64,000 nt of DNA. It comes from Eucommia ulmoides (Eukaryota; Streptophyta; Magnoliopsida; Garryales; Eucommiaceae). Below are positions 1-64,000 of this stretch, in pieces (position 1 is the stretch's first letter; every line of letters begins with the position of its first letter). Location of the stretch: contig CM028326.1 of assembly GCA_016647705.1 (NCBI GenBank), positions 1,798,001 through 1,862,000 on the forward strand, written 5' to 3'. The notes beneath the pieces were generated by a model, which searched no databases, was not told where the DNA came from, and saw only the letters and a list, made by a program, of their open reading frames with translations. The position numbers and the translations under genes are program-made.

Positions 1-89
1 GAGTACATGCGGCTCCAAACAGAGGGAATCAGACAAAATTGTGACATACAACTAGATATAAATTTAGGCAGAAGATTTAGAAAAAGTAA

Positions 90-289
90 GGGAAAGGAGC
101 AAATGTATATGGGTATCCAAATATGGACAAGTGACATGTTGAAATAATTGAGAGGTGGAATATTTTCTAAATTAAGGGAAGGGAGCAATTATGCATATGG
201 GTATCCAAATATGGACAATTGACATGTTGAAAGGGAAGGAAGCAATTATGCATATGGGTATCCAAATATGGACAATTGACATGTTGAAA
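90..289. repeat. 57-bp minisatellite, three copies
   Basis: Copies lie at 90-144, 176-232 and 233-289. The last two are head to tail and nearly identical, and the first is separated from them by about 31 bp. Each unit contains the core gggtatccaaatatggacaa and ends in catgttgaaa. The unit overlaps the end of the LTR-like sequence at 282-467, so it may have grown by amplification of an LTR junction (inference). Confidence 0.85.
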
Positions 290-467
290 CAATAGAGAGA
301 TGAAATATTGAGAGAGAATATGAGACAATTGTTTTGATAATGTGTGAAAGGTATAATATACAAACATATATAAAAGTCTTTATATAGAGAGAGTGACTAG
401 GGTTTCCCTAGTAGGATTAGGATTTGGTTAACCTAGTGGGCCACAAATCATATACATAATATTAACA
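282..467 (-). mobile_element. LTR of a small copia-like family (related to 19203-19399)
   Basis: Read on the minus strand it starts TGTTAATAT and ends TTTCAACA. It shares ordered blocks with the plus-strand LTR at 19203-19399: the TGTTAATAT start, a CCACTA(A/G)GTTAA block, a TATATA box and CAATTGTCTCATATT followed by CTCTCTCAATATT. No coding internal region is left beside it. The exact 3' end is uncertain because it runs into the 57-bp minisatellite. Confidence 0.55.
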
Positions 468-632
468 TGACAAAGACGATTGACGGTAACATTTTCAGTA
501 CTATATAATATATTTTGTTCAAAGTAGTTCCACTTTGATCTATGACAATAAATTGAATTTTGATGTGTGACAAGCAAAGAGTGAACTCGCAATGTATATG
601 CGATGTTAAGGAACAAGAGGTTGTACACTACA

Positions 633-765
633 TGTTGAATCCCACATCGCTTTTGTTACCTGATCCTGAGCTATATATAAAGCCTAGGGTAATCCTCATC
701 TTACCAGGTGTCTTTTGAGCGTGAGTTAGGCATATTGGGTTTCTACACTATATGCAAGCTATTAA
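633..765 (+). mobile_element. LTR/TRIM-like fragment with TATA box
   Basis: The fragment begins TGTTGAATCCCACATCG, has a TATATATAA box at 672-680, then GGGTAATCCTCATCTTACC and GAGTTAGGC. This order is what I know from small dispersed LTR retroelements of many plants. The 3' boundary and any partner LTR are not visible. It was checked as a possible snRNA promoter and rejected (see rejected list). Confidence 0.45.
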
Positions 766-1030
766 GTAATACATCCCGAGAATCAGAAACGGGCTTCCAA
801 ACATACCCCTATTGATTTTGCAGAAGGGTAACTGCATCAAGGTCATGAGATGGTTTCCAGCAGCTGTTCAGAAAGTCGAGCGAAAGTGTAAACAGATTAC
901 ATTAAAACAAAGTCGACTGAGAAAAAGAAGGATGCACTCCAGCAGATATCCCGACCAGAAGATATTACCCAACTATGGTTCCTCATGTAAAAAAGTCAAA
1001 GAAGTAAAATATATAAATAAATTCCTATAA

Positions 1031-2019
1031 ATATTTAGTTAGAACTATGCATATGAATGCACCATGACATGGCATCCACCATGCTCATGTGGATCTTTTA
1101 ACTCTTAGTTCTGTCATATCCATTATGGTTGAGATGGATAGCAGGAGCAAGGCAACCAATGCGGTCGCATTTGGGGGCCCTTCAAATTGACCCCTATATT
1201 TTATTTTCGAAATACTTTAACTAATATCATGTGAAATTTAAAAAAAAAAAAAAAAAAAAGAAAAAAAAATCAATCTTGGTTCAATCACTATATCAATTAT
1301 ATTTTCTTGATCTTTTAATTTTATAAAAAGATTATGAGTATTTAAAAAAAATATTATTGAAGGGTCCCATTTTCAAATTTCGCCTGGGACCTCTGATTTC
1401 TCAGGACTGGTTGTGGGAAGGGGATGTCGCAAATTCTCCGCGTTCCTACCCAAACTGAGAGCTAATAAAAAACGATTGTAAAGGATATCTAATGGAACCT
1501 CCAAATGAGGGGGAAATGAAAAACATTAGGACCACCTAACTGCGTTGCACACATTGCCGCAAACCTACGGAATAGACACGTGATGCTTATGAAAAGCTGC
1601 GTTGACAACTTCTTCCACTCTCTACATTCTTCAAGACCTTTACTCAGGCAACCAATATTCACATTAAGCTTCTCTCCACCAGGAAACTCCACTCAAGTGC
1701 ATAATCCATATATGTAGCATAACGTAGTCACCCCCCACAAGGCATGCCAAGGGGATAGTTCAAGGACAAAATGATGCACAAACATTAAGAGTAAATATGC
1801 TAATGAGTCTCAAAACTGGATTTTTCAAGACCAGCAGTTATTGTGCTAGATACATCCCAGGTAAGATCATACTCTATAAAGAAGAAGTTCATTACCTAGT
1901 ATTGGTCCTGGTTAATCAGAGATGGATTGGATCAAAACCTAATATAATACTCCATTCACACAGAGTCAATGATCACACTCTAAGATCATTATAATTGATG
2001 AGAAAGTAGCCTTGGTGTG
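1031..2019. other. Gene-free stretch
   Basis: It contains a poly-A tract near 1240-1268 and two non-AT-rich blocks (1490-1700, 1790-1990) with short open frames that I do not recognise. No intron-exon structure could be supported. The block at 1140-1420 resembles a decayed DNA-transposon remnant (gggggccc and cgcctgggacc near its ends), but no clean terminal repeats were found. Confidence 0.4.
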
Positions 2020-2420
2020 AACGCCCTTGTTGACGATTCTTGTCTCCGACGACATCTAGGGTTCTGCGAATAATGTAATATCTCACACCGGATAAATCCT
2101 TAACTCTTCCCCCTCTTACTAAGACTACAGAATGTTCTTGTGAATTATGGCCAATACCGGGTATATAAGAAATGATTCAAATCCGGAGGTTAATTGGACT
2201 CGAACAACTTTACGTAAGGCAAAGTTTGGTTTTTTGGAGGTGATAGTGGAAACGTTGGCAAATAAATCACCCTTACTGTCACTCTACATAACCGTACATA
2301 AGATTTTGACCTAACTAATACGGCTCCTCGTTCAATTCTTTCGAAGTCATTGGATCCTATACTGCGTTTGAGAATCGCCTCCCCTCTTCCACTCCCTTTT
2401 GACTTCTTTTTAGTTGATAT
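2020..2420 (-). pseudogene. rps12: Nuclear insert of plastid DNA: rps12 exon 2 plus the 3' end of its trans-spliced intron
   Basis: On the minus strand, about 2244 to 2020 reads like plastid ribosomal protein S12 exon 2: [20 protein letters not shown] and, near the end, RNRQQGR-like codons. It is interrupted by frameshifts and stops. Directly upstream (about 2326-2288) lies a sequence resembling group II intron domain V, starting GAGCCGTATTAG and containing ATGTACGGTT. This is the 3' half of the rps12 trans-spliced intron in plastid genomes. Homology stops at 2020 exactly where the plastid exon 2 would be followed by its cis intron. The insert is old: it carries scattered substitutions and small indels. 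The right boundary near 2420 is approximate. It is non-functional here, since rps12 needs a separate exon 1 transcript in the plastid. Confidence 0.8.
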
Positions 2421-3077
2421 TCATATATTTTTCGACATCATCCTAAAATTTCGAAAATGACAAATACAAGAAAGAATCTGATTTAGGATATCAAATTATC
2501 AATATAGACTGAATAAAGAACGTCTCCCTATAACAAATTTGATTAGCGATCTTTTAGATGATTTTATTAGCGATTCGATTAGCTAGATTTTATTGTAATT
2601 CAGTTCAGATGATCTTATGTCTTCCCCGAAGCAACTCATTTTCAGGTTACATCTACCACAGAAGTGACCAAACGATATTCATTTCAAAAGAAAGAAATGA
2701 TATAATCTTCCATAAATCATAAATTATCTTTATTCTTAACGTTCAGAAGTTAAACTAGCCAATTTTCGTTTCAATTAGGGAGTTCGACAATTGACTCCAA
2801 ATCGGAAACGAGAAATTATCAGCAATCAAATATCATTCAATCAACAATTAAGCAGCAACAGTCGCTAATGATTGGAAAACCTTACGAAATGATCATAATG
2901 CCGACGGATCGAACGCTAACACTAAAAAAGAACTAAACAACACAAAAAAAACACAAAAATGAAAATCGAACGATCAAAAGACGAAAAACAATACAGAATC
3001 CAAATTCTATACAAAGCAAGATCATTAACAGCAGAGAATTTTCACAGAACAGAGTGTATCTAGAGAGAGAAACTCAC

Positions 3078-3100
3078 ACAATATACAATTTGGTGGCCAT
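3078..3100 (-). CDS. FQR1: First coding exon of an FQR1-type NAD(P)H:quinone oxidoreductase (gene start only)
   Basis: The minus strand reads ATG then codons for M-A-T-K-L-Y-I, followed by GT and a donor GTGAGTTT at 3077. Plant FQR1 flavodoxin-like quinone reductases begin MATK(V/L)YIV and, from memory, have a short first exon ending in that Val codon. A TATAAA box on the same strand (3207-3212) and a CT/GA-rich leader with GTTC repeats make a plausible promoter and 5' UTR. No second exon (the YYSMYG flavin-binding region) is found between 1 and 3077. Either the intron is longer than 3 kb and the gene continues left of the window, or the gene is truncated. In Arabidopsis FQR1 is next to PBP1, and a PBP1-like gene lies at 14487-14846 here, which supports the call. 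Only 23 bases are coding, so certainty is limited. Confidence 0.5.
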
Positions 3101-3206
3101 TGGATGGAGTCCACGAAGGTGTTCGTTCGTTCGTTCTTTCTTTCACGTTCCTTCTCCCACAAAATCTCTCGCAGCGAGTCACGAAAATGTTGTTGATGAA
3201 GCTGAA

Positions 3207-3212
3207 TTTATA
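3207..3212 (-). promoter_or_regulatory. Candidate TATA box for the FQR1-like gene
   Basis: TATAAA on the minus strand, in the context GCAGTATAAATTC, lies 107 bp upstream of the ATG at 3100. Spacing is compatible with a transcript start near 3175-3180 and a leader of about 75-80 nt. It is assigned by position only. Confidence 0.4.
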
Positions 3213-3399
3213 CTGCAATTTTCAGCTCAGTTTTATTAAGTAGTATTAATTAATTAATTAATCAGAGATTAAAAAATTGACTAATTAATACAAGAAAAAA
3301 TTAGAGACAACCTCACTTTTACCATTAAAATTAAAATAGGTCACTACTTGTAAGTCCATATTAAGAAAATACCACCTATATATTTATTATTTAAGATAA

Positions 3400-4113
3400 A
3401 ATCAAATATATATTCTCTCACTATATCAATTACAACATAATAAATGGAAAGATGCGAATATTATTGCTCAGCAATAATGTTAAGAGCAACATAATGAATT
3501 AAGAGATGCAAATGTTGCTATATAACAATAATGTCAACATCAACATAATGAATAGGGATGTAAATGTTATTGTACAGTAAACAAATATTATATGTCAATT
3601 AGGTTTTTCTCTAAATTTAAATGTCTACATGGGTATAAGAATGAATTAGTAATGGGCCTTAAGGCCCATGATAAAATACCCTTTAATAAATAATTAAAGA
3701 TTTTTTAGGCTAACATCTATTTTTGCCAAATATATTAAAATGGGCCTCAAGGAACAAAGCCCATACTAACTAAAACCAATTGATTTATTTAAATTTTAAG
3801 AAAACACCATGAAGTAACTTTCATGAAATTTACTGTGCAACAACTTTCACCAAATACATATTCTCTCACTACATCAATAGCAGCATAATAAATAGAGGGA
3901 TGCAAATATCACTATCCAGTAACAATATTAATAGCAATATAATGAATGAAGAGATGTAAATGTTACTGTACAACAATAATATTAACAACAATATAATGAA
4001 TTAGGGAGACAATTACTATATGCCAAATGAATTTTTCTCTAAACTTAAATGACTAGATGGGTATAAGAATGAATTAATAATGAGCTTTAGGGTTCATTAT
4101 AAAATACCTTTTA
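3400..4113 (+). repeat. Diverged direct duplication, offset about 448 bp
   Basis: The blocks at about 3400-3690 and 3848-4113 share order and sequence: tattctctca, agatg(c/t)aaat, attaggt/aatga and tttttctctaaa, the string gggtataagaatgaatta, and the terminal ataaaatacc. Within each block there is a weaker internal repeat of about 65 bp (acaataatgtt, agcaacataatgaat). The spacer between them lacks the motif. These could be two decayed LTRs or a local duplication. Confidence 0.6.
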
Positions 4114-7100
4114 TTAAATTAAAGCAGACGGTTGATGGCTCTGGGACGACGTCGTTTAAGGTGGATTGACTTTCAAGAATTAAAAACAGTGTTTTTTTTT
4201 TAAAAAAAAAAAAAACATTAACTGATGATATGTTGTTGTCACGCCTTCATCATTTTATCATTGAAATAAATTTGGGAAATTAATTGGGCAAGTGGGTGTA
4301 TTATTATGTGTGATTGGTTCTAATTTTTAAATGGTTTTTTAATTAAATAATAAAATAAAAATGACATGTTTTTAAAGCAAGAATATGGATTACTATTATC
4401 ATTATTGTGTGTGGAAGCACGAGATTAGAAAGGTGTTCAAAATCAAAATATGTGGCTGAAGGAAAGCTGTTTGATTCGGCAAGAGACTAATCAGTTTTTT
4501 CATAAATGATGGGCAAAATCTTTATTTGTTTGTTGTTGAAGTCAAGTATGCCCACATTTTTAAAACTCATTATGAAACTTTCACCATTAGTTTGAGAGAA
4601 ATTCTCTTAAAAATCTCATAAAAACATTATTTTATAAAATTTTGTAACAGTAATTTTTTTACATATGAGATGGCCTTTAAAAAATTATTTTTGAAATCTT
4701 GGAACCTCTCAAAGAGACTCTCTCCTTTTTAGGGACTTATCCAACCCATCCTTTTTTGGGACTAATCCGACCCTTGCGCCAAAAAATAGTAAAATATTAA
4801 ATGCTCCAAGCGATGAGTTTTTGTCTTGAACACTAGCACTATCAACTTTTTTCCTCGATTTCTTACTCTCACAACGGAGGGATTTCATTCGGCACACCCA
4901 GTAGATCTTTGTGTTGGGCATAGTTGATCACTCAAATATAGTATTCTTTTTTTCGGTTCAGCAGTACTAATATAATACAATGTGAATGTGAGGTGCCGAA
5001 CCAGAGGGATCGGGTTGTAATCGTTAATTTTTTATTTTTCTTTCTGTAGTAAAGATTCAATTTGGATTTGAAGTATTAGATCTAGATTGCAAGAAAATAA
5101 AATTATAAATTAAAAAGATGAATAGGGTAACGAGGTTAGGAATTATAAATCATTTATATTGGGAATTATGTTGTTTTTACATTTTCTTTTTAACATAGAT
5201 CTATACAAGCGAGTATCCTCAACTACAACTTAAAATTACTCAAGAAGATTAAATTGATTATTTACCGGCATAATTTATTTTCGGTATTTACCACATTACT
5301 ATAACATAGGGTGAATTAAAATTTGTACATAAATCATCCAATACAATAATCAATTATCAAAAATATTGATATATGACAGTTAGATCTAGATACATGTACT
5401 AGATATAATATTCTAGAAACAACCAAATTCAAAACTGAAATTTCTACAATAATTTTTGAAAATAAATTTAATCATTTGAAACCAAATTAAGATCAAGATT
5501 CATTATCATACAATTATTTGCATAAATCCAAAATTAAATTATAAAAAAAAAAATTACATAAACCCTAAATACTTCACCATGATCATAACCCGATCAAATG
5601 AGATTAGCGGCTCATCATAGCATAGATCGACATCTTCTTGGATGCAATCTTCGCTCTTTTCTTGGGACCCCTAGTCGTCCTCCTTGAGAGTCAGGAGACA
5701 ACAACAAAAACAATAATAACTGAGTCTTTATCCCACTTAAATAGAGTCAACTACATGAATCCGTTTACGCCATAAAGATTGATCAAAGGTCATCCACTCA
5801 GTCAGATTTAATGTCATCAATTCAATTCAATAGTTTTGTCTCAAGTCTTCTTAGGTCTGCCTTTCCCTCTAGTAGTCTTCCGCACTTAAAGTAAATTGCA
5901 TGTTCTCACATATGTTTTTATAGATCTTCTATGCACATGTTCAAACCACCGTAAACGGATGAATAAATCCTTTTTTTACCTTTGATTTTTGCCAATTCAA
6001 GCTGCCAAAATGGATCCCCAAAAATTATGAAAAAAAAAAAACACCTTATAAAATTCCCAATATCAGATCTATTGTGGGCCCATTCTAGCTCGAGTCAAAT
6101 CTGTGACTTTGGACAGAAGGTTAGTTTCTACTTCAAATCCTTGTATCTCTCTTGTCTGAATCCCGATTTAGTTATATGACTGTTTGGAAAACATAGGGAG
6201 TCTACTTGCAAATGAAGCTAGTTTCATCTGAAACTTTCACCTGTAGAATTAGTTATGGTGAAAGAGTGAACAATGATCAGCAATATAGTGCTCATAAAAC
6301 ACGACTTTTATCTTGGATTTTGGTAAAAGAGTCAAAACATGCTCGAACACACAAAAAATTAACTTATTAGAAATAAAGACACACTCAAGAACATAGAAAA
6401 AGGATAAATAGGTATGAAAACAGGAACGATTAATAACCCGAACTTCAATCAGCCTACCGAGGGCAGTTCATTGATTAGGATCACTAGGACTCCACAGCAA
6501 AACCCAAGTCAAAGCCCCTTGACTAGATCAACTGCACGTGTTAACCAAATTTCGACACCAACAAATACATATTAGTTTAATATTCATTATTTGTGTGTTA
6601 AAAAATTTAAACATAAAATTAGTATGATTGATTGAAATATGATATTGAAAAATAAAAATAATAATGATAGTTATTGGGTGAATGTGTGGTAAAGAAAAAT
6701 ATAACATGAGTAAGTAGAGAGATGAAGAGAGAAAGAGCATGAAGCAGGGGTGGCAGAGCTGATGACAGAAAAAGGTAAGGTGAGAAAAAGAGAGAGGCGA
6801 GAGGACGATCGAGCAAAGCGACTGGTGATCGAAGCGGCAAGGTCAGAGCAGCGAAGGTATATGGATATGAAGCTCGTAATAGAGAGATGCGACAATACCA
6901 AATCGGTGGGAAGAAGAACACAAAGAAGAACATCTCGACTTCAAATGTATCTTTCCATTTATCAATTTCTTTTAATTTATAGGATCAATTTTTTTATTTT
7001 GGTTTGATGACCATTGGAGCAACTACCTCCAACGGTCATCCCGTCATAATTTCCGTTAGCCTGGGTTTGTGGCAAAAATGGATGAGACAGGCGACAGGGT

Positions 7101-8524
7101 GTGGCATTTTTGCACACCAAATGCCACACCTATTGGAAAAATGGTACAATAGAACTTATATTTTTTGCCACATCATTTAATGTTAGATATGCTCTTACAA
7201 AATTATTTTTTAATTGTTATCAAGCACTTGAATTTTTCAATCTCTCCCATCAAAGTATTTCTCGGATAACTAATATGGATTGTCAATTGGCTTTTGATGC
7301 TCATACCAAGTAATATTTGCGATTGTAATTAAAAACACATCAGGATGACAGTTGTATTATAATATAACCATTGAAACTAGAGCGTGTTTAAACACAAACT
7401 TTGGATTACCAATAATTCTTGGAACTCAAAAATTCATTGTGTAAATTTGATTTATTGAACATAAAGTAATTCAACTAATTTTGCTATGTTATAACCCAAA
7501 CATCTATAAAAATTCTCAACATACTTCTTCCCTTACAATTGTTGAATATTCTAATTTTTTTTTTCTAAAGAGCCGATAACTAAAAAATTGTATTCAAATC
7601 AGTAAATCATATGTATTTTGATCATATCAATATTTTACTGATTTTAACTAAATCCAGTTAATATTAACTAAATCGAATCAATATAATTCATATTAACAAA
7701 AAAACTAAAAACTTATTAAAAAAATAGATAATTGGTGATTAGTCTTAAATAATATTATTAGTCCCATTTAAAATATAAATTTTGATTTAATCCCTTAAAT
7801 TGATTTTTACTTACGTATTAGTTTCGCATATGTTCACGCCTGTATAATATTAATTACATGTACCTATATTATATTAGTTATAGGTCACAAATTACATGTA
7901 ATTATGTTAAATATATTTATGTAATATTTGTTATATGTAACAAATATTTTATTCATGAGTTATACATGTAATTACGAGAGTGCAACGTATGCATTAAGGT
8001 TTTTATTTTTTTTAATTCACGAGATTAAAATATAAGTTGTAATTGCGTACATAATTTTTTTTAAATTAAGAGTAAAATAAAAGGGTTGTCAGATAAACAT
8101 CCTTAAAAAAAAATTAAAAAAATGTAAATTGAGAAGCTTCCGACTGTCTGTCAGTCTATCTTGATTGAGGAGATGGAGATGCAGTGCAGGTAATCTTCCA
8201 GAGAAAGTTAAAAATGTTGGGGCCACCACACCATGACGATACCATGAACGCACGTAAAGTAAGCTCTAATATTTTATTACATCATTATATTGTTTTTTAG
8301 TTGAAGAACAAAAGGTGTTCCCCAACCCTTTGATAGTTTTTTTTTTTTTTATAACCACAAGTGTTTTTACATCTACACAGAATATAATATAAGACTAATC
8401 TTGTTTAGAGTATGGTTGTCCCTCTCAAAAACTATTTTTTCACATATTCGAATTTCTCACTTTACAGAAGAGACCCTCAATTACTTTAACTCGAGCAAGT
8501 CTTATTATTTGAGCTATATTCTAG
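4114..8524. other. Long AT-rich stretch without a supportable gene
   Basis: It holds poly-A/T tracts, a GA-rich segment (6700-6930) that gives low-complexity frames on both strands, and an inverted repeat gaccattggag/ctccaacggtc at about 7008-7038. Short open frames near 4709-4921, 5982-6179 and 7101-7313 are not recognised and show no codon or splice support. Confidence 0.4.
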
Positions 8525-9169
8525 GAAGCACCGACACTCCGCCAGAGTTTGAGTGTCCATGTCCGACACGCGTCGAACACCGATACGCCTCCGACACGTG
8601 TCAGGACGTGTCCAATCTTTTTACTTTTTGTTTTAGATTTCGACACGGCACTAACACGCAAGATGAATGTGTTGAACACTTCACAAATCCATGTCATTAG
8701 TTTTTTTTTTTTTTTTGGAAGGGTCAGTTTTGTAATTTTTGTTATTAGTTAACTATAATTACATTATTATTTAATTATTGTATCTTATAATTTGATATTA
8801 AATAACCTTATTAAATGAGTCTTTAACAATTGGAGAAACGAGAAAGGTCAAAAGCTTACCGTTTTATTCACCGATGAAGAGTGTGAAGATGATAATCAAC
8901 CAATCGATCTCAAGTTATTTTTTTTGCCTTCACGCTTTTGTTTAAAGTATTTTTTTTTTTTAATGTGAACGTTGATTTGAACTTTCAAAATTTATAATTA
9001 TTGGTTTAATAGTTTTTTCGAACATGAATTTCGTTAATTAGATTAACATATATAAAAATATGTATTTGTTATTTATGTGGCTTCGCCGTGTCCGTGTCGG
9101 AATTTTTAAAAAATTATGGTGTCGTCGTGTTCGTGTCGTGTCCGTGCCGCGTCTCCGTGTCCGTACTTC
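8525..9169. mobile_element. Non-autonomous TIR element, GAAGCACCGACAC family (copy 1)
   Basis: The left end is GAAGCACCGACACTCC and the right end is GTGTCCGTACTTC (reverse complement GAAGTACGGACAC). The subterminal regions are rich in gtgtcc/cgacac motifs. The centre (8715-8910) matches copy 2 at 24165-25383, for example ggtcagttttgtaat and cattattatttaa. It encodes no protein. Target-site duplication is unclear for this copy. The superfamily is probably Mutator-like, judged from copy 2. Confidence 0.75.
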
Positions 9170-9403
9170 ATGATACATTATATTGGTCAGGAGTGATATG
9201 ATCTCAACTTTCTGCCATACATTACATTTGTCAATCTTCATGATTCTTTCAGAGATGGAATGAATGAAAGAAATTGGCTTTGGTTTTACGATTGCAATAA
9301 TTCTGCAACCCAAAAGTTCTATTGCCTTACGGAGAAAGACAGGTTATTTGACCAAAATATCTCTCACACACATACAGAGAGACAGTGTGTGTGAGAGAGA
9401 GAG

Positions 9404-9532
9404 ATGATGGGAACATCTGCTAATGGAAGAATCATGAAAAATGGATTGAAAATTTCTTTGCTTGTGCTCTATCGCCTTCATCTATCTACTCTTCTAGAAT
9501 TAGCAAGCAAATTCAAAATGAACTATGAGTGA
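9404..9532 (+). CDS. Possible 42-residue small ORF, unrecognised
   Basis: An ATG at 9404 opens 42 codons ending TGA at 9532. The predicted product is hydrophobic in the middle (LKISLLVLYRLHLSTLL) and basic elsewhere. It directly follows a hairpin-forming CTCTCACACACA/TGTGTGTGAGAG inverted repeat. No homologue is recognised and no promoter is evident. It may be chance. Confidence 0.2.
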   Translation: MMGTSANGRIMKNGLKISLLVLYRLHLSTLLELASKFKMNYE

Positions 9533-9613
9533 GAGATCTACTACTAATATCTTGGTTGAAACATTTTGAATCACGCAAATTCGATCCAAAAATGACTATT
9601 AAGACAACATGGA

Positions 9614-10181
9614 GGTCCCGTTTGGTTACTGTTTTTATTCTCTAATTCCTGTTATCGCTTTTAAAATTTTGAGATTAATGTACAGAAACACATTCGATAA
9701 ATACATTTTTATACCCAAAATTTTGGGAGTAATTCTCGAATTCTTTATGCGGGATTTGAGATGGGATTAGAATGACCATGGAAATGGTCATTCTATTCTT
9801 ATATTTAGTACATGTGATTAAATCTCATTCTTGTCACCAAAGATTCCCTCGTCTCACAAAACATGAGATTAATCAGTACTAAGATAAATTTGGTATTAGT
9901 TAATCTCAATTACATGGGATTAGATTTTAATCATTCATCGACCTAAAAACGAGACCAAATACTAATCAAATATTTGAATTGAAATAAAATTTAATTAAAT
10001 TAACTATTATACTATTTGAAAATTTAATTAAATTACTATTTTATCCTTTAATGTCATTCAAATATTAAATGTAGTCTCTTTTGTAACCGAAATAGTAGTA
10101 ATCATTTCATTTTATTACTATATTAATTCTAATCATATTGTCATTCTATTTTATTTTATTCTAACATACCAAACGCAGCTC
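9614..10181. mobile_element. MITE-like element with GCGTTTGGTA-type ends
   Basis: The left end GGTCCCGTTTGGTTACT and the right end ATACCAAACGCAGCTC are inverted relative to each other with mismatches. This matches the style of plant Tourist/Harbinger-like or hAT MITEs. The interior is AT-rich and non-coding and includes a palindrome GAATGACCAT/ATGGTCATTC near 9768-9796. The target duplication was not resolved. Confidence 0.45.
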
Positions 10182-10439
10182 AAGGATCTAGGGAAAAAAA
10201 ATTTGATTTTTATTCACTCCCATAACATTATTTCCACCGCCATTACGCTAGCCACCATACATTTAAAAAAAAAAATGTTACAACCAAACATATTTCTTGT
10301 TTCTGTTTTCATAAATAAATAAAAAATAAATAAAACAAACAAACAAAACAAAACAATTTCAAGACAACGATCATATATTTTTATTTTCGAAATACTCCAG
10401 CACAAAAAAAAAAAAAAAAAAAAAAATCTCATTTATTAA

Positions 10440-12560
10440 AAGTTAAAACAGAAAAGCAAGGACAATGACCAAAAGCCACCTTAGTCACTAAGAGCAAAAG
10501 CATCATGTACGAGTCCACAATAAACTCAGCATATTTCATCCATTCATAACTTGTGGAAAATGAAGAACAAAACTCTAACAGTTAATTTGATTGGATTGGA
10601 GATAATAAAATTGTTATGATGGAACTAAATGAAATTTAAAATAGACATTGTTGTTGTTAAATCTTAGTCTGTTACAACAGTATGGTTTGATCAAGATATT
10701 TCGATCTTTTTCCGTACTGACGAGGAGTTGGGAAGATCCTAGATGGGTTTTGATTAGTCAAGCAATCTGAGAAATCTTGAGGTCCGAGAACAGTCCTAGT
10801 CCGTTCTAGGGTAGGCTACTAGGCACTGAGCTGATACCTGCACAAAGTACTTGCCGGAGTTGGCCCAGCGTGTCATATCTGGTGTGAGAGTAAGAGCTCA
10901 GGGAAAAATAGAAAAATGCTCTAAATATTCAAAAAGCAATTACCTATTGTTGGCCTAGTGAGCTACCCAAGATGGGGTTGAATTGGGTAGATAAAAATTT
11001 AATCCAAATAATAATACTTCAAAAATTCAAATAATTAATTAATCCTAAATTAATTATTATATCTTTATAACAACGGAAATATATTATCAACTAAATGCAC
11101 ATCAAACAACAATATATAAGTAAAGTAAATAAAGCAGCACATTACGATATATTCTGGTTCACTAAGTTTCTCTTGACTAATCCAGTTCTCAGAGTCTCAC
11201 GGAAATTCGTACCCACTAAACTCAAGATCCCTTTAACATGTAGGAAACAAACATTTATACAATAATTATTTTCACAGGCTCAGAATCAACCTTGACAAAT
11301 TTCTTTTTCACAGGTTCAGAAATGACCTTATTTTTTTCACAGGCTAAAGATTATCATTTTCTTTTTTCCCAGACTTAAGAATAACCTTATCTTTTTCTCA
11401 AACTCAAGACTAACCTAATCCTTTCACAAGTTAAGGATCAAACTTAATTATTTTATACATTAGGCTAAGAATCAAACCTCACAATCACTCCAAGTATCAT
11501 TTTCCCAAGTAAGGATGAAAGTTTTACAATTCACTCACAATTCTAATTCTAGTCAGGAAGAATTACCCTTTAAACTTTTTATACTCTAGGCAAAGATCAA
11601 AACATCAATCTCTTTACCGGAAGATATTGAAACTCAAAGCTACTCCTGATTAGATATTCTCAATAATATATAATCCACACACAACTCATCAATTACAGAA
11701 TTGATAAGTTTTTTCTCACTTAGAGCTTATACCACCACAGATTAATTAATATTCAATTAATGTCTCGATACTAGTGATAGAAATAAGATGAGGAAACAAA
11801 ATCTTATTATAATAAAGAATGCGGGTAGCACAATTAAACACGTAATCAGATTAACACACAAATCGTTTTTAAAAGATTTTTATGCTTTTAAAGTTCAAAA
11901 ACGATTTATCAGAAAGATCAATTCACCAAGCAAATAATAATAATAAAAAAAATTACTCAATTATAGAATAAGTTTGGAACGATCTCACCAGGAAAACACC
12001 GAATAGATTGCACGTAGTATTGCAAGATAGCTTAGATTGGTGACGCTAACTCAAATTGCACTTTAATTCAAGAACTTCTCAATAATCGATCTCACAATTG
12101 ATCTCTCAAAATGACATCAGAATGATGACTCTTAGAAAAGCTTAGGAACTGAATAATTCTTAATATTGTATGTATTGCCATCTTGTTATGTGAAATCCGC
12201 AGGTCTATATATAAGGAATTAGAACAAGTCTGCTAACGGCTAGTTCCAAATAATAAGTATCTAAAAAGCACTTATAGATCCCAAATATCATTATGACTTA
12301 ATCCTGATATAATTCACTCAATAATATCTTTTAGAATATTCAATCAAGTCCCTCAAACATTTTCTCAAACTCAATTAGATAAGATAGATAGAATTACATG
12401 TACCAAATTGAGAGTTATAAAAAATATATAAACCATATCTATAAAGATGACAAAATATCAATGTTGTATCTTTAATACTATCATATCCCTAAAATTTCTC
12501 TGATATCTTAATCATAAACGGTTAGTAACGGCTACTATTTTATCAGAATTCTCGAAATCC
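10440..12560. other. Repeat-derived, gene-free stretch with a diffuse ~45-bp repeat
   Basis: Between about 11260 and 11480 a loose tandem motif recurs (tttcacaggctcagaatcaacc and variants such as cacaggctaaag and tcaaactcaagactaacc), roughly every 40-55 bp. The block 10680-10910 is less AT-rich and reads like an old retroelement border. No reverse transcriptase, integrase or other coding remnant was recognised. Confidence 0.4.
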
Positions 12561-12579
12561 TCTAAACCTGAAACAGACT

Positions 12580-12862
12580 TATCAGTCAACCGACCAACAC
12601 CCATAAGTCGACGGCCCGATTCAAGTTATAGCCAAAGCCAAACATTTCTCGCTCATCGATTGACCGGTAATTCACGATTTGTCGACCGAACGATACAAAG
12701 AGCTTCTCAAGCCAAAATATATTCGTCCATCAATCGACCGCCTATTCTCCATCTGTCAACCGGATGATTTAGCAAGTTTTACAAGTCGACCTAACAATTC
12801 AAAGACTTCATGTATTTTACACAGGTCGACCGATCACACTCCACAAGTCGACCGATCCTACT
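12580..12862. repeat. Dispersed GTCGACCGA motif cluster
   Basis: At least nine variants of gtcgaccga/gtcaaccga lie within about 280 bp, for example near 12598, 12678, 12732, 12750, 12786, 12826 and 12845. Three or more are exact GTCGACC cores. Spacing is irregular (15-75 bp), so it is not a simple tandem array. Confidence 0.6.
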
Positions 12863-13369
12863 GGAACTTCTTCCTTAATTTATTTCAATTCAATTCTTCG
12901 ACATTTTCGCCCATTTAATCGATTTATTTTCTTGGTTAGCTCCACTAAATTCTTAAATTCAATTTTAATCAATCATCAGTGTTTCTTTTTCAATTACACA
13001 TAGAAGCAAATAATTTAACTAATTAAGATCCTATAAAAAACACTCATAATTATAAAAAGCATTTTCGTGTCGTATGTGATCCTAATCGAGATACATTAAG
13101 AGTAAAAATTTAAGTTAAGTTGTTTTTCTTATATTCTTCAATTTCTTCGGTCTTTTGACGTCCATCATCTTTGTCAGTCTTTTCAGAATTCATTTTTTTA
13201 TGATAATATCTTCACTGGAACTTATAAACTGAAACACTCAATAAATTCATTAGTTCCACAAAAAACATCAACATTTAATTGTCCATCAAAATCTTAGGAT
13301 TAACACTTTCTACAACATTGTTCACCTTTCCTTTTATAAGTGGTGGGTTGATTAACTTTTAGAGAATTA

Positions 13370-13905
13370 GCGGCCTAGGCTAGGATTAGCATCCTAAGCT
13401 TGACGCGTGACCACTGTGAGGGCGCGTGGCCTCTGTACGGGCCCATGGATAGATTAAGTCGGTGGACCTGGGCTTTTTAGCTTTCTGAGAAGAGGCCCAT
13501 GGGCGATATGTGTACGGAAGCGAATAGATGGAGCGCCTGGGGGGTTCTTCCCTCGTTCCTTCGATGCATGAAATCTCCTTCCTAGCTCTTCTCGGCAAGA
13601 CGAGACAGGCATGAGATGTTTTTCATACAAGTGATGAATGGTGTCCCAACCTGGGGAAAGTCGGTCAAGGGATATTCCGAGATGGGAAAAGGTTTTCCCA
13701 GCCCGACAACAGATTTTCCCGGACATCACCAAGGATGCATTTCCAGGTGTGACCGGTCTGAGCTGGGTCGGATCCCTGGTGGGCAGAGTCTTCGGGGCTT
13801 CATCATCAGTAGAGACGGGTCCCACTTGGGACTTGTATACACATGGCGGCCTCTTATTGAAAGTTTGGGAATGACCGATTTTTACACTCATCAGACATCT
13901 ATTTA
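13370..13905. other. GC-richer island, likely retroelement border
   Basis: It has distinctly higher GC than its surroundings, with long open frames on both strands (minus 13454-13891, plus 13616-13906), neither of which resembles a known domain. Paired motifs such as ggaaaag/ttttccc and cccgg clusters suggest an LTR or other repeat border. I annotate it as unassigned repeat, not as a gene. Confidence 0.35.
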
Positions 13906-14486
13906 AGCTTTAATTTCATTTTAATTTTTTTATTTTATTCTATCAAAATTCAATTCTATTATCACTACCCATACATGATCTAAATGTGATAAGTTCCAAA
14001 GGGGACTAACCTCAATTTTCAGAGCCCAAAAGGATCAAAAAGGATGTAATCACATCCATCATTTAAAAATTCTCCAAATACCATATAAACTAAAGAAATT
14101 ATTCACTTAAGTTGAAACCATAGTATCAAAATTAAGATAATAAAAAACAAATCATTCGTACAAATAAGAGATTACACATTTTTTATCATTCTTGTCAAAT
14201 CGTTTATACTCATCTATATAAACGGAATTGCACCCATATCGATCTCAAATTTTCAAATCATATTTAAGTAAAAGAAATTACTCCACTTGACCATTTTAAA
14301 TTAAAACCTGTGAACAGTTTAACAGCTTATATATTTATGTCTTGAATATTATAGGTAACGCCCTATATATGAAGATGATGAACAATTTCACATTTTTTTT
14401 ACAGTTCCGAAACCAAATCTCAGATCAAATTAACGATTCTTATAATCAAGCAATCAATGAGTCAAAGAGCGAAAAAAGATTACAAA

Positions 14487-14846
14487 TCAATAGCGAGAAT
14501 CCTTCAATTCTTGCTGAAGCGCTTCCTCCAACAGGAGCTGCGAGTGATCCATCAACTCCGGGCTCAATCTGAACATCAGAACGCAAAATTCCATCTGATT
14601 CAGAGCTCCATCGCCGTCGAAATCTCCCTCTCTCAGCATGTTTCGCAGATCGTCGTCCGTCAGATCCTGCAACCCCAAAAGAGCGGAGTTCCTCTTGAGA
14701 CTGTCGAAGGTTATGACGCCTTTATCGCCGTCCATCAGCAATCGGAATCCATTACAGAGTTCGCCGATCAAGCCGTCGCCGCCCAATTTATCGGCCATGA
14801 TGGGCAAGAAATCTTCGAATTGAGATGATTGGTTCTTGCACGCCAT
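14487..14846 (-). CDS. PBP1: PBP1/KIC-type single EF-hand calcium-binding protein
   Basis: This is an intronless minus-strand gene of 119 residues with ATG at 14846 and TGA at 14489-14487. Residues 13-60 carry the family signature (FLPIMADKL, LCNGFRLLM, GVITFDSL, RNSALLGL). One canonical EF-hand loop spans residues 75-86, with D75, D77, D79, N83 and E86 as calcium ligands (motif DFDGDGALNQME). The loop is followed by FCVLMFRLSPEL. Plant relatives are PBP1, which binds the auxin-transport kinase PINOID in a calcium-dependent way, and KIC, which binds the kinesin KCBP. Sequence near GFRLLMD and MEFCVLMFRLSP fits the PBP1 branch better. Length and single exon are normal for the family. It lies on the same strand as the FQR1-like exon 11 kb to its left, echoing the Arabidopsis PBP1-FQR1 neighbourhood. 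No defects were seen. Confidence 0.88.
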   Translation of the reverse strand: MACKNQSSQFEDFLPIMADKLGGDGLIGELCNGFRLLMDGDKGVITFDSLKRNSALLGLQDLTDDDLRNMLREGDFDGDGALNQMEFCVLMFRLSPELMDHSQLLLEEALQQELKDSRY

Positions 14847-14902
14847 TTGCGGAGAGATGTTTAAGAAGATGGGGTTGTGGAGATGAATTCAATGAGGGGA
14901 AA

Positions 14903-14910
14903 GATATAGA
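14903..14910 (-). promoter_or_regulatory. Candidate TATA box of the PBP1-like gene
   Basis: TCTATATC on the minus strand lies about 57-64 bp upstream of the ATG at 14846, which would give a leader of about 30 nt. It is the only TATA-like motif close to the start. Confidence 0.3.
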
Positions 14911-15012
14911 GAGGGTGTGGGGAATAATAAGGGGTTCGGAGTAAGTTGCCATGGGAAGACAACGCGAATACAGTTCAATCAATCGAAAAGGTCGGCTTGA
15001 ATGCTTCGGCAA

Positions 15013-16186
15013 TTGCCTCCCGCTTTCCTGGAAATTGCGCTCTTCAGCATATTTCCATAGGATAATATCTTCGGTTAAATTACACTTTGCATCCCCATAT
15101 TTTAGTGAAATTTCAATGTGTTCTTTGATATTTTAAATTTTGCAATATATTCCTCAAGTTTGATTTCATCAATATAATCTAGTCTTACATCTCTTGAAAA
15201 ATAAATAAATATTATTAATTTAATTACTATTTTACTCTTTAAATTACTAACAATTATGTCCTTTAATCTTTCTTTTTTTTTTTACAATTTTTCTCTCTTC
15301 CTTCTTCCTCATCCTCCTCCAATTTAGCCATTGCCTCCGGTCTCTCTCTCTCTCTCTCTCTCTCTCCCTGCACAGATTGGTGCCCCACAGATCTAATCGT
15401 ATGAGAGAATAAGAAGAAAAAAAAAAGGGGCGGAGAAGTGTTGTGGGGGTTAGTGCATTGTTTAAAAAATTAATAGATAATAAAGAAGATATTTTAAAAA
15501 AGGTGAAAGAATAATTTTACAAAAAAAAATATTTTTTTAAAAATGGAAGCGTGCATATAGAATTATCCTTGATTTTTGTCTCTAATCGGCACATTTTGTC
15601 TCTAATTGATCCAATCGACACGTTTTGACCATCTTAATTATCAGAACAACAATATGTGCATCACAAGTGCATTACTATAGAGGAAAAAAAATCAACAAGT
15701 GTTCCAAGTTTGACAATTAAAATGGTCAAAAAAACATATCTATTAGATTAATCAGAGGTAATATTTCGAACTTTAGGTGGTACATCGTGAAAATTAAAAT
15801 ATCAAATGACACATTAAAATTGCACTTAAACTTTAAGGGCACAAAGCATAATTTAAGCCTATAATCTTGAATAGGCCCTTAAAATTAACGGTAGCTCATA
15901 ATTTTTCAATTGTCTCAATCGAGTTCATGAATTTTTTAATTGATTGCAATTAAGTTCTTTTGTTAATAAGTTTCATTATTATACAAGTGTCAAAATTGTT
16001 GAGATCATGGCCATTTTCCATCCATTTTAAACATTAATAAAAACTCAATTGCTATTAATTATTACTCAAGAAAATTTGAGAGAGATTAAAGAATGATATT
16101 GATATCATTAAAATAATTCGCTTATAATTTGTATCTTCTTTTTTCTCTTTATTTTTCAGTATTTTAATTAATCCAAGACTTATAAC
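15013..16186. other. Gene-free AT-rich stretch with a dispersed repeat
   Basis: The segment 15230-15580 resembles 52560-53045 at its ends (tattttact.tttaaatta near the left, catatagaattat at the right) and in its poly-T plus ctccttc part, so both are probably copies of one non-coding element. The remainder is AT-rich sequence without recognised content. Confidence 0.4.
15339..15366. repeat. (CT)n microsatellite
   Basis: About 13 consecutive CT dinucleotides. Confidence 0.95.
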
Positions 16187-16279
16187 TTAGTGGTTATTTA
16201 GTGTGTCTTCCTAATGGGATGTTTAGTGTTCAAATCTCCATCTCCTAACCATGTGTATTAAAAAAATATCAAAATTTTA
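16187..16279 (+). mobile_element. tRNA-related SINE-like remnant
   Basis: It contains an A-box-like TAACTTAGTGGTTA and, about 35 bp on, a B-box-like GTGTTCAAATCTCC, then an A-rich tail ending at the LINE target site. It is too diverged to assign to a SINE family. Confidence 0.35.
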
Positions 16280-16302
16280 ATTAATATAACTAAGGGGATA
16301 TT
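16280..16302 (+). repeat. LINE target-site duplication, left copy
   Basis: This 23-bp sequence beginning ATTAATATAACTAAGG is repeated without mismatch at 18633-18655. Confidence 0.95.
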
Positions 16303-18632
16303 AATTAAAAAAATGATTAATATCCCCTTAGTCATGAACTGTGTTAGAAAAGCGACGGCGAGAGTTCTATGGAATGGAGAGCCTCTTGAAGGTTTTACAT
16401 TCCAAAGGAGTCTCCAGCAAGGGGACCCCCTCTCCCCTTATCTGTCTATGTTATGCATGGAAAGGCTGTCTCTACTTATTTTAGAGGAAGTGAAAAAAAA
16501 AATAGCGGGGAATTAGAACAGCGAAAAATAGTCTCGTCGTCTCCTACCTGTTATTTGCGGATGACATTCTTCTATTTGCCAAAGCCGACAAAATGACATG
16601 CAAATCCATTCAGAACACCCTGACTGTCTTCTCGGCTGCTTCAGGTTTGGTCATTAACTTTGAAAAATCTAAAATGATTGTTGCTCCCAACGTTAACAAT
16701 CTAATTGCTAGGGACATTAGCAAAGACTTGGGTATTCGTTTAAGCAAGGATTTGGGAACCTATCTTGGCACCCCCTTACTCTAAACAAAATCAGTGAGAA
16801 ACAGTTTAATTTTGTTCTAGAGAAAATGCAAAAAAAGACTCTCCAATTGGAAAGCTAGTAATCTTTCCATAGCGGGTCGAGCTACGTTGATAAGTCAATG
16901 TTAACATCTATTCCGATTTATACTATGCAAATTGTTCTCCTCCCCATTAAATTGTGTGATAAAATCGATATATTGGCCAGAAGCTTTCTCTGGAGAGATA
17001 TTGATGATGACAGAAAGTATCATCTAATCAGCTAGGATAAAGTATGTGCTCCTTCTAATAAGGGAGGCCTAAATTTTAGAAAGGCTAAGAGCATCAATGT
17101 TGCGCTTATGTCTAAACTGGCTTGGAGAATTGCCTCTAAAAATAATAACCCCATATGGGTGGATGTTATCATGGGAAAATACCAAATGGATAGGAACCCT
17201 AGGACTTGGAAAAAGCAAAACAGGGGTTCGCATATCTGGAGGAGTATCTTCCGCTCCAGGACAATTATTGCCAAAGGTCTTAACTGGAAAATTGGGAATG
17301 GCGTTAATGTTAATCTTTGGAATGATTGGTGGTGTGGCAATGGGCCTCTGGGCAATGATGAGCTCCAACAAAGATTGGACCTTAAGGTTGCCGATATTTT
17401 GAATGATTCTGGTAGTTGGTTTTTTCTGCCAATTATCCATATTATCTCGGATAGCCAAGCTAATGATATCTTGAGCTCTGAGCCCCTGAATTTTCTGGAA
17501 GAAGATGCAACTATCTGGACTCCGGAAAATTCGGGTAAATTCACAGTTAAATCGGCTTATGTGATTGTTGCGGATTTTAATACTTCCCAATCCTCCTTCA
17601 ACTAGGAGTGGATTTGATAGCTCAAAATCCCCCAAACCCTTAAATTCTTTCTTTGGAAAATCTTTCACAAACGGTTGCTCACTTATGAATTAAGGGCTAA
17701 ATGGTCTAGGGATACCTCGGCTATTTGTAATAGATGCAATGGAGCTGTTGAAACTATTGAACATGTGCTTAAGACTTGCCCTGAGGCTTGGCACGTGTGG
17801 TCCATGTGCTTCGATATAAACCAGCTTATAAGGGATCGAGAAATGAACTTCCAAAACTGGATCTCTAAATTTATTAGAGGACGGATGGTCAAACCCTCTC
17901 TCTTTTACTTATTTGTTGCCATTTTATGGGGCATTTGGAAGGACCGGAATAAAGAATCTATCGAAGGGACTAGTCATGACCCTTATGTGGTGGTCTCCAA
18001 TATTTACCGCCACTCAAAGGATATGCTGGAAGCCTTCTGTCCTTCGAAATCCCATAATGGATACAATTGGCCTTCTGATTTTAAATGGTCTCCTCCCCTT
18101 GCAGGATACTTCAAGCTGAATACGGATGGGAGCGCCCTTGGAAATCCAGGAAGAAGATGAGTTGGAGGACTTATCAGAAACATGGACGGAGCGTGGCAAA
18201 TTGGGTTCTTTGGCTATCTCCAATCTTGTACGAGCTTGGAAGCTGAATTAAGAGCAATTCACACGAGCCTTTGCCTGGTTATATCGAAAGGCTTTGCGAA
18301 GGTGTTGATCGAGACTGACTCTCAGGAAGCTGTGGACCTCATAAAGGGAGATTGTCCGGAGTCATACCTCCTTAGAGGCTGGATCATGGGGTGCAAATTC
18401 ATCCTGGAAAACCACGGTATGGAGATCCGAGCTATTAGGAGAGAAGGAAATGGATGTGCGGACTTCTTGGCTCGCATGGGAGCGAGAAGCAGATCAGAGC
18501 TCCACTATCTTGAGGATCCTCCGGAGGGTATCAAAGGCTTATTGATCGCTAATATGAAAACGGATACCCCTCGCATGGCTACTAGTTGTTGTGTTGTTCC
18601 TTTTTCTACCAAATAAAAAAATAAAAAAAATG
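16303..18632 (+). mobile_element. 5'-truncated LINE (L1-clade plant type) with reverse transcriptase, zf-RVT and RNase H remnants
   Basis: In order: the RT palm with QGDPLSPYL (about 16415-16443) and FADDILLF (about 16556-16579), RT thumb/connection fragments, the conserved IWRSI, WKIGNG and WNDWW region (about 17235-17335), a zinc-binding zf-RVT stretch (CNRC...HVLKTCPEAWHVW, about 17735-17805) and a C-terminal RNase H domain (NTDGSALGNP at 18119-18148, then AELRAI, ETDSQEAV, GCADFLARMG) ending at 18616. The frame is broken by several in-frame stops, including TAG at 16514 and TGA near 18157, so no functional protein is possible. The element ends in an A-rich tail and is bounded by a perfect 23-bp target duplication. 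It lacks ORF1 and the endonuclease because of 5' truncation, which is normal for LINEs. Confidence 0.95.
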
Positions 18633-18655
18633 ATTAATATAACTAAGGGGATATT
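18633..18655 (+). repeat. LINE target-site duplication, right copy
   Basis: It is identical to 16280-16302 over 23 bp and follows the A-rich LINE tail. Confidence 0.95.
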
Positions 18656-19202
18656 CCAACAAAAAAAAAACTATGGGGATGTGATTTGGTTCTTCACGGA
18701 AGAGATATACCCTAGTTTAACAGTCAGTCATGTTACATGTAATACCAATACTCAGACGTAACACTGTATTTTTACGTCTTTGCAATACATATTATGTTGA
18801 ATATAACATGAATTTTAATCTAGTGCTCCAAAAAACGATTGGCATTTCATTTTAAAGAACGTAAGACAGAGATCATTCATGTATAAACAAATGATGGGTC
18901 AATGAAGACGATGAGGAGAAATTTGTGTGTGTGTTTTTTTTACATATTTTCTTCGCAAATTGATGCGTAACTGCTCCGCAAATTTAGGGGGACTATTTAT
19001 GAAAACATTGATCAGTTTGGAATGAAAGGTAACGACACATTATTAGGGACAAATCATACCACAATTTGTTAATAGGATGTTTCGGTTCATAAAAATAAAA
19101 TTGCGTTCGTTTGTTAGTTTTGATACCCAAATAGGAATGAGTGGTAAGCACCCCTTAAAATTAACTAAAATATTAATAATGACTAAAATATAAATCAAAA
19201 AT
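18656..19202. other. Gene-free spacer
   Basis: No coding signal was found. It includes one copy of the palindromic motif TGTTGAATATAACA near 18796, which forms larger arrays at 53.4-53.7 and 56.85-57.0 kb. Confidence 0.5.
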
Positions 19203-19399
19203 TGTTAATATGTGTATATGGACTTTGGACCACTAAGTTAAACCCTAGATCCATTAGGTTAAACCCTAATCATTGTCTATATATGAACATTTTGTACATA
19301 TGACATTTTTGTACATCTCCGTATATTGAACTTTTGACACATTTCAATACAATTGTCTCATATTTTCTCTCAATATTCCCCATCCCAATTATTCTAACA
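19203..19399 (+). mobile_element. Copia-type LTR followed by a primer-binding-like site
   Basis: This 197-bp sequence starts TGTTA and ends TAACA, with a TATATATG box near 19282. It is followed directly by TGCTATCAACA, close to the initiator-tRNA primer site TGGTATCAGAGC of copia elements. It is related to the inverted copy at 282-467. Downstream (19400-20100) only a biased, non-conserved Thr/Ser/His-rich frame remains, so gag-pol is missing. Confidence 0.65.
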
Positions 19400-20876
19400 T
19401 GCTATCAACAACTAATTCTTCCTCGGCATGTTCTTACTAAAATTTCACAATATTTTTTCAAATCACCGCCTCTGCAACCTCTAACACGTTTTATCACCAT
19501 TCAACAACTTAACACAAAATCTACCACCACCACCATCAAATTTGCATTAAAACCACGAGTCCGACGGCATCGGAGAACAACCCATCCATTGTCTCACTTA
19601 CCACATGAACACTCTGTGTCGTCGTCATTGTTGTTGATGTCTACAACCACCCTTACTCCAAATCAAAAAGTCTCCAACAACCGTCTTTGCTCCAAAATCA
19701 ACAAAACATACACCACCATAATCGTCTCTCCAAGACGAAGCCAACGCACCAACCCCACATTAAACAGACACAGAACGTGCCTTTACGTGCCCTTAATATT
19801 CTCTATAGCTTCGTCGCTAGTCGTCCATGCGCTCCTGTAGCCACGCCAGCAACACGTCAGTGACAAATCACAACCACATAAGTCACCGCCATATCAAGTG
19901 CTTGCCATTGCCACATCGACGCCATGCCACCGCTATATCAGCATCATGTCAGTGCCGTACCCATACCACCACCAAAGAGTTTGTACTGATTTTGTTTCTT
20001 TTTTTTTCTTTATATTCATTTACTATTTTTTATTTTGTGCTTGTTTTTTATTTTTATTTTTTTTATTTTTGAATTCAATGAATCTAGATTCTTCATTTGA
20101 TTTTCGTTGGATTTATTCATGAGAATGTGATAAGGTGATGGTTTTGTTTGATAGTGGTTTGATTTTGAATTTTTTGGTTCATAACCTATATTTTTTGGGG
20201 TTTTATAATTTTTAGTGGAATTCTACTTGATTTTTTTTAAGTGGATTTCCACTTGATTTGTTTAGTGAATTTTCACTTAATTATTAAGTGGATATAGTAA
20301 ATGATTTTTTTTACTTTAGCTGTTTAAATTTTTTTATGAATGATTTATTTTTAAATTTTAGATAATGTAGATGTAGAGATGATATATATAAGTTTTATTA
20401 TCTACATAAGCTTTTTTTCTTTTTCTTTCTTTTTTCTTTTTTTTTTTTAATTTTAGTGGAATTATTTGATTTTTCTTATCTTTAGTGGAATTGTTAATAG
20501 TCAGTGAAAATATAAAATTTTAGTGAAATTATTAATATTCAATGGATACAAAAAATCAGTAGAACAACGTTTATTGATTTTTAATAATTTTTGGAGGGTC
20601 CCGAAAAAATTCATTTATAATCTCATTCTATTAACATCTTGCATGTTGCTAATATAACTTGAGAGTCTTTGGTAATTAATTTCTCTATAAATATAATTTT
20701 TGTATTATATTTAGAGTATTTTAAAAAAATATATATATATTTTTTGAATAAAAATAAAATTCAATGAAAGTTATGTTGAAAATTAAAATTTAATGAAAAA
20801 ATAAATAAAAAAAATCAATGAATATTTCAAAATAAAATCTAATGAAACCTGCATAATGATATTTATAACATTTTAA
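19400..20876. other. Presumed retroelement leader and AT-rich spacer
   Basis: The open frame 19334-19840 straddles the LTR end and encodes only biased sequence, so it is treated as leader DNA, not a gene. From 20130 on there are repeats of tttagtggaatt and of long T tracts, with no coding signal. Confidence 0.45.
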
Positions 20877-21752
20877 GGTTGTGTTTGGATAAAGGATTTA
20901 TTGGGAGATTTCATTTAGTTAAGGGATTTCAAACTTCTCTTTTAATTAATTCCTTGTTTGGGTGTTTAGAATTTAGAAAAGAAGAATTTGTCAAATCCCT
21001 TAGAGAGTGAATGAAAGGATTTGGAAATGATTTTGGGAGAGGTTGAATTTCTGAAATCCGTCGTTACTTCGTTCTTCCTTCTTCTGCCTCTTCTTCGTTC
21101 TTCTTTTCTTCTTCGTCGAATTTGTTCGTCGATCAACTTCCGGTTCGTGTTCGTCGTCGTCGTCTTCTGATTCGTCGTCATCGTCGTCAGCTTAGTCGTT
21201 GTAACTTCTGGTCCGTGGTTCGTCGTCGATCGTCGTCTCAGCTTCTGGTTCGTCGTCGCATTTATCGTCGTCTTTAGTTTCGTCTTCTTCGTTCGTTGTC
21301 TTCAGCTTGGTTTTCATCGTCGTTCTGTAAATCGAACCCTATTTAGCTTCATCGTCGATTGTTGTTTTAGGGTTCGAAATCGATTTCAATTTAGAAATCG
21401 AACCCTATTTAGGTTTTGAAATTGATTTCAATTTCGTTTTTCGAACCCTATTTAGGTTTCGAAATCGATTTCATTTTCGGACAAACGATTTCGGAAATCG
21501 AAATACTTGTTCGAAATCGAACAAACGATTTCGAACGATTTTGAAATCGTCTTCTTCGGTGATTATCTGTTCGTCGCCTCTATTTCCAGATTTTTTTATT
21601 TTTCTTTCAGTAGGTAGATAAAACATAGGAAAAAAAATTATTCAAATAGTTCAAACAATTATTCAAACAACGGATTTATGAAATGAAGGGATTTTAAAAT
21701 TCAGGATTTAGAAATCCCTTCATTTCACAAATCCCTTGGATTTAACACAACC
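20877..21752. mobile_element. PIF/Harbinger-like non-autonomous element
   Basis: The ends are GGTTGTGTTTGG at the left and AAATC/ACACAACC at the right (inverted), with longer imperfect inverted arms containing AAGGGATTTC and GAAATCCCTT. It is flanked by TAA on both sides (20874-20876 and 21753-21755), the 3-bp target duplication of Harbinger elements. The interior has CGTCGTCGT low-complexity repeats and several gaaatcga repeats, and no transposase. Confidence 0.8.
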
Positions 21753-22587
21753 TAAAAGAACTTGTACATTTATTTATTTTTTTGTGTACCCATGAGTATC
21801 CCCCTATCCACACAAGGTGAAAGACTATAGTTCATTTGGAGTGCATGGTTACTCCTCTCAACAAGTATTTTTTCATAGGCTTAAACCCCTAACCTTGCAA
21901 AAGGCGCTCTAAACTTGTATATTTTTAATATAGCCGGGGGCTAAAACCCAAACTCTAAAAATTACAGATTGTCTTTGCCAAGAAATTCATGACATCTCGA
22001 TTCTAGATTACCAAGCCAAATCCACTATAATTGTTATAAAATATATATATATATATATATATATGATATTTTTAAGGTTGATAACGACAGTGGTACGACT
22101 TTCCAATTCCAAGTTGAACGACAACTCCAATTCTATTTCTAAGTCGTCCCACTTTAGACAGCCACAAAAACAAAAAAAAAAATCTTCAAAAGTAAAATCC
22201 CAAGAGACGCAAACAAAGAAGACTAATACCCATCATTTTCCAAGTCAAACAAAAGAACAAATTTATGTGATGCATTGGTGTTCATATTCTTACCACCAAT
22301 TGTCTGTGAAAATATTTTAAGCTTCAAGGAACCACACAATTGGTCCACAAAGTGGGATATTAAAAAAAAAAAAAAAAAAAAACTCGTTTTTTTCCCCATA
22401 GTCGATTGCATTCCAGAACCTCAGCCCCACCTACACCACTAGAAAATATCCATTTGTCAATTTATCCCCCTCAAAAAAAAAAAAAAAAAACAGCTGCCTG
22501 TTTAAAATGTAAAGAAATAAGAAGTGACAAAGTCAGATCACCTTTGAGACTAAGGCCACAGCCTGCATTTTCTCTGAGAACACTTTG
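21753..22587. other. Spacer and 5' flank of RLK-A
   Basis: It contains an (AT)n microsatellite at about 22040-22064 and poly-A tracts at 22361-22381 and 22475-22490. It presumably carries the RLK-A promoter and leader. No clear TATA box close to the ATG could be chosen. Confidence 0.5.
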
Positions 22588-27287
<4,700 letters not shown>

Positions 27288-27860
27288 ATCTTCATATTTG
27301 ATGGATTGCAAACAGTAAAATATTGTTGATGCTTCTATTCATAAGTTGTTTTGGCAGAAAAAGAGAGAATAAATGGGAAGAGAGAAACTGTTTAACATGG
27401 TATTATAAGATCATAGAAAATAATGAATTTTCTGTTTCTGCTTGTTTTTACACTGATGTCCATTCTGTTCCTGCTAGTTTTTACACAGATGTCCACCCTA
27501 AAGCATGTTCTTCTAAGAATTCAGCATTATATGAAGATCCAATTGAAGGGTTGATAACCAAATTGCAATAGATTATCCGGGTTGACAAGGTTAAAGAATA
27601 GGTAGAGCGTGTGGACGTTTACAAAGTTAAGATTATTGCGAAATTCACAGTACTACAGTAGTCCACAAGGGCTAAGTTAAAGGGATTCAACTAATGGCAC
27701 CAAGTCAAATCTTGTTCCAAAGCATAGCTCATCTTATTCGAAACCAAAAACTTTCAAGGAAGGTTGTTTTATTAACATGTTTGCTCCCGTTTGGGTAATG
27801 TGCAATAAACCAACTTCGGATAAACCACACACCACTAAGCATGCTGTACGGTGAAGATTC
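27288..27860. other. 3' flank of RLK-A
   Basis: A tandem pair ttttacac(t/a)gatgtcca with 51-bp offset occurs near 27447-27500. The region also holds a possible copia primer-like ACATGGTATTATAAGATC at 27397. No gene is supported. Confidence 0.4.
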
Positions 27861-28167
27861 TGCATGAAAGTTTTCCAATGTAGAACCATATGTTATCAAG
27901 TGCCATAACTCCTTTTATATATAAACTACTTTAGAATGCCTCACAAATTTAATAGGGGATTCTAACACCTACCCTCATGTGCAACTCTGTCTTGCATACG
28001 TGATGCAATCAGACAAACATCAGACGAGAGAAGACAAACAAATGAGGCTTTCCAAACAAGCTTTGATACCATGTTAGAACAAACCTAGAACTATATGGTA
28101 TCAAATGGAGTAACTTTTTTCATATATAGACCTAGAACCCTCACAAATTCAATGTGGAATTCTAATA
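27861..28167 (-). mobile_element. TRIM-type miniature LTR retrotransposon
   Basis: Two related direct repeats of about 100 bp, 27861-27967 and 28072-28167, share TAGAAC(C/T)ATATG, TATCAA, TATATA and CTCACAAATT, and end TTCTAA(C/T)A. They flank only about 104 bp. On the minus strand the right repeat is followed by TGGTATCAAAGCTTG, a primer-binding site for initiator tRNA-Met, and the left repeat is preceded by the purine-rich GAGGGTAGG. The flanks gattc (27856-27860) and gatcc (28168-28172) resemble a 5-bp target duplication. There is no coding capacity, as expected for TRIMs. Confidence 0.75.
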
Positions 28168-28902
28168 GATCCAAAGATCTATATTCAGGAAAGGATATTC
28201 ATACAAAGAGCGTATATGGAAAACCAATCCTGAAAGTAACCATATTATTAATGCCATTGACCTTTATCATTATTTGAAAATTGCAATCACAACTGCCATT
28301 CCGTGTCCCTAAAGTTTCCAAGAGGGGTGTGTCACAATTTATATTTTTTTAATTGAATAGAAAAACAAAGTGTTTGAAACAAGAGGCTTAAAATCCATAT
28401 TGTGCATTTTAATGGCCTGAAAATTCAAATTTTAATCATGGAATGCCACCTAACAGAGAAAGCTAGAAATGAGATCACCTATTGCCTTGAAATTAAATAA
28501 GTCCAGAAAGGGTTATTTTAGTGTCAAATTCGGCCTCGGTTATTTGAGTGTCAAGTTCGGCATTCCTACTGTACTCCTGTATGAAAACCTAAACTCAATA
28601 GGCAAATTTGATCCTGGAAGTTCAATTCACGTGTACAGTTTTATATGGACATATTGCATATATATGGAGCTACTACTATCATTTGCCCAATGAACCCAAA
28701 AAAAAAAAAGACAGAAGAATGAAAGGAGGGAATGAAAAACAAACGTTGCAAATTGAAAATCACGCAAGAGAGTGCTAAAGTGCTAAATTAATTTAAGTGT
28801 CAAAGCACTTTTAAGGCTTTTATAGTCTGTTTACAGCTATGTAAAATAAACAATAACTTTTTACTCAATTGAAACAAAATAGCGATGGTTGACTTTCTCA
28901 TT
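28168..28902. other. Spacer between the convergent RLK-A and RLK-B
   Basis: No recognisable gene. It includes the 3' flank of RLK-B. A short tandem gtgtcaa(a/g)ttcgg occurs near 28520-28560. Confidence 0.45.
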
Positions 28903-31900
28903 CTATCGACCTTCAAGCGATGTCATAGTTACCTCATTTGAGGTAAGGCCTCTTCTCTTTCTCGCTGAAGAATCAGTTTCACTTGGGTACCTTTCCGTAA
29001 AAAATCCAGGTTGTTTAGGTTCTGGCAACAATAGGCCTTCCCCATCTAATATCATAAGAACAGATGACATTGTCGGCCTATCTTCTGGTCGTTGTTGCAC
29101 ACATAGAAGGCCAACGTGAATGCATCTTAGTGCTTCATTTCTTTTAAACTTCTCTGCAATTGCTGGATCTATTACTTCCAATGCCTTCCCTTCATCCCAC
29201 AGTTTCCATGCCTAAAATGTCAAACATATAAAAAATGAATGAGATAGAAAATAATTCAAGGAAAATCAAGACAATACCGAATCAGTTCCCATATTCTTAC
29301 ATGCCCTAAAAGGTTGAGATCATGTCCAGCATCATAAAATCCTCTATTTCTCCTGCCACTGACAATCTCTAGGACAAGAACCCCAAAGCTGAACACATCC
29401 GACTTCAATGAAAAGTTGCCATCAACAGCATATTCTGGAGACATGTAACCACTGTGTGCCATCTCAGAGCAATTAATACTAAGAAAAAAGTTACAAAACG
29501 TTGAAAGGTAGACTGTGTGTGGTGTGTGCGCGGGGAGGCACGTGCTTGTGTCTTTGAGAGGAGGGACTTATCGTGGCACTCACTATGTTCCAACCACCAC
29601 TTTTGTGTACTCCTCGGTTTGATCCCCAGACAAGGTTCTCGCCATGCCAAAATCTGAAATTTTGGGATTCATCTCCTTGTCCAGTAATACATTGGAGGCC
29701 TTCAGATCCCTGTGAATAATTCTCAACCTTGAATCTCGATGAAGATAAAGAACTCCCCGAGCAATGCCCACAATAATATTGAAGCGCAATTCCCATCCAA
29801 GTTGCTTGCGCTTCGCTTTATCTGTGCCAATGTGTCGAGTCATTCTAATAACCTCGTAAAATGTGCATAGTTTCTTGAACCAAATAACAAAACTGAGCAA
29901 TTTGGCTCGAAGGTAATATTGATTTGTTCGTGTGAAACAGCAAACGAGGAAAGGTGCACAAATGATGAGATAACCCACCAAATATAAAAGTATCCAGACT
30001 TCTGTTTGCCATGAACTCATAAATCAACATCCTTTCTTCTTGGTGAATGCAGCATCCAAGTAACCTAACAAGGTTCCGATGCTGAAGTTTGGAAATCAAA
30101 AGAACCTCATTTTTCAATTGGTTTACGCCTTGCCTAGACTCTTGTGAGAGCCTCTTAACTGCTATTTCTTGCCCTGTTGGTAGTGTACCCTGCATGAAAA
30201 GAATAGCTCCTCAAAATGATTGGATTTTCTTTATTCAATCATAAAGTAGTCTAGAAAAAATTAAAAAAAAAAATGGCCATAGTGACAGAACTCACCTTGT
30301 AAACAGGACCAAAGCCACCCTCTCCAATTTTGTTTGAAAGAGAGAAATGGTCGGTAGCAGCAGCAACTGTTGCCAAATCAAATAAAGGATATTCTTCTTC
30401 TTCATGATTTTCACGAAGGCAACACGTTTCGTTTAAGACAGCCCTGTTGCCTGCAAATTTCATTTATAAAGGGTCTAATTTTTTGTACTACAAGACATGG
30501 TAATTCAAATTTTATTTAGTTGTAAATGAATTCAAAATAACTTAATGCCTTGAACATTATAATAAAAACGATTTGCTACCAAAATATGAACCACTTGGAT
30601 ATAAGAGTCAAACTTCCACCTTGCTCATGAGCTGGTGGCTTTGTTGTCTTTAACCCCACGTAAATGTTTCATTAAGGTTATTTGGAGAATATTAAATTAA
30701 CTCTGACATTAAATTTAAGAAAAACTGAATAACAATCGAATAAAAGTAACACACTACTTACCTCCATTTGTCTTCTTCTTTATCCTCTTTTTCTTCTTGC
30801 TCCATATCACAAACCAGAGAATCAAACTCAAGAGAAATGCTGTGGATAATACTGATGAGGCTACTATTCTCCTCAACCCTCTCCTCTTCCTCTCACGAGA
30901 ATCTTCTATTGACTCTAATCACAGTGTTATGAAAACAATCAGAAGAACCATATACTTGATACAATGTGAACTATCCAATGCATCAATTTGTTCCAAGATC
31001 AAATTAAGACAGAACCATCTTGCTTATTAGAAGAATCTCAGGCAAGTAAGAAATCTATGAGGAGCCAATTTAGAGAAACTAATTTTTGAAAAGAAAAAAA
31101 CGTAAGAAAGAAGCTTACCAAATCATATAATAATAGATTAATAGTTATTACTAGCCACTAACTACATATAAAAATAAAGGGAAGGAGAAAATAAACGAAT
31201 GAAAAACAAGTAGAGAAGAGACTGAAATAAATTGTGAGTGCGATAAGCAAGGTTCACAGAGAAAAGGATGAAATGATGGCCTACTTATTGCTGAAGCAGA
31301 GAGCCGCACATGTAGATCTTGCCCATATCCGTTAATAGCTTTTCTAACGTCAACCAAATCACTTAACCAAATAAAACAGCCTTTTCCATCTCCACTTGCA
31401 TTGAATTCTGCATATCCACTGCAATTACAATTTTTTAAGCATAGAGTCTCACATTCTTTAGTGGTCATTCCCTCGTTAAACTGTAAACTCAATGTGTCTG
31501 GCAGTTTCATGGCACTATATTTCATAAATCCATCTTTTTCCCCACACTTCAGGGGCAATCTCCTGACACACCCACCAAACGTATCAAATACTTCCCAATC
31601 TTGAGGTGCTTCGGGAGTAAACCCTGTCATACACTTGCAATTTGGTGAAGAATTGATGTCACATATGCCAAAAGATCCACAGAGGTTGTAAGTATCACAG
31701 CGATCCTGTTGGATGGTGAATAGAATCACCCACTGAAGTTGATGGCTATTCCGTGTAAATTGCTGAACAAGTCCTGACTGAACTATAACAAGCCTTATAA
31801 GTATTGTAGGATCTGTTGTTTCATACACAAAATATGCTTCTTCCGAATTTGCAACAAACATTGGGCGGAATACTGAGTTTTCCATCAGAACAGGACCACC

Positions 31901-32584
31901 ACTGAATTGATTTACATACCAAAGCCCACTACGGTAGAGTTCACTTGATCCCATACGTAGAACAAGTTGAGGATGCCCATTACCTTCTACACTGTAAGAG
32001 AAATTTCCAGGTGAAGGATCATCCGAGCTTTTCCATGGAGTAAGTTTCCTATCTAAACCAGTCCTCAGGTCCCATCCCAGCTTCATGCCCGGTAACAATG
32101 TGTCGGTTGGATAATCAAAGCTCTGCCATATGTAGGTTTCTGAATTACTATTGCTTGCTTCCCTCAAAACAAGATTCCCGTTATCCAGTATTTGTGCAAC
32201 AGGACTATTAACTGGTGTTGAAGAATTCGTTGACCATATGATGCTGTTGTTTCTATTACCAAGAAGAAGATTTCCGTCTTTACCAAAACTCAAGGACCCA
32301 AAAAAACCTGTAATGGGGTTGTCTCTGTTTGCTACCCAAACAACTGTAAATGGAATGTTTTTGTACCAAATTCCCAGGTACCGGAACCTGGGACTCCCGG
32401 GGCTGAAAAAACCTAATTCAAATACTTGGCCAAATGAAACTAAGGTCTGGTTATCTCTGAGAAATTGGTTCAGTGTCAAAGTATCCGCAGCAAACAAGAT
32501 TTTTGACGAAAATGAGATCAAGTGTAGCAATATATAAGCCAGGGAAGGCCCTCCATTGACAACTCTCATCCTGTCCCTCTTCAT
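28903..32584 (-). CDS. RLK-B: G-type lectin S-receptor-like Ser/Thr protein kinase, seven exons, apparently intact
   Basis: Predicted exons in transcript order are 32584-31285, 30914-30762, 30450-30296, 30189-29979, 29821-29584, 29451-29301 and 29211-28903. They give 838 residues with GT-AG borders. The ATG at 32584 is preferred because it precedes a hydrophobic signal ([11 protein letters not shown]). A downstream ATG at 32572 is an alternative, and an upstream in-frame extension exists. Domains are B-lectin ([18 protein letters not shown]), S-locus glycoprotein, EGF-like ([11 protein letters not shown]), PAN ([10 protein letters not shown]), a membrane span in exon 2 with a Lys/Arg-rich stop-transfer, and the kinase. 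The kinase has [10 protein letters not shown], Lys548, HRD Asp645, DFG Asp663, and a tail with [10 protein letters not shown]. All catalytic residues are present. Exons 4-6 have exactly the lengths seen in RLK-A. It is convergent with RLK-A and starts a minus-strand series with RLK-C and RLK-D. Confidence 0.92.
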
Positions 32585-33898
32585 TAGAAGAGGATGAACA
32601 GGTGAATAATTCACATATAGTTCCTTTCTGCCTTTTTTTTTGTAAACCAATAAAGTCAACAAACGAAAGCTCCAAAAAAATTTAATTTCATCCACATCCG
32701 TTTAGCAGTTACATCACCATTATTCTATCCCCAGTCAAATGGATTATTGCGAGACTTAACAAAGTTTTCGGACCAGCAAGTCTTTTTAAACTTACCTGAA
32801 TGAGGGCTACACAAATATTATACAAATTAGATATCATATCAAAGTTACCCTTCTACACATCTCAAACACTACCACCTATGATGCCCAATCTGGGAAAATC
32901 TTCCATTTGAAGTATTCTTATCAGAAACGCCATAGTTGCATAATCATTGTCTATATATAAGATAACAATCACTGATTGACTTTGAGTTATTCAAATTTCA
33001 ACGAACATATAATTTAAACAAAATTAACATGTCATGGTTGACGATTGCAGCAACAAAAAAAAAAAAGGGGTAAAATTAGTACGACAAGCAGTTCAAATTA
33101 AGAGGTTAACAGTTTCGTGTTCTCCGGATAATAGTGGAAGAATTCAATCTGCGGTGTAAAAAGACAAGCAAATACAGTGATGCTAACTAAGAATTAAGCG
33201 TTAGGGATCTAAAGTATTCGTTTAATTGTTCTGCGATAGTCAGCTCAGGTTACACAAAAACACACTCGAGGAAGGGCGGAAGAGACCTAACTCCTTGGCT
33301 TGACTTTCAGCAGATTTGTTGAGCCCGCTGCACCACCGGCGCAATGCGACGGCGACGGGAACTGCTTTCTCCGACTTACATGGTCCCGAGGAGGGAATAG
33401 ACCATGGTTTCCCTCTAAAAATTGGTTTCGAAGTTTCATTTTTATAAACAGTTCACAAAAATAAAATTTAAAACGATCTAAGTCACCCGCTATATAATTT
33501 TTTTGAGAAATTTAAGATTAGTGTTAAAAATTTAATAATTACCATATGTATACAAAAGTTACTATAGTTTTTTATATAAAAATATTATAATAATTAAATT
33601 ATTATAGACTTTTAAAAAAATTACAGTAATTATCCTCGATTCCACTAGCCGCCACCACTCCGCTAACCAGTGACCACCACCACCACGTCAACCACCATGC
33701 ATTAAAAAACAAAAAATGTTGTAACGAAAAGTATTTCCAAAACAGAAATACAATTCCCAACGATAATCATCACATTAAATACAAATTTTATATATAGTTT
33801 ATGTTTGGCGAGGGGCATTTCTACATAGATATTTGCACCAACTAGAAGTCACCACGTGGCACACAGGGCATGTGTCACCATAAGTGACCAGCTACTAC
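32585..33898. other. 5' flank of RLK-B and spacer
   Basis: It should contain the RLK-B promoter. A CpG-rich island at about 33290-33420 reads on the minus strand like a short exon followed by a good donor (GGGACCAT, then GTAAGTCGG), but I cannot assign it to a gene. The block at 33640-33720 (ccaccatgcatt, aaatgttgtaac) resembles 10230-10290, so it is a dispersed repeat. Confidence 0.4.
33891..33898 (+). repeat. hAT target-site duplication, left copy
   Basis: GCTACTAC is repeated exactly at 38689-38696. Confidence 0.9.
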
Positions 33899-34892
33899 TA
33901 GGGATGGTCATGGGCTTGGGAGCCCGCCCAGCCCAGCCCAACTCAAAAATTTTAGGGCTTGGGCCTAAACTTGGAGCCCATGGTTAAGGCTTGGGCTGCA
34001 AAGTTTAAATCCGAGTAAAATTAGGGCCGGGCCCAATATTTTCTAGGGCTAGCCCAACCTGCCCGAGGATTAAAATATATATATATATATATAGACATTA
34101 TAGTATTATGTTGAACCACTATGAAGTGTCAACTACCCTACGCGCTGCTTCTGGCCTCCTGCCACACATACACACACATATATATATAGACATTATAATT
34201 TCTCAACCCTAATTCATGTGTCGCTCGCCTCCTTCCTGCTATTGCCGATTATACTCTCTCAACCCTAAATCATTCACACTCTGCGCCTCTCTTGCCTCCT
34301 ACTCGCAAGTCGCAACCTCTCGCTCTCCCTCCCGTTTCATCTGCAACCTCCTTCCCTCCCTCTCTGCTTGTCTTTCCTCGCCGCTGCTGTCCATCCATTT
34401 CGTTCGTCATGAATCGCTTTTGTTCGCCGTCGATCGCTTTGTGGAGTTGTGGTTGATCGTCGATTTCGAGTCTCGCCTGTTGATCGATCATCGCTGCGAG
34501 TTTGCGACTGATTTAAGGTATATTCCACAGAATACTACTACGTTTGTAGTTTGTACTAATATGAGAAAGAATGAGGTTGATCTTTGATTATTTACATATA
34601 TTATTTTGATTTGTATTTATCAAAATTCTTGTAGTGCTTGTTGTCAAACATGTGTAGAACAAATAAGCAAATTTGTTTGTTTAATTGGCTTGTGTTCATT
34701 CAATGGTTTGCCGCTGCTGTTGAAATTTTTTGATTGTGTTAGCATTTGTTTATTGTCGTGGTTTGTTGCGGCTGTTGAAAAATTCTGTTTGTGTTAGCAT
34801 TTGTTTATTGTCGTGTTTATTTGTTTAATTTTAGTACATATGGCATTTTGTGTTACCATATTATTGTTTCTGTTATTTACAGCGATTTGACA

Positions 34893-37746
34893 ATGGCTAG
34901 TGTTTCTCCAATCAATTTGGATGGTGACGACGATCAGACACCGGTGACCAAAAAAAGTAAAACAACATCTAAAGTTTGGGATTGGTTTACAAAATTACCA
35001 TCGGATTCGAATGATCAGGTGAAAGCCAAATGCCTACATTGTCTTAGTACTTTCCGCTAAAAGTACTAATGGTACTTTCCATTTGAGACGTCACATGAAT
35101 GAATATTGTGTTAAAAGGTCGAATCATGATATTAAGAATTATACAATTCAATGTGAATCGAAATATGATGGAAGTAAGACTTTAAGAAATTATCAATATG
35201 ATCTTGTTGAACTTCGTAAAGAGATTGCAAAAATGATTGTGGTGGATGAGCGTCCGTTTAGAGTAGTTGAAATTCTAGGTTTTAGAAGTGTAATGTCTAG
35301 AGCACGTCATGAATTTAGGATGATGAGTAGATCTACAATTAAGAGAGATATTATGGCCATGTACACTATAGAAAGAGAAAAGGTGATTCTAGAATTAAGT
35401 GCATGTCCAAGTAGCATTTGTTTTACGTCTGATACATGGTCATCTCTTACTGATGATCATTATATTTGTGTGACTACTCATTTTATTAATAAATCAATGG
35501 AAATTGTATAAAATGATCATATGTTTTAAGCTTATACCTCCTCCATATGATACTTTGTCAATTGAGGATGAGTTGACCTCGTGTATGTTCCGATGGAATA
35601 TTGAGAATAAAGTTTTTAGCATTACTTTGGATAACTTGTCAATAAATGATTGTGTGGCTAGTAGAATTCGAGCACGGCTTTCCTCTAAAAATATTCTTCT
35701 TTGTAATGGTGCATTTTTTCATGTATGTTGTTTCGTACACATTCTTAATTTGATAGTACAAGCTGGGTTTAATTCGATAAGTAATATTATTGAAAAACTT
35801 TGACTTGGAGTCAAATATGTGAAACTTTCACATATTATGAGAAATAAGTTTTTTACTCTTGCTACAAGTTTAAACATGGATATTAGGAAGAAATTGTGTT
35901 TTGATTGCCTGACAAGGTGAAATGTTATTTATCACATGCTTGAAGTTGCTCTTCACAATAAAGATGCATTTTTATATTAGGGTAATATCATTGACCTCCT
36001 TTGTCATTTTGTACTATACCAGATATCTCCCTTGTCATTTTGTAAATACCGGAGATCTCCCATGTCTTTTTCTCAAATACTATTTACCTCCCTTATTGAT
36101 TAAAAAATAATATTTTTTTTTATTATAATACCAATTTTACCCTTCACTAGTTAAAAAATAATTAAATAATAAAAATTTAAAATACATAAATAACCCTTTA
36201 ATTTATATATATTCATCACCATCTCCTACCACCGCACCCACAGCCACCACTACCTCCTACTGTCGCCACCACTTACCACACGCTGCCACCTCCCACCACT
36301 GCCGCCCACCACCACCTGCCACCACCAATATTTTGATGTAAAAAGACATAAATGCCCTTACAAAAATATATTTTTATTCTTTTATTTAAAAAATAATAAT
36401 TTCATTAACATCCTCTCTATTTTTTAGTTACTCTTTATAACCATTAAAGTGTAATTTAAGACCAAGACAAAATTTAGGGGTAAAAGTACCGATTTTCTTC
36501 TCTTCTTGATTTTTTTATTTTATTTTTTTCATTTTGTTAAAAAAAAAGAGTTAAAAAAAATATTATTTTTTAATGAAAATGTTAGTGTAAAAAGTAAAGG
36601 ATGGTGGCATTGGATGGCGGTGGGAGGTGGTGGTGGGTGGCGGCAGTGGGTGGTGGCAGAGGTGGCTGTGGATGGTGGGAATTGGGTGGTGGCGGTGAAA
36701 GTTGGGTGGTGGTGAGATGTAAATATAATTATTTAAAAAGTTAAGGGTAAAGAATATAATTTTAAAAATATAGGGGTGCTAATGAATTTTTTTAAAAATA
36801 ACCTAAGGACAATTTTGTCCAAAGGGAGGTAAGTGGTGTTTGAGAAAAAGACAGGAGAAGTCTCGGGTATTTGCAAAATGACAAGGGAGATATTTAGTAT
36901 AATGCAAAATGACAGGGGAGGTCAATGACATATATCTTTTTTATATTTCGATGACCGTGATAGAAAATTCAAGTATAATTTGTTAGAGGATGAATGGGAG
37001 CAAGTACGTGTTTTGTGCAACTTCTTGAAGGTGTTTTATGAAGTAACATGTACCTTTCTGGAATGAAATATCCAACTTCAAATTTGTATTTTAAAGGTGT
37101 GTGGAGAGTTCACATTAAATTGTTTGATGTTTTGAAAGGGCCTCCTAATTTTTTATTCGACATGGTGCATGAAATGCATTTGAAGTTTAGCAAATATTGG
37201 TCGAATTATAGTTTAATCTTGTCTTGGGGTGCAATTTTAGATCCAAGGTATAAGCTTAAATTTCTTGAATATTGTTATACCAAAATATATGGTGGAGAAG
37301 TGGAACAATACATAAGCACCACTATTGTCACCCTTTATTCTTTGTTTGGCGAGTATATGAAAAAATCGAGCTCTTCTATTAGTTTTGGGTCTTCTGGCAT
37401 GTCAATGAGCGAGTCTAATCTTGTGGAAAGAAGGGGTGATGAATTTGAAGATTATGCAAGATTTGAAGGTATTAGGTCTCGCCAACAAGTTGAGAAATTT
37501 CAACTAGACTTGTACTTAGAAGAACCTAATCTTGCTGTGAATAGTGAGATTGAAATCTTGAACTATTGGTGTTCTTCTTCATTAAAGTATCTTGATTTGG
37601 CAAGAATGGCTCGGGATGTTTTGACAATTCTTGTATTTTCTGTTGCTTTTGAGAGAGCTTTTAGTACAGGCCGTCGAGTCATTAGCCCTTATCGATGCTT
37701 GTTGAAGTCTAAAACCATACAAGCTCTAATTTGTTTGCAAGATTGA
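34893..37746 (+). pseudogene. hAT transposase pseudogene (BED zinc finger, RICESLEEPER-type)
   Basis: The ATG at 34893 starts an N-terminus with a BED finger: VWDWF, then the KCLHC cysteine pair, then HLRRHMNEYC. A +1/-1 shift near 35055 separates the two finger halves. The middle region contains VVDERPFRVVE, FTSDTWSSLTD and YICVTTHF. A second shift lies near 35496. It continues with IPPPYDTLSIEDE and the LDNLSINDC block. Nonsense codons follow near 35802 and 35920 (TGA in place of Trp in CLTRWN), and a 960-bp MITE interrupts it after KDAFLY. The 3' part reads DEWEQVRVLCNFLKVF, then ILDPRYKLKF, and ends in the hAT-C dimerisation region (MARDVLTILV, ERAFSTGRRVISPYR). Catalytic function is lost. 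About 650-700 residues is the usual family length, consistent with the remnant. Confidence 0.93.
35979..36938. mobile_element. Mutator-like MITE with long terminal inverted repeats, nested in the hAT transposase
   Basis: Long inverted arms of about 120 bp run inward from the left (ATCATTGACCTCC, TGTCATTTTG, GATCTCCC, CTTTTTCTCAAA, TTTACCTCCCTT) and match the complement at 36820-36930. The flanks TTTTATATT (35970-35978 and 36939-36947) are an exact 9-bp duplication, typical of Mutator-like elements. The centre has ccaccac and gtggtgg low-complexity tracts that are complementary to each other, so almost the whole element could fold back. Confidence 0.92.
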
Positions 37747-38688
37747 TTTCGTGCTTATGATTCAACAGGTATGTTACAATTATTATCGACACGTGTGAAT
37801 TTTATTTACTCATAATTTTTTATTAAAGTTAAAGTATGATGTTTTTAATTCTCAAATACAGGTAAATGTGGTGTTTAAGAATAACAATTAGATGATGATG
37901 TTTCAAGCTTTAGCAAAGAAGACGATGATGAATATTAATTTTTGAGGTTTATATGTGATGTTTCCTTGCTATTTATTCTGATTGTTTTTGAATTTGGAAG
38001 GTAAGCTAATTAATGAGTTACTAATCATATTATGCTTATCTTTTTAACTTGTGTTGAACTTGACAAGTGGTACAATACAGATTTGGAGTATTACCTCAAT
38101 CAGTTTTTTGCTTCTCTTAATTGTTGTACCTCAATTTCCTTTTTGGTTTGACTTTATGTTATTTTGAACTGTAATTTGAATTCTATGCTTGTTCACTGTT
38201 TGGTTTGGGTTGGTTTGGTTTGGTTTGAATGTGAATGTAGCTTCTTTTTTTTTTTTGTGTGTGTGTAGAAATGAATGGTGTGGGAGTCTGTCAATTTTGC
38301 AGAATTGGTGATGAATTTGTTTTTGTGTAGAAATGAATGGTGTGGGACTGTAACAATTGGTGATTAATCTGCAGGCTTGCAAGTTGCAGCAATTGGTGAT
38401 TATTTGCAGTAATTACAAATTCATCTGATGATTATTTTGCAGCAATTGCAGGCTTGGTGATTAATTTAATGATTATGTTTTTGTTTTTATTTCATTTTTA
38501 AATTAAAAAAAAAATTATAAGGCCGGGAGCTGGGCCGGCCCGAGGGTTAGTCTAGGGCCCTAATTATTTTGATAGGGCTGGGTTTGGGAAAAAAAACAAG
38601 GCCCGATCTTAGGGCCGGGCTGAGCTAGTGCCTTGCATATTTTTGTAATTTCCTACCTAAAACCCGGCCCGACCCATGACCAATCCTA

Positions 38689-39150
38689 GCTACTACTGAC
38701 TGGACAACCCTTTTTAACATTGTTGGGCACACTCCAAAGAGCCTTTGGCATGCCTTTGCTCAAATTTTAGATACTTTAATAAAGACAACTCACTGGATAG
38801 GATGGTCAAGACGAACAAAATACCACTCAATAAGAAATCACCACGTTGTGCCATGGCCAGATCAACTGAATATGTGAGTTATTTTCTAACACAAACAATG
38901 TTAATCTAATTAACGTTAATTAAAAAATATTTAAAGAAATATATATAATAAAACATGATGTACATAAAACCTTTACATAAATCTCAATCGTTCTTTATCT
39001 CCCATATAACGAGCGGTCCATATGAATTTTTTAGATTAACATAAATATAAAAAAATATATTTATACTTTACCTTATGTAAGTTAAACCAAATTGAGGGGA
39101 GAGATAAGATATTTTTTGTGTAATTGAGGAGAAAGAATATAATTTTCATA
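38689..39150. other. Short spacer
   Basis: AT-rich and non-coding. It contains the right hAT target duplication (38689-38696) at its start. Confidence 0.5.
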
Positions 39151-40545
39151 TATACAAATCTATTGAAATAATATGGACATTAAATTTATCAATAATACTA
39201 AAATATTAAATTTACAAAAATTAAATTAAAGAAATATTATACAAAAAATATATAATGCATAAAAATTATAGAAATAATATATGCACAACAAATTTAATAA
39301 TAATATTAAAACGTTAAATGTATAAAATTTAAATTAAAAAAAAAATAATATAAAAGAAAAAATATAATACATGAAAATTATGGACATTAAATTTGTAAAA
39401 ATTATAAAAATAATATATTAACATTAAATTTAGTAATAATAGTAAAACATTAAATTTATAGATATTAAATTAAAAATAAAAATATAAAAGAGAAAATATA
39501 ATATATAAAAATTATAGATATTTTATTTATGAAAATTATAGAAATAATATATGAACATTAAATTTAGTAATAATACAAAAAATATTAAATTTATAAAAAA
39601 AAAAAAAATTAAAAAAATAACACAAAAGAGGAAATTTAATATAAAAAACTTATGAATACTATATTTATGAAAATTATAGAAATAATATATGGATATGAAA
39701 GTTAGTAATAATACTAAATCATAAAATTTACAAAAATTAAACTAAAGAAATAATATAAAAGAAGAAACAGAATACACACAAATTTTGGACATTAAATTTA
39801 TGAAATCATAAAAATAATATGTGCACATTAAATTTATTAATAATACTGAAACATTAAATTTATAAAAAATTGAATTTAAAAAAATAATATAAAAAATAAA
39901 ATATAATATACGAAAATTATGGATATTAAATTTACGAAAACTATATAAATAATATATGGATATTAAACTTAATAATAATACAAAAATATTAAATTTAAAG
40001 ATACTAAATTAGATAAATAATATAAAAGATAAAATATAATGTACGGAAATTATGGACATTAAATTTATGAAATCATAAAATTAATATATGCACATTAAAT
40101 TTAGTAATAATGCTGAGATATTAAATTTATTAAAATTAAATTAGAAAAATAATATAAAAGAGAAAATATATCATAACGTAATATAATATACAAAAATTAT
40201 TTCTATTTAATTTTAAAAATTATAAAAACAATATATCAAACATTAAACTTAGCAATGATGCTTAGATATTAAATTTATAAAAAATTAAATTAAAAAAATA
40301 ATATAAAAGAAAAAATATAGTATACCTAATATATCAACATTAAATTTATAAAAATTATAAAAATAATATATGGATATTAAATTTATAAAAATTAAATTAT
40401 AAAATAATATAAAAACAAAAATACAATACTAAAAAATTATGAAAAATAAATTTATGAAAATTTTATCGATATTAAATTTAGTTATAATGCAAAAATATTA
40501 ATTTTATAGAAATTAATTTAAAAAATAATAATAAATTAGGTACAA
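39151..40545. repeat. AT-rich tandem satellite, unit about 133-147 bp, roughly ten copies
   Basis: A recurring series attatggacattaaattt, then aataatatatg.acattaaa, then tagtaataatactaaaatatt, then ataatataaaagagaaaatat repeats along 1.4 kb. Starts of the attatgga element near 39783, 39916 and 40049 give a unit of about 133 bp, with the next spacing near 147 bp. Copies are diverged and carry small indels. No protein is encoded. Confidence 0.8.
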
Positions 40546-40682
40546 TTTTTTTTTTACATCTCTACTTTCAAACACGGGTCAGTAAAAATAAAATTAAGAT
40601 TAAACGAATATAATTGACTCGTTGCAACCACAAACCATTAACCTTTTTTCCAATTGAAAATGAGTTAATCCTTTAAATATTT

Positions 40683-40692
40683 TGATTAGACA
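40683..40692 (+). repeat. Target-site duplication of the 2.46-kb element, left copy
   Basis: TGATTAGACA recurs exactly at 43153-43162. Confidence 0.8.
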
Positions 40693-42284
40693 TTTTTTTT
40701 TTTGGGTAATTAATTTTTTAGTCATCTATAGAGGCCCAATAGAGAAAAAAGACCTTCTGACATGAACAATTAAGTTTTCAGACCCTACCAAATTTTTAGA
40801 AAAAAATTCTTCATTTTGACCCTCCTTGTTAACATTTATTTACAAGTCTGCCATTTTGTCATTATGCAACAAGACAAATTTAGACAACAAAATGTGTTAA
40901 CGTTAACGTAACTTGTTCAAATAAATGTCACTTACCTTTATTACAATATTATATTGGGATTGACGTTAACGTTGTTAAATCCTTTTTTTTTTTTTTTTTG
41001 TCAACGCATCATCTCCTCCATCTGTCTGTTTTGTGCAATACGTTAACATTAATGCATTTTTTTTGTGTTTCATATTATCGTCTCTTTCATTATTTATTTT
41101 GTGTGCATTAACGTTAACGCATTTTAGTGAGTTTGCGTTAACGTTAATTCACATTTTGTTGTCTCTCTTTATGTTAAACGTTAATGCATTTAATGTTGTC
41201 CATAAAATGTGTGAAATAAAAATCAGTCACAACACTAACGTTAATGTATACACACAAGTAATACTCATTGCATATAGAGTAATTTTGTATTTATTAAAAT
41301 AATTATGCATTTATTACAAATAGTGCATGTTTCGTCTTGTGTACATTAACGTTAACGCAAGTAAATTAAATGTACTGAATTATAAGTACGTTAACGTTAA
41401 CGTAATTAGTTATGTGGTTAAGTTATAATTGTGTTAACATTAACGCAAATAAATTAAATGGACTGAATTGTAAACACGTTAACGTTAACGCATATTGGGT
41501 TGGAGTGTAATTGCGTTAACATTAACGTAATAAAATTATATGTGCTGGTTTATAATTGTGGTAACATTAACACAATTAATTATTGGGGGTTGAAATTGTA
41601 ATTGCATTAACGTTAATGCAAGTAATTTTAATAGTTTAGATTATACATACGTTAACGTTAACGCAAATTATTATTGGGCTGGAGTGTAATTACGCTAACA
41701 TTAACGCAAGTAAATTACATATATTGGTTTGTAATTGTGTTAACGTTAACACAATTAGTTATTGAATTTGGGATTGTAATTGTATTAACGTTAATGTAAT
41801 TAAATTACATGTGTGGGTTGTAATTGCGTTAACGTTAACGCAATTAGTTATTGGGTTGAGGGTGTAATTGCGTTAACGTTAATGTAACTAAATTACATAT
41901 GCTGGGTTGTGATTGCGTTAACGTTAATGTAACTAAATTACATGTGCTGGTTTATGATTGCGTTAACGCCATCATCTCACAAATCTGTCTGTTTTTGTGC
42001 CTTACGTTAACGTTACTCAAGAACTAGATAGAGAAAGTGGAGGGAGGTCTGGATCTGACTGGTGGTCGGCGGTGGTTGTCGGATCTGGCTAGTGGTGGCT
42101 GATGGTTGTCCGAAACGAAGATCAACACTGCCAACAATACCTGCCGAATCAAACATCAACACCGCCGAAGAACACCACCAAAACGAACAACATTCATCAC
42201 TACCAAAAATTCATCACTACCAAAAATCAACAACATTCATCACTACTAAAAATCAGAAATAAACATATGTATATATATGGAGAG

Positions 42285-42329
<45 letters not shown>

Positions 42330-43152
42330 AAAGTGGAGGGAGGTCCGGATCCGAGAGAAATATATATATATATATATATACACAGAGAAAGTGGAGGAGG
42401 TCCGGATCCGCCGCCGTGCTTCGCGTTTTCCCTCACCATCGCCGCCGTCGAAGCTCTGGAAAACCACCATCCAAAATTTCAGATCTGGAAAGCCATCGCC
42501 GCCGTTCGCCACCACACACACAGCCCCGACAAACCCCCCGACGAAAAACCAAATCTGGGTTTCCAGATCTGAAAAACCAGATCTGGAAACTCTAGATCTA
42601 ATTTTTCAAATCTGGAAACCCACCCACCACCATCGGAGAACGCCACGCGAACGCCACCGCTGGTGACGACAGCGTTCGGTGGAGAACCGACGCTGCCGCA
42701 ATCGACCACCGACCTCTTCGGAGTTCGGAGATCCCGTCGACGCCCACCCACTGGTTCAAGCCTTCCTCCTTCCCCGACCAGGGTTCCGACTGCAGTTCTT
42801 ACGCCGATCTCCGGACCTTCAGAGCTCCATTCCGGCCGTTCACCTCCACTGATTTCAGAGAGAGAGAGAGAGAGAGAACAGTGGTCCGATTTTAGATAGA
42901 GAGAGTGACCTTACTGATAATATGTTAGATAATAAAATGTGAAGGAGGATCATAGAGTACATCAACATAAAATTGTTAACGTAATGAGAGAGAGGGGTAT
43001 ATGTGTCTTTTTACGTTCTATTTTGTTTAATCTAAGGATTAAAAACTTAATTGATTGTACTGTTTGGTCTGAATCCTAACCAAACACATAAAAAGGTCTT
43101 TTTTCTTAATGGGGACTATATAATAAAAAACTCTTTTTTTTTTTTTGTATAG
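40693..43152. mobile_element. Non-autonomous Mutator-like element, 2.46 kb, carrying a palindrome array
   Basis: It is bounded by an exact 10-bp direct repeat TGATTAGACA (9 bp plus a shared T), fitting the Mutator-like target size. The terminal zones are partly inverted copies: left ttttttagtc, then agagaaaaaagacctt, then caattaagtttt; right, reversed, tatatagtcccc, then aagaaaaaagacctt, then caattaagtttt. The interior holds the GTTAACGTTAAC array (40.89-42.02 kb) and then a GC-rich, microsatellite-studded part (42.03-42.90 kb). The latter has a duplicated ggaggtccggatccg block and repeated AGATCTGGAAA words. No transposase is present. Confidence 0.75.
40890..42020. repeat. Palindrome array, GTTAACGTTAAC, regular 45-bp period over 41340-41975
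   Basis: The AACGTT/AACATT centre of the palindrome starts at 41348, 41393, 41436, 41481, 41518, 41563, 41609, 41654, 41697, 41742, 41787, 41831, 41875, 41920 and 41965. Intervals are 43-46 bp except one of 37. Two spacer types largely alternate (an aaattaaatgtactg type and an attagttattgggttg type), so a higher-order unit of about 90 bp exists. Less regular copies lie outside, from 40895 to 42010. The motif catctgtctgtttt-tgtgc flanks the array on both sides (about 41018 and 41984). Confidence 0.93.
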
Positions 43153-43234
43153 TGATTAGACACTAATATAGTCTTATAAACTGTTAAACCTATTTTAAAT
43201 TTTACTCCAAATAAAATTGTCGTTTCCATTAAAA

Positions 43235-43991
43235 ATGGGTCTTCGTTCCCCTACTCTTCTTCACCTTCGATTCACTCCCGCGCTTCATCTTCAATTAACG
43301 ACGTTCGATCCAGTTTTTTCTCGTCATTTCAAGCTCAATTGCCCGAGCCAAGTTTCGATGAACACCCAAAGGTAAGAATTAATAGAGATTATTTCAAAAA
43401 ATGAGTACCAAAACTAGGGTTTTAATATCCATCGCATGTACGTTGATATTTCGACAGAATAAAGAAGAAATTGATGCTCGAGTACTGTAAAGAAACGCAG
43501 CTGTTGAAGCATTTGCATGCCCTAAAGGTACACACTCTCAAGCTAGTAGTACTGCAAAATTATTTTGCAGAAGAAGGCATTTGAAATTGGGTTTTTGTAT
43601 AGCAATGGTTGGGAATGTATTCGCCGACATCTCTTCTTCTTTAGGCGAGGAAAGAGATTATGTCGGACAGAATCACTACACTCCAACTACAGTATAGCTA
43701 TTGATTAAATAAGAGAAGATATCCTTTCCGAATCTGTAAAAAAGCCGCAGTGGTTGATTTTGTTGTTTTAAGACAGATACAACTTCTGTGTTGTCTGAAG
43801 CTATTGAATACATGAAGTCCTCCATTAACAAATTAGTGTAAGCTCCATTCACATAATCCTATTTAATCATCTCAGTCATATTTAAACAGAAAAAAAATCT
43901 TTATTTATTCGGTACATATATTTTTTCTTAACTTTTAAAGGTTTCAAGCAATCCTTACATAAAAGGTGGAGCTCCCATGCAACGCCAACAG
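43235..43991 (+). pseudogene. bHLH transcription-factor pseudogene (bHLH110/112-like fragment)
   Basis: Exon-like pieces resemble the bHLH domain of the bHLH110/bHLH112 group. At 43645 after an AG acceptor the frame reads ARKEIMSDRITTLQ, equivalent to the family's VRKEKLGDRITALQ. It then hits a stop instead of LVSPFGK. At 43777-43835 it reads DTTSVLSEAIEYMKSS, the helix-2 start. At 43941-43991 it reads VSSNPYIKGGAPMQRQQ, again with AG/GT borders. An N-terminal frame begins at 43235 and ends at a donor near 43373. The loop is disrupted, helix 2 is altered, and no C-terminal part is present, so the gene cannot make an intact dimerisation domain. It sits between the Mutator-like element and RLK-C. 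Confidence 0.65.
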
Positions 43992-44291
43992 GTAAAAGAT
44001 TCTTGCTCTTTGTTTCCTGTTATATATGTACTCGTTTATCTGTTCTAAAAACATGCTTAATTATGGTATGGATCTTACGTTAGCTTGTCGTTTTTAGGGT
44101 TTTCATCACTCTCTATAGATCGAAAATAATGTTAAATGTCAAGACTCTAGCTCTTTGTTTCTCCTCATGTTTCTTTGAACTGGTCTCAAAATCATTTCAC
44201 ATTTGACATTTTTTCGAATTTATTGTACTTCGAAATTGTTCTTAGTATATGCATCAATCTTTTTTGAGGCTGCAATGATGAAGTGCACGCG

Positions 44292-46610
44292 CTACCTTGG
44301 ATCCAAAGCTGTTATTGTGACTACATTTTCGGTCAGGCTTGTTGATGGTGGACAGGAGGAGCTTCTTTCAATGAAGAAACCAGGCTCTTTAGGATAAGGC
44401 AAAACTGCACCCTCATTACCCAACATAAAAACTACTACTGGCATTGTTGGCCTGTCCTCCTGATGTTTTTGAACACACAACAATCCCAGTTGAATGCATC
44501 CTCGCAACCTCGGACTCAACATATGAATCTTCCAAACATGGGTCCAACAGCTCCATTGCTTTGTTTTCATTCCACAACAACCATGCCTTCACAAAAAATT
44601 GAAAAAAATAAATAAATTAAATTTTCATTCATATGAAAACTCTCTACCAAAAAAAAAAAAAAAAAAAAAAAAAGAGAGAGAAAAGAAAAAGGGAAAAAAA
44701 ACTTACATGCCCCAAGAGGTTATGATGGTGATTTGGGTGATGAAATGTCCTGTTTTTCTTCCCACTCACTATCTCTAATAAAAGCACGCCTAGACTAAAC
44801 ACATCCGATTTAACTGAAAACTTCCCATCAACCGCTTACTCTGGAGACATATAACCGCTGCATAAAAAAATTCGATGTTTTCAAAAATTAAGGTTTTGAT
44901 TAAGGATGTTTTTTGTATGATTAACAGTTAATTGAACTTACTATGTGCCCACGACTCGCGTTGTCTTGTCTTCGACTTGTTCTCCACCAAAAATTCTCGC
45001 AATTCCAAAATCTGATATTTTAGGGTTCATCTCACCGTCTAGCAAGATATTACTGGCCTTAAGATCCATATGAATGATTCTTAATCTGGAGTCCTGGTGC
45101 AAGTATAGGAGTCCTCTTGATATACCCATTGCTATTTCCAAACGTTTTTCCCAACTAAGTGATGCTTTTCTGTTTTCATCTGCAAAACAAAGTATAGATT
45201 ATCAGACCACAATAAAAATGTAGTAGCATTAAGACAATGATCAATAAAATATTAATCGATTAGAGGTTCAGACCAAAAATGAAGTAGTTCAAGCTTTTGT
45301 TGGGCATGTAATTGTAACATCTTTTCTTTCCCTTCAGGACAACATCCCAAAAGTCTGACGAGATGACGGTGTTGAAGCTTGGAAATCATAATGACTTCAT
45401 TCTTAAACTCCTGATGGCCTTGTCCGGAGTACTTTGAGAGCCTCTTAACCACTATTTCTTGTCCCGTTGGTAGCTTCCCCTTCAATTTTATAATATTCAA
45501 TGTCTTAATTAAGGCTAAATTTTGGTAAGACAATGCTTATAACCTTAATTATCTTGTAAACAGGTCCAAAACCACCCTCCCCAATCATATTTGCGGAACA
45601 GAAATTTGCAGTGGCGGCTGATGTTGTATGCAGATCGAACAGTGGTAACTCTACATCTTCTTCCTTATTGATCTTCATATCTATAGGATGAAAAAGAAAA
45701 ACATCAAGAAAATGCTTCATTTTTTTACATATAAATAATTAAATATGATTAACACGTATTGAAAAAAGTATGTTTATACTTCTCTTCTTTTTCCTCTTCC
45801 GAATTATCCACCGGATCAAAAAGTCAATCACAATCAACCCAGAAACCGTTGATGCTACTGCTACCAAAACTAGTCTTCCCTTCTCCTGATTATGATCTGA
45901 AATACCAGAATTACTTCATCATTAACACTGAACCTACACCTTTTTCAAGTACTTTTTATAATTAAAAAAATTAATTGAACAAAAAAGTACTTGTACTTAA
46001 AAACAAAAGTAAAAATCAAACATGTGCTTGCCACGTAGAGATGGCATCTTGGTGTCATCCTTATAAACGATGTCTTAATCTAAAAGAATTTCATAGAGGG
46101 TTGAAAAAAATTGTGTAAATTCATCAAAAACTCTTAAAATATATAAAAGGAAATGAAAAACAACTATCAAATGGTATCTTAGATAATAGTTCTGAATTCT
46201 GAAAAGAATCTAAAAGGAGTATTAGCCTATGCTTACTGAGTTCAGAAGCCGCCATAAATGAAAAACAATTATCAAATGGTATCTTAGTTAATAGTTCTGA
46301 ATTCTGAAAGAATCTTAAAAGGAGTATTAGCCAACGCTTATTGAGTTCTGAAGCCGCCATTCTTATATAGATGTCCTGTTCGTTGTGTTCTTCGATTAAC
46401 TCTCGAATATCAATAAGATCGCCGAACCAAACAAACAACCAATGCCTCCGCCGCTAAAGTTTGAAGTTGCGTAAGCCACACATAAGCAGCCAGAGTTGAC
46501 TAAAACATCACATGGGTCGGTAATACTTCTGTTGAATAGTACAATATTAATCGACCAATTCTTTGATGGACATTTCCACAATTATTAATTGTCTTGAGCT
46601 GATCAGTAGT
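44292..46610 (-). pseudogene. RLK-C: broken, 5'-truncated S-domain receptor-like kinase
   Basis: Recognisable exons are 7 (44586-44292), 6 (44857-44707), 5 (45179-44942), 4 (45479-45274), 3 (45680-45553), 2 (45896-45780) and the 3' end of exon 1 (about 46600-46237). The B-lectin, S-locus and EGF parts are missing: homology stops about 20 bp short of a copia LTR. Defects seen include a one-base insertion in exon 7 near 44500, a PEY codon changed to stop TAA at 44836-44838 in exon 6, a 5-bp deletion in exon 4 (206 bp instead of 211) and an exon 3 donor changed from GT to AT at 45552. A one-base loss in the PAN domain near 46430 and a 105-bp tandem duplication at the exon 1/intron 1 border add to these. 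The HRD motif reads HMD. The invariant kinase Lys (VVKRL) and DFG remain. It is most similar in wording to RLK-D. Confidence 0.93.
46151..46360. repeat. 105-bp tandem duplication across the RLK-C exon 1 splice donor
   Basis: Copies 46151-46255 and 46256-46360 differ by a few substitutions. Each holds the minus-strand codons MAASEL and the following donor. In the proximal copy (46341-46340) the donor is AT in place of GT, while the distal copy keeps CTCA|GTAAGC at 46236. Confidence 0.9.
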
Positions 46611-46625
46611 CAACCTTCTTGAGAG

Positions 46626-47798
46626 TGTTAGAAGGAGAATTTCTTTATGCATTTTTCTTCTCAAGGAGATATCTATTTATATTTATACATGTATAAAGAG
46701 GAAATCATGGAATTTAGATCTTGTAGTTATTGATTGATTGCACATTTATTCTTATTATTTACAATTATGGAGTGGTTTAAAAATGGTGATTTAACATTCC
46801 CCTGCAAACTTTGCTTTTCGGGAGAGACGTGTTTGGACCTTAAAAGATGAAAGTGGATCTTATGAAGTCCTTTAGTGAATATGTCTGCAAGCTGATCTTT
46901 AGAAGGAATAAATTGAACTTGATGTGTGCCAGTAAAAATACGTTTCCGTATGAAGTGGTAGTCCAGTTCAATGTGCTTAGTACAAGCATAGAACATAGAA
47001 TTTGAAGCTATGTAAGTAGTGTTGAGATTATCACATGGTATGGTGATAGGCGTGGAAATGGAAAATTGCAACTCCTGAAGTTGATGGAGTACCTAAAGGT
47101 TTTGGCACACACATGAGCAAGAGATCGGTACTTGGTTTTGGCGCTTGAGCGAGAGACAGTGTATTGTTTCTTTGAACTACTTGAAAGGTTTGGTGCTATT
47201 TCTGTAACTTCTGGAAAAGTTTGGAGCTAATTCTGTTAAGTTACAAACAAGTTTGGGACAGTGTCTACAGGTTGTAGAAAAATCTGGGGCAGTTTCTGTA
47301 GATTCCAAAAAGTTTTGTGACTGTTTTATTGGTTCTAGAAAAAATGGTGCAGTTTTTGCGGGTTCCAAAAAGCTGTAGGACTGTTTCTGTAATTTTTAAA
47401 AAAGTTGGAAACTAATGGAAATAAGTGCAAATTGTACAGAGAAAGGAGAGAAAGGACCTCGACTCCAACGATCTAGAGGAAAAGGATTGGTTTGTGAAAG
47501 AGAAGGGTTTCGCGAGTGTTGGGAAGATTGATCACGAAGTAGCAGAGCGGGCTGTCGGTGCCGTACTGACGGTGGAAAAAAAAAGAAAAAAACAAGAAGA
47601 AAGGATCGTTTTGTCTAATACCATGTTAGAAGGAGAATTTCTTATGCATTATTCTCTCAAGGAGGAATCTATTTATACATGTATAAAAAGTAAATCATGG
47701 AATTTAGATTAACTTAGCCTATAATTTCTATTGATGGATTGCACATTTATTCTCATTGTTTACAATTATGAAGGGGCTGAAATCATTGTGATTTAGCA
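46626..47798 (-). mobile_element. Internally deleted Ty1-copia retrotransposon with two LTRs
   Basis: The LTRs at 46626-46796 (171 bp) and 47624-47798 (175 bp) share TGTTAGAAGGAGAATTTCTT, TATTTATACATGTATAAA and AAATCATGGAATTTAGAT, and end in TG/CA. On the minus strand the right LTR is followed by TGGTATTAGACA, a primer-binding site of initiator-tRNA type. The left LTR is preceded by the polypurine GCAGGGGAA. The 5-bp flanks gagag (46621-46625) and gatag (47799-47803) suggest a target duplication with one change. Only the end of pol remains inside. It lies directly upstream of the broken RLK-C exon 1. Confidence 0.93.
46797..47071 (-). pseudogene. Copia pol C-terminus (RNase H end) fragment
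   Basis: The minus strand encodes the conserved end of copia RNase H: CDN, then YIASN, then TKHIELDYHFIRKR, then VQFIPSKDQLADIFTKGL. Gag, protease, integrase and reverse transcriptase are absent. The region 47080-47620 instead has repeated ttctgtaa/ggttccaaaaag phrases that look like spacer amplification. Confidence 0.9.
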
Positions 47799-48466
47799 GA
47801 TAGAGCAACATGAGCTAAGCATCAATCATGGGATTAGGAGATTAGTTTTTATTCCCATTTCTAGGTGTTCACTAATCCCACAAATCATGGAATTAGGCAA
47901 TGAAGTTGTCAGTCCTATTTGGAGGTCGGCGCCTTTGTCCAACATTTGGTTGACCATCACCAGCCGGACCACATGAGGTGGGGCCCACGATCGTCGAGGC
48001 CTCTCAATCTTGAGGACAAGAGGCTGGTTGGATTTACCTGTTATCAATTATGATGGTGTTTTGCAGTACCCATTTGGCTGCTATGGGTTGTGGTTCGAAA
48101 ATACAACTTGGATTCTCCAAACTGTAAGGCAAGTGGGCTATAAGGTGGCTTGTGTTTGCAAACGATTGTCTTTCAATACTTTTAAGTAGAAATAATATAT
48201 ATATATATATATATATTGATTTTTTACGTGCATTCATTTCTAATATTCAATTTCTAGACTCTAATTCTGGGCAACCAAACACCAGCTATAGCCTTCTTAG
48301 ATTGACATGATCATGCAGCCTAAGAGAGTTAGAAAATGGATCAAACCATAGAACAAATCGAAATCTTGAACCTCTGATTTTCACACAAATGTTTCAAGAA
48401 TGTTTGAAAAACATATCATTAGCTCTTTCTGTACAAACAATACTATTATGATGAATCCTCTGTCCT
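47799..48466. other. 3' flank of RLK-D
   Basis: The block 47830-48150 is less AT-rich and gives an open frame on the minus strand without recognised domains. It is not the missing RLK-C exon 1. An (AT)n tract lies at about 48196-48216. Confidence 0.4.
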
Positions 48467-49306
48467 CTACCTAGCATCAAGTATTGTTATGGTCTCTATA
48501 TGATTAGAATATTCGGTTGATGACCCTGTATTAGCCGTGCTGCTGCAAGTCCTTTCCACAAAGAAACCGGGCTCTTTAGGCTGAGGCAGTATCGCGTCTT
48601 CATTACCCAACATAAACACAACAGACGACATGGCTGGCCTATCTTCTAGAAGCTTCTGGACGCACAATAATGCCACCTGAACGCACCTCTGAGCTTCTGA
48701 TACCTCGTACAAATCCCCCAAGCATTCGTCCACCAGCTCCAAGCCTCTCTCTTCCTTCCAAGGCAGCCATGCCTAACAAATACCCATTTTTAGCTGTTAT
48801 AGAACACTTCAGAATAACAATTATAGATTGTAGACTAGGAAAAAAAAGTGTATTTTTTTAGGGGGTGGATGAAAAAATTATAGTGGCCGAGTATAACTAT
48901 ATTGATATACTATAAAATAACAAGTAAATAATCATAAATTAGAATTAATTTTATCATTTTTTACCAGTTAAGAAATTCAAATTTTATTAATTTATATTAT
49001 ATCTACTTCCTTTGGGTAAAAATATTTCTTGAATCAAGAAAATTATTTTATAAATAATTTAAAATGAGTAAAATGGGGCCATTTATCCCATAGTGGATCC
49101 ACCCTTGTTTTTCTTACATGTCCCAAAAGGTTGTGGTAGTGATTTGGGTGGAAAAAACCTCTGTTTCTTTGTCCACTCACTATCTCTAGCAAAAGCACCC
49201 CCATGCTAAAGACGTCAGATTTTGTAGAGAATTTCCCGTCAATTGCATACTCTGGAGACATATAACCGCTGCATCACATTATTTATATATTTACATCTTA
49301 TCAAGG

Positions 49307-49356
<50 letters not shown>

Positions 49357-52259
49357 GTGCACATATATTGGATTGACTAAAATAATTATAAAACTTACTA
49401 TGTTCCGATTACTCTTTTTGTTTTTGCACAAACTTGGTCCCCTTCAAATATTCTAGCTAGCCCGAAATCAGAAATTTTTGGGATCATATCACCGTCTAGT
49501 AGAACATTGCTTGCTTTTAGATCCTTGTGAATAATTCTTAATCTTGAATCTTGGTGAAGATAGAGTAGTCCTCTATCAATCCCCATGATTATATCAAACC
49601 GTTTTCTCCATGCCAATAAATTGCTTCTCTTGTCATCTAACACACCATTATGGAAAGTTTGAATGAAAAACATATAAGTAAGCAAATTATTCTCGATTAA
49701 ATTAGACAAAAAAGATTGTACCGAATATGTAGTAATCCAAGCTTTTATTGGACATGTACTCGTAGATTAATATCCTTTCTTCTCCTTGAATGCAACATCC
49801 CAACATCCTCACTAGATTCTTATGTTGGAACTTAGAAATCGAAGCTATCTCATTCTTGAACTCTTGCAGGCCTTGTCGTGAATTTTTTGACAACCTCTTC
49901 ACCGCTATTTCTTGTTTCATCGATAATATTCCCTGCATATATCAATATTTCTGTGTCTTATGGGTTTTGACACTTTGCACCCCTGAAGTTTGACCATTGT
50001 TTCACTTTGTCCTTGTAGTTTCAATTTGAACACATGACACCTTGAAGTTTAGTGATAACCCCACTTCAGTCCAAATCAATAGATACATTACAATTTTGGA
50101 TGGCAAACATTTATCGTCCATGCACCTAACTATTTTTTATGACGACCTTAAGGACATTTCCATCCTTTTTCTTTTTCCTTTTGCAAATGTTCTATAAAAA
50201 CGACCTGCATATGTGTGTGTGTGTGGATTCTGAGTATTTGGGTTGAAAAGAGAACGGGAGGAGGGAAAGAAGGAGGCTGAAAATACTCATAAAGTCCCAG
50301 TTATATGTGCAGCAAGTGACTATTTTCTGTCCAAAATTGTAATGGGTATAATTATTTGGACTGTAGTGGGATGATTAGGAAACTTTAAGTTTTCTTATTT
50401 TATTTATTTATTTATTATTTTATTATATGTTTAAATTAAAACCATGGGGACCAATGTGAGATTTTGGTCAAACTTCAGGGATACGAAGTGTCAAAACCCC
50501 ATTGTCTTAAATCTATAATTGTAGAAGAAATTTTATTCACCGGGATATATATATATATATACGTGCGAATTTTACCTTGTAAACAAGACCGAAACCACCT
50601 TCTCCAATCATGTTTGCCGAAGAGAAGTTGTTTGTTGCAGAAGCAACAGTTGCCAAATCAAACAAAGGCAATTCTAGGTGCTCCTTCTTCTTTTTCTCTT
50701 CTGCATAATTTACTAAATTCTTAAATTTAAATCAAATTGTAAGACTTCTAATATAAAAGAAGAATTTAAATCAAAGTTACCTCTTCTCTTTGATCTTATC
50801 TTCATAAAAACACACCCGGAAATCACGCCCAAAATTATCATTCCTGGAACAATGGAAACTAATACAATTTTCCAAACTTTTCTGTTCTTGTGGACTGAAA
50901 TATTGATATCTAGAAGACAAAAAGATCGAAAAAGAAAATGTGGATTAATCTCTTTTTTCATAATGTTGAATAAAGCTCGAAAATTATATTAAAAAAAAAA
51001 TTTGTACCTAATTCAGAAGCCGGTAAGCGTATATAGATATCCTGATCACTGCCTTCAACTCTATACTCCCTGATATCAACCAAATCTCCAAACCATATCA
51101 AACAGCCACGGCCTCCATCAGTAACATAAGCATTTGCATATGCAGTGCAAGAACAGTTTTTCAAGCACTCGGCTCGACATTCACCTAGGTTCATGCTAGT
51201 GTTCACCCAAAAACTTAAAAGATCAGGCAACTTCACACTTTCAACTTTAAGGAAACCTTCTTCACTATTACAACTCAAGTTCTCTTTTCTTACGCAACCA
51301 CTGGACCATTCAAGAACATCCCATTCTGTCTGTGATTTCGGGGTGAACCCGTGCAAGCACTGGCACATCAGTGATTCATTGATTTTGCAAATGCTGTTAG
51401 CATTACAACGGGCATAATTGTTGCAGGGGCCGTTTGGTTCTGTATCAATTAGATCCCATTTTTGGTTTTTTACATCCATTACGTACCGGAGGAGCAAACC
51501 CGACGGGCTCAAGGTCAGTCTGGTGAGGACCGAGTTGTTGTAGGACTGTGAAATAGAAATCAGATGATTGCCGTTAAACTCGAATTTCCGTATGAAAGTC
51601 GGACTTTTCTGTTGAGGCATGCCGCTGAATCGTACCCCGTTCCACGTCCCACTTCGAAACAGTATTTTGAATTCAGAGCCAACGACGGTTTGAGCCAGCC
51701 CGTGATTTTTGATTCTGTAACTGAAATTCCCGACCGATGGATCATCGTCGGTTCGCCACGAGGTTAAGTACGAGGTTTCTGTTACCTTCATACTCGGAAG
51801 CCGCGTTTGGCAAGGGAAATCAAAGCTCTGCCAAACACGGGTTTCATAGTCAGTACTTGTGTCAAGAACGACGAAGTTTCCAGTGTCCAAAACCTTACCA
51901 ACTGGGTTTACGGCAATTCTTGATGAATTTGATTGCCAAATAGCGAAAGGGGTTCCATTGAAAAGACCCAGTTCGCCATTTTCGCTGATTGTTAAGGTTC
52001 CTCCGGAACCAGAAATCGGGTCGTTTCTGTTGGCGACCCAAACAACTGCATCTGGGGTTGCTCTGAACCATATGCAGAGGTACCTATTTTTGGAGGTTCC
52101 GGGAGAGAAAAATCCAAGCGCGAATATTCTGTTTGGGGAAAACAGAGTATCGCCATCAACTATGGATTTTTTTGGAGTGACTGTGTCTTGGGATACGGAG
52201 AATTTGAAGAAGACTGACGAATACAACAAAGCATAGAAAAAAAGGTTTTTTGCGATCAT
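48467..52259 (-). CDS. RLK-D: G-type lectin S-receptor-like kinase, seven exons, complete, with HKD in place of HRD
   Basis: Predicted exons in transcript order are 52259-51008, 50909-50781, 50700-50576, 49932-49722, 49636-49399, 49268-49118 and 48772-48467. All have GT-AG borders and join to 803 residues. The ATG at 52259 precedes a hydrophobic signal ([12 protein letters not shown]). Domains are B-lectin ([23 protein letters not shown]), S-locus glycoprotein ([14 protein letters not shown]), EGF-like ([11 protein letters not shown]), PAN ([14 protein letters not shown]), and a membrane span in exon 2 ([18 protein letters not shown]). The kinase has [10 protein letters not shown], Lys514, Asp611 and DFG Asp629. 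The residue before catalytic Asp611 is Lys, not Arg, and the usual GIARG before it reads GIDRG. The catalytic residues themselves are kept, so it may be active with altered activation control, or in early decay. Intron 3 contains a 540-bp MITE and intron 5 an (AT)n(AG)n microsatellite. Confidence 0.9.
49305..49353. repeat. (AT)n(AG)n compound microsatellite in RLK-D intron 5
   Basis: About 9 AT units are followed by about 14 AG units, between exons 5 and 6 of RLK-D. Confidence 0.95.
49961..50501. mobile_element. MITE in RLK-D intron 3
   Basis: The left end is TGGGTTTTGACACTTTGCAC and continues CCCTGAAGTTTGACCA. The right end is the inverse, running TGGTCAAACTTCAGGG to GTGTCAAAACCCCA. The arms are about 38 bp with few mismatches. 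The flanks gtgtctta (49953-49960) and ttgtctta (50502-50509) differ by one base, suggesting an 8-9 bp target duplication. It is non-coding. Confidence 0.85.
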
Positions 52260-53420
52260 TCCTTGAAGCAAAACTTGTCGATATGTTTTGTTGCATCGTT
52301 GAAAGAATCAGGTGTCTGAAAGTAATGGTGAGGCAAGTAAATGGACAATGAAGTCGCGGTTTTAGACGTGTGGAAGCTGGCATTCAGCCATTCGGTGCCT
52401 GCTTTTCTCGTTCAGGTGAAGTAAATGACCCTTAGTCATGGTGATGGTGGTGATCATGGATGTGTTTTCTTGTGTGGGTCATGCATGACGCGGTCTTCAC
52501 CATGCATGGTTTTCCCCGTTAGTTCATGTCAAAGACAAGTTCAGAATTTAAATGATTCTTATTTTAAATATAGATATTTTTGCTAGTACTAAAAATTATT
52601 TAACCTAATTCTTATTTTACTTTTTAAATTATTATCACATATATTCCTTTTTTTTTTTTTCATTTTTTACAATTTCTTTCCTCCTTTGGCGAGCAACCAA
52701 TGTCGGTGTTGGCGCTGGTGTTGTGCCGAATTTTATCCTCTCTTTTTTATTCCCAAACTCTAACCCCCAACCCTGTTGGATCTATGCAAAACCGACGGAT
52801 TGGGGGTGGGGGCTTAGGAGAGAGAAGAAAAAGAAGGAAGAGAGAAGAGGAAGAAAACCAGATGGTTGGTGCCAGCGGGGGCAGGTTGTGGGGGGTTGTT
52901 GGCGGGGGGAGGGATGGGAGTGTAGAAGGTTGGTTAGTGGAAAAATGGTAAAGCTAAAAGATTAATTTTGAAATATTTTGATTTTTTTTTTTAAACGGGA
53001 TGCACATTTATCAAAACGAGCTGTACATATAGAATTATTCTTATATTATTAGAGGGGAATAGAGATCCTCGTGTGGCATCATATTGATTCTTTATTTTAC
53101 AAGTATAAAAAGATATTGAATAAAAAAAAATAACCAGTTAAATTCAAATGTCAATTTGAAGGGCATAGAATATACTTTAATTTAACCATATTAGAAGGGT
53201 AGGTGGTGGAATCTACGCTTTGTGCGTACTCTGGTTACTTTGTTTTGATTATTCATGTTTTAGGCATTGATTCTTCTCATAGAATTAGGAGACCTTTTAG
53301 ATTTGAGGCTATGTGGTTATCTCATCTTAATTTCCTAACAATTCTTTAAAATTCGTGGTCCTCTAACTAAACTAATTCACTTGATAAAATTGATCAGTTT
53401 ATGGAGGATATGATGGTTTT
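52260..53420. other. 5' flank of RLK-D and dispersed non-coding repeat
   Basis: The first few hundred bases upstream of 52259 should contain the RLK-D promoter. The segment 52560-53045 resembles 15230-15580 at both ends and in its pyrimidine-rich part, and contains a G-rich purine block (52800-52950) whose frames are low complexity. Confidence 0.4.
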
Positions 53421-53429
53421 GTGTTTTTA

Positions 53430-53700
53430 TGATAATATGTGATGTTGAATATAACATTATGTTATTTTCAACATGATGTTGATTTGTTGTATTCATTTTT
53501 CCATTTGAATACAACATGATACCATGTTGAAATATAACAAGATCGTGTTATATTCAACAGTATTTTATTTACAAACATTATTTATTTTTTTCAAAATATT
53601 TTTTGTATTTTTTAAGAATTTTCATGATTTAAAATAGGATAATATCATGTTGAATATAACATGATGTTATATTCCACACAGATCTGTCAGTATGAAAATA
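53430..53700. repeat. Cluster of TGTTGAATATAACA palindromes
   Basis: Variants of tgttgaatataacat and its complement recur about eight times, for example near 53452, 53477, 53520, 53535, 53553 and 53650. Related arrays lie at 56.85-57.0 kb and a single copy at 18796. Confidence 0.7.
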
Positions 53701-56700
53701 CCGTCTTTCACCATCTGTTAGGATTTTTTCAAATCGATGTGTTTGATGAAGTTTCTGCACAGATTTATGCAATGAATCTCTCTATTTTTTGTTGATTAAA
53801 TGATGGATTTAGCGTTGCGACAAGGAGTTTTTTCGTAATGGATCTCGGATGAATAGTAACGCAGGGGTAAAATTGTCTAAAAAATGAAAAGGACTATTTG
53901 GTAACATGTTTTTGGAAAAAAAATTAAACTGTAGTTTTCTTCTCATTTAAGGACCATCTAGTAAGCGTCTTTTTAAAAAATCACGTTTTCTTAATATTAA
54001 AATAATTTTTAAATACTTTTAATTTTTTTCATAATTCGAAATATCATTTTAAAAATAGCAATTGAATTAGAATTTAATTTTTTATATATTATTATGAAAA
54101 TAAACAATAATCTTAAAAATAAAAAATAAAAAAATAACATAATTTAATTCAAACTCTTAGATTAAAAGTAAATGAGATTTTCGGACATAATTTTTTTCTC
54201 CAAAAAAAAATTATAATTCAATTTCATTCACCGATCAATCTTGACCTTAAAAAAAAAGATATTTAAAAAAAATTATAATTTATTATATAAATAACAAAAA
54301 ATAACTATATATTCTCATTTACTCATCAATCCAAATTCGACTCTCCTAAAAAGTATTTTAAAAATAAAGTTTTAAATTTAATCATGAATACACCAGATTG
54401 ATGTATGTGAGTACGATCTTAAAGTCACACCGAAAAATAGTTAGTCGAGATATGCATAAATTAATTCGGACACGGAAATACAAAATTAAAATTCAAAATG
54501 TGTCTGTTTGTCTTTGGGTCTTGTGAGACGCGTTTATTTTAAAAAAAAAATGTAGGAATCCATGGTTATCATGTAATATAAAATAATCCACCCCATAATT
54601 TACTTTTAAAATTAATCCAACGTCAACTAATGAATTATATATACATAATGTTGCATTCAACCATCACATAACGTAAAAACAATCTTAAATTAGGTGCCAT
54701 GTTCATCGGGTGCTTCATTTTATTATATAAAATGTAGATATTTATATTATATATTTAATCCACAATAATTGACTTTCATTAAGAGCTTAGTTTCTCCTCA
54801 ACTTTTAACAAATTTCACTATTATCCCTAAATTTTTTAGGAAAAAAAAAAACCCTCTGAAATTTCACATAACTCTCTTTTAAATTATAAAAATATCTAAT
54901 AAAATTCTTAAAAAAATTTAACCGTTGCTCAATTAATTTTCTGAATTCGTCTGGCTTGTATGCCGAGTAAATAATATCGAAATTTTTATACTTGAATGCT
55001 ATGTTAAGTTGTATAGTATAATGACTTAAAACCACTTAGAAATAAAAATTTATGACAATGGCACTTTGTCTACTTGTAATTTAATCAAATTGTACTTTAC
55101 ATCCGTATAGTATTTTCGTAAGCACTTGTCTCTCTCATGTGGTTCAGATTAAAGTGAACGTTTAGATTTTTCGTTAAAAAAAATCTCAAAAGTAAAATTT
55201 ACTTTAATAAATTATTAAATATTAATTATTTAACTATTGTCTTTAAGTCTAAATCACAAGCGAGTTTGAATCATAGGAGAGTAAATGATGACGAAAATAT
55301 TATAGAAATATAAGGTGCAATTAGAGTTTGACTTAAATCACAAGCGAGTTTGAATCATAAGAGAGTAAATGATGACGAAAATATTATAGAAATATAAGGT
55401 GCAATTAGATTAAACTACAAAGAATAAAATGGGATTAACCCAAAAAATTGATGACAAGACTTGGCATCCAAGATATATACTACATGAAAAGATATTTACT
55501 TTACAAAATATAATAAATTGTTAGATTGTTTTCCTTAATATTATTAAAACATGAAATTCAAAAAAATCTTATTAATCTAACTGCGTCTAAGTTCCACCGC
55601 TTTCCATTTGATACAAGTCATACAAAATATATAATATAAAAATCAATCAATATATATATATATATATGACATCTCACATTCAAAATATTAGAAAACATTT
55701 AAACTTTATGTTTGAAATGTTCATTGTAAGATTTTGTTATTTAGTTTTGACTTTGTTTGAATTTTATATTTTATATTTTAGTTATGTTTTTATTTATAAT
55801 TTTATTAACTCGCAGAGAAAATTAACAAGTATATAAATGAAAAAAAAACAAAAAACAAAAAACAAATTTGTAATTTTACGGCTTTAGTTTTAGCTTTATA
55901 TAAAATTAAACAGTTTAGTTTAAAATTAGATTTGGTTTTAAATTTAGTATATAACTAACAGTTTTTATTTTGATTTTTAGTAAAACTGACCCAAGATGAA
56001 CAGTTGTCCTAATTAATTCACTAATTTTAATTGAGAGGGGTAGTATGTGTTGGACCATTCTAATAAATTCACTAATTTGAATTTGAATTAATTTACAGGC
56101 GCCAGAAAGTATACTGCAAGAAAAAATACTCCCAAGAAAACATAGACTAAACCGACAAAGACCAAGACAAAAAATAATAAAGACAAAAGAGGTATTAAGT
56201 GCATATCGAATCGGATGTTTAATTAATTACTATATATATATATATATATATATATATCCTAAATTTAAAAATAAATGAGAGCCCATAAAACTATTTTTCT
56301 TAATTCTCCTTATTTTCTCTATTTATTATTTTATTTAAATGAGTTTAAATATTAATCTTATTCTTAAATATAAGGATTTGAGTGAATTTAATTGTTATTT
56401 ATAATTAATATAGTGAATTTAATGAATTTAAAATATTTTTTATATTTGAATCATGAGATTTCCCTTTTAAATAAAAGACAATTAAAAAAAACATATTAGA
56501 TTTTTAATGTAAAAAATATATTTTCTTTTTTTAACTTTTTATATTTTTTATTTCCCATATAATTTTGTATAAAAATAATGAAAAAAAAATAAAAATAGGT
56601 TTTCTTTTTATACAATATTTCATATACACATAAAAATGACATCTATATGTAAAACTTAAAATTGAAATCTTAAATTTGAGAATGAATGAGAATCCATAAA

Positions 56701-56840
56701 ATCATTTTTCTAGATTCTTCTTGATTTTCCTATTTATTAATTTATTTAAAGGGGCAGTTACCATGAAATCCTTATATGATGATAAAACTATCAAATACAC
56801 ATTTTTTTAAAACATGTTACAAAATAGTCATTTTACCTTT
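53701..56840. other. Very AT-rich, gene-free stretch
   Basis: It contains a two-copy 85-bp tandem duplication (annotated separately), (AT)n tracts near 55650 and 56232-56258, and dispersed AT-rich sequence. No coding or transposon-end signal was recognised. Confidence 0.5.
55251..55412 (+). repeat. 85-bp tandem duplication
   Basis: Copy 1 starts aaatcacaagcgagtttgaa at 55251 and copy 2 starts identically at 55336. Over about 75 bp they differ by only one or two bases, so the duplication is recent compared with neighbouring repeats. Confidence 0.95.
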
Positions 56841-56849
56841 TTGTGACAA

Positions 56850-57000
56850 TTTTTCCCCTCGTGTTATATTTAACACGAAGGTCATGTTATATTCAACACA
56901 ATATCAGATTGTGTTTAATTCAATACCATCTCAGATCGTGTTACATTCAACACAATCTCGTGTTGAATATAACACAAGGTCGTGTTACATTCCAATTTTT
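56850..57000. repeat. Second cluster of GTGTTATATTCAACAC-type palindromes
   Basis: Six or more variants (gtgttatatttaacacg, catgttatattcaacac, cgtgttacattcaacac, cgtgttgaatataacac) lie within 150 bp in alternating orientation. Confidence 0.75.
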
Positions 57001-58847
57001 TCAATCAAATTGATCATTCATCTATTCTATATAATTTGCAAGTTTTCGAATTCCTATTTTGTTGATGAAATTTTTTTTAGATTAATTTGTGTATTCACCT
57101 GCTCAAAGGGGGTTATTGTACAGATTAATTTAATTGCTGAGCATATAACTTAATTTTTTCAATTTGGAACGTTTATTTGTCAATTATTGAGGTTATTTTA
57201 TCAAAGTGATTTAACTAATATAATTTGCAAGTTTTCGAGTTCTTATTTTGTTGATGATTTTTTTTTTAGATTAATTTGTGCATTCACCTACCTAAAGGGG
57301 GTTATTGTGCAGATTAATTTAATTGTTGGGCAATATAACTTAATTTTTCCAATTTGGAACGTTTACTTGTCAATTATTGAGGTTATTTTAGTAAACCGAT
57401 TTAACTAATATAATTTGCAAGTTTTTGAGTTCCTATTTTGTTGATGGAAAAAATTTCAGATTAATTTGTACATTCATCTGTCCAAATGGGGTTATTGTGC
57501 AGATTGATTTAATTGCATGAGGATATTATGTGAAATAAATGATTTGATAAATTTGTTTGTCCAAAGGGGATGAATTTTGAAAGATTATTTGTTTCATTAT
57601 ATTTTGAAGAAAATATATGGATTTGAAAGTCAATCTACTCAAATGGGATGAATTTTTAAATTTTTCTTATTTTGTTGATTCTCGTGATTAAAAAATAATT
57701 GTTTATTATAGACTCTGCCCAAATGGGAGTTTATGATAATACAATTGATTCTTATATTGTATTGTCTATACTTAATTGAGCATTTTGCCCCATTACCCAT
57801 AATTGATCTAGTTGCAATTTTTTGTGAAAACAATTTCTTTTTGTTGTGAACAATAATAACGCTACATTAAAATTCTAAATTGATTTCTTGATTTAATGAG
57901 AATCTTTGTAATCTTCTTTATTTCGATGATTGTGTCGTGTAAGCATTGATCACTATTGTTATAAAATTTTTATTATTTTATTGATCTTCATACTTAAAGA
58001 ATAATTGTTTATTATAAATTATGCCCAAATGAGAGTTTATAAAGATGCAATTAATTCTTATATTGTGTCGCTTATACTTATTTGAGCATTTTGATTCTTC
58101 GATTTAATGAGAGTTTTCTTATATTTTTCCTTAATTATATGATACATTGTGACCACTATTGTTACGCATTTTGCAAAATTGAATTCTATTTGATGATTAT
58201 CATTATTGCACATTATATTATTGCGTATTATATTATTTGAATCGATTATACTAAACCAAGGTTTAAGACCCATAGAATTCAAGGAACATGTTGTGAATAT
58301 GAGTGTCATTGAGTCTTTTGATTCTTTGGTTTAGTAGGAGCTTTTGTATTTCCCTTTATTTCGATGATTACGTTGTGACCACTATTGCTATGCATTTTGT
58401 AAAATTGAATTTTATTTGATGATCATCATTATTGCAAATTATATTGTCGCATATCATATTATTTGAATTGGTTATACAATATGGTATCTTAAGATATTGT
58501 GCCTTAAGAATTACAGTTGTATACTTTTGGCTGTCACTAATCACTATTTTGAGATCTCGTGATGTATTGTTAGTGACAGATGACTTGTTAAAGTCAAACA
58601 ATTTCATATTGTTGAGAAATTGCTGAAGTTTCATTTTGTTGAGAAACTGCAATTAGCAATTTCATTTGTTGCGAAATTACAACAATTTCATTTTGTTGAG
58701 AAACTGCAATTACATTTTCATTTTGTTGAGAAATTGTAATGAGGACCGATAAGAACAATACATATTGATAATGATCACATGTTGGCATTGGTTTCTTACT
58801 ACACTACTGGACTTACGATCCATGTCGATATGATTATAAGTATTTGT
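57001..58847 (+). mobile_element. Non-coding internal region of a degraded LTR retroelement (left part)
   Basis: Three tandem units of about 190 bp begin with taatataatttgcaagttt at about 57026, 57216 and 57406. Each contains attcacctg.c(c/t)aaagggggttattgt. Similar boxes (cccaaatgggag, gcccaaatgagag, caaatgggatgaat) continue to 58040. From 58600 a short repeat cattttgttgagaaactgcaa recurs four or five times. No gag or pol is present. After the insertion at 58848-61426 the same element seems to resume and to end in a polypurine tract and LTR. Confidence 0.55.
58839..58847 (+). repeat. Target-site duplication of the 2.58-kb insertion, left copy
   Basis: AGTATTTGT is repeated exactly at 61427-61435. 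Confidence 0.8.
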
Positions 58848-59487
58848 CACAACCCGTCCCGGAACCCCCGTCATCCCGAGGCTGGCGTGACTACAACATG
58901 ACATCACTTATATCCAAATAAATATATAAATGACAATATACACCCACTGTATAATACAAACATCTACTATGGGGGACACACCCGTCCTGAAATTTTACTA
59001 ACTAAAATTATTTATCCATGAACCTTTTATAGGTTTGCCTTTGACCACTTCTCTCAATCGCCTATATGACTCCATCACGTAGCTCAACCTAGTGCCAGTA
59101 GGGGACCGACTCCTAGCTGTTGTACCTGCGAGTGTACTGCCTTCTTAGTAAAACATTTTTATAGTAATTATAAGTTATTCTGCAATATCTAAATGGATCA
59201 AGCTTAAATATGCAAACATTACGTAGCTCGCAAAAGTTTTCATAATATTAGCAGTGAGAATAAAGCACTATATATAAGTTTCATGCAAAATCATTTAGTA
59301 TAAGAACCATGCTAATCACCATGATAAGTAATAAATCACCCAGTATAAACAAAATACCACATCTCAAAACATCATCTCAAACACACACACGCTGACCAAC
59401 CCTAGTGATCGTTTTAACCTCACGATCGGGAGTTTGCAACGGTACCGTACCATCCGTAGGATATGTCTTCCTACGAACACCCATCAC

Positions 59488-59610
59488 TCCGCCGAAGCGG
59501 ATAATCACTGCGCAGTATAAACGTCTAACATCACTCTGTCGAAACAGATAAACATCACTCCGCCGAAGCGGATAACATCACTCCGCTGAAGCGGATAACC
59601 TCACTCTACC
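59488..59610. repeat. Hairpin repeat array, TCCGC-CGAA-GCGGA type, 23-24 bp period
   Basis: Perfect 5-bp stems with 4-base loops lie at 59488-59501 (TCCGCCGAAGCGGA), 59535-59548 (TCTGTCGAAACAGA), 59559-59572 (TCCGCCGAAGCGGA) and 59582-59595 (TCCGCTGAAGCGGA). A decayed unit lies between the first two and another follows the last. The linker is ataa(a)catcac. Confidence 0.92.
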
Positions 59611-61012
59611 GAACAAATAAATATTATGGCATTGTTAAATCAAATACAGCATCACCAAATCACAACCCAATAAATATCGTCTACTCAACATCGTCAAATC
59701 ACCACGTCTATCTCTTTTCCCCAAAATCAACTTTTAAATTCAAGAATCATATTTCATACTTCATTTTAAAGAAAACATCTAATTTTTTTTATTTTATCAA
59801 AACCACCTTTTATTTTTAGAAACCCAGACGTTTTTAGCAAAATAGATGTTTTCTATTTTCTTTTAAAAACACCGTCTGATTTCACCAAATTCAAAAAAAA
59901 TCATTTTCACTTTGTTTCGAAACCATCGGAATCTTTCAAAAATCCAGTTTACCAACTCACCCAAATCGTGCTTGATCCATATCATTTATAAATTCATACA
60001 GTTTAAGTAACCACATATTTCATCATATATATACATAGCAAAATAGTTTGGCAAGAAGACAGTACACTCACCTCGATATCCGTTTTGCAAAACTGACACT
60101 GACCGCACTCTATCTGGACGCTAGTGCCTGCGAACCTAATAGTGACAGAGTCTAAATTAATTTCTTATCTGAAACATCCTAATCATGCAATGCAGACCCT
60201 ATATTCCGAATCGTTACTAATTTTATGTACCACGTACTTAAAATTAATTAATCGTCACGAAATTATTATGATTTAGGATTTGTAACACTAACTAAAATTT
60301 AATTTAACGAGAATTAATAATCGATTGAAGTTTCACCTGTTTTTGAAACGTTTGGCGACCACGAGATGGGTTTTGGATTTTCCTGGGGTGGTTTATGCAA
60401 ATTTTTTTTTTCTCCGCTTCTTCTTCCTTGTCTGCGCCTGCGTTCGATTTTGGAGATTGGCCGCCGAACATTGCTCCGACTGCTCCGACCACCAGACTCC
60501 CACCACCTCACACCACCGGACCTATAAAAATAACACACACACACAAACTCCCGATCACCGCCACCACTGTCGGCCAAACTCACGCCGCCGAAGCCGACGG
60601 CACCCCCCCTCTCTCTCTCTCTATTCTCTACTTCGGAGATGACCACCAATACTGACTATATACACATAGAAAACACACACACCCCCCCTGATCACGTACC
60701 CAGAACTGAACACTTACCTACACAACCGGAACTCCTACTCCTACTCCCACTCACCGACGACGGCACCGTGACGATCGCCGATCATCCTCGCCGTCTGCGC
60801 GCACACACACATACCGACGTCACTAAAGAACACACACACACACAGTTTATATGCACCGAATACGATTGATCGGCCAATCGAAAGAACACCCACTGGCGAT
60901 CCCTCTCCTTCTTTGTTTTTTTTTTCCGTACCGACGATCTCTCTCTCTCTACGGTTTGCTGTTTTTTTTTTTTTCTGATTTTTGCTCCACCTCTTCTCCC
61001 TGTATGTGTGCA

Positions 61013-61013
<1 letters not shown>

Positions 61014-61063
<50 letters not shown>
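61014..61063. repeat. (TA)n microsatellite
   Basis: About 23 uninterrupted TA units. Confidence 0.98.
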
Positions 61064-61067
<4 letters not shown>

Positions 61068-61435
61068 GAACGATCAGCCGCATGTCTCTCCCTTTCTCCA
61101 TTTGATTACACGTCGATATAAGAATTTGCGCCACCGTCATTCGCATGAAATGGATCCTGATGAGATAAAGAACATGGACCCTGATGAGATGATGTCATCT
61201 CTTCTTTATCATTGCTTTTTTTTTTTTTTTTTAAATTACCCAAGTCTCCCCTCAATTTTTGTTAAGTTAATGATTAAACCCAAATTTCTAATTTTACTAG
61301 TTTGAACATTACAAATTAACCCTTAGAATTTTAAATCAAATAATAATTAACCCCCTTTACCCCTTTTTTTTTTTTTTTTTTTTGAAATATTATAAAATAT
61401 GATTTCAATAAAAGCCAGGGTCTTACAGTATTTGT

Positions 61436-61656
61436 GCATATGAAAGTCTTATATTGTTGAGATTAACATATAAACTATCATAATTTAATATTAAGATCAT
61501 GTTGGACCGGATAAGTTTATCAAGATGCTACTTATAGACTATCATTTCTTGAAACAAAATGTGTGGCCACACCGAAAATAATTTTTTCTGTTATTAACCC
61601 GAGAGTCTTATTTTCAAAATTAAATTTATTCAATTAATGTAGCCCAAGTGGGAGAA
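61436..61656 (+). mobile_element. Degraded LTR retroelement (right part) with polypurine tract
   Basis: This is the continuation of the element interrupted at 58848. It ends with CCCAAGTGGGAGAA at 61643-61656, a typical plant copia polypurine tract placed directly before the LTR start TGTTGGAAT. Confidence 0.6.
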
Positions 61657-62014
61657 TGTTGGAATATTTTTTATGGGTTAACATTAATTGAATTAATTAT
61701 TTTACAAAAACGGGTTAATGGATAGTTTATTATTTAAGCGGCCCAAATAATCAATGATCATATTATGATTTGGGCTGTGGCGTCTTTTATGTAGAAACCC
61801 AGTTAAGTGACAAGTGTAGGTTTAGAGTTTCGTTGAAGTCTGTTATGGGAGGGCCCAACATGAAACCCTAGTATATATAACTAGGTTCCCTCCATAGTCT
61901 AAATTAAGGATTTCTTCCCATTGAGAGCCGCCACCACGAAATTTAGATCATAGGGAGGAAGACCTAGTTAGTAATCCGCTGCGACAGATTCAATCTCCTG
62001 CGATGGTTGAGACA
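61657..62014 (+). mobile_element. LTR (probable 3' LTR, copia type)
   Basis: It begins TGTTGGAATATTTTTTATGG directly after the polypurine tract. It contains TATATATAAC about 220 bp in, followed by a leader-like segment, and probably ends ...GAGACA at 62014. No second LTR copy was found in the window, so the 3' boundary is estimated from the TG...CA rule. Confidence 0.55.
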
Positions 62015-63139
62015 GGTACGCTTTCGATTACTGTTTTTCATTGTTATGTCCTATAATCCATGTATGTTTACGATTATTAATTAATTCCGTTTTATTGTGA
62101 TTATGAGAAATAATCAATACTCTTCTCTCTCCCTTATCCTCTCATCCGTTACATTTGCTCTCGCGTCTCCGAGTTTTTCTCTTCATATCACTCTATGTAT
62201 CTCAGTATTATTTTCTCTTGCATGTCGCCACCACCACTATCGAAATCCTTCCATCTCTTTGCACAATGTTCCCTTGATCCCTCCATCCATCTCTATTTTT
62301 ATCACCACCATTATCAAGAAGACTGATCGATGCAAATTAAACTTCTTGAGTTCATCCAGTAATTTTCACCGCAAAATAAGATTGTTTGGTAACTGCCTTT
62401 ATATTTATAATCTGAATTTTTGGGTTCCATGACTTCGCATGTTCAACAACCGTGCATTCGATTTCTTTCCCTTCGAAAAAATTAGGCATATAAAGTGTTA
62501 CCTTAACTTCATAGATGTATGTTATGAGAGTTTTATATAATTTTTTTTAGAAATTTATCTCAAATTTATATAGGCTATAAGGGGTTTATAAATTTTTATA
62601 TGTTTTAGATTAGGAGTCTAAAATTATTGTAATACAAAAAAATTGTTGTTATTTTTATAGCGTATGGAGTCTTGAAAAAAAATTTGGACTTAAGAAAAAA
62701 AATACTATGGCTCATGAGTTGGGTTAAATTTTAATTTCATAATTAAAAAATACTAAATTTTAAGTCTTAATTTTATTTATTTTCTAAATATAAAAATAAA
62801 AATTGGAATTTTTAGAAGTTGTAAACTGAAACATGGGGTGCAATGTGTAATTAATCCATAAAGGCTAAAAAGAGAGAATTGTCTTTACACATAAATGACC
62901 AAATACCCTTACACTAACGGTTCACCGTCAGTTTTGACTAATAGATTTGCAAATTAAGTCAAATTGAACGTAAATTCAATAATAAGAGACTAGATGCGTC
63001 TATCACTAAATAGTGAAGACTAATTAAATATCGACCCCATTTATGATAGGCCAAAAAATCATTATATATATATATATATATATATATTTTCCTTCGGGGG
63101 TCTTAAAAGTTATAAAAAACATCTTTCTAAGGACTACCG
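62015..63139. other. Gene-free stretch
   Basis: A Ser/Leu/Ile-rich open frame at 62097-62432 is low complexity and unsupported. The rest is AT-rich, with an (AT)n tract at about 63064-63088. Confidence 0.45.
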
Positions 63140-63872
63140 TTAGTCCCTAACCAAGCTGGAGGACAAGTTGGCACGAACTTGGTGCATTTTACTATCGAAT
63201 GTGGTGCATGTAGCACAAACGAAGGTGTTGGTATACAGAGGCACCAACTTGGTGCATATTATTAACCGAACTTGGTGCACGCGACGCCAAACGACGCGGT
63301 TGACAAGGAATATGCACAGAGGTTGACTCAAGTTCAAGGCTAAACAAATCTTGGACTGAGGAATAACAAAATGTTGGCATGATGGTGTCAAGTTAGGATA
63401 ACGCGGCATAAAATGCAGACGCACGACTAAGCCAAGGAGTCAACTGTGGGTAGAGTTCCACTGTTGATAACGCCAATTAGTGTTGGGTATTGTGATGGTG
63501 ATCTTATGTGCAATGCTACGATTGGTGCCATGGGTGTTGCATGTCAATGGGTGTAGAGGCAATGAGTGTCAAGATGCGACAACATACGTTGGAGGAACGA
63601 GGCGGCGTTAGACCAAGTTGTTGGGCACGCGTTGGAAAAATAGTGCACTGTTGGGCAATATGGGTGCACATTGGCGACATTGACATATGGTGCGAGGCAA
63701 TCCTATTTCATGGGCAAGGCATGGAACCAACGGAATACCTTGGTGTGGTACCAATGTGCGAAAATTGGTTAAGTGAGGCAGTTTATGGGTTATGTGTTAA
63801 ACATGTTGGGGCAGCTATGGATCTAGGCTAGAAAATTAGCCAACTGCCCTAGACACTTGTCTAGCCACATGT
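63140..63872. other. GC-richer unassigned repeat
   Basis: Recurrent phrases (acttggtgcat at least three times, gttgggca three times) occur in sequence with a higher GC content than the surroundings. Open frames on both strands (plus 63508-63831, minus 63140-63424) show no domains. It is probably a retroelement LTR or spacer. Confidence 0.35.
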
Positions 63873-64000
63873 CACAACCCATCCCGATATCACAATATTC
63901 ATGGGCTGGTGTGACAACAATGCTACTTTTCCAGCAATGACTAACTCGACTTAAAATACCTTACACAAAAAGAATATTAATTACCATAATCAACAAAATA
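63873..64000 (+). mobile_element. Start of a second copy of the CACAACCC element, cut by the window end
   Basis: CACAACCCATCCCGATATCAC followed by GGGCTGGTGTGACAACAATG parallels 58848-58900 (CACAACCCGTCCCGG, then GAGGCTGGCGTGACTACAAC). Only 128 bp are visible. Confidence 0.7.

Follow-up and report, generated by a model that had tools for sequence, protein, structure and literature searches.

The window, a stretch of 64,000 nucleotides from the Eucommia ulmoides genome (GCA_016647705.1, contig CM028326.1, positions 1,798,001 to 1,862,000), contains a region in which a palindromic sequence returns at almost constant intervals. This raises the question of what the palindromes are, which element carries them, and whether a protein, the structure of the DNA, or tandem duplication explains their presence.

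Structure of the array

The array and the cores around it comprise the following features, none of which has an assigned strand. Coordinates are those of the window.

41343..41930: regular array of 14 palindromic cores (the 16-bp GCGTTAACGTTAACGC and its C>T and G>A variants), mean spacing 44 bp
41822..41845: perfect 24-bp palindrome AATTGCGTTAACGTTAACGCAATT, the cleanest unit
41960..41969: half-site GCGTTAACGC
40896..40907: irregularly placed core outside the array
40959..41148: four irregularly placed cores, starting at 40959, 41042, 41107, and 41137
42006..42017: irregularly placed core to the right of the array

Within 41340-41975, 14 sites have at most two mismatches from GTTAACGTTAAC, and 500 dinucleotide shuffles average 0.29 such sites and never exceed 2. 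The initial annotation counted fifteen cores. Fourteen of these are full cores, far above the shuffles, and the fifteenth is the half-site. Six additional cores lie in the same element outside the array (starts 40896, 40959, 41042, 41107, 41137, and 42006). The regular spacing with a single 37-bp interval is confirmed, as the successive distances are 45, 43, 45, 37, 45, 46, 45, 43, 45, 45, 44, 44, and 45 bp (range 37-46 bp, mean 44.0 bp). Two spacer types alternate by eye across units 1-13, and Tandem Repeats Finder gives periods of 45, 88, 133, and 178 at the array. The described alternation with a unit of about 90 bp is therefore correct for units 1-13, but unit 14 has the spacer type of unit 13.

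The palindromes were also said to lie about four helical turns apart and to face the same side of the helix. This does not agree with the measured spacing. With 10.5 bp per turn, a 45-bp step corresponds to 4.29 turns, and the orientations of the 14 cores are spread around the helix (resultant 0.20). The near-constant spacing produces a constant step (resultant 0.80) of about 100 degrees, and not one face. For the nearest spacings in three long relatives of the element, described below, the phasing p-value is 0.019 with repeated spacings and 0.958 after removal of duplicates. With the resultant of 0.20 and this p-value of 0.958, helical phasing is not supported.

The variation among the 14 cores is mostly of one kind: set against the 16-bp consensus they show 29 differences, and 27 of these are C>T or G>A. 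Of the eight A/T columns, seven are invariant across all 14 cores. The array contains 28 CpG, with an observed/expected ratio of 2.28 against 0.76 for the window. The core variation resembles cytosine deamination, and this pattern accounts for the apparently symmetric substitutions that had been read as conserved dyad symmetry. Covariation of mirrored core positions, which had been suggested as a check, is absent from 144 sites of the three long relatives (lowest permutation p 0.31), a set in which the limit of two mismatches restricts double changes inside the 12-mer and not at the outer three pairs.

The same absence bears on the proposal that the palindromes form a cruciform or hairpin with a structural or replication role. 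Folding of the array as single-strand DNA is stronger than that of 20 shuffles (z -7.5), but any series of palindromes yields such a z, and together with the missing covariation this makes a cruciform barely plausible.

The transposon that carries the array

The array lies inside a transposable element with the following features.

40704..43133, plus strand: non-autonomous MULE-type element of 2,430 bp, with the ends GGGTAATTAATTTTTTAGTC and ...ATATAATAAAAAACTC
40695..40703, no strand: left target site duplication of nine T, low-complexity here and unambiguous in the copies L010, L013, and L018
43134..43142, no strand: right target site duplication of nine T
42353..42905, no strand: GC-richer interior, common to related copies

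The end sequences are also given as GGGTAATTAATTTTTTAGTC and GACTATATAATAAAAAACTC, with the pattern GGG...CTC. Similarity to the window begins at or before 40707 in 19 of 20 fetched copies and extends to 43110 or beyond in 17 of the 20. Outside these bounds, no similarity among the 20 fetched copies passes the filter, except for T runs. The flanks of 29 elements mostly have 9-bp duplications, which places the window element among the MULE-type elements. The duplication matches at 8 or 9 of 9 bases in 24 of the 29 elements (at 9 in 19) and at 7 of 9 in two, and three have no end pair; the count permits small left-end shifts, and many of the target sites are A/T-rich. CACTA elements have CACTA ends and 3-bp target site duplications. 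The GGG...CTC ends and the 9-bp duplication do not fit the CACTA (En/Spm) group.

The putative terminal inverted repeats are imperfect, with about 20 recognisable bases common to both ends. Alignment of the left end with the inverted right end scores 33 in the window element against a shuffle maximum of 33, and 6 against 20 in a long element. Aligned with the ends of a long element, those of the window element score 109 and 54, against shuffle maxima of 36 and 16. The window element is tied to relatives coding for transposase by its ends and its motif, rather than by mobilisation data. The element is non-autonomous, as it measures 2.43 kb and has no transposase match. The open reading frame at 42102-42572 has no Pfam match at or above the cut-off, and no captured host gene fragment is recognised in the window copy.

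The window also contains an A/T-rich tandem array with a period of about 134 bp at 39262-40392, which stops about 300 bp to the left of the MULE. A 190-bp tandem repeat (2.6 copies, 87% matches) lies at 57029-57526. The C-terminal part of a hAT transposase, comprising hAT-like RNase-H and dimerisation domains, lies at 37048-37746 on the plus strand. Open reading frames at 22585-23886 (plus), 31151-32695 (minus), and 50958-52271 (minus) each have B_lectin, S_locus_glycop, and PAN_2 domains. By these domains, the three are ectodomains of S-locus-type receptor-like kinases and probably form a gene cluster, and they identify the stretch as plant DNA.

Related copies in the genome

One genome of 946 Mb in 391 contigs was searched. 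The array search gives at least 89 matches, with 40 of 557 candidates scored, and the left-end search scored 40 of 1,049, so that the copy number is a lower bound. The exact GCGTTAACGTTAACGC occurs at 1,433 places genome-wide and its reversed control at 0. Exact 12-mer pairs placed 25-40 bp apart number 564 in the genome and 0 in the control.

The motif is present in all 29 copies read, and it is absent from 48 kb of host DNA flanking 20 copies. The form of the array varies. Regularly spaced cores form runs of 17 in L029 and 20 in L031 but of only 3 in L034-L036, and the array matches of L033-L036 are in inverted orientation with respect to the left end. The initial annotation had named absent or irregular arrays in other copies as evidence against its reading. 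Runs of only 3 regular cores occur in 3 of the 29 copies, and the motif itself is kept. Together with the inverted matches, they speak against a fixed architecture and not against the motif. The relative L033 also contains a UDP-glycosyltransferase fragment at 3269-3673, which is open over 135 codons (UDPGT 54.8 bits, cut-off 19.5).

Full-length relatives

Starting from motif clusters that extend over about 9 kb of contig C1, three long elements of 10,775, 11,168, and 10,623 bp were identified, all with perfect 9-bp target site duplications. Their transposase matches PF10551 (42.7 bits, cut-off 27.6), PF04434 (SWIM; 38.4), and PF03108 (50.2), the last being a MuDR-type DNA-binding domain. Each long element also has a second gene on the opposite strand, convergent to the transposase, with four predicted exons and GT-AG introns. 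The protein of this gene resembles the plant mobile domain (PMD; E 8.5e-6, 25.6 bits, below the cut-off of 34.9) and, less strongly, DUF1985 (E 4.9e-4, 20.5 bits, below the cut-off of 35.1). DUF287 is not found in the 479 aa scanned, and one shorter translation of exon 2 has no Pfam match. The C-terminal half is charged and probably coiled-coil, with weak leucine-zipper matches. Among solved structures, the PMD-like region has no convincing relative (best E 0.0028). The PMD-like gene carries stops or frameshifts in all three long copies read.

The three long elements contain 48, 54, and 43 motifs; contact with exons, as predicted from open reading frames, splice signals, and homology, is seen for 0, 1, and 0 of them. 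Thus 144 of 145 motifs lie outside predicted exons, although exons make up 41-43% of the length. In the first long element, both genes have motifs upstream, and further motifs occupy introns 1 and 3 of the PMD-like gene, the transposase intron, and the DNA between the genes. The site model built from the 144 motifs is near-symmetric across about 18 bp, TGCGTTAACGTTAACGCA. A protein-binding array and a transposase-binding subterminal array had been among the initial proposals. An array of protein sites within a single transposon superfamily is supported, but a strictly subterminal position is not, as introns and intergenic DNA are occupied by the motif across about 10 kb.

Divergence of core and spacer

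The dyad symmetry of the cores was initially described as seemingly better kept than the spacers. At A/T sites the core is indeed better kept, as the 13 array units differ from each other there by 0.037, against 0.428 in the spacer when both spacer types are mixed, but the contrast over all sites is small. The 12-fold A/T contrast of the mixed types was set aside for the comparison inside each type, where it is 5-7-fold. Core and spacer then differ by 0.036 and 0.219 in one type (7 units) and by 0.042 and 0.275 in the other (6 units). Over all sites the corresponding values are 0.208 and 0.259, and 0.146 and 0.305. The small contrast is due to the core G/C sites, which change often. As the array units are related to each other, these comparisons are a contrast and not a formal test.

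Changes after insertion give a second time scale. Singletons among 21 copies give A/T rates of 0.0048 (core) and 0.0058 (spacer), and rates of 0.0128 and 0.0103 over all sites. The 5-7-fold A/T contrast between units, set beside similar rates after insertion, indicates that the A/T positions of the core do not mutate slowly by nature. By this comparison of copies, it looks as if these positions have been kept by selection in transposing lineages.

These values also bear on the array as a neutral minisatellite, a functionless tandem duplication carried along by a successful transposon. The tandem structure, the higher-order periods, and the variable unit number are products expected of slippage, and with all sites included the divergence of the core is only modestly below that of the spacer. 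In contrast, the core A/T sites are 5-7 times less diverged within a spacer type while post-insertion rates are alike, and the motif also occurs outside the tandem array and at scattered positions in the long elements, where predicted exons are almost free of it. A neutral origin is thus very improbable.

A second motif in a diverged clade

Searches with exon 2 of the PMD-like gene scored the best 150 of 2,090 candidates, which are 58-100% identical. On contig C1, among the matches listed for the palindromic motif (motif A), exact motif A lies near 4 of 5 gene hits at or above 71% identity and near 0 of 2 at 62%. The copy L045, at 63%, has repeated GTGTATGTTAACTCA-like units (motif B) in the 791 bp upstream of exon 2 (C17:31809100-31809890), in an intron that holds motif A in the long elements, and the exact motif-A 12-mer is absent there. 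In these units, ATGTTAAC occurs 7 times forward and 0 times reversed, with a shuffle maximum of 1. The corresponding 791 bp of L046, a 65% copy, have one motif-A-like site and no repeated motif.

Exact motif B occurs at 65 places in the genome and its control at 1. Among the gene hits below 64% identity, 9 of 30 have it in the 2 kb upstream, against 0 of 120 above that level (Fisher p 1.7e-7, with copies that are not independent and taken from the best 150 of 2,090). In all 20 of 20 cases it is on the strand of the gene. Exact motif B is absent from the other 21 of the 30 diverged hits, and 45 of the 65 places are away from any gene hit listed among the best 150 of 2,090 candidates. Because the copies share ancestry, motif A against motif B amounts to a single comparison of two clades. 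Unlike motif A, motif B is no long palindrome, which again argues against a cruciform.

The change of motif also concerns host DNA-binding proteins, whose sites a transposon might use in an enhancer- or insulator-like manner for its expression or placement. The dyad of 18-24 bp and the symmetric site model fit a dimeric factor of any origin, and motifs lie upstream of both genes. However, the 48 kb of host flanks contain none, the motifs are kept in gene-less copies, and the motif differs between clades of one transposon group in one genome, where a shared host factor predicts otherwise. A host factor is therefore improbable.

Candidate binding factors

The array is best explained, with moderate confidence from the combined analysis, as a target for a sequence-specific factor encoded by the transposon, probably the PMD-like protein acting in the manner of VANC, that is, by anti-silencing in trans. 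We infer all three parts of this reading, namely the PMD-like protein as the binder, its dimerisation, and demethylation as the effect. The gene-less MULE would carry a multivalent target, and full-length relatives would supply the sequence-specific protein in trans. The likeliest binder would be the product of their opposite-strand second gene, which has a PMD/DUF1985-like N-terminal half. The dyad in the motif suggests that this protein binds as a dimer. It would gather on the dense repeated motifs in noncoding transposon DNA and take off silencing marks there, and their removal would allow autonomous and gene-less copies to stay mobile. In this way, a dense array would let a gene-less element make use of the factor of its full-length relatives.

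The transposase is the other candidate from within the transposon. The array would then be a loading platform, on which the MULE transposase binds repeated sites and boosts transposition of gene-less copies, comparable to the Spm TnpA sites and the Ac subterminal repeats. The transposase of the long elements has the MuDR-type DNA-binding domain PF03108, and the motif is present in all 29 copies read. Moreover, according to PMC10398659, MURA of maize MuDR also reduces methylation of non-autonomous copies. In contrast, the motifs run across introns and intergenic DNA of elements of about 10 kb and are not restricted to their ends, and the orientation and length of the array vary between copies. 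A weaker point is that the PMD-like exon diverges slightly faster than the catalytic part of the transposase. Among 26 pairs matched by eye, which are not all possible pairs and exclude the query element, the transposase has the higher similarity in 21 and the lower in 3, with 2 ties and a mean difference of 3.2 points. Because transposase and PMD-like identities drop in parallel, the binder cannot be told from co-divergence. A transposase platform is rather unlikely overall, and the PMD-like protein is ranked above the transposase as the binder.

Comparison with known systems

Spm/En and Ac elements have many sites for transposon proteins inside the element, near its ends. They differ from the present elements in that they belong to other superfamilies, and the sites here run through introns. 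TnpA of Spm has been linked to demethylation (PMC10398659).

The closest resemblance is to the VANDAL/VANC systems of Arabidopsis (VANDAL21-VANC21 and VANDAL6-VANC6). These are MULEs with a second gene that has a DUF1985-related region, as described in PMC5735166. VANC21 and VANC6 recognise short motifs that recur as dense tandem repeats in noncoding DNA of the VANDAL family to which each belongs, and methylation is then lost (PMC5735166 and PMC10398659). The elements described here likewise have dense tandem motifs in noncoding DNA, and the motif differs by family in PMC5735166 and in one clade contrast here. Motif orientation is uniform in VANDAL/VANC; motif B is on the strand of the gene in all cases, and orientation is meaningless for the palindromic motif A. 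Unlike the directional motifs of 8-9 bp given for VANDAL/VANC, the motif here is a long CpG-bearing dyad. The match to PMD is stronger than that to DUF1985, both being sub-threshold, and the putative terminal repeats are short and imperfect; VANDALs have degenerate repeats or none. DUF287 is shown for several VANCs besides DUF1985 in PMC5735166. The present elements are likened to VANC/VANDAL and are not filed as members, because the DUF1985 match lies below the cut-off.

PMD genes occur in many plant MULE clades, often antisense, as PMC6446971 reports. The present elements resemble those with a PMD gene (MUDR, MUDRAVI2, MDR, and MULE-Monocots) in the SWIM-finger transposase, the 9-bp target site duplication, and the antisense PMD-like gene. 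They differ in their noncoding motif arrays, which the accessible text of PMC6446971 does not mention for those clades. The gene-less window element and the relative L033, with its UDP-glycosyltransferase fragment, are also similar to Pack-MULE or Pack-TYPE elements. The Pack-TYPE element PAC of Arabidopsis Tsu-0 has direct repeats that its authors consider possible VANC6 targets (PMC12312487). Unlike PAC as presented there, the window copy has a long regular series of palindromes and no recognised host gene fragment.

Anti-silencing by PMD proteins of MULEs was offered as speculation by Ikeda et al. 2017 (PMC5418596). The literature searched, which consists mostly of papers outside subscription, gives no link between PMD-gene MULEs and motif arrays, and GTTAACGTTAAC is listed there for three unrelated papers. 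Sasaki et al. 2022 (EMBO J 41:e110070) reportedly describe fast co-evolution, helical periodicity, and several VANC systems, and given that work the prior art may be closer than shown here.

Significance

A mirror-symmetric target sequence is unusual within the known anti-silencing strategy. The comparison of core and spacer on two time scales provides a simple test, using sequence only, for selected protein sites in transposon arrays. One genome combines a PMD-like gene, a motif nearly missing from predicted exons, dense arrays in gene-less copies, and a second gene clade with a second motif, and this combination makes the speculation on PMD anti-silencing directly testable. More tentatively, and with somewhat less than even confidence, the PMD proteins of many angiosperm MULE clades may be general sequence-specific anti-silencing factors. 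In the present lineage, the factor would act as a dimer on a long CpG-bearing dyad, and gene-less relatives would build regular palindrome arrays that attract it, profiting from this factor or competing for it with the autonomous element.
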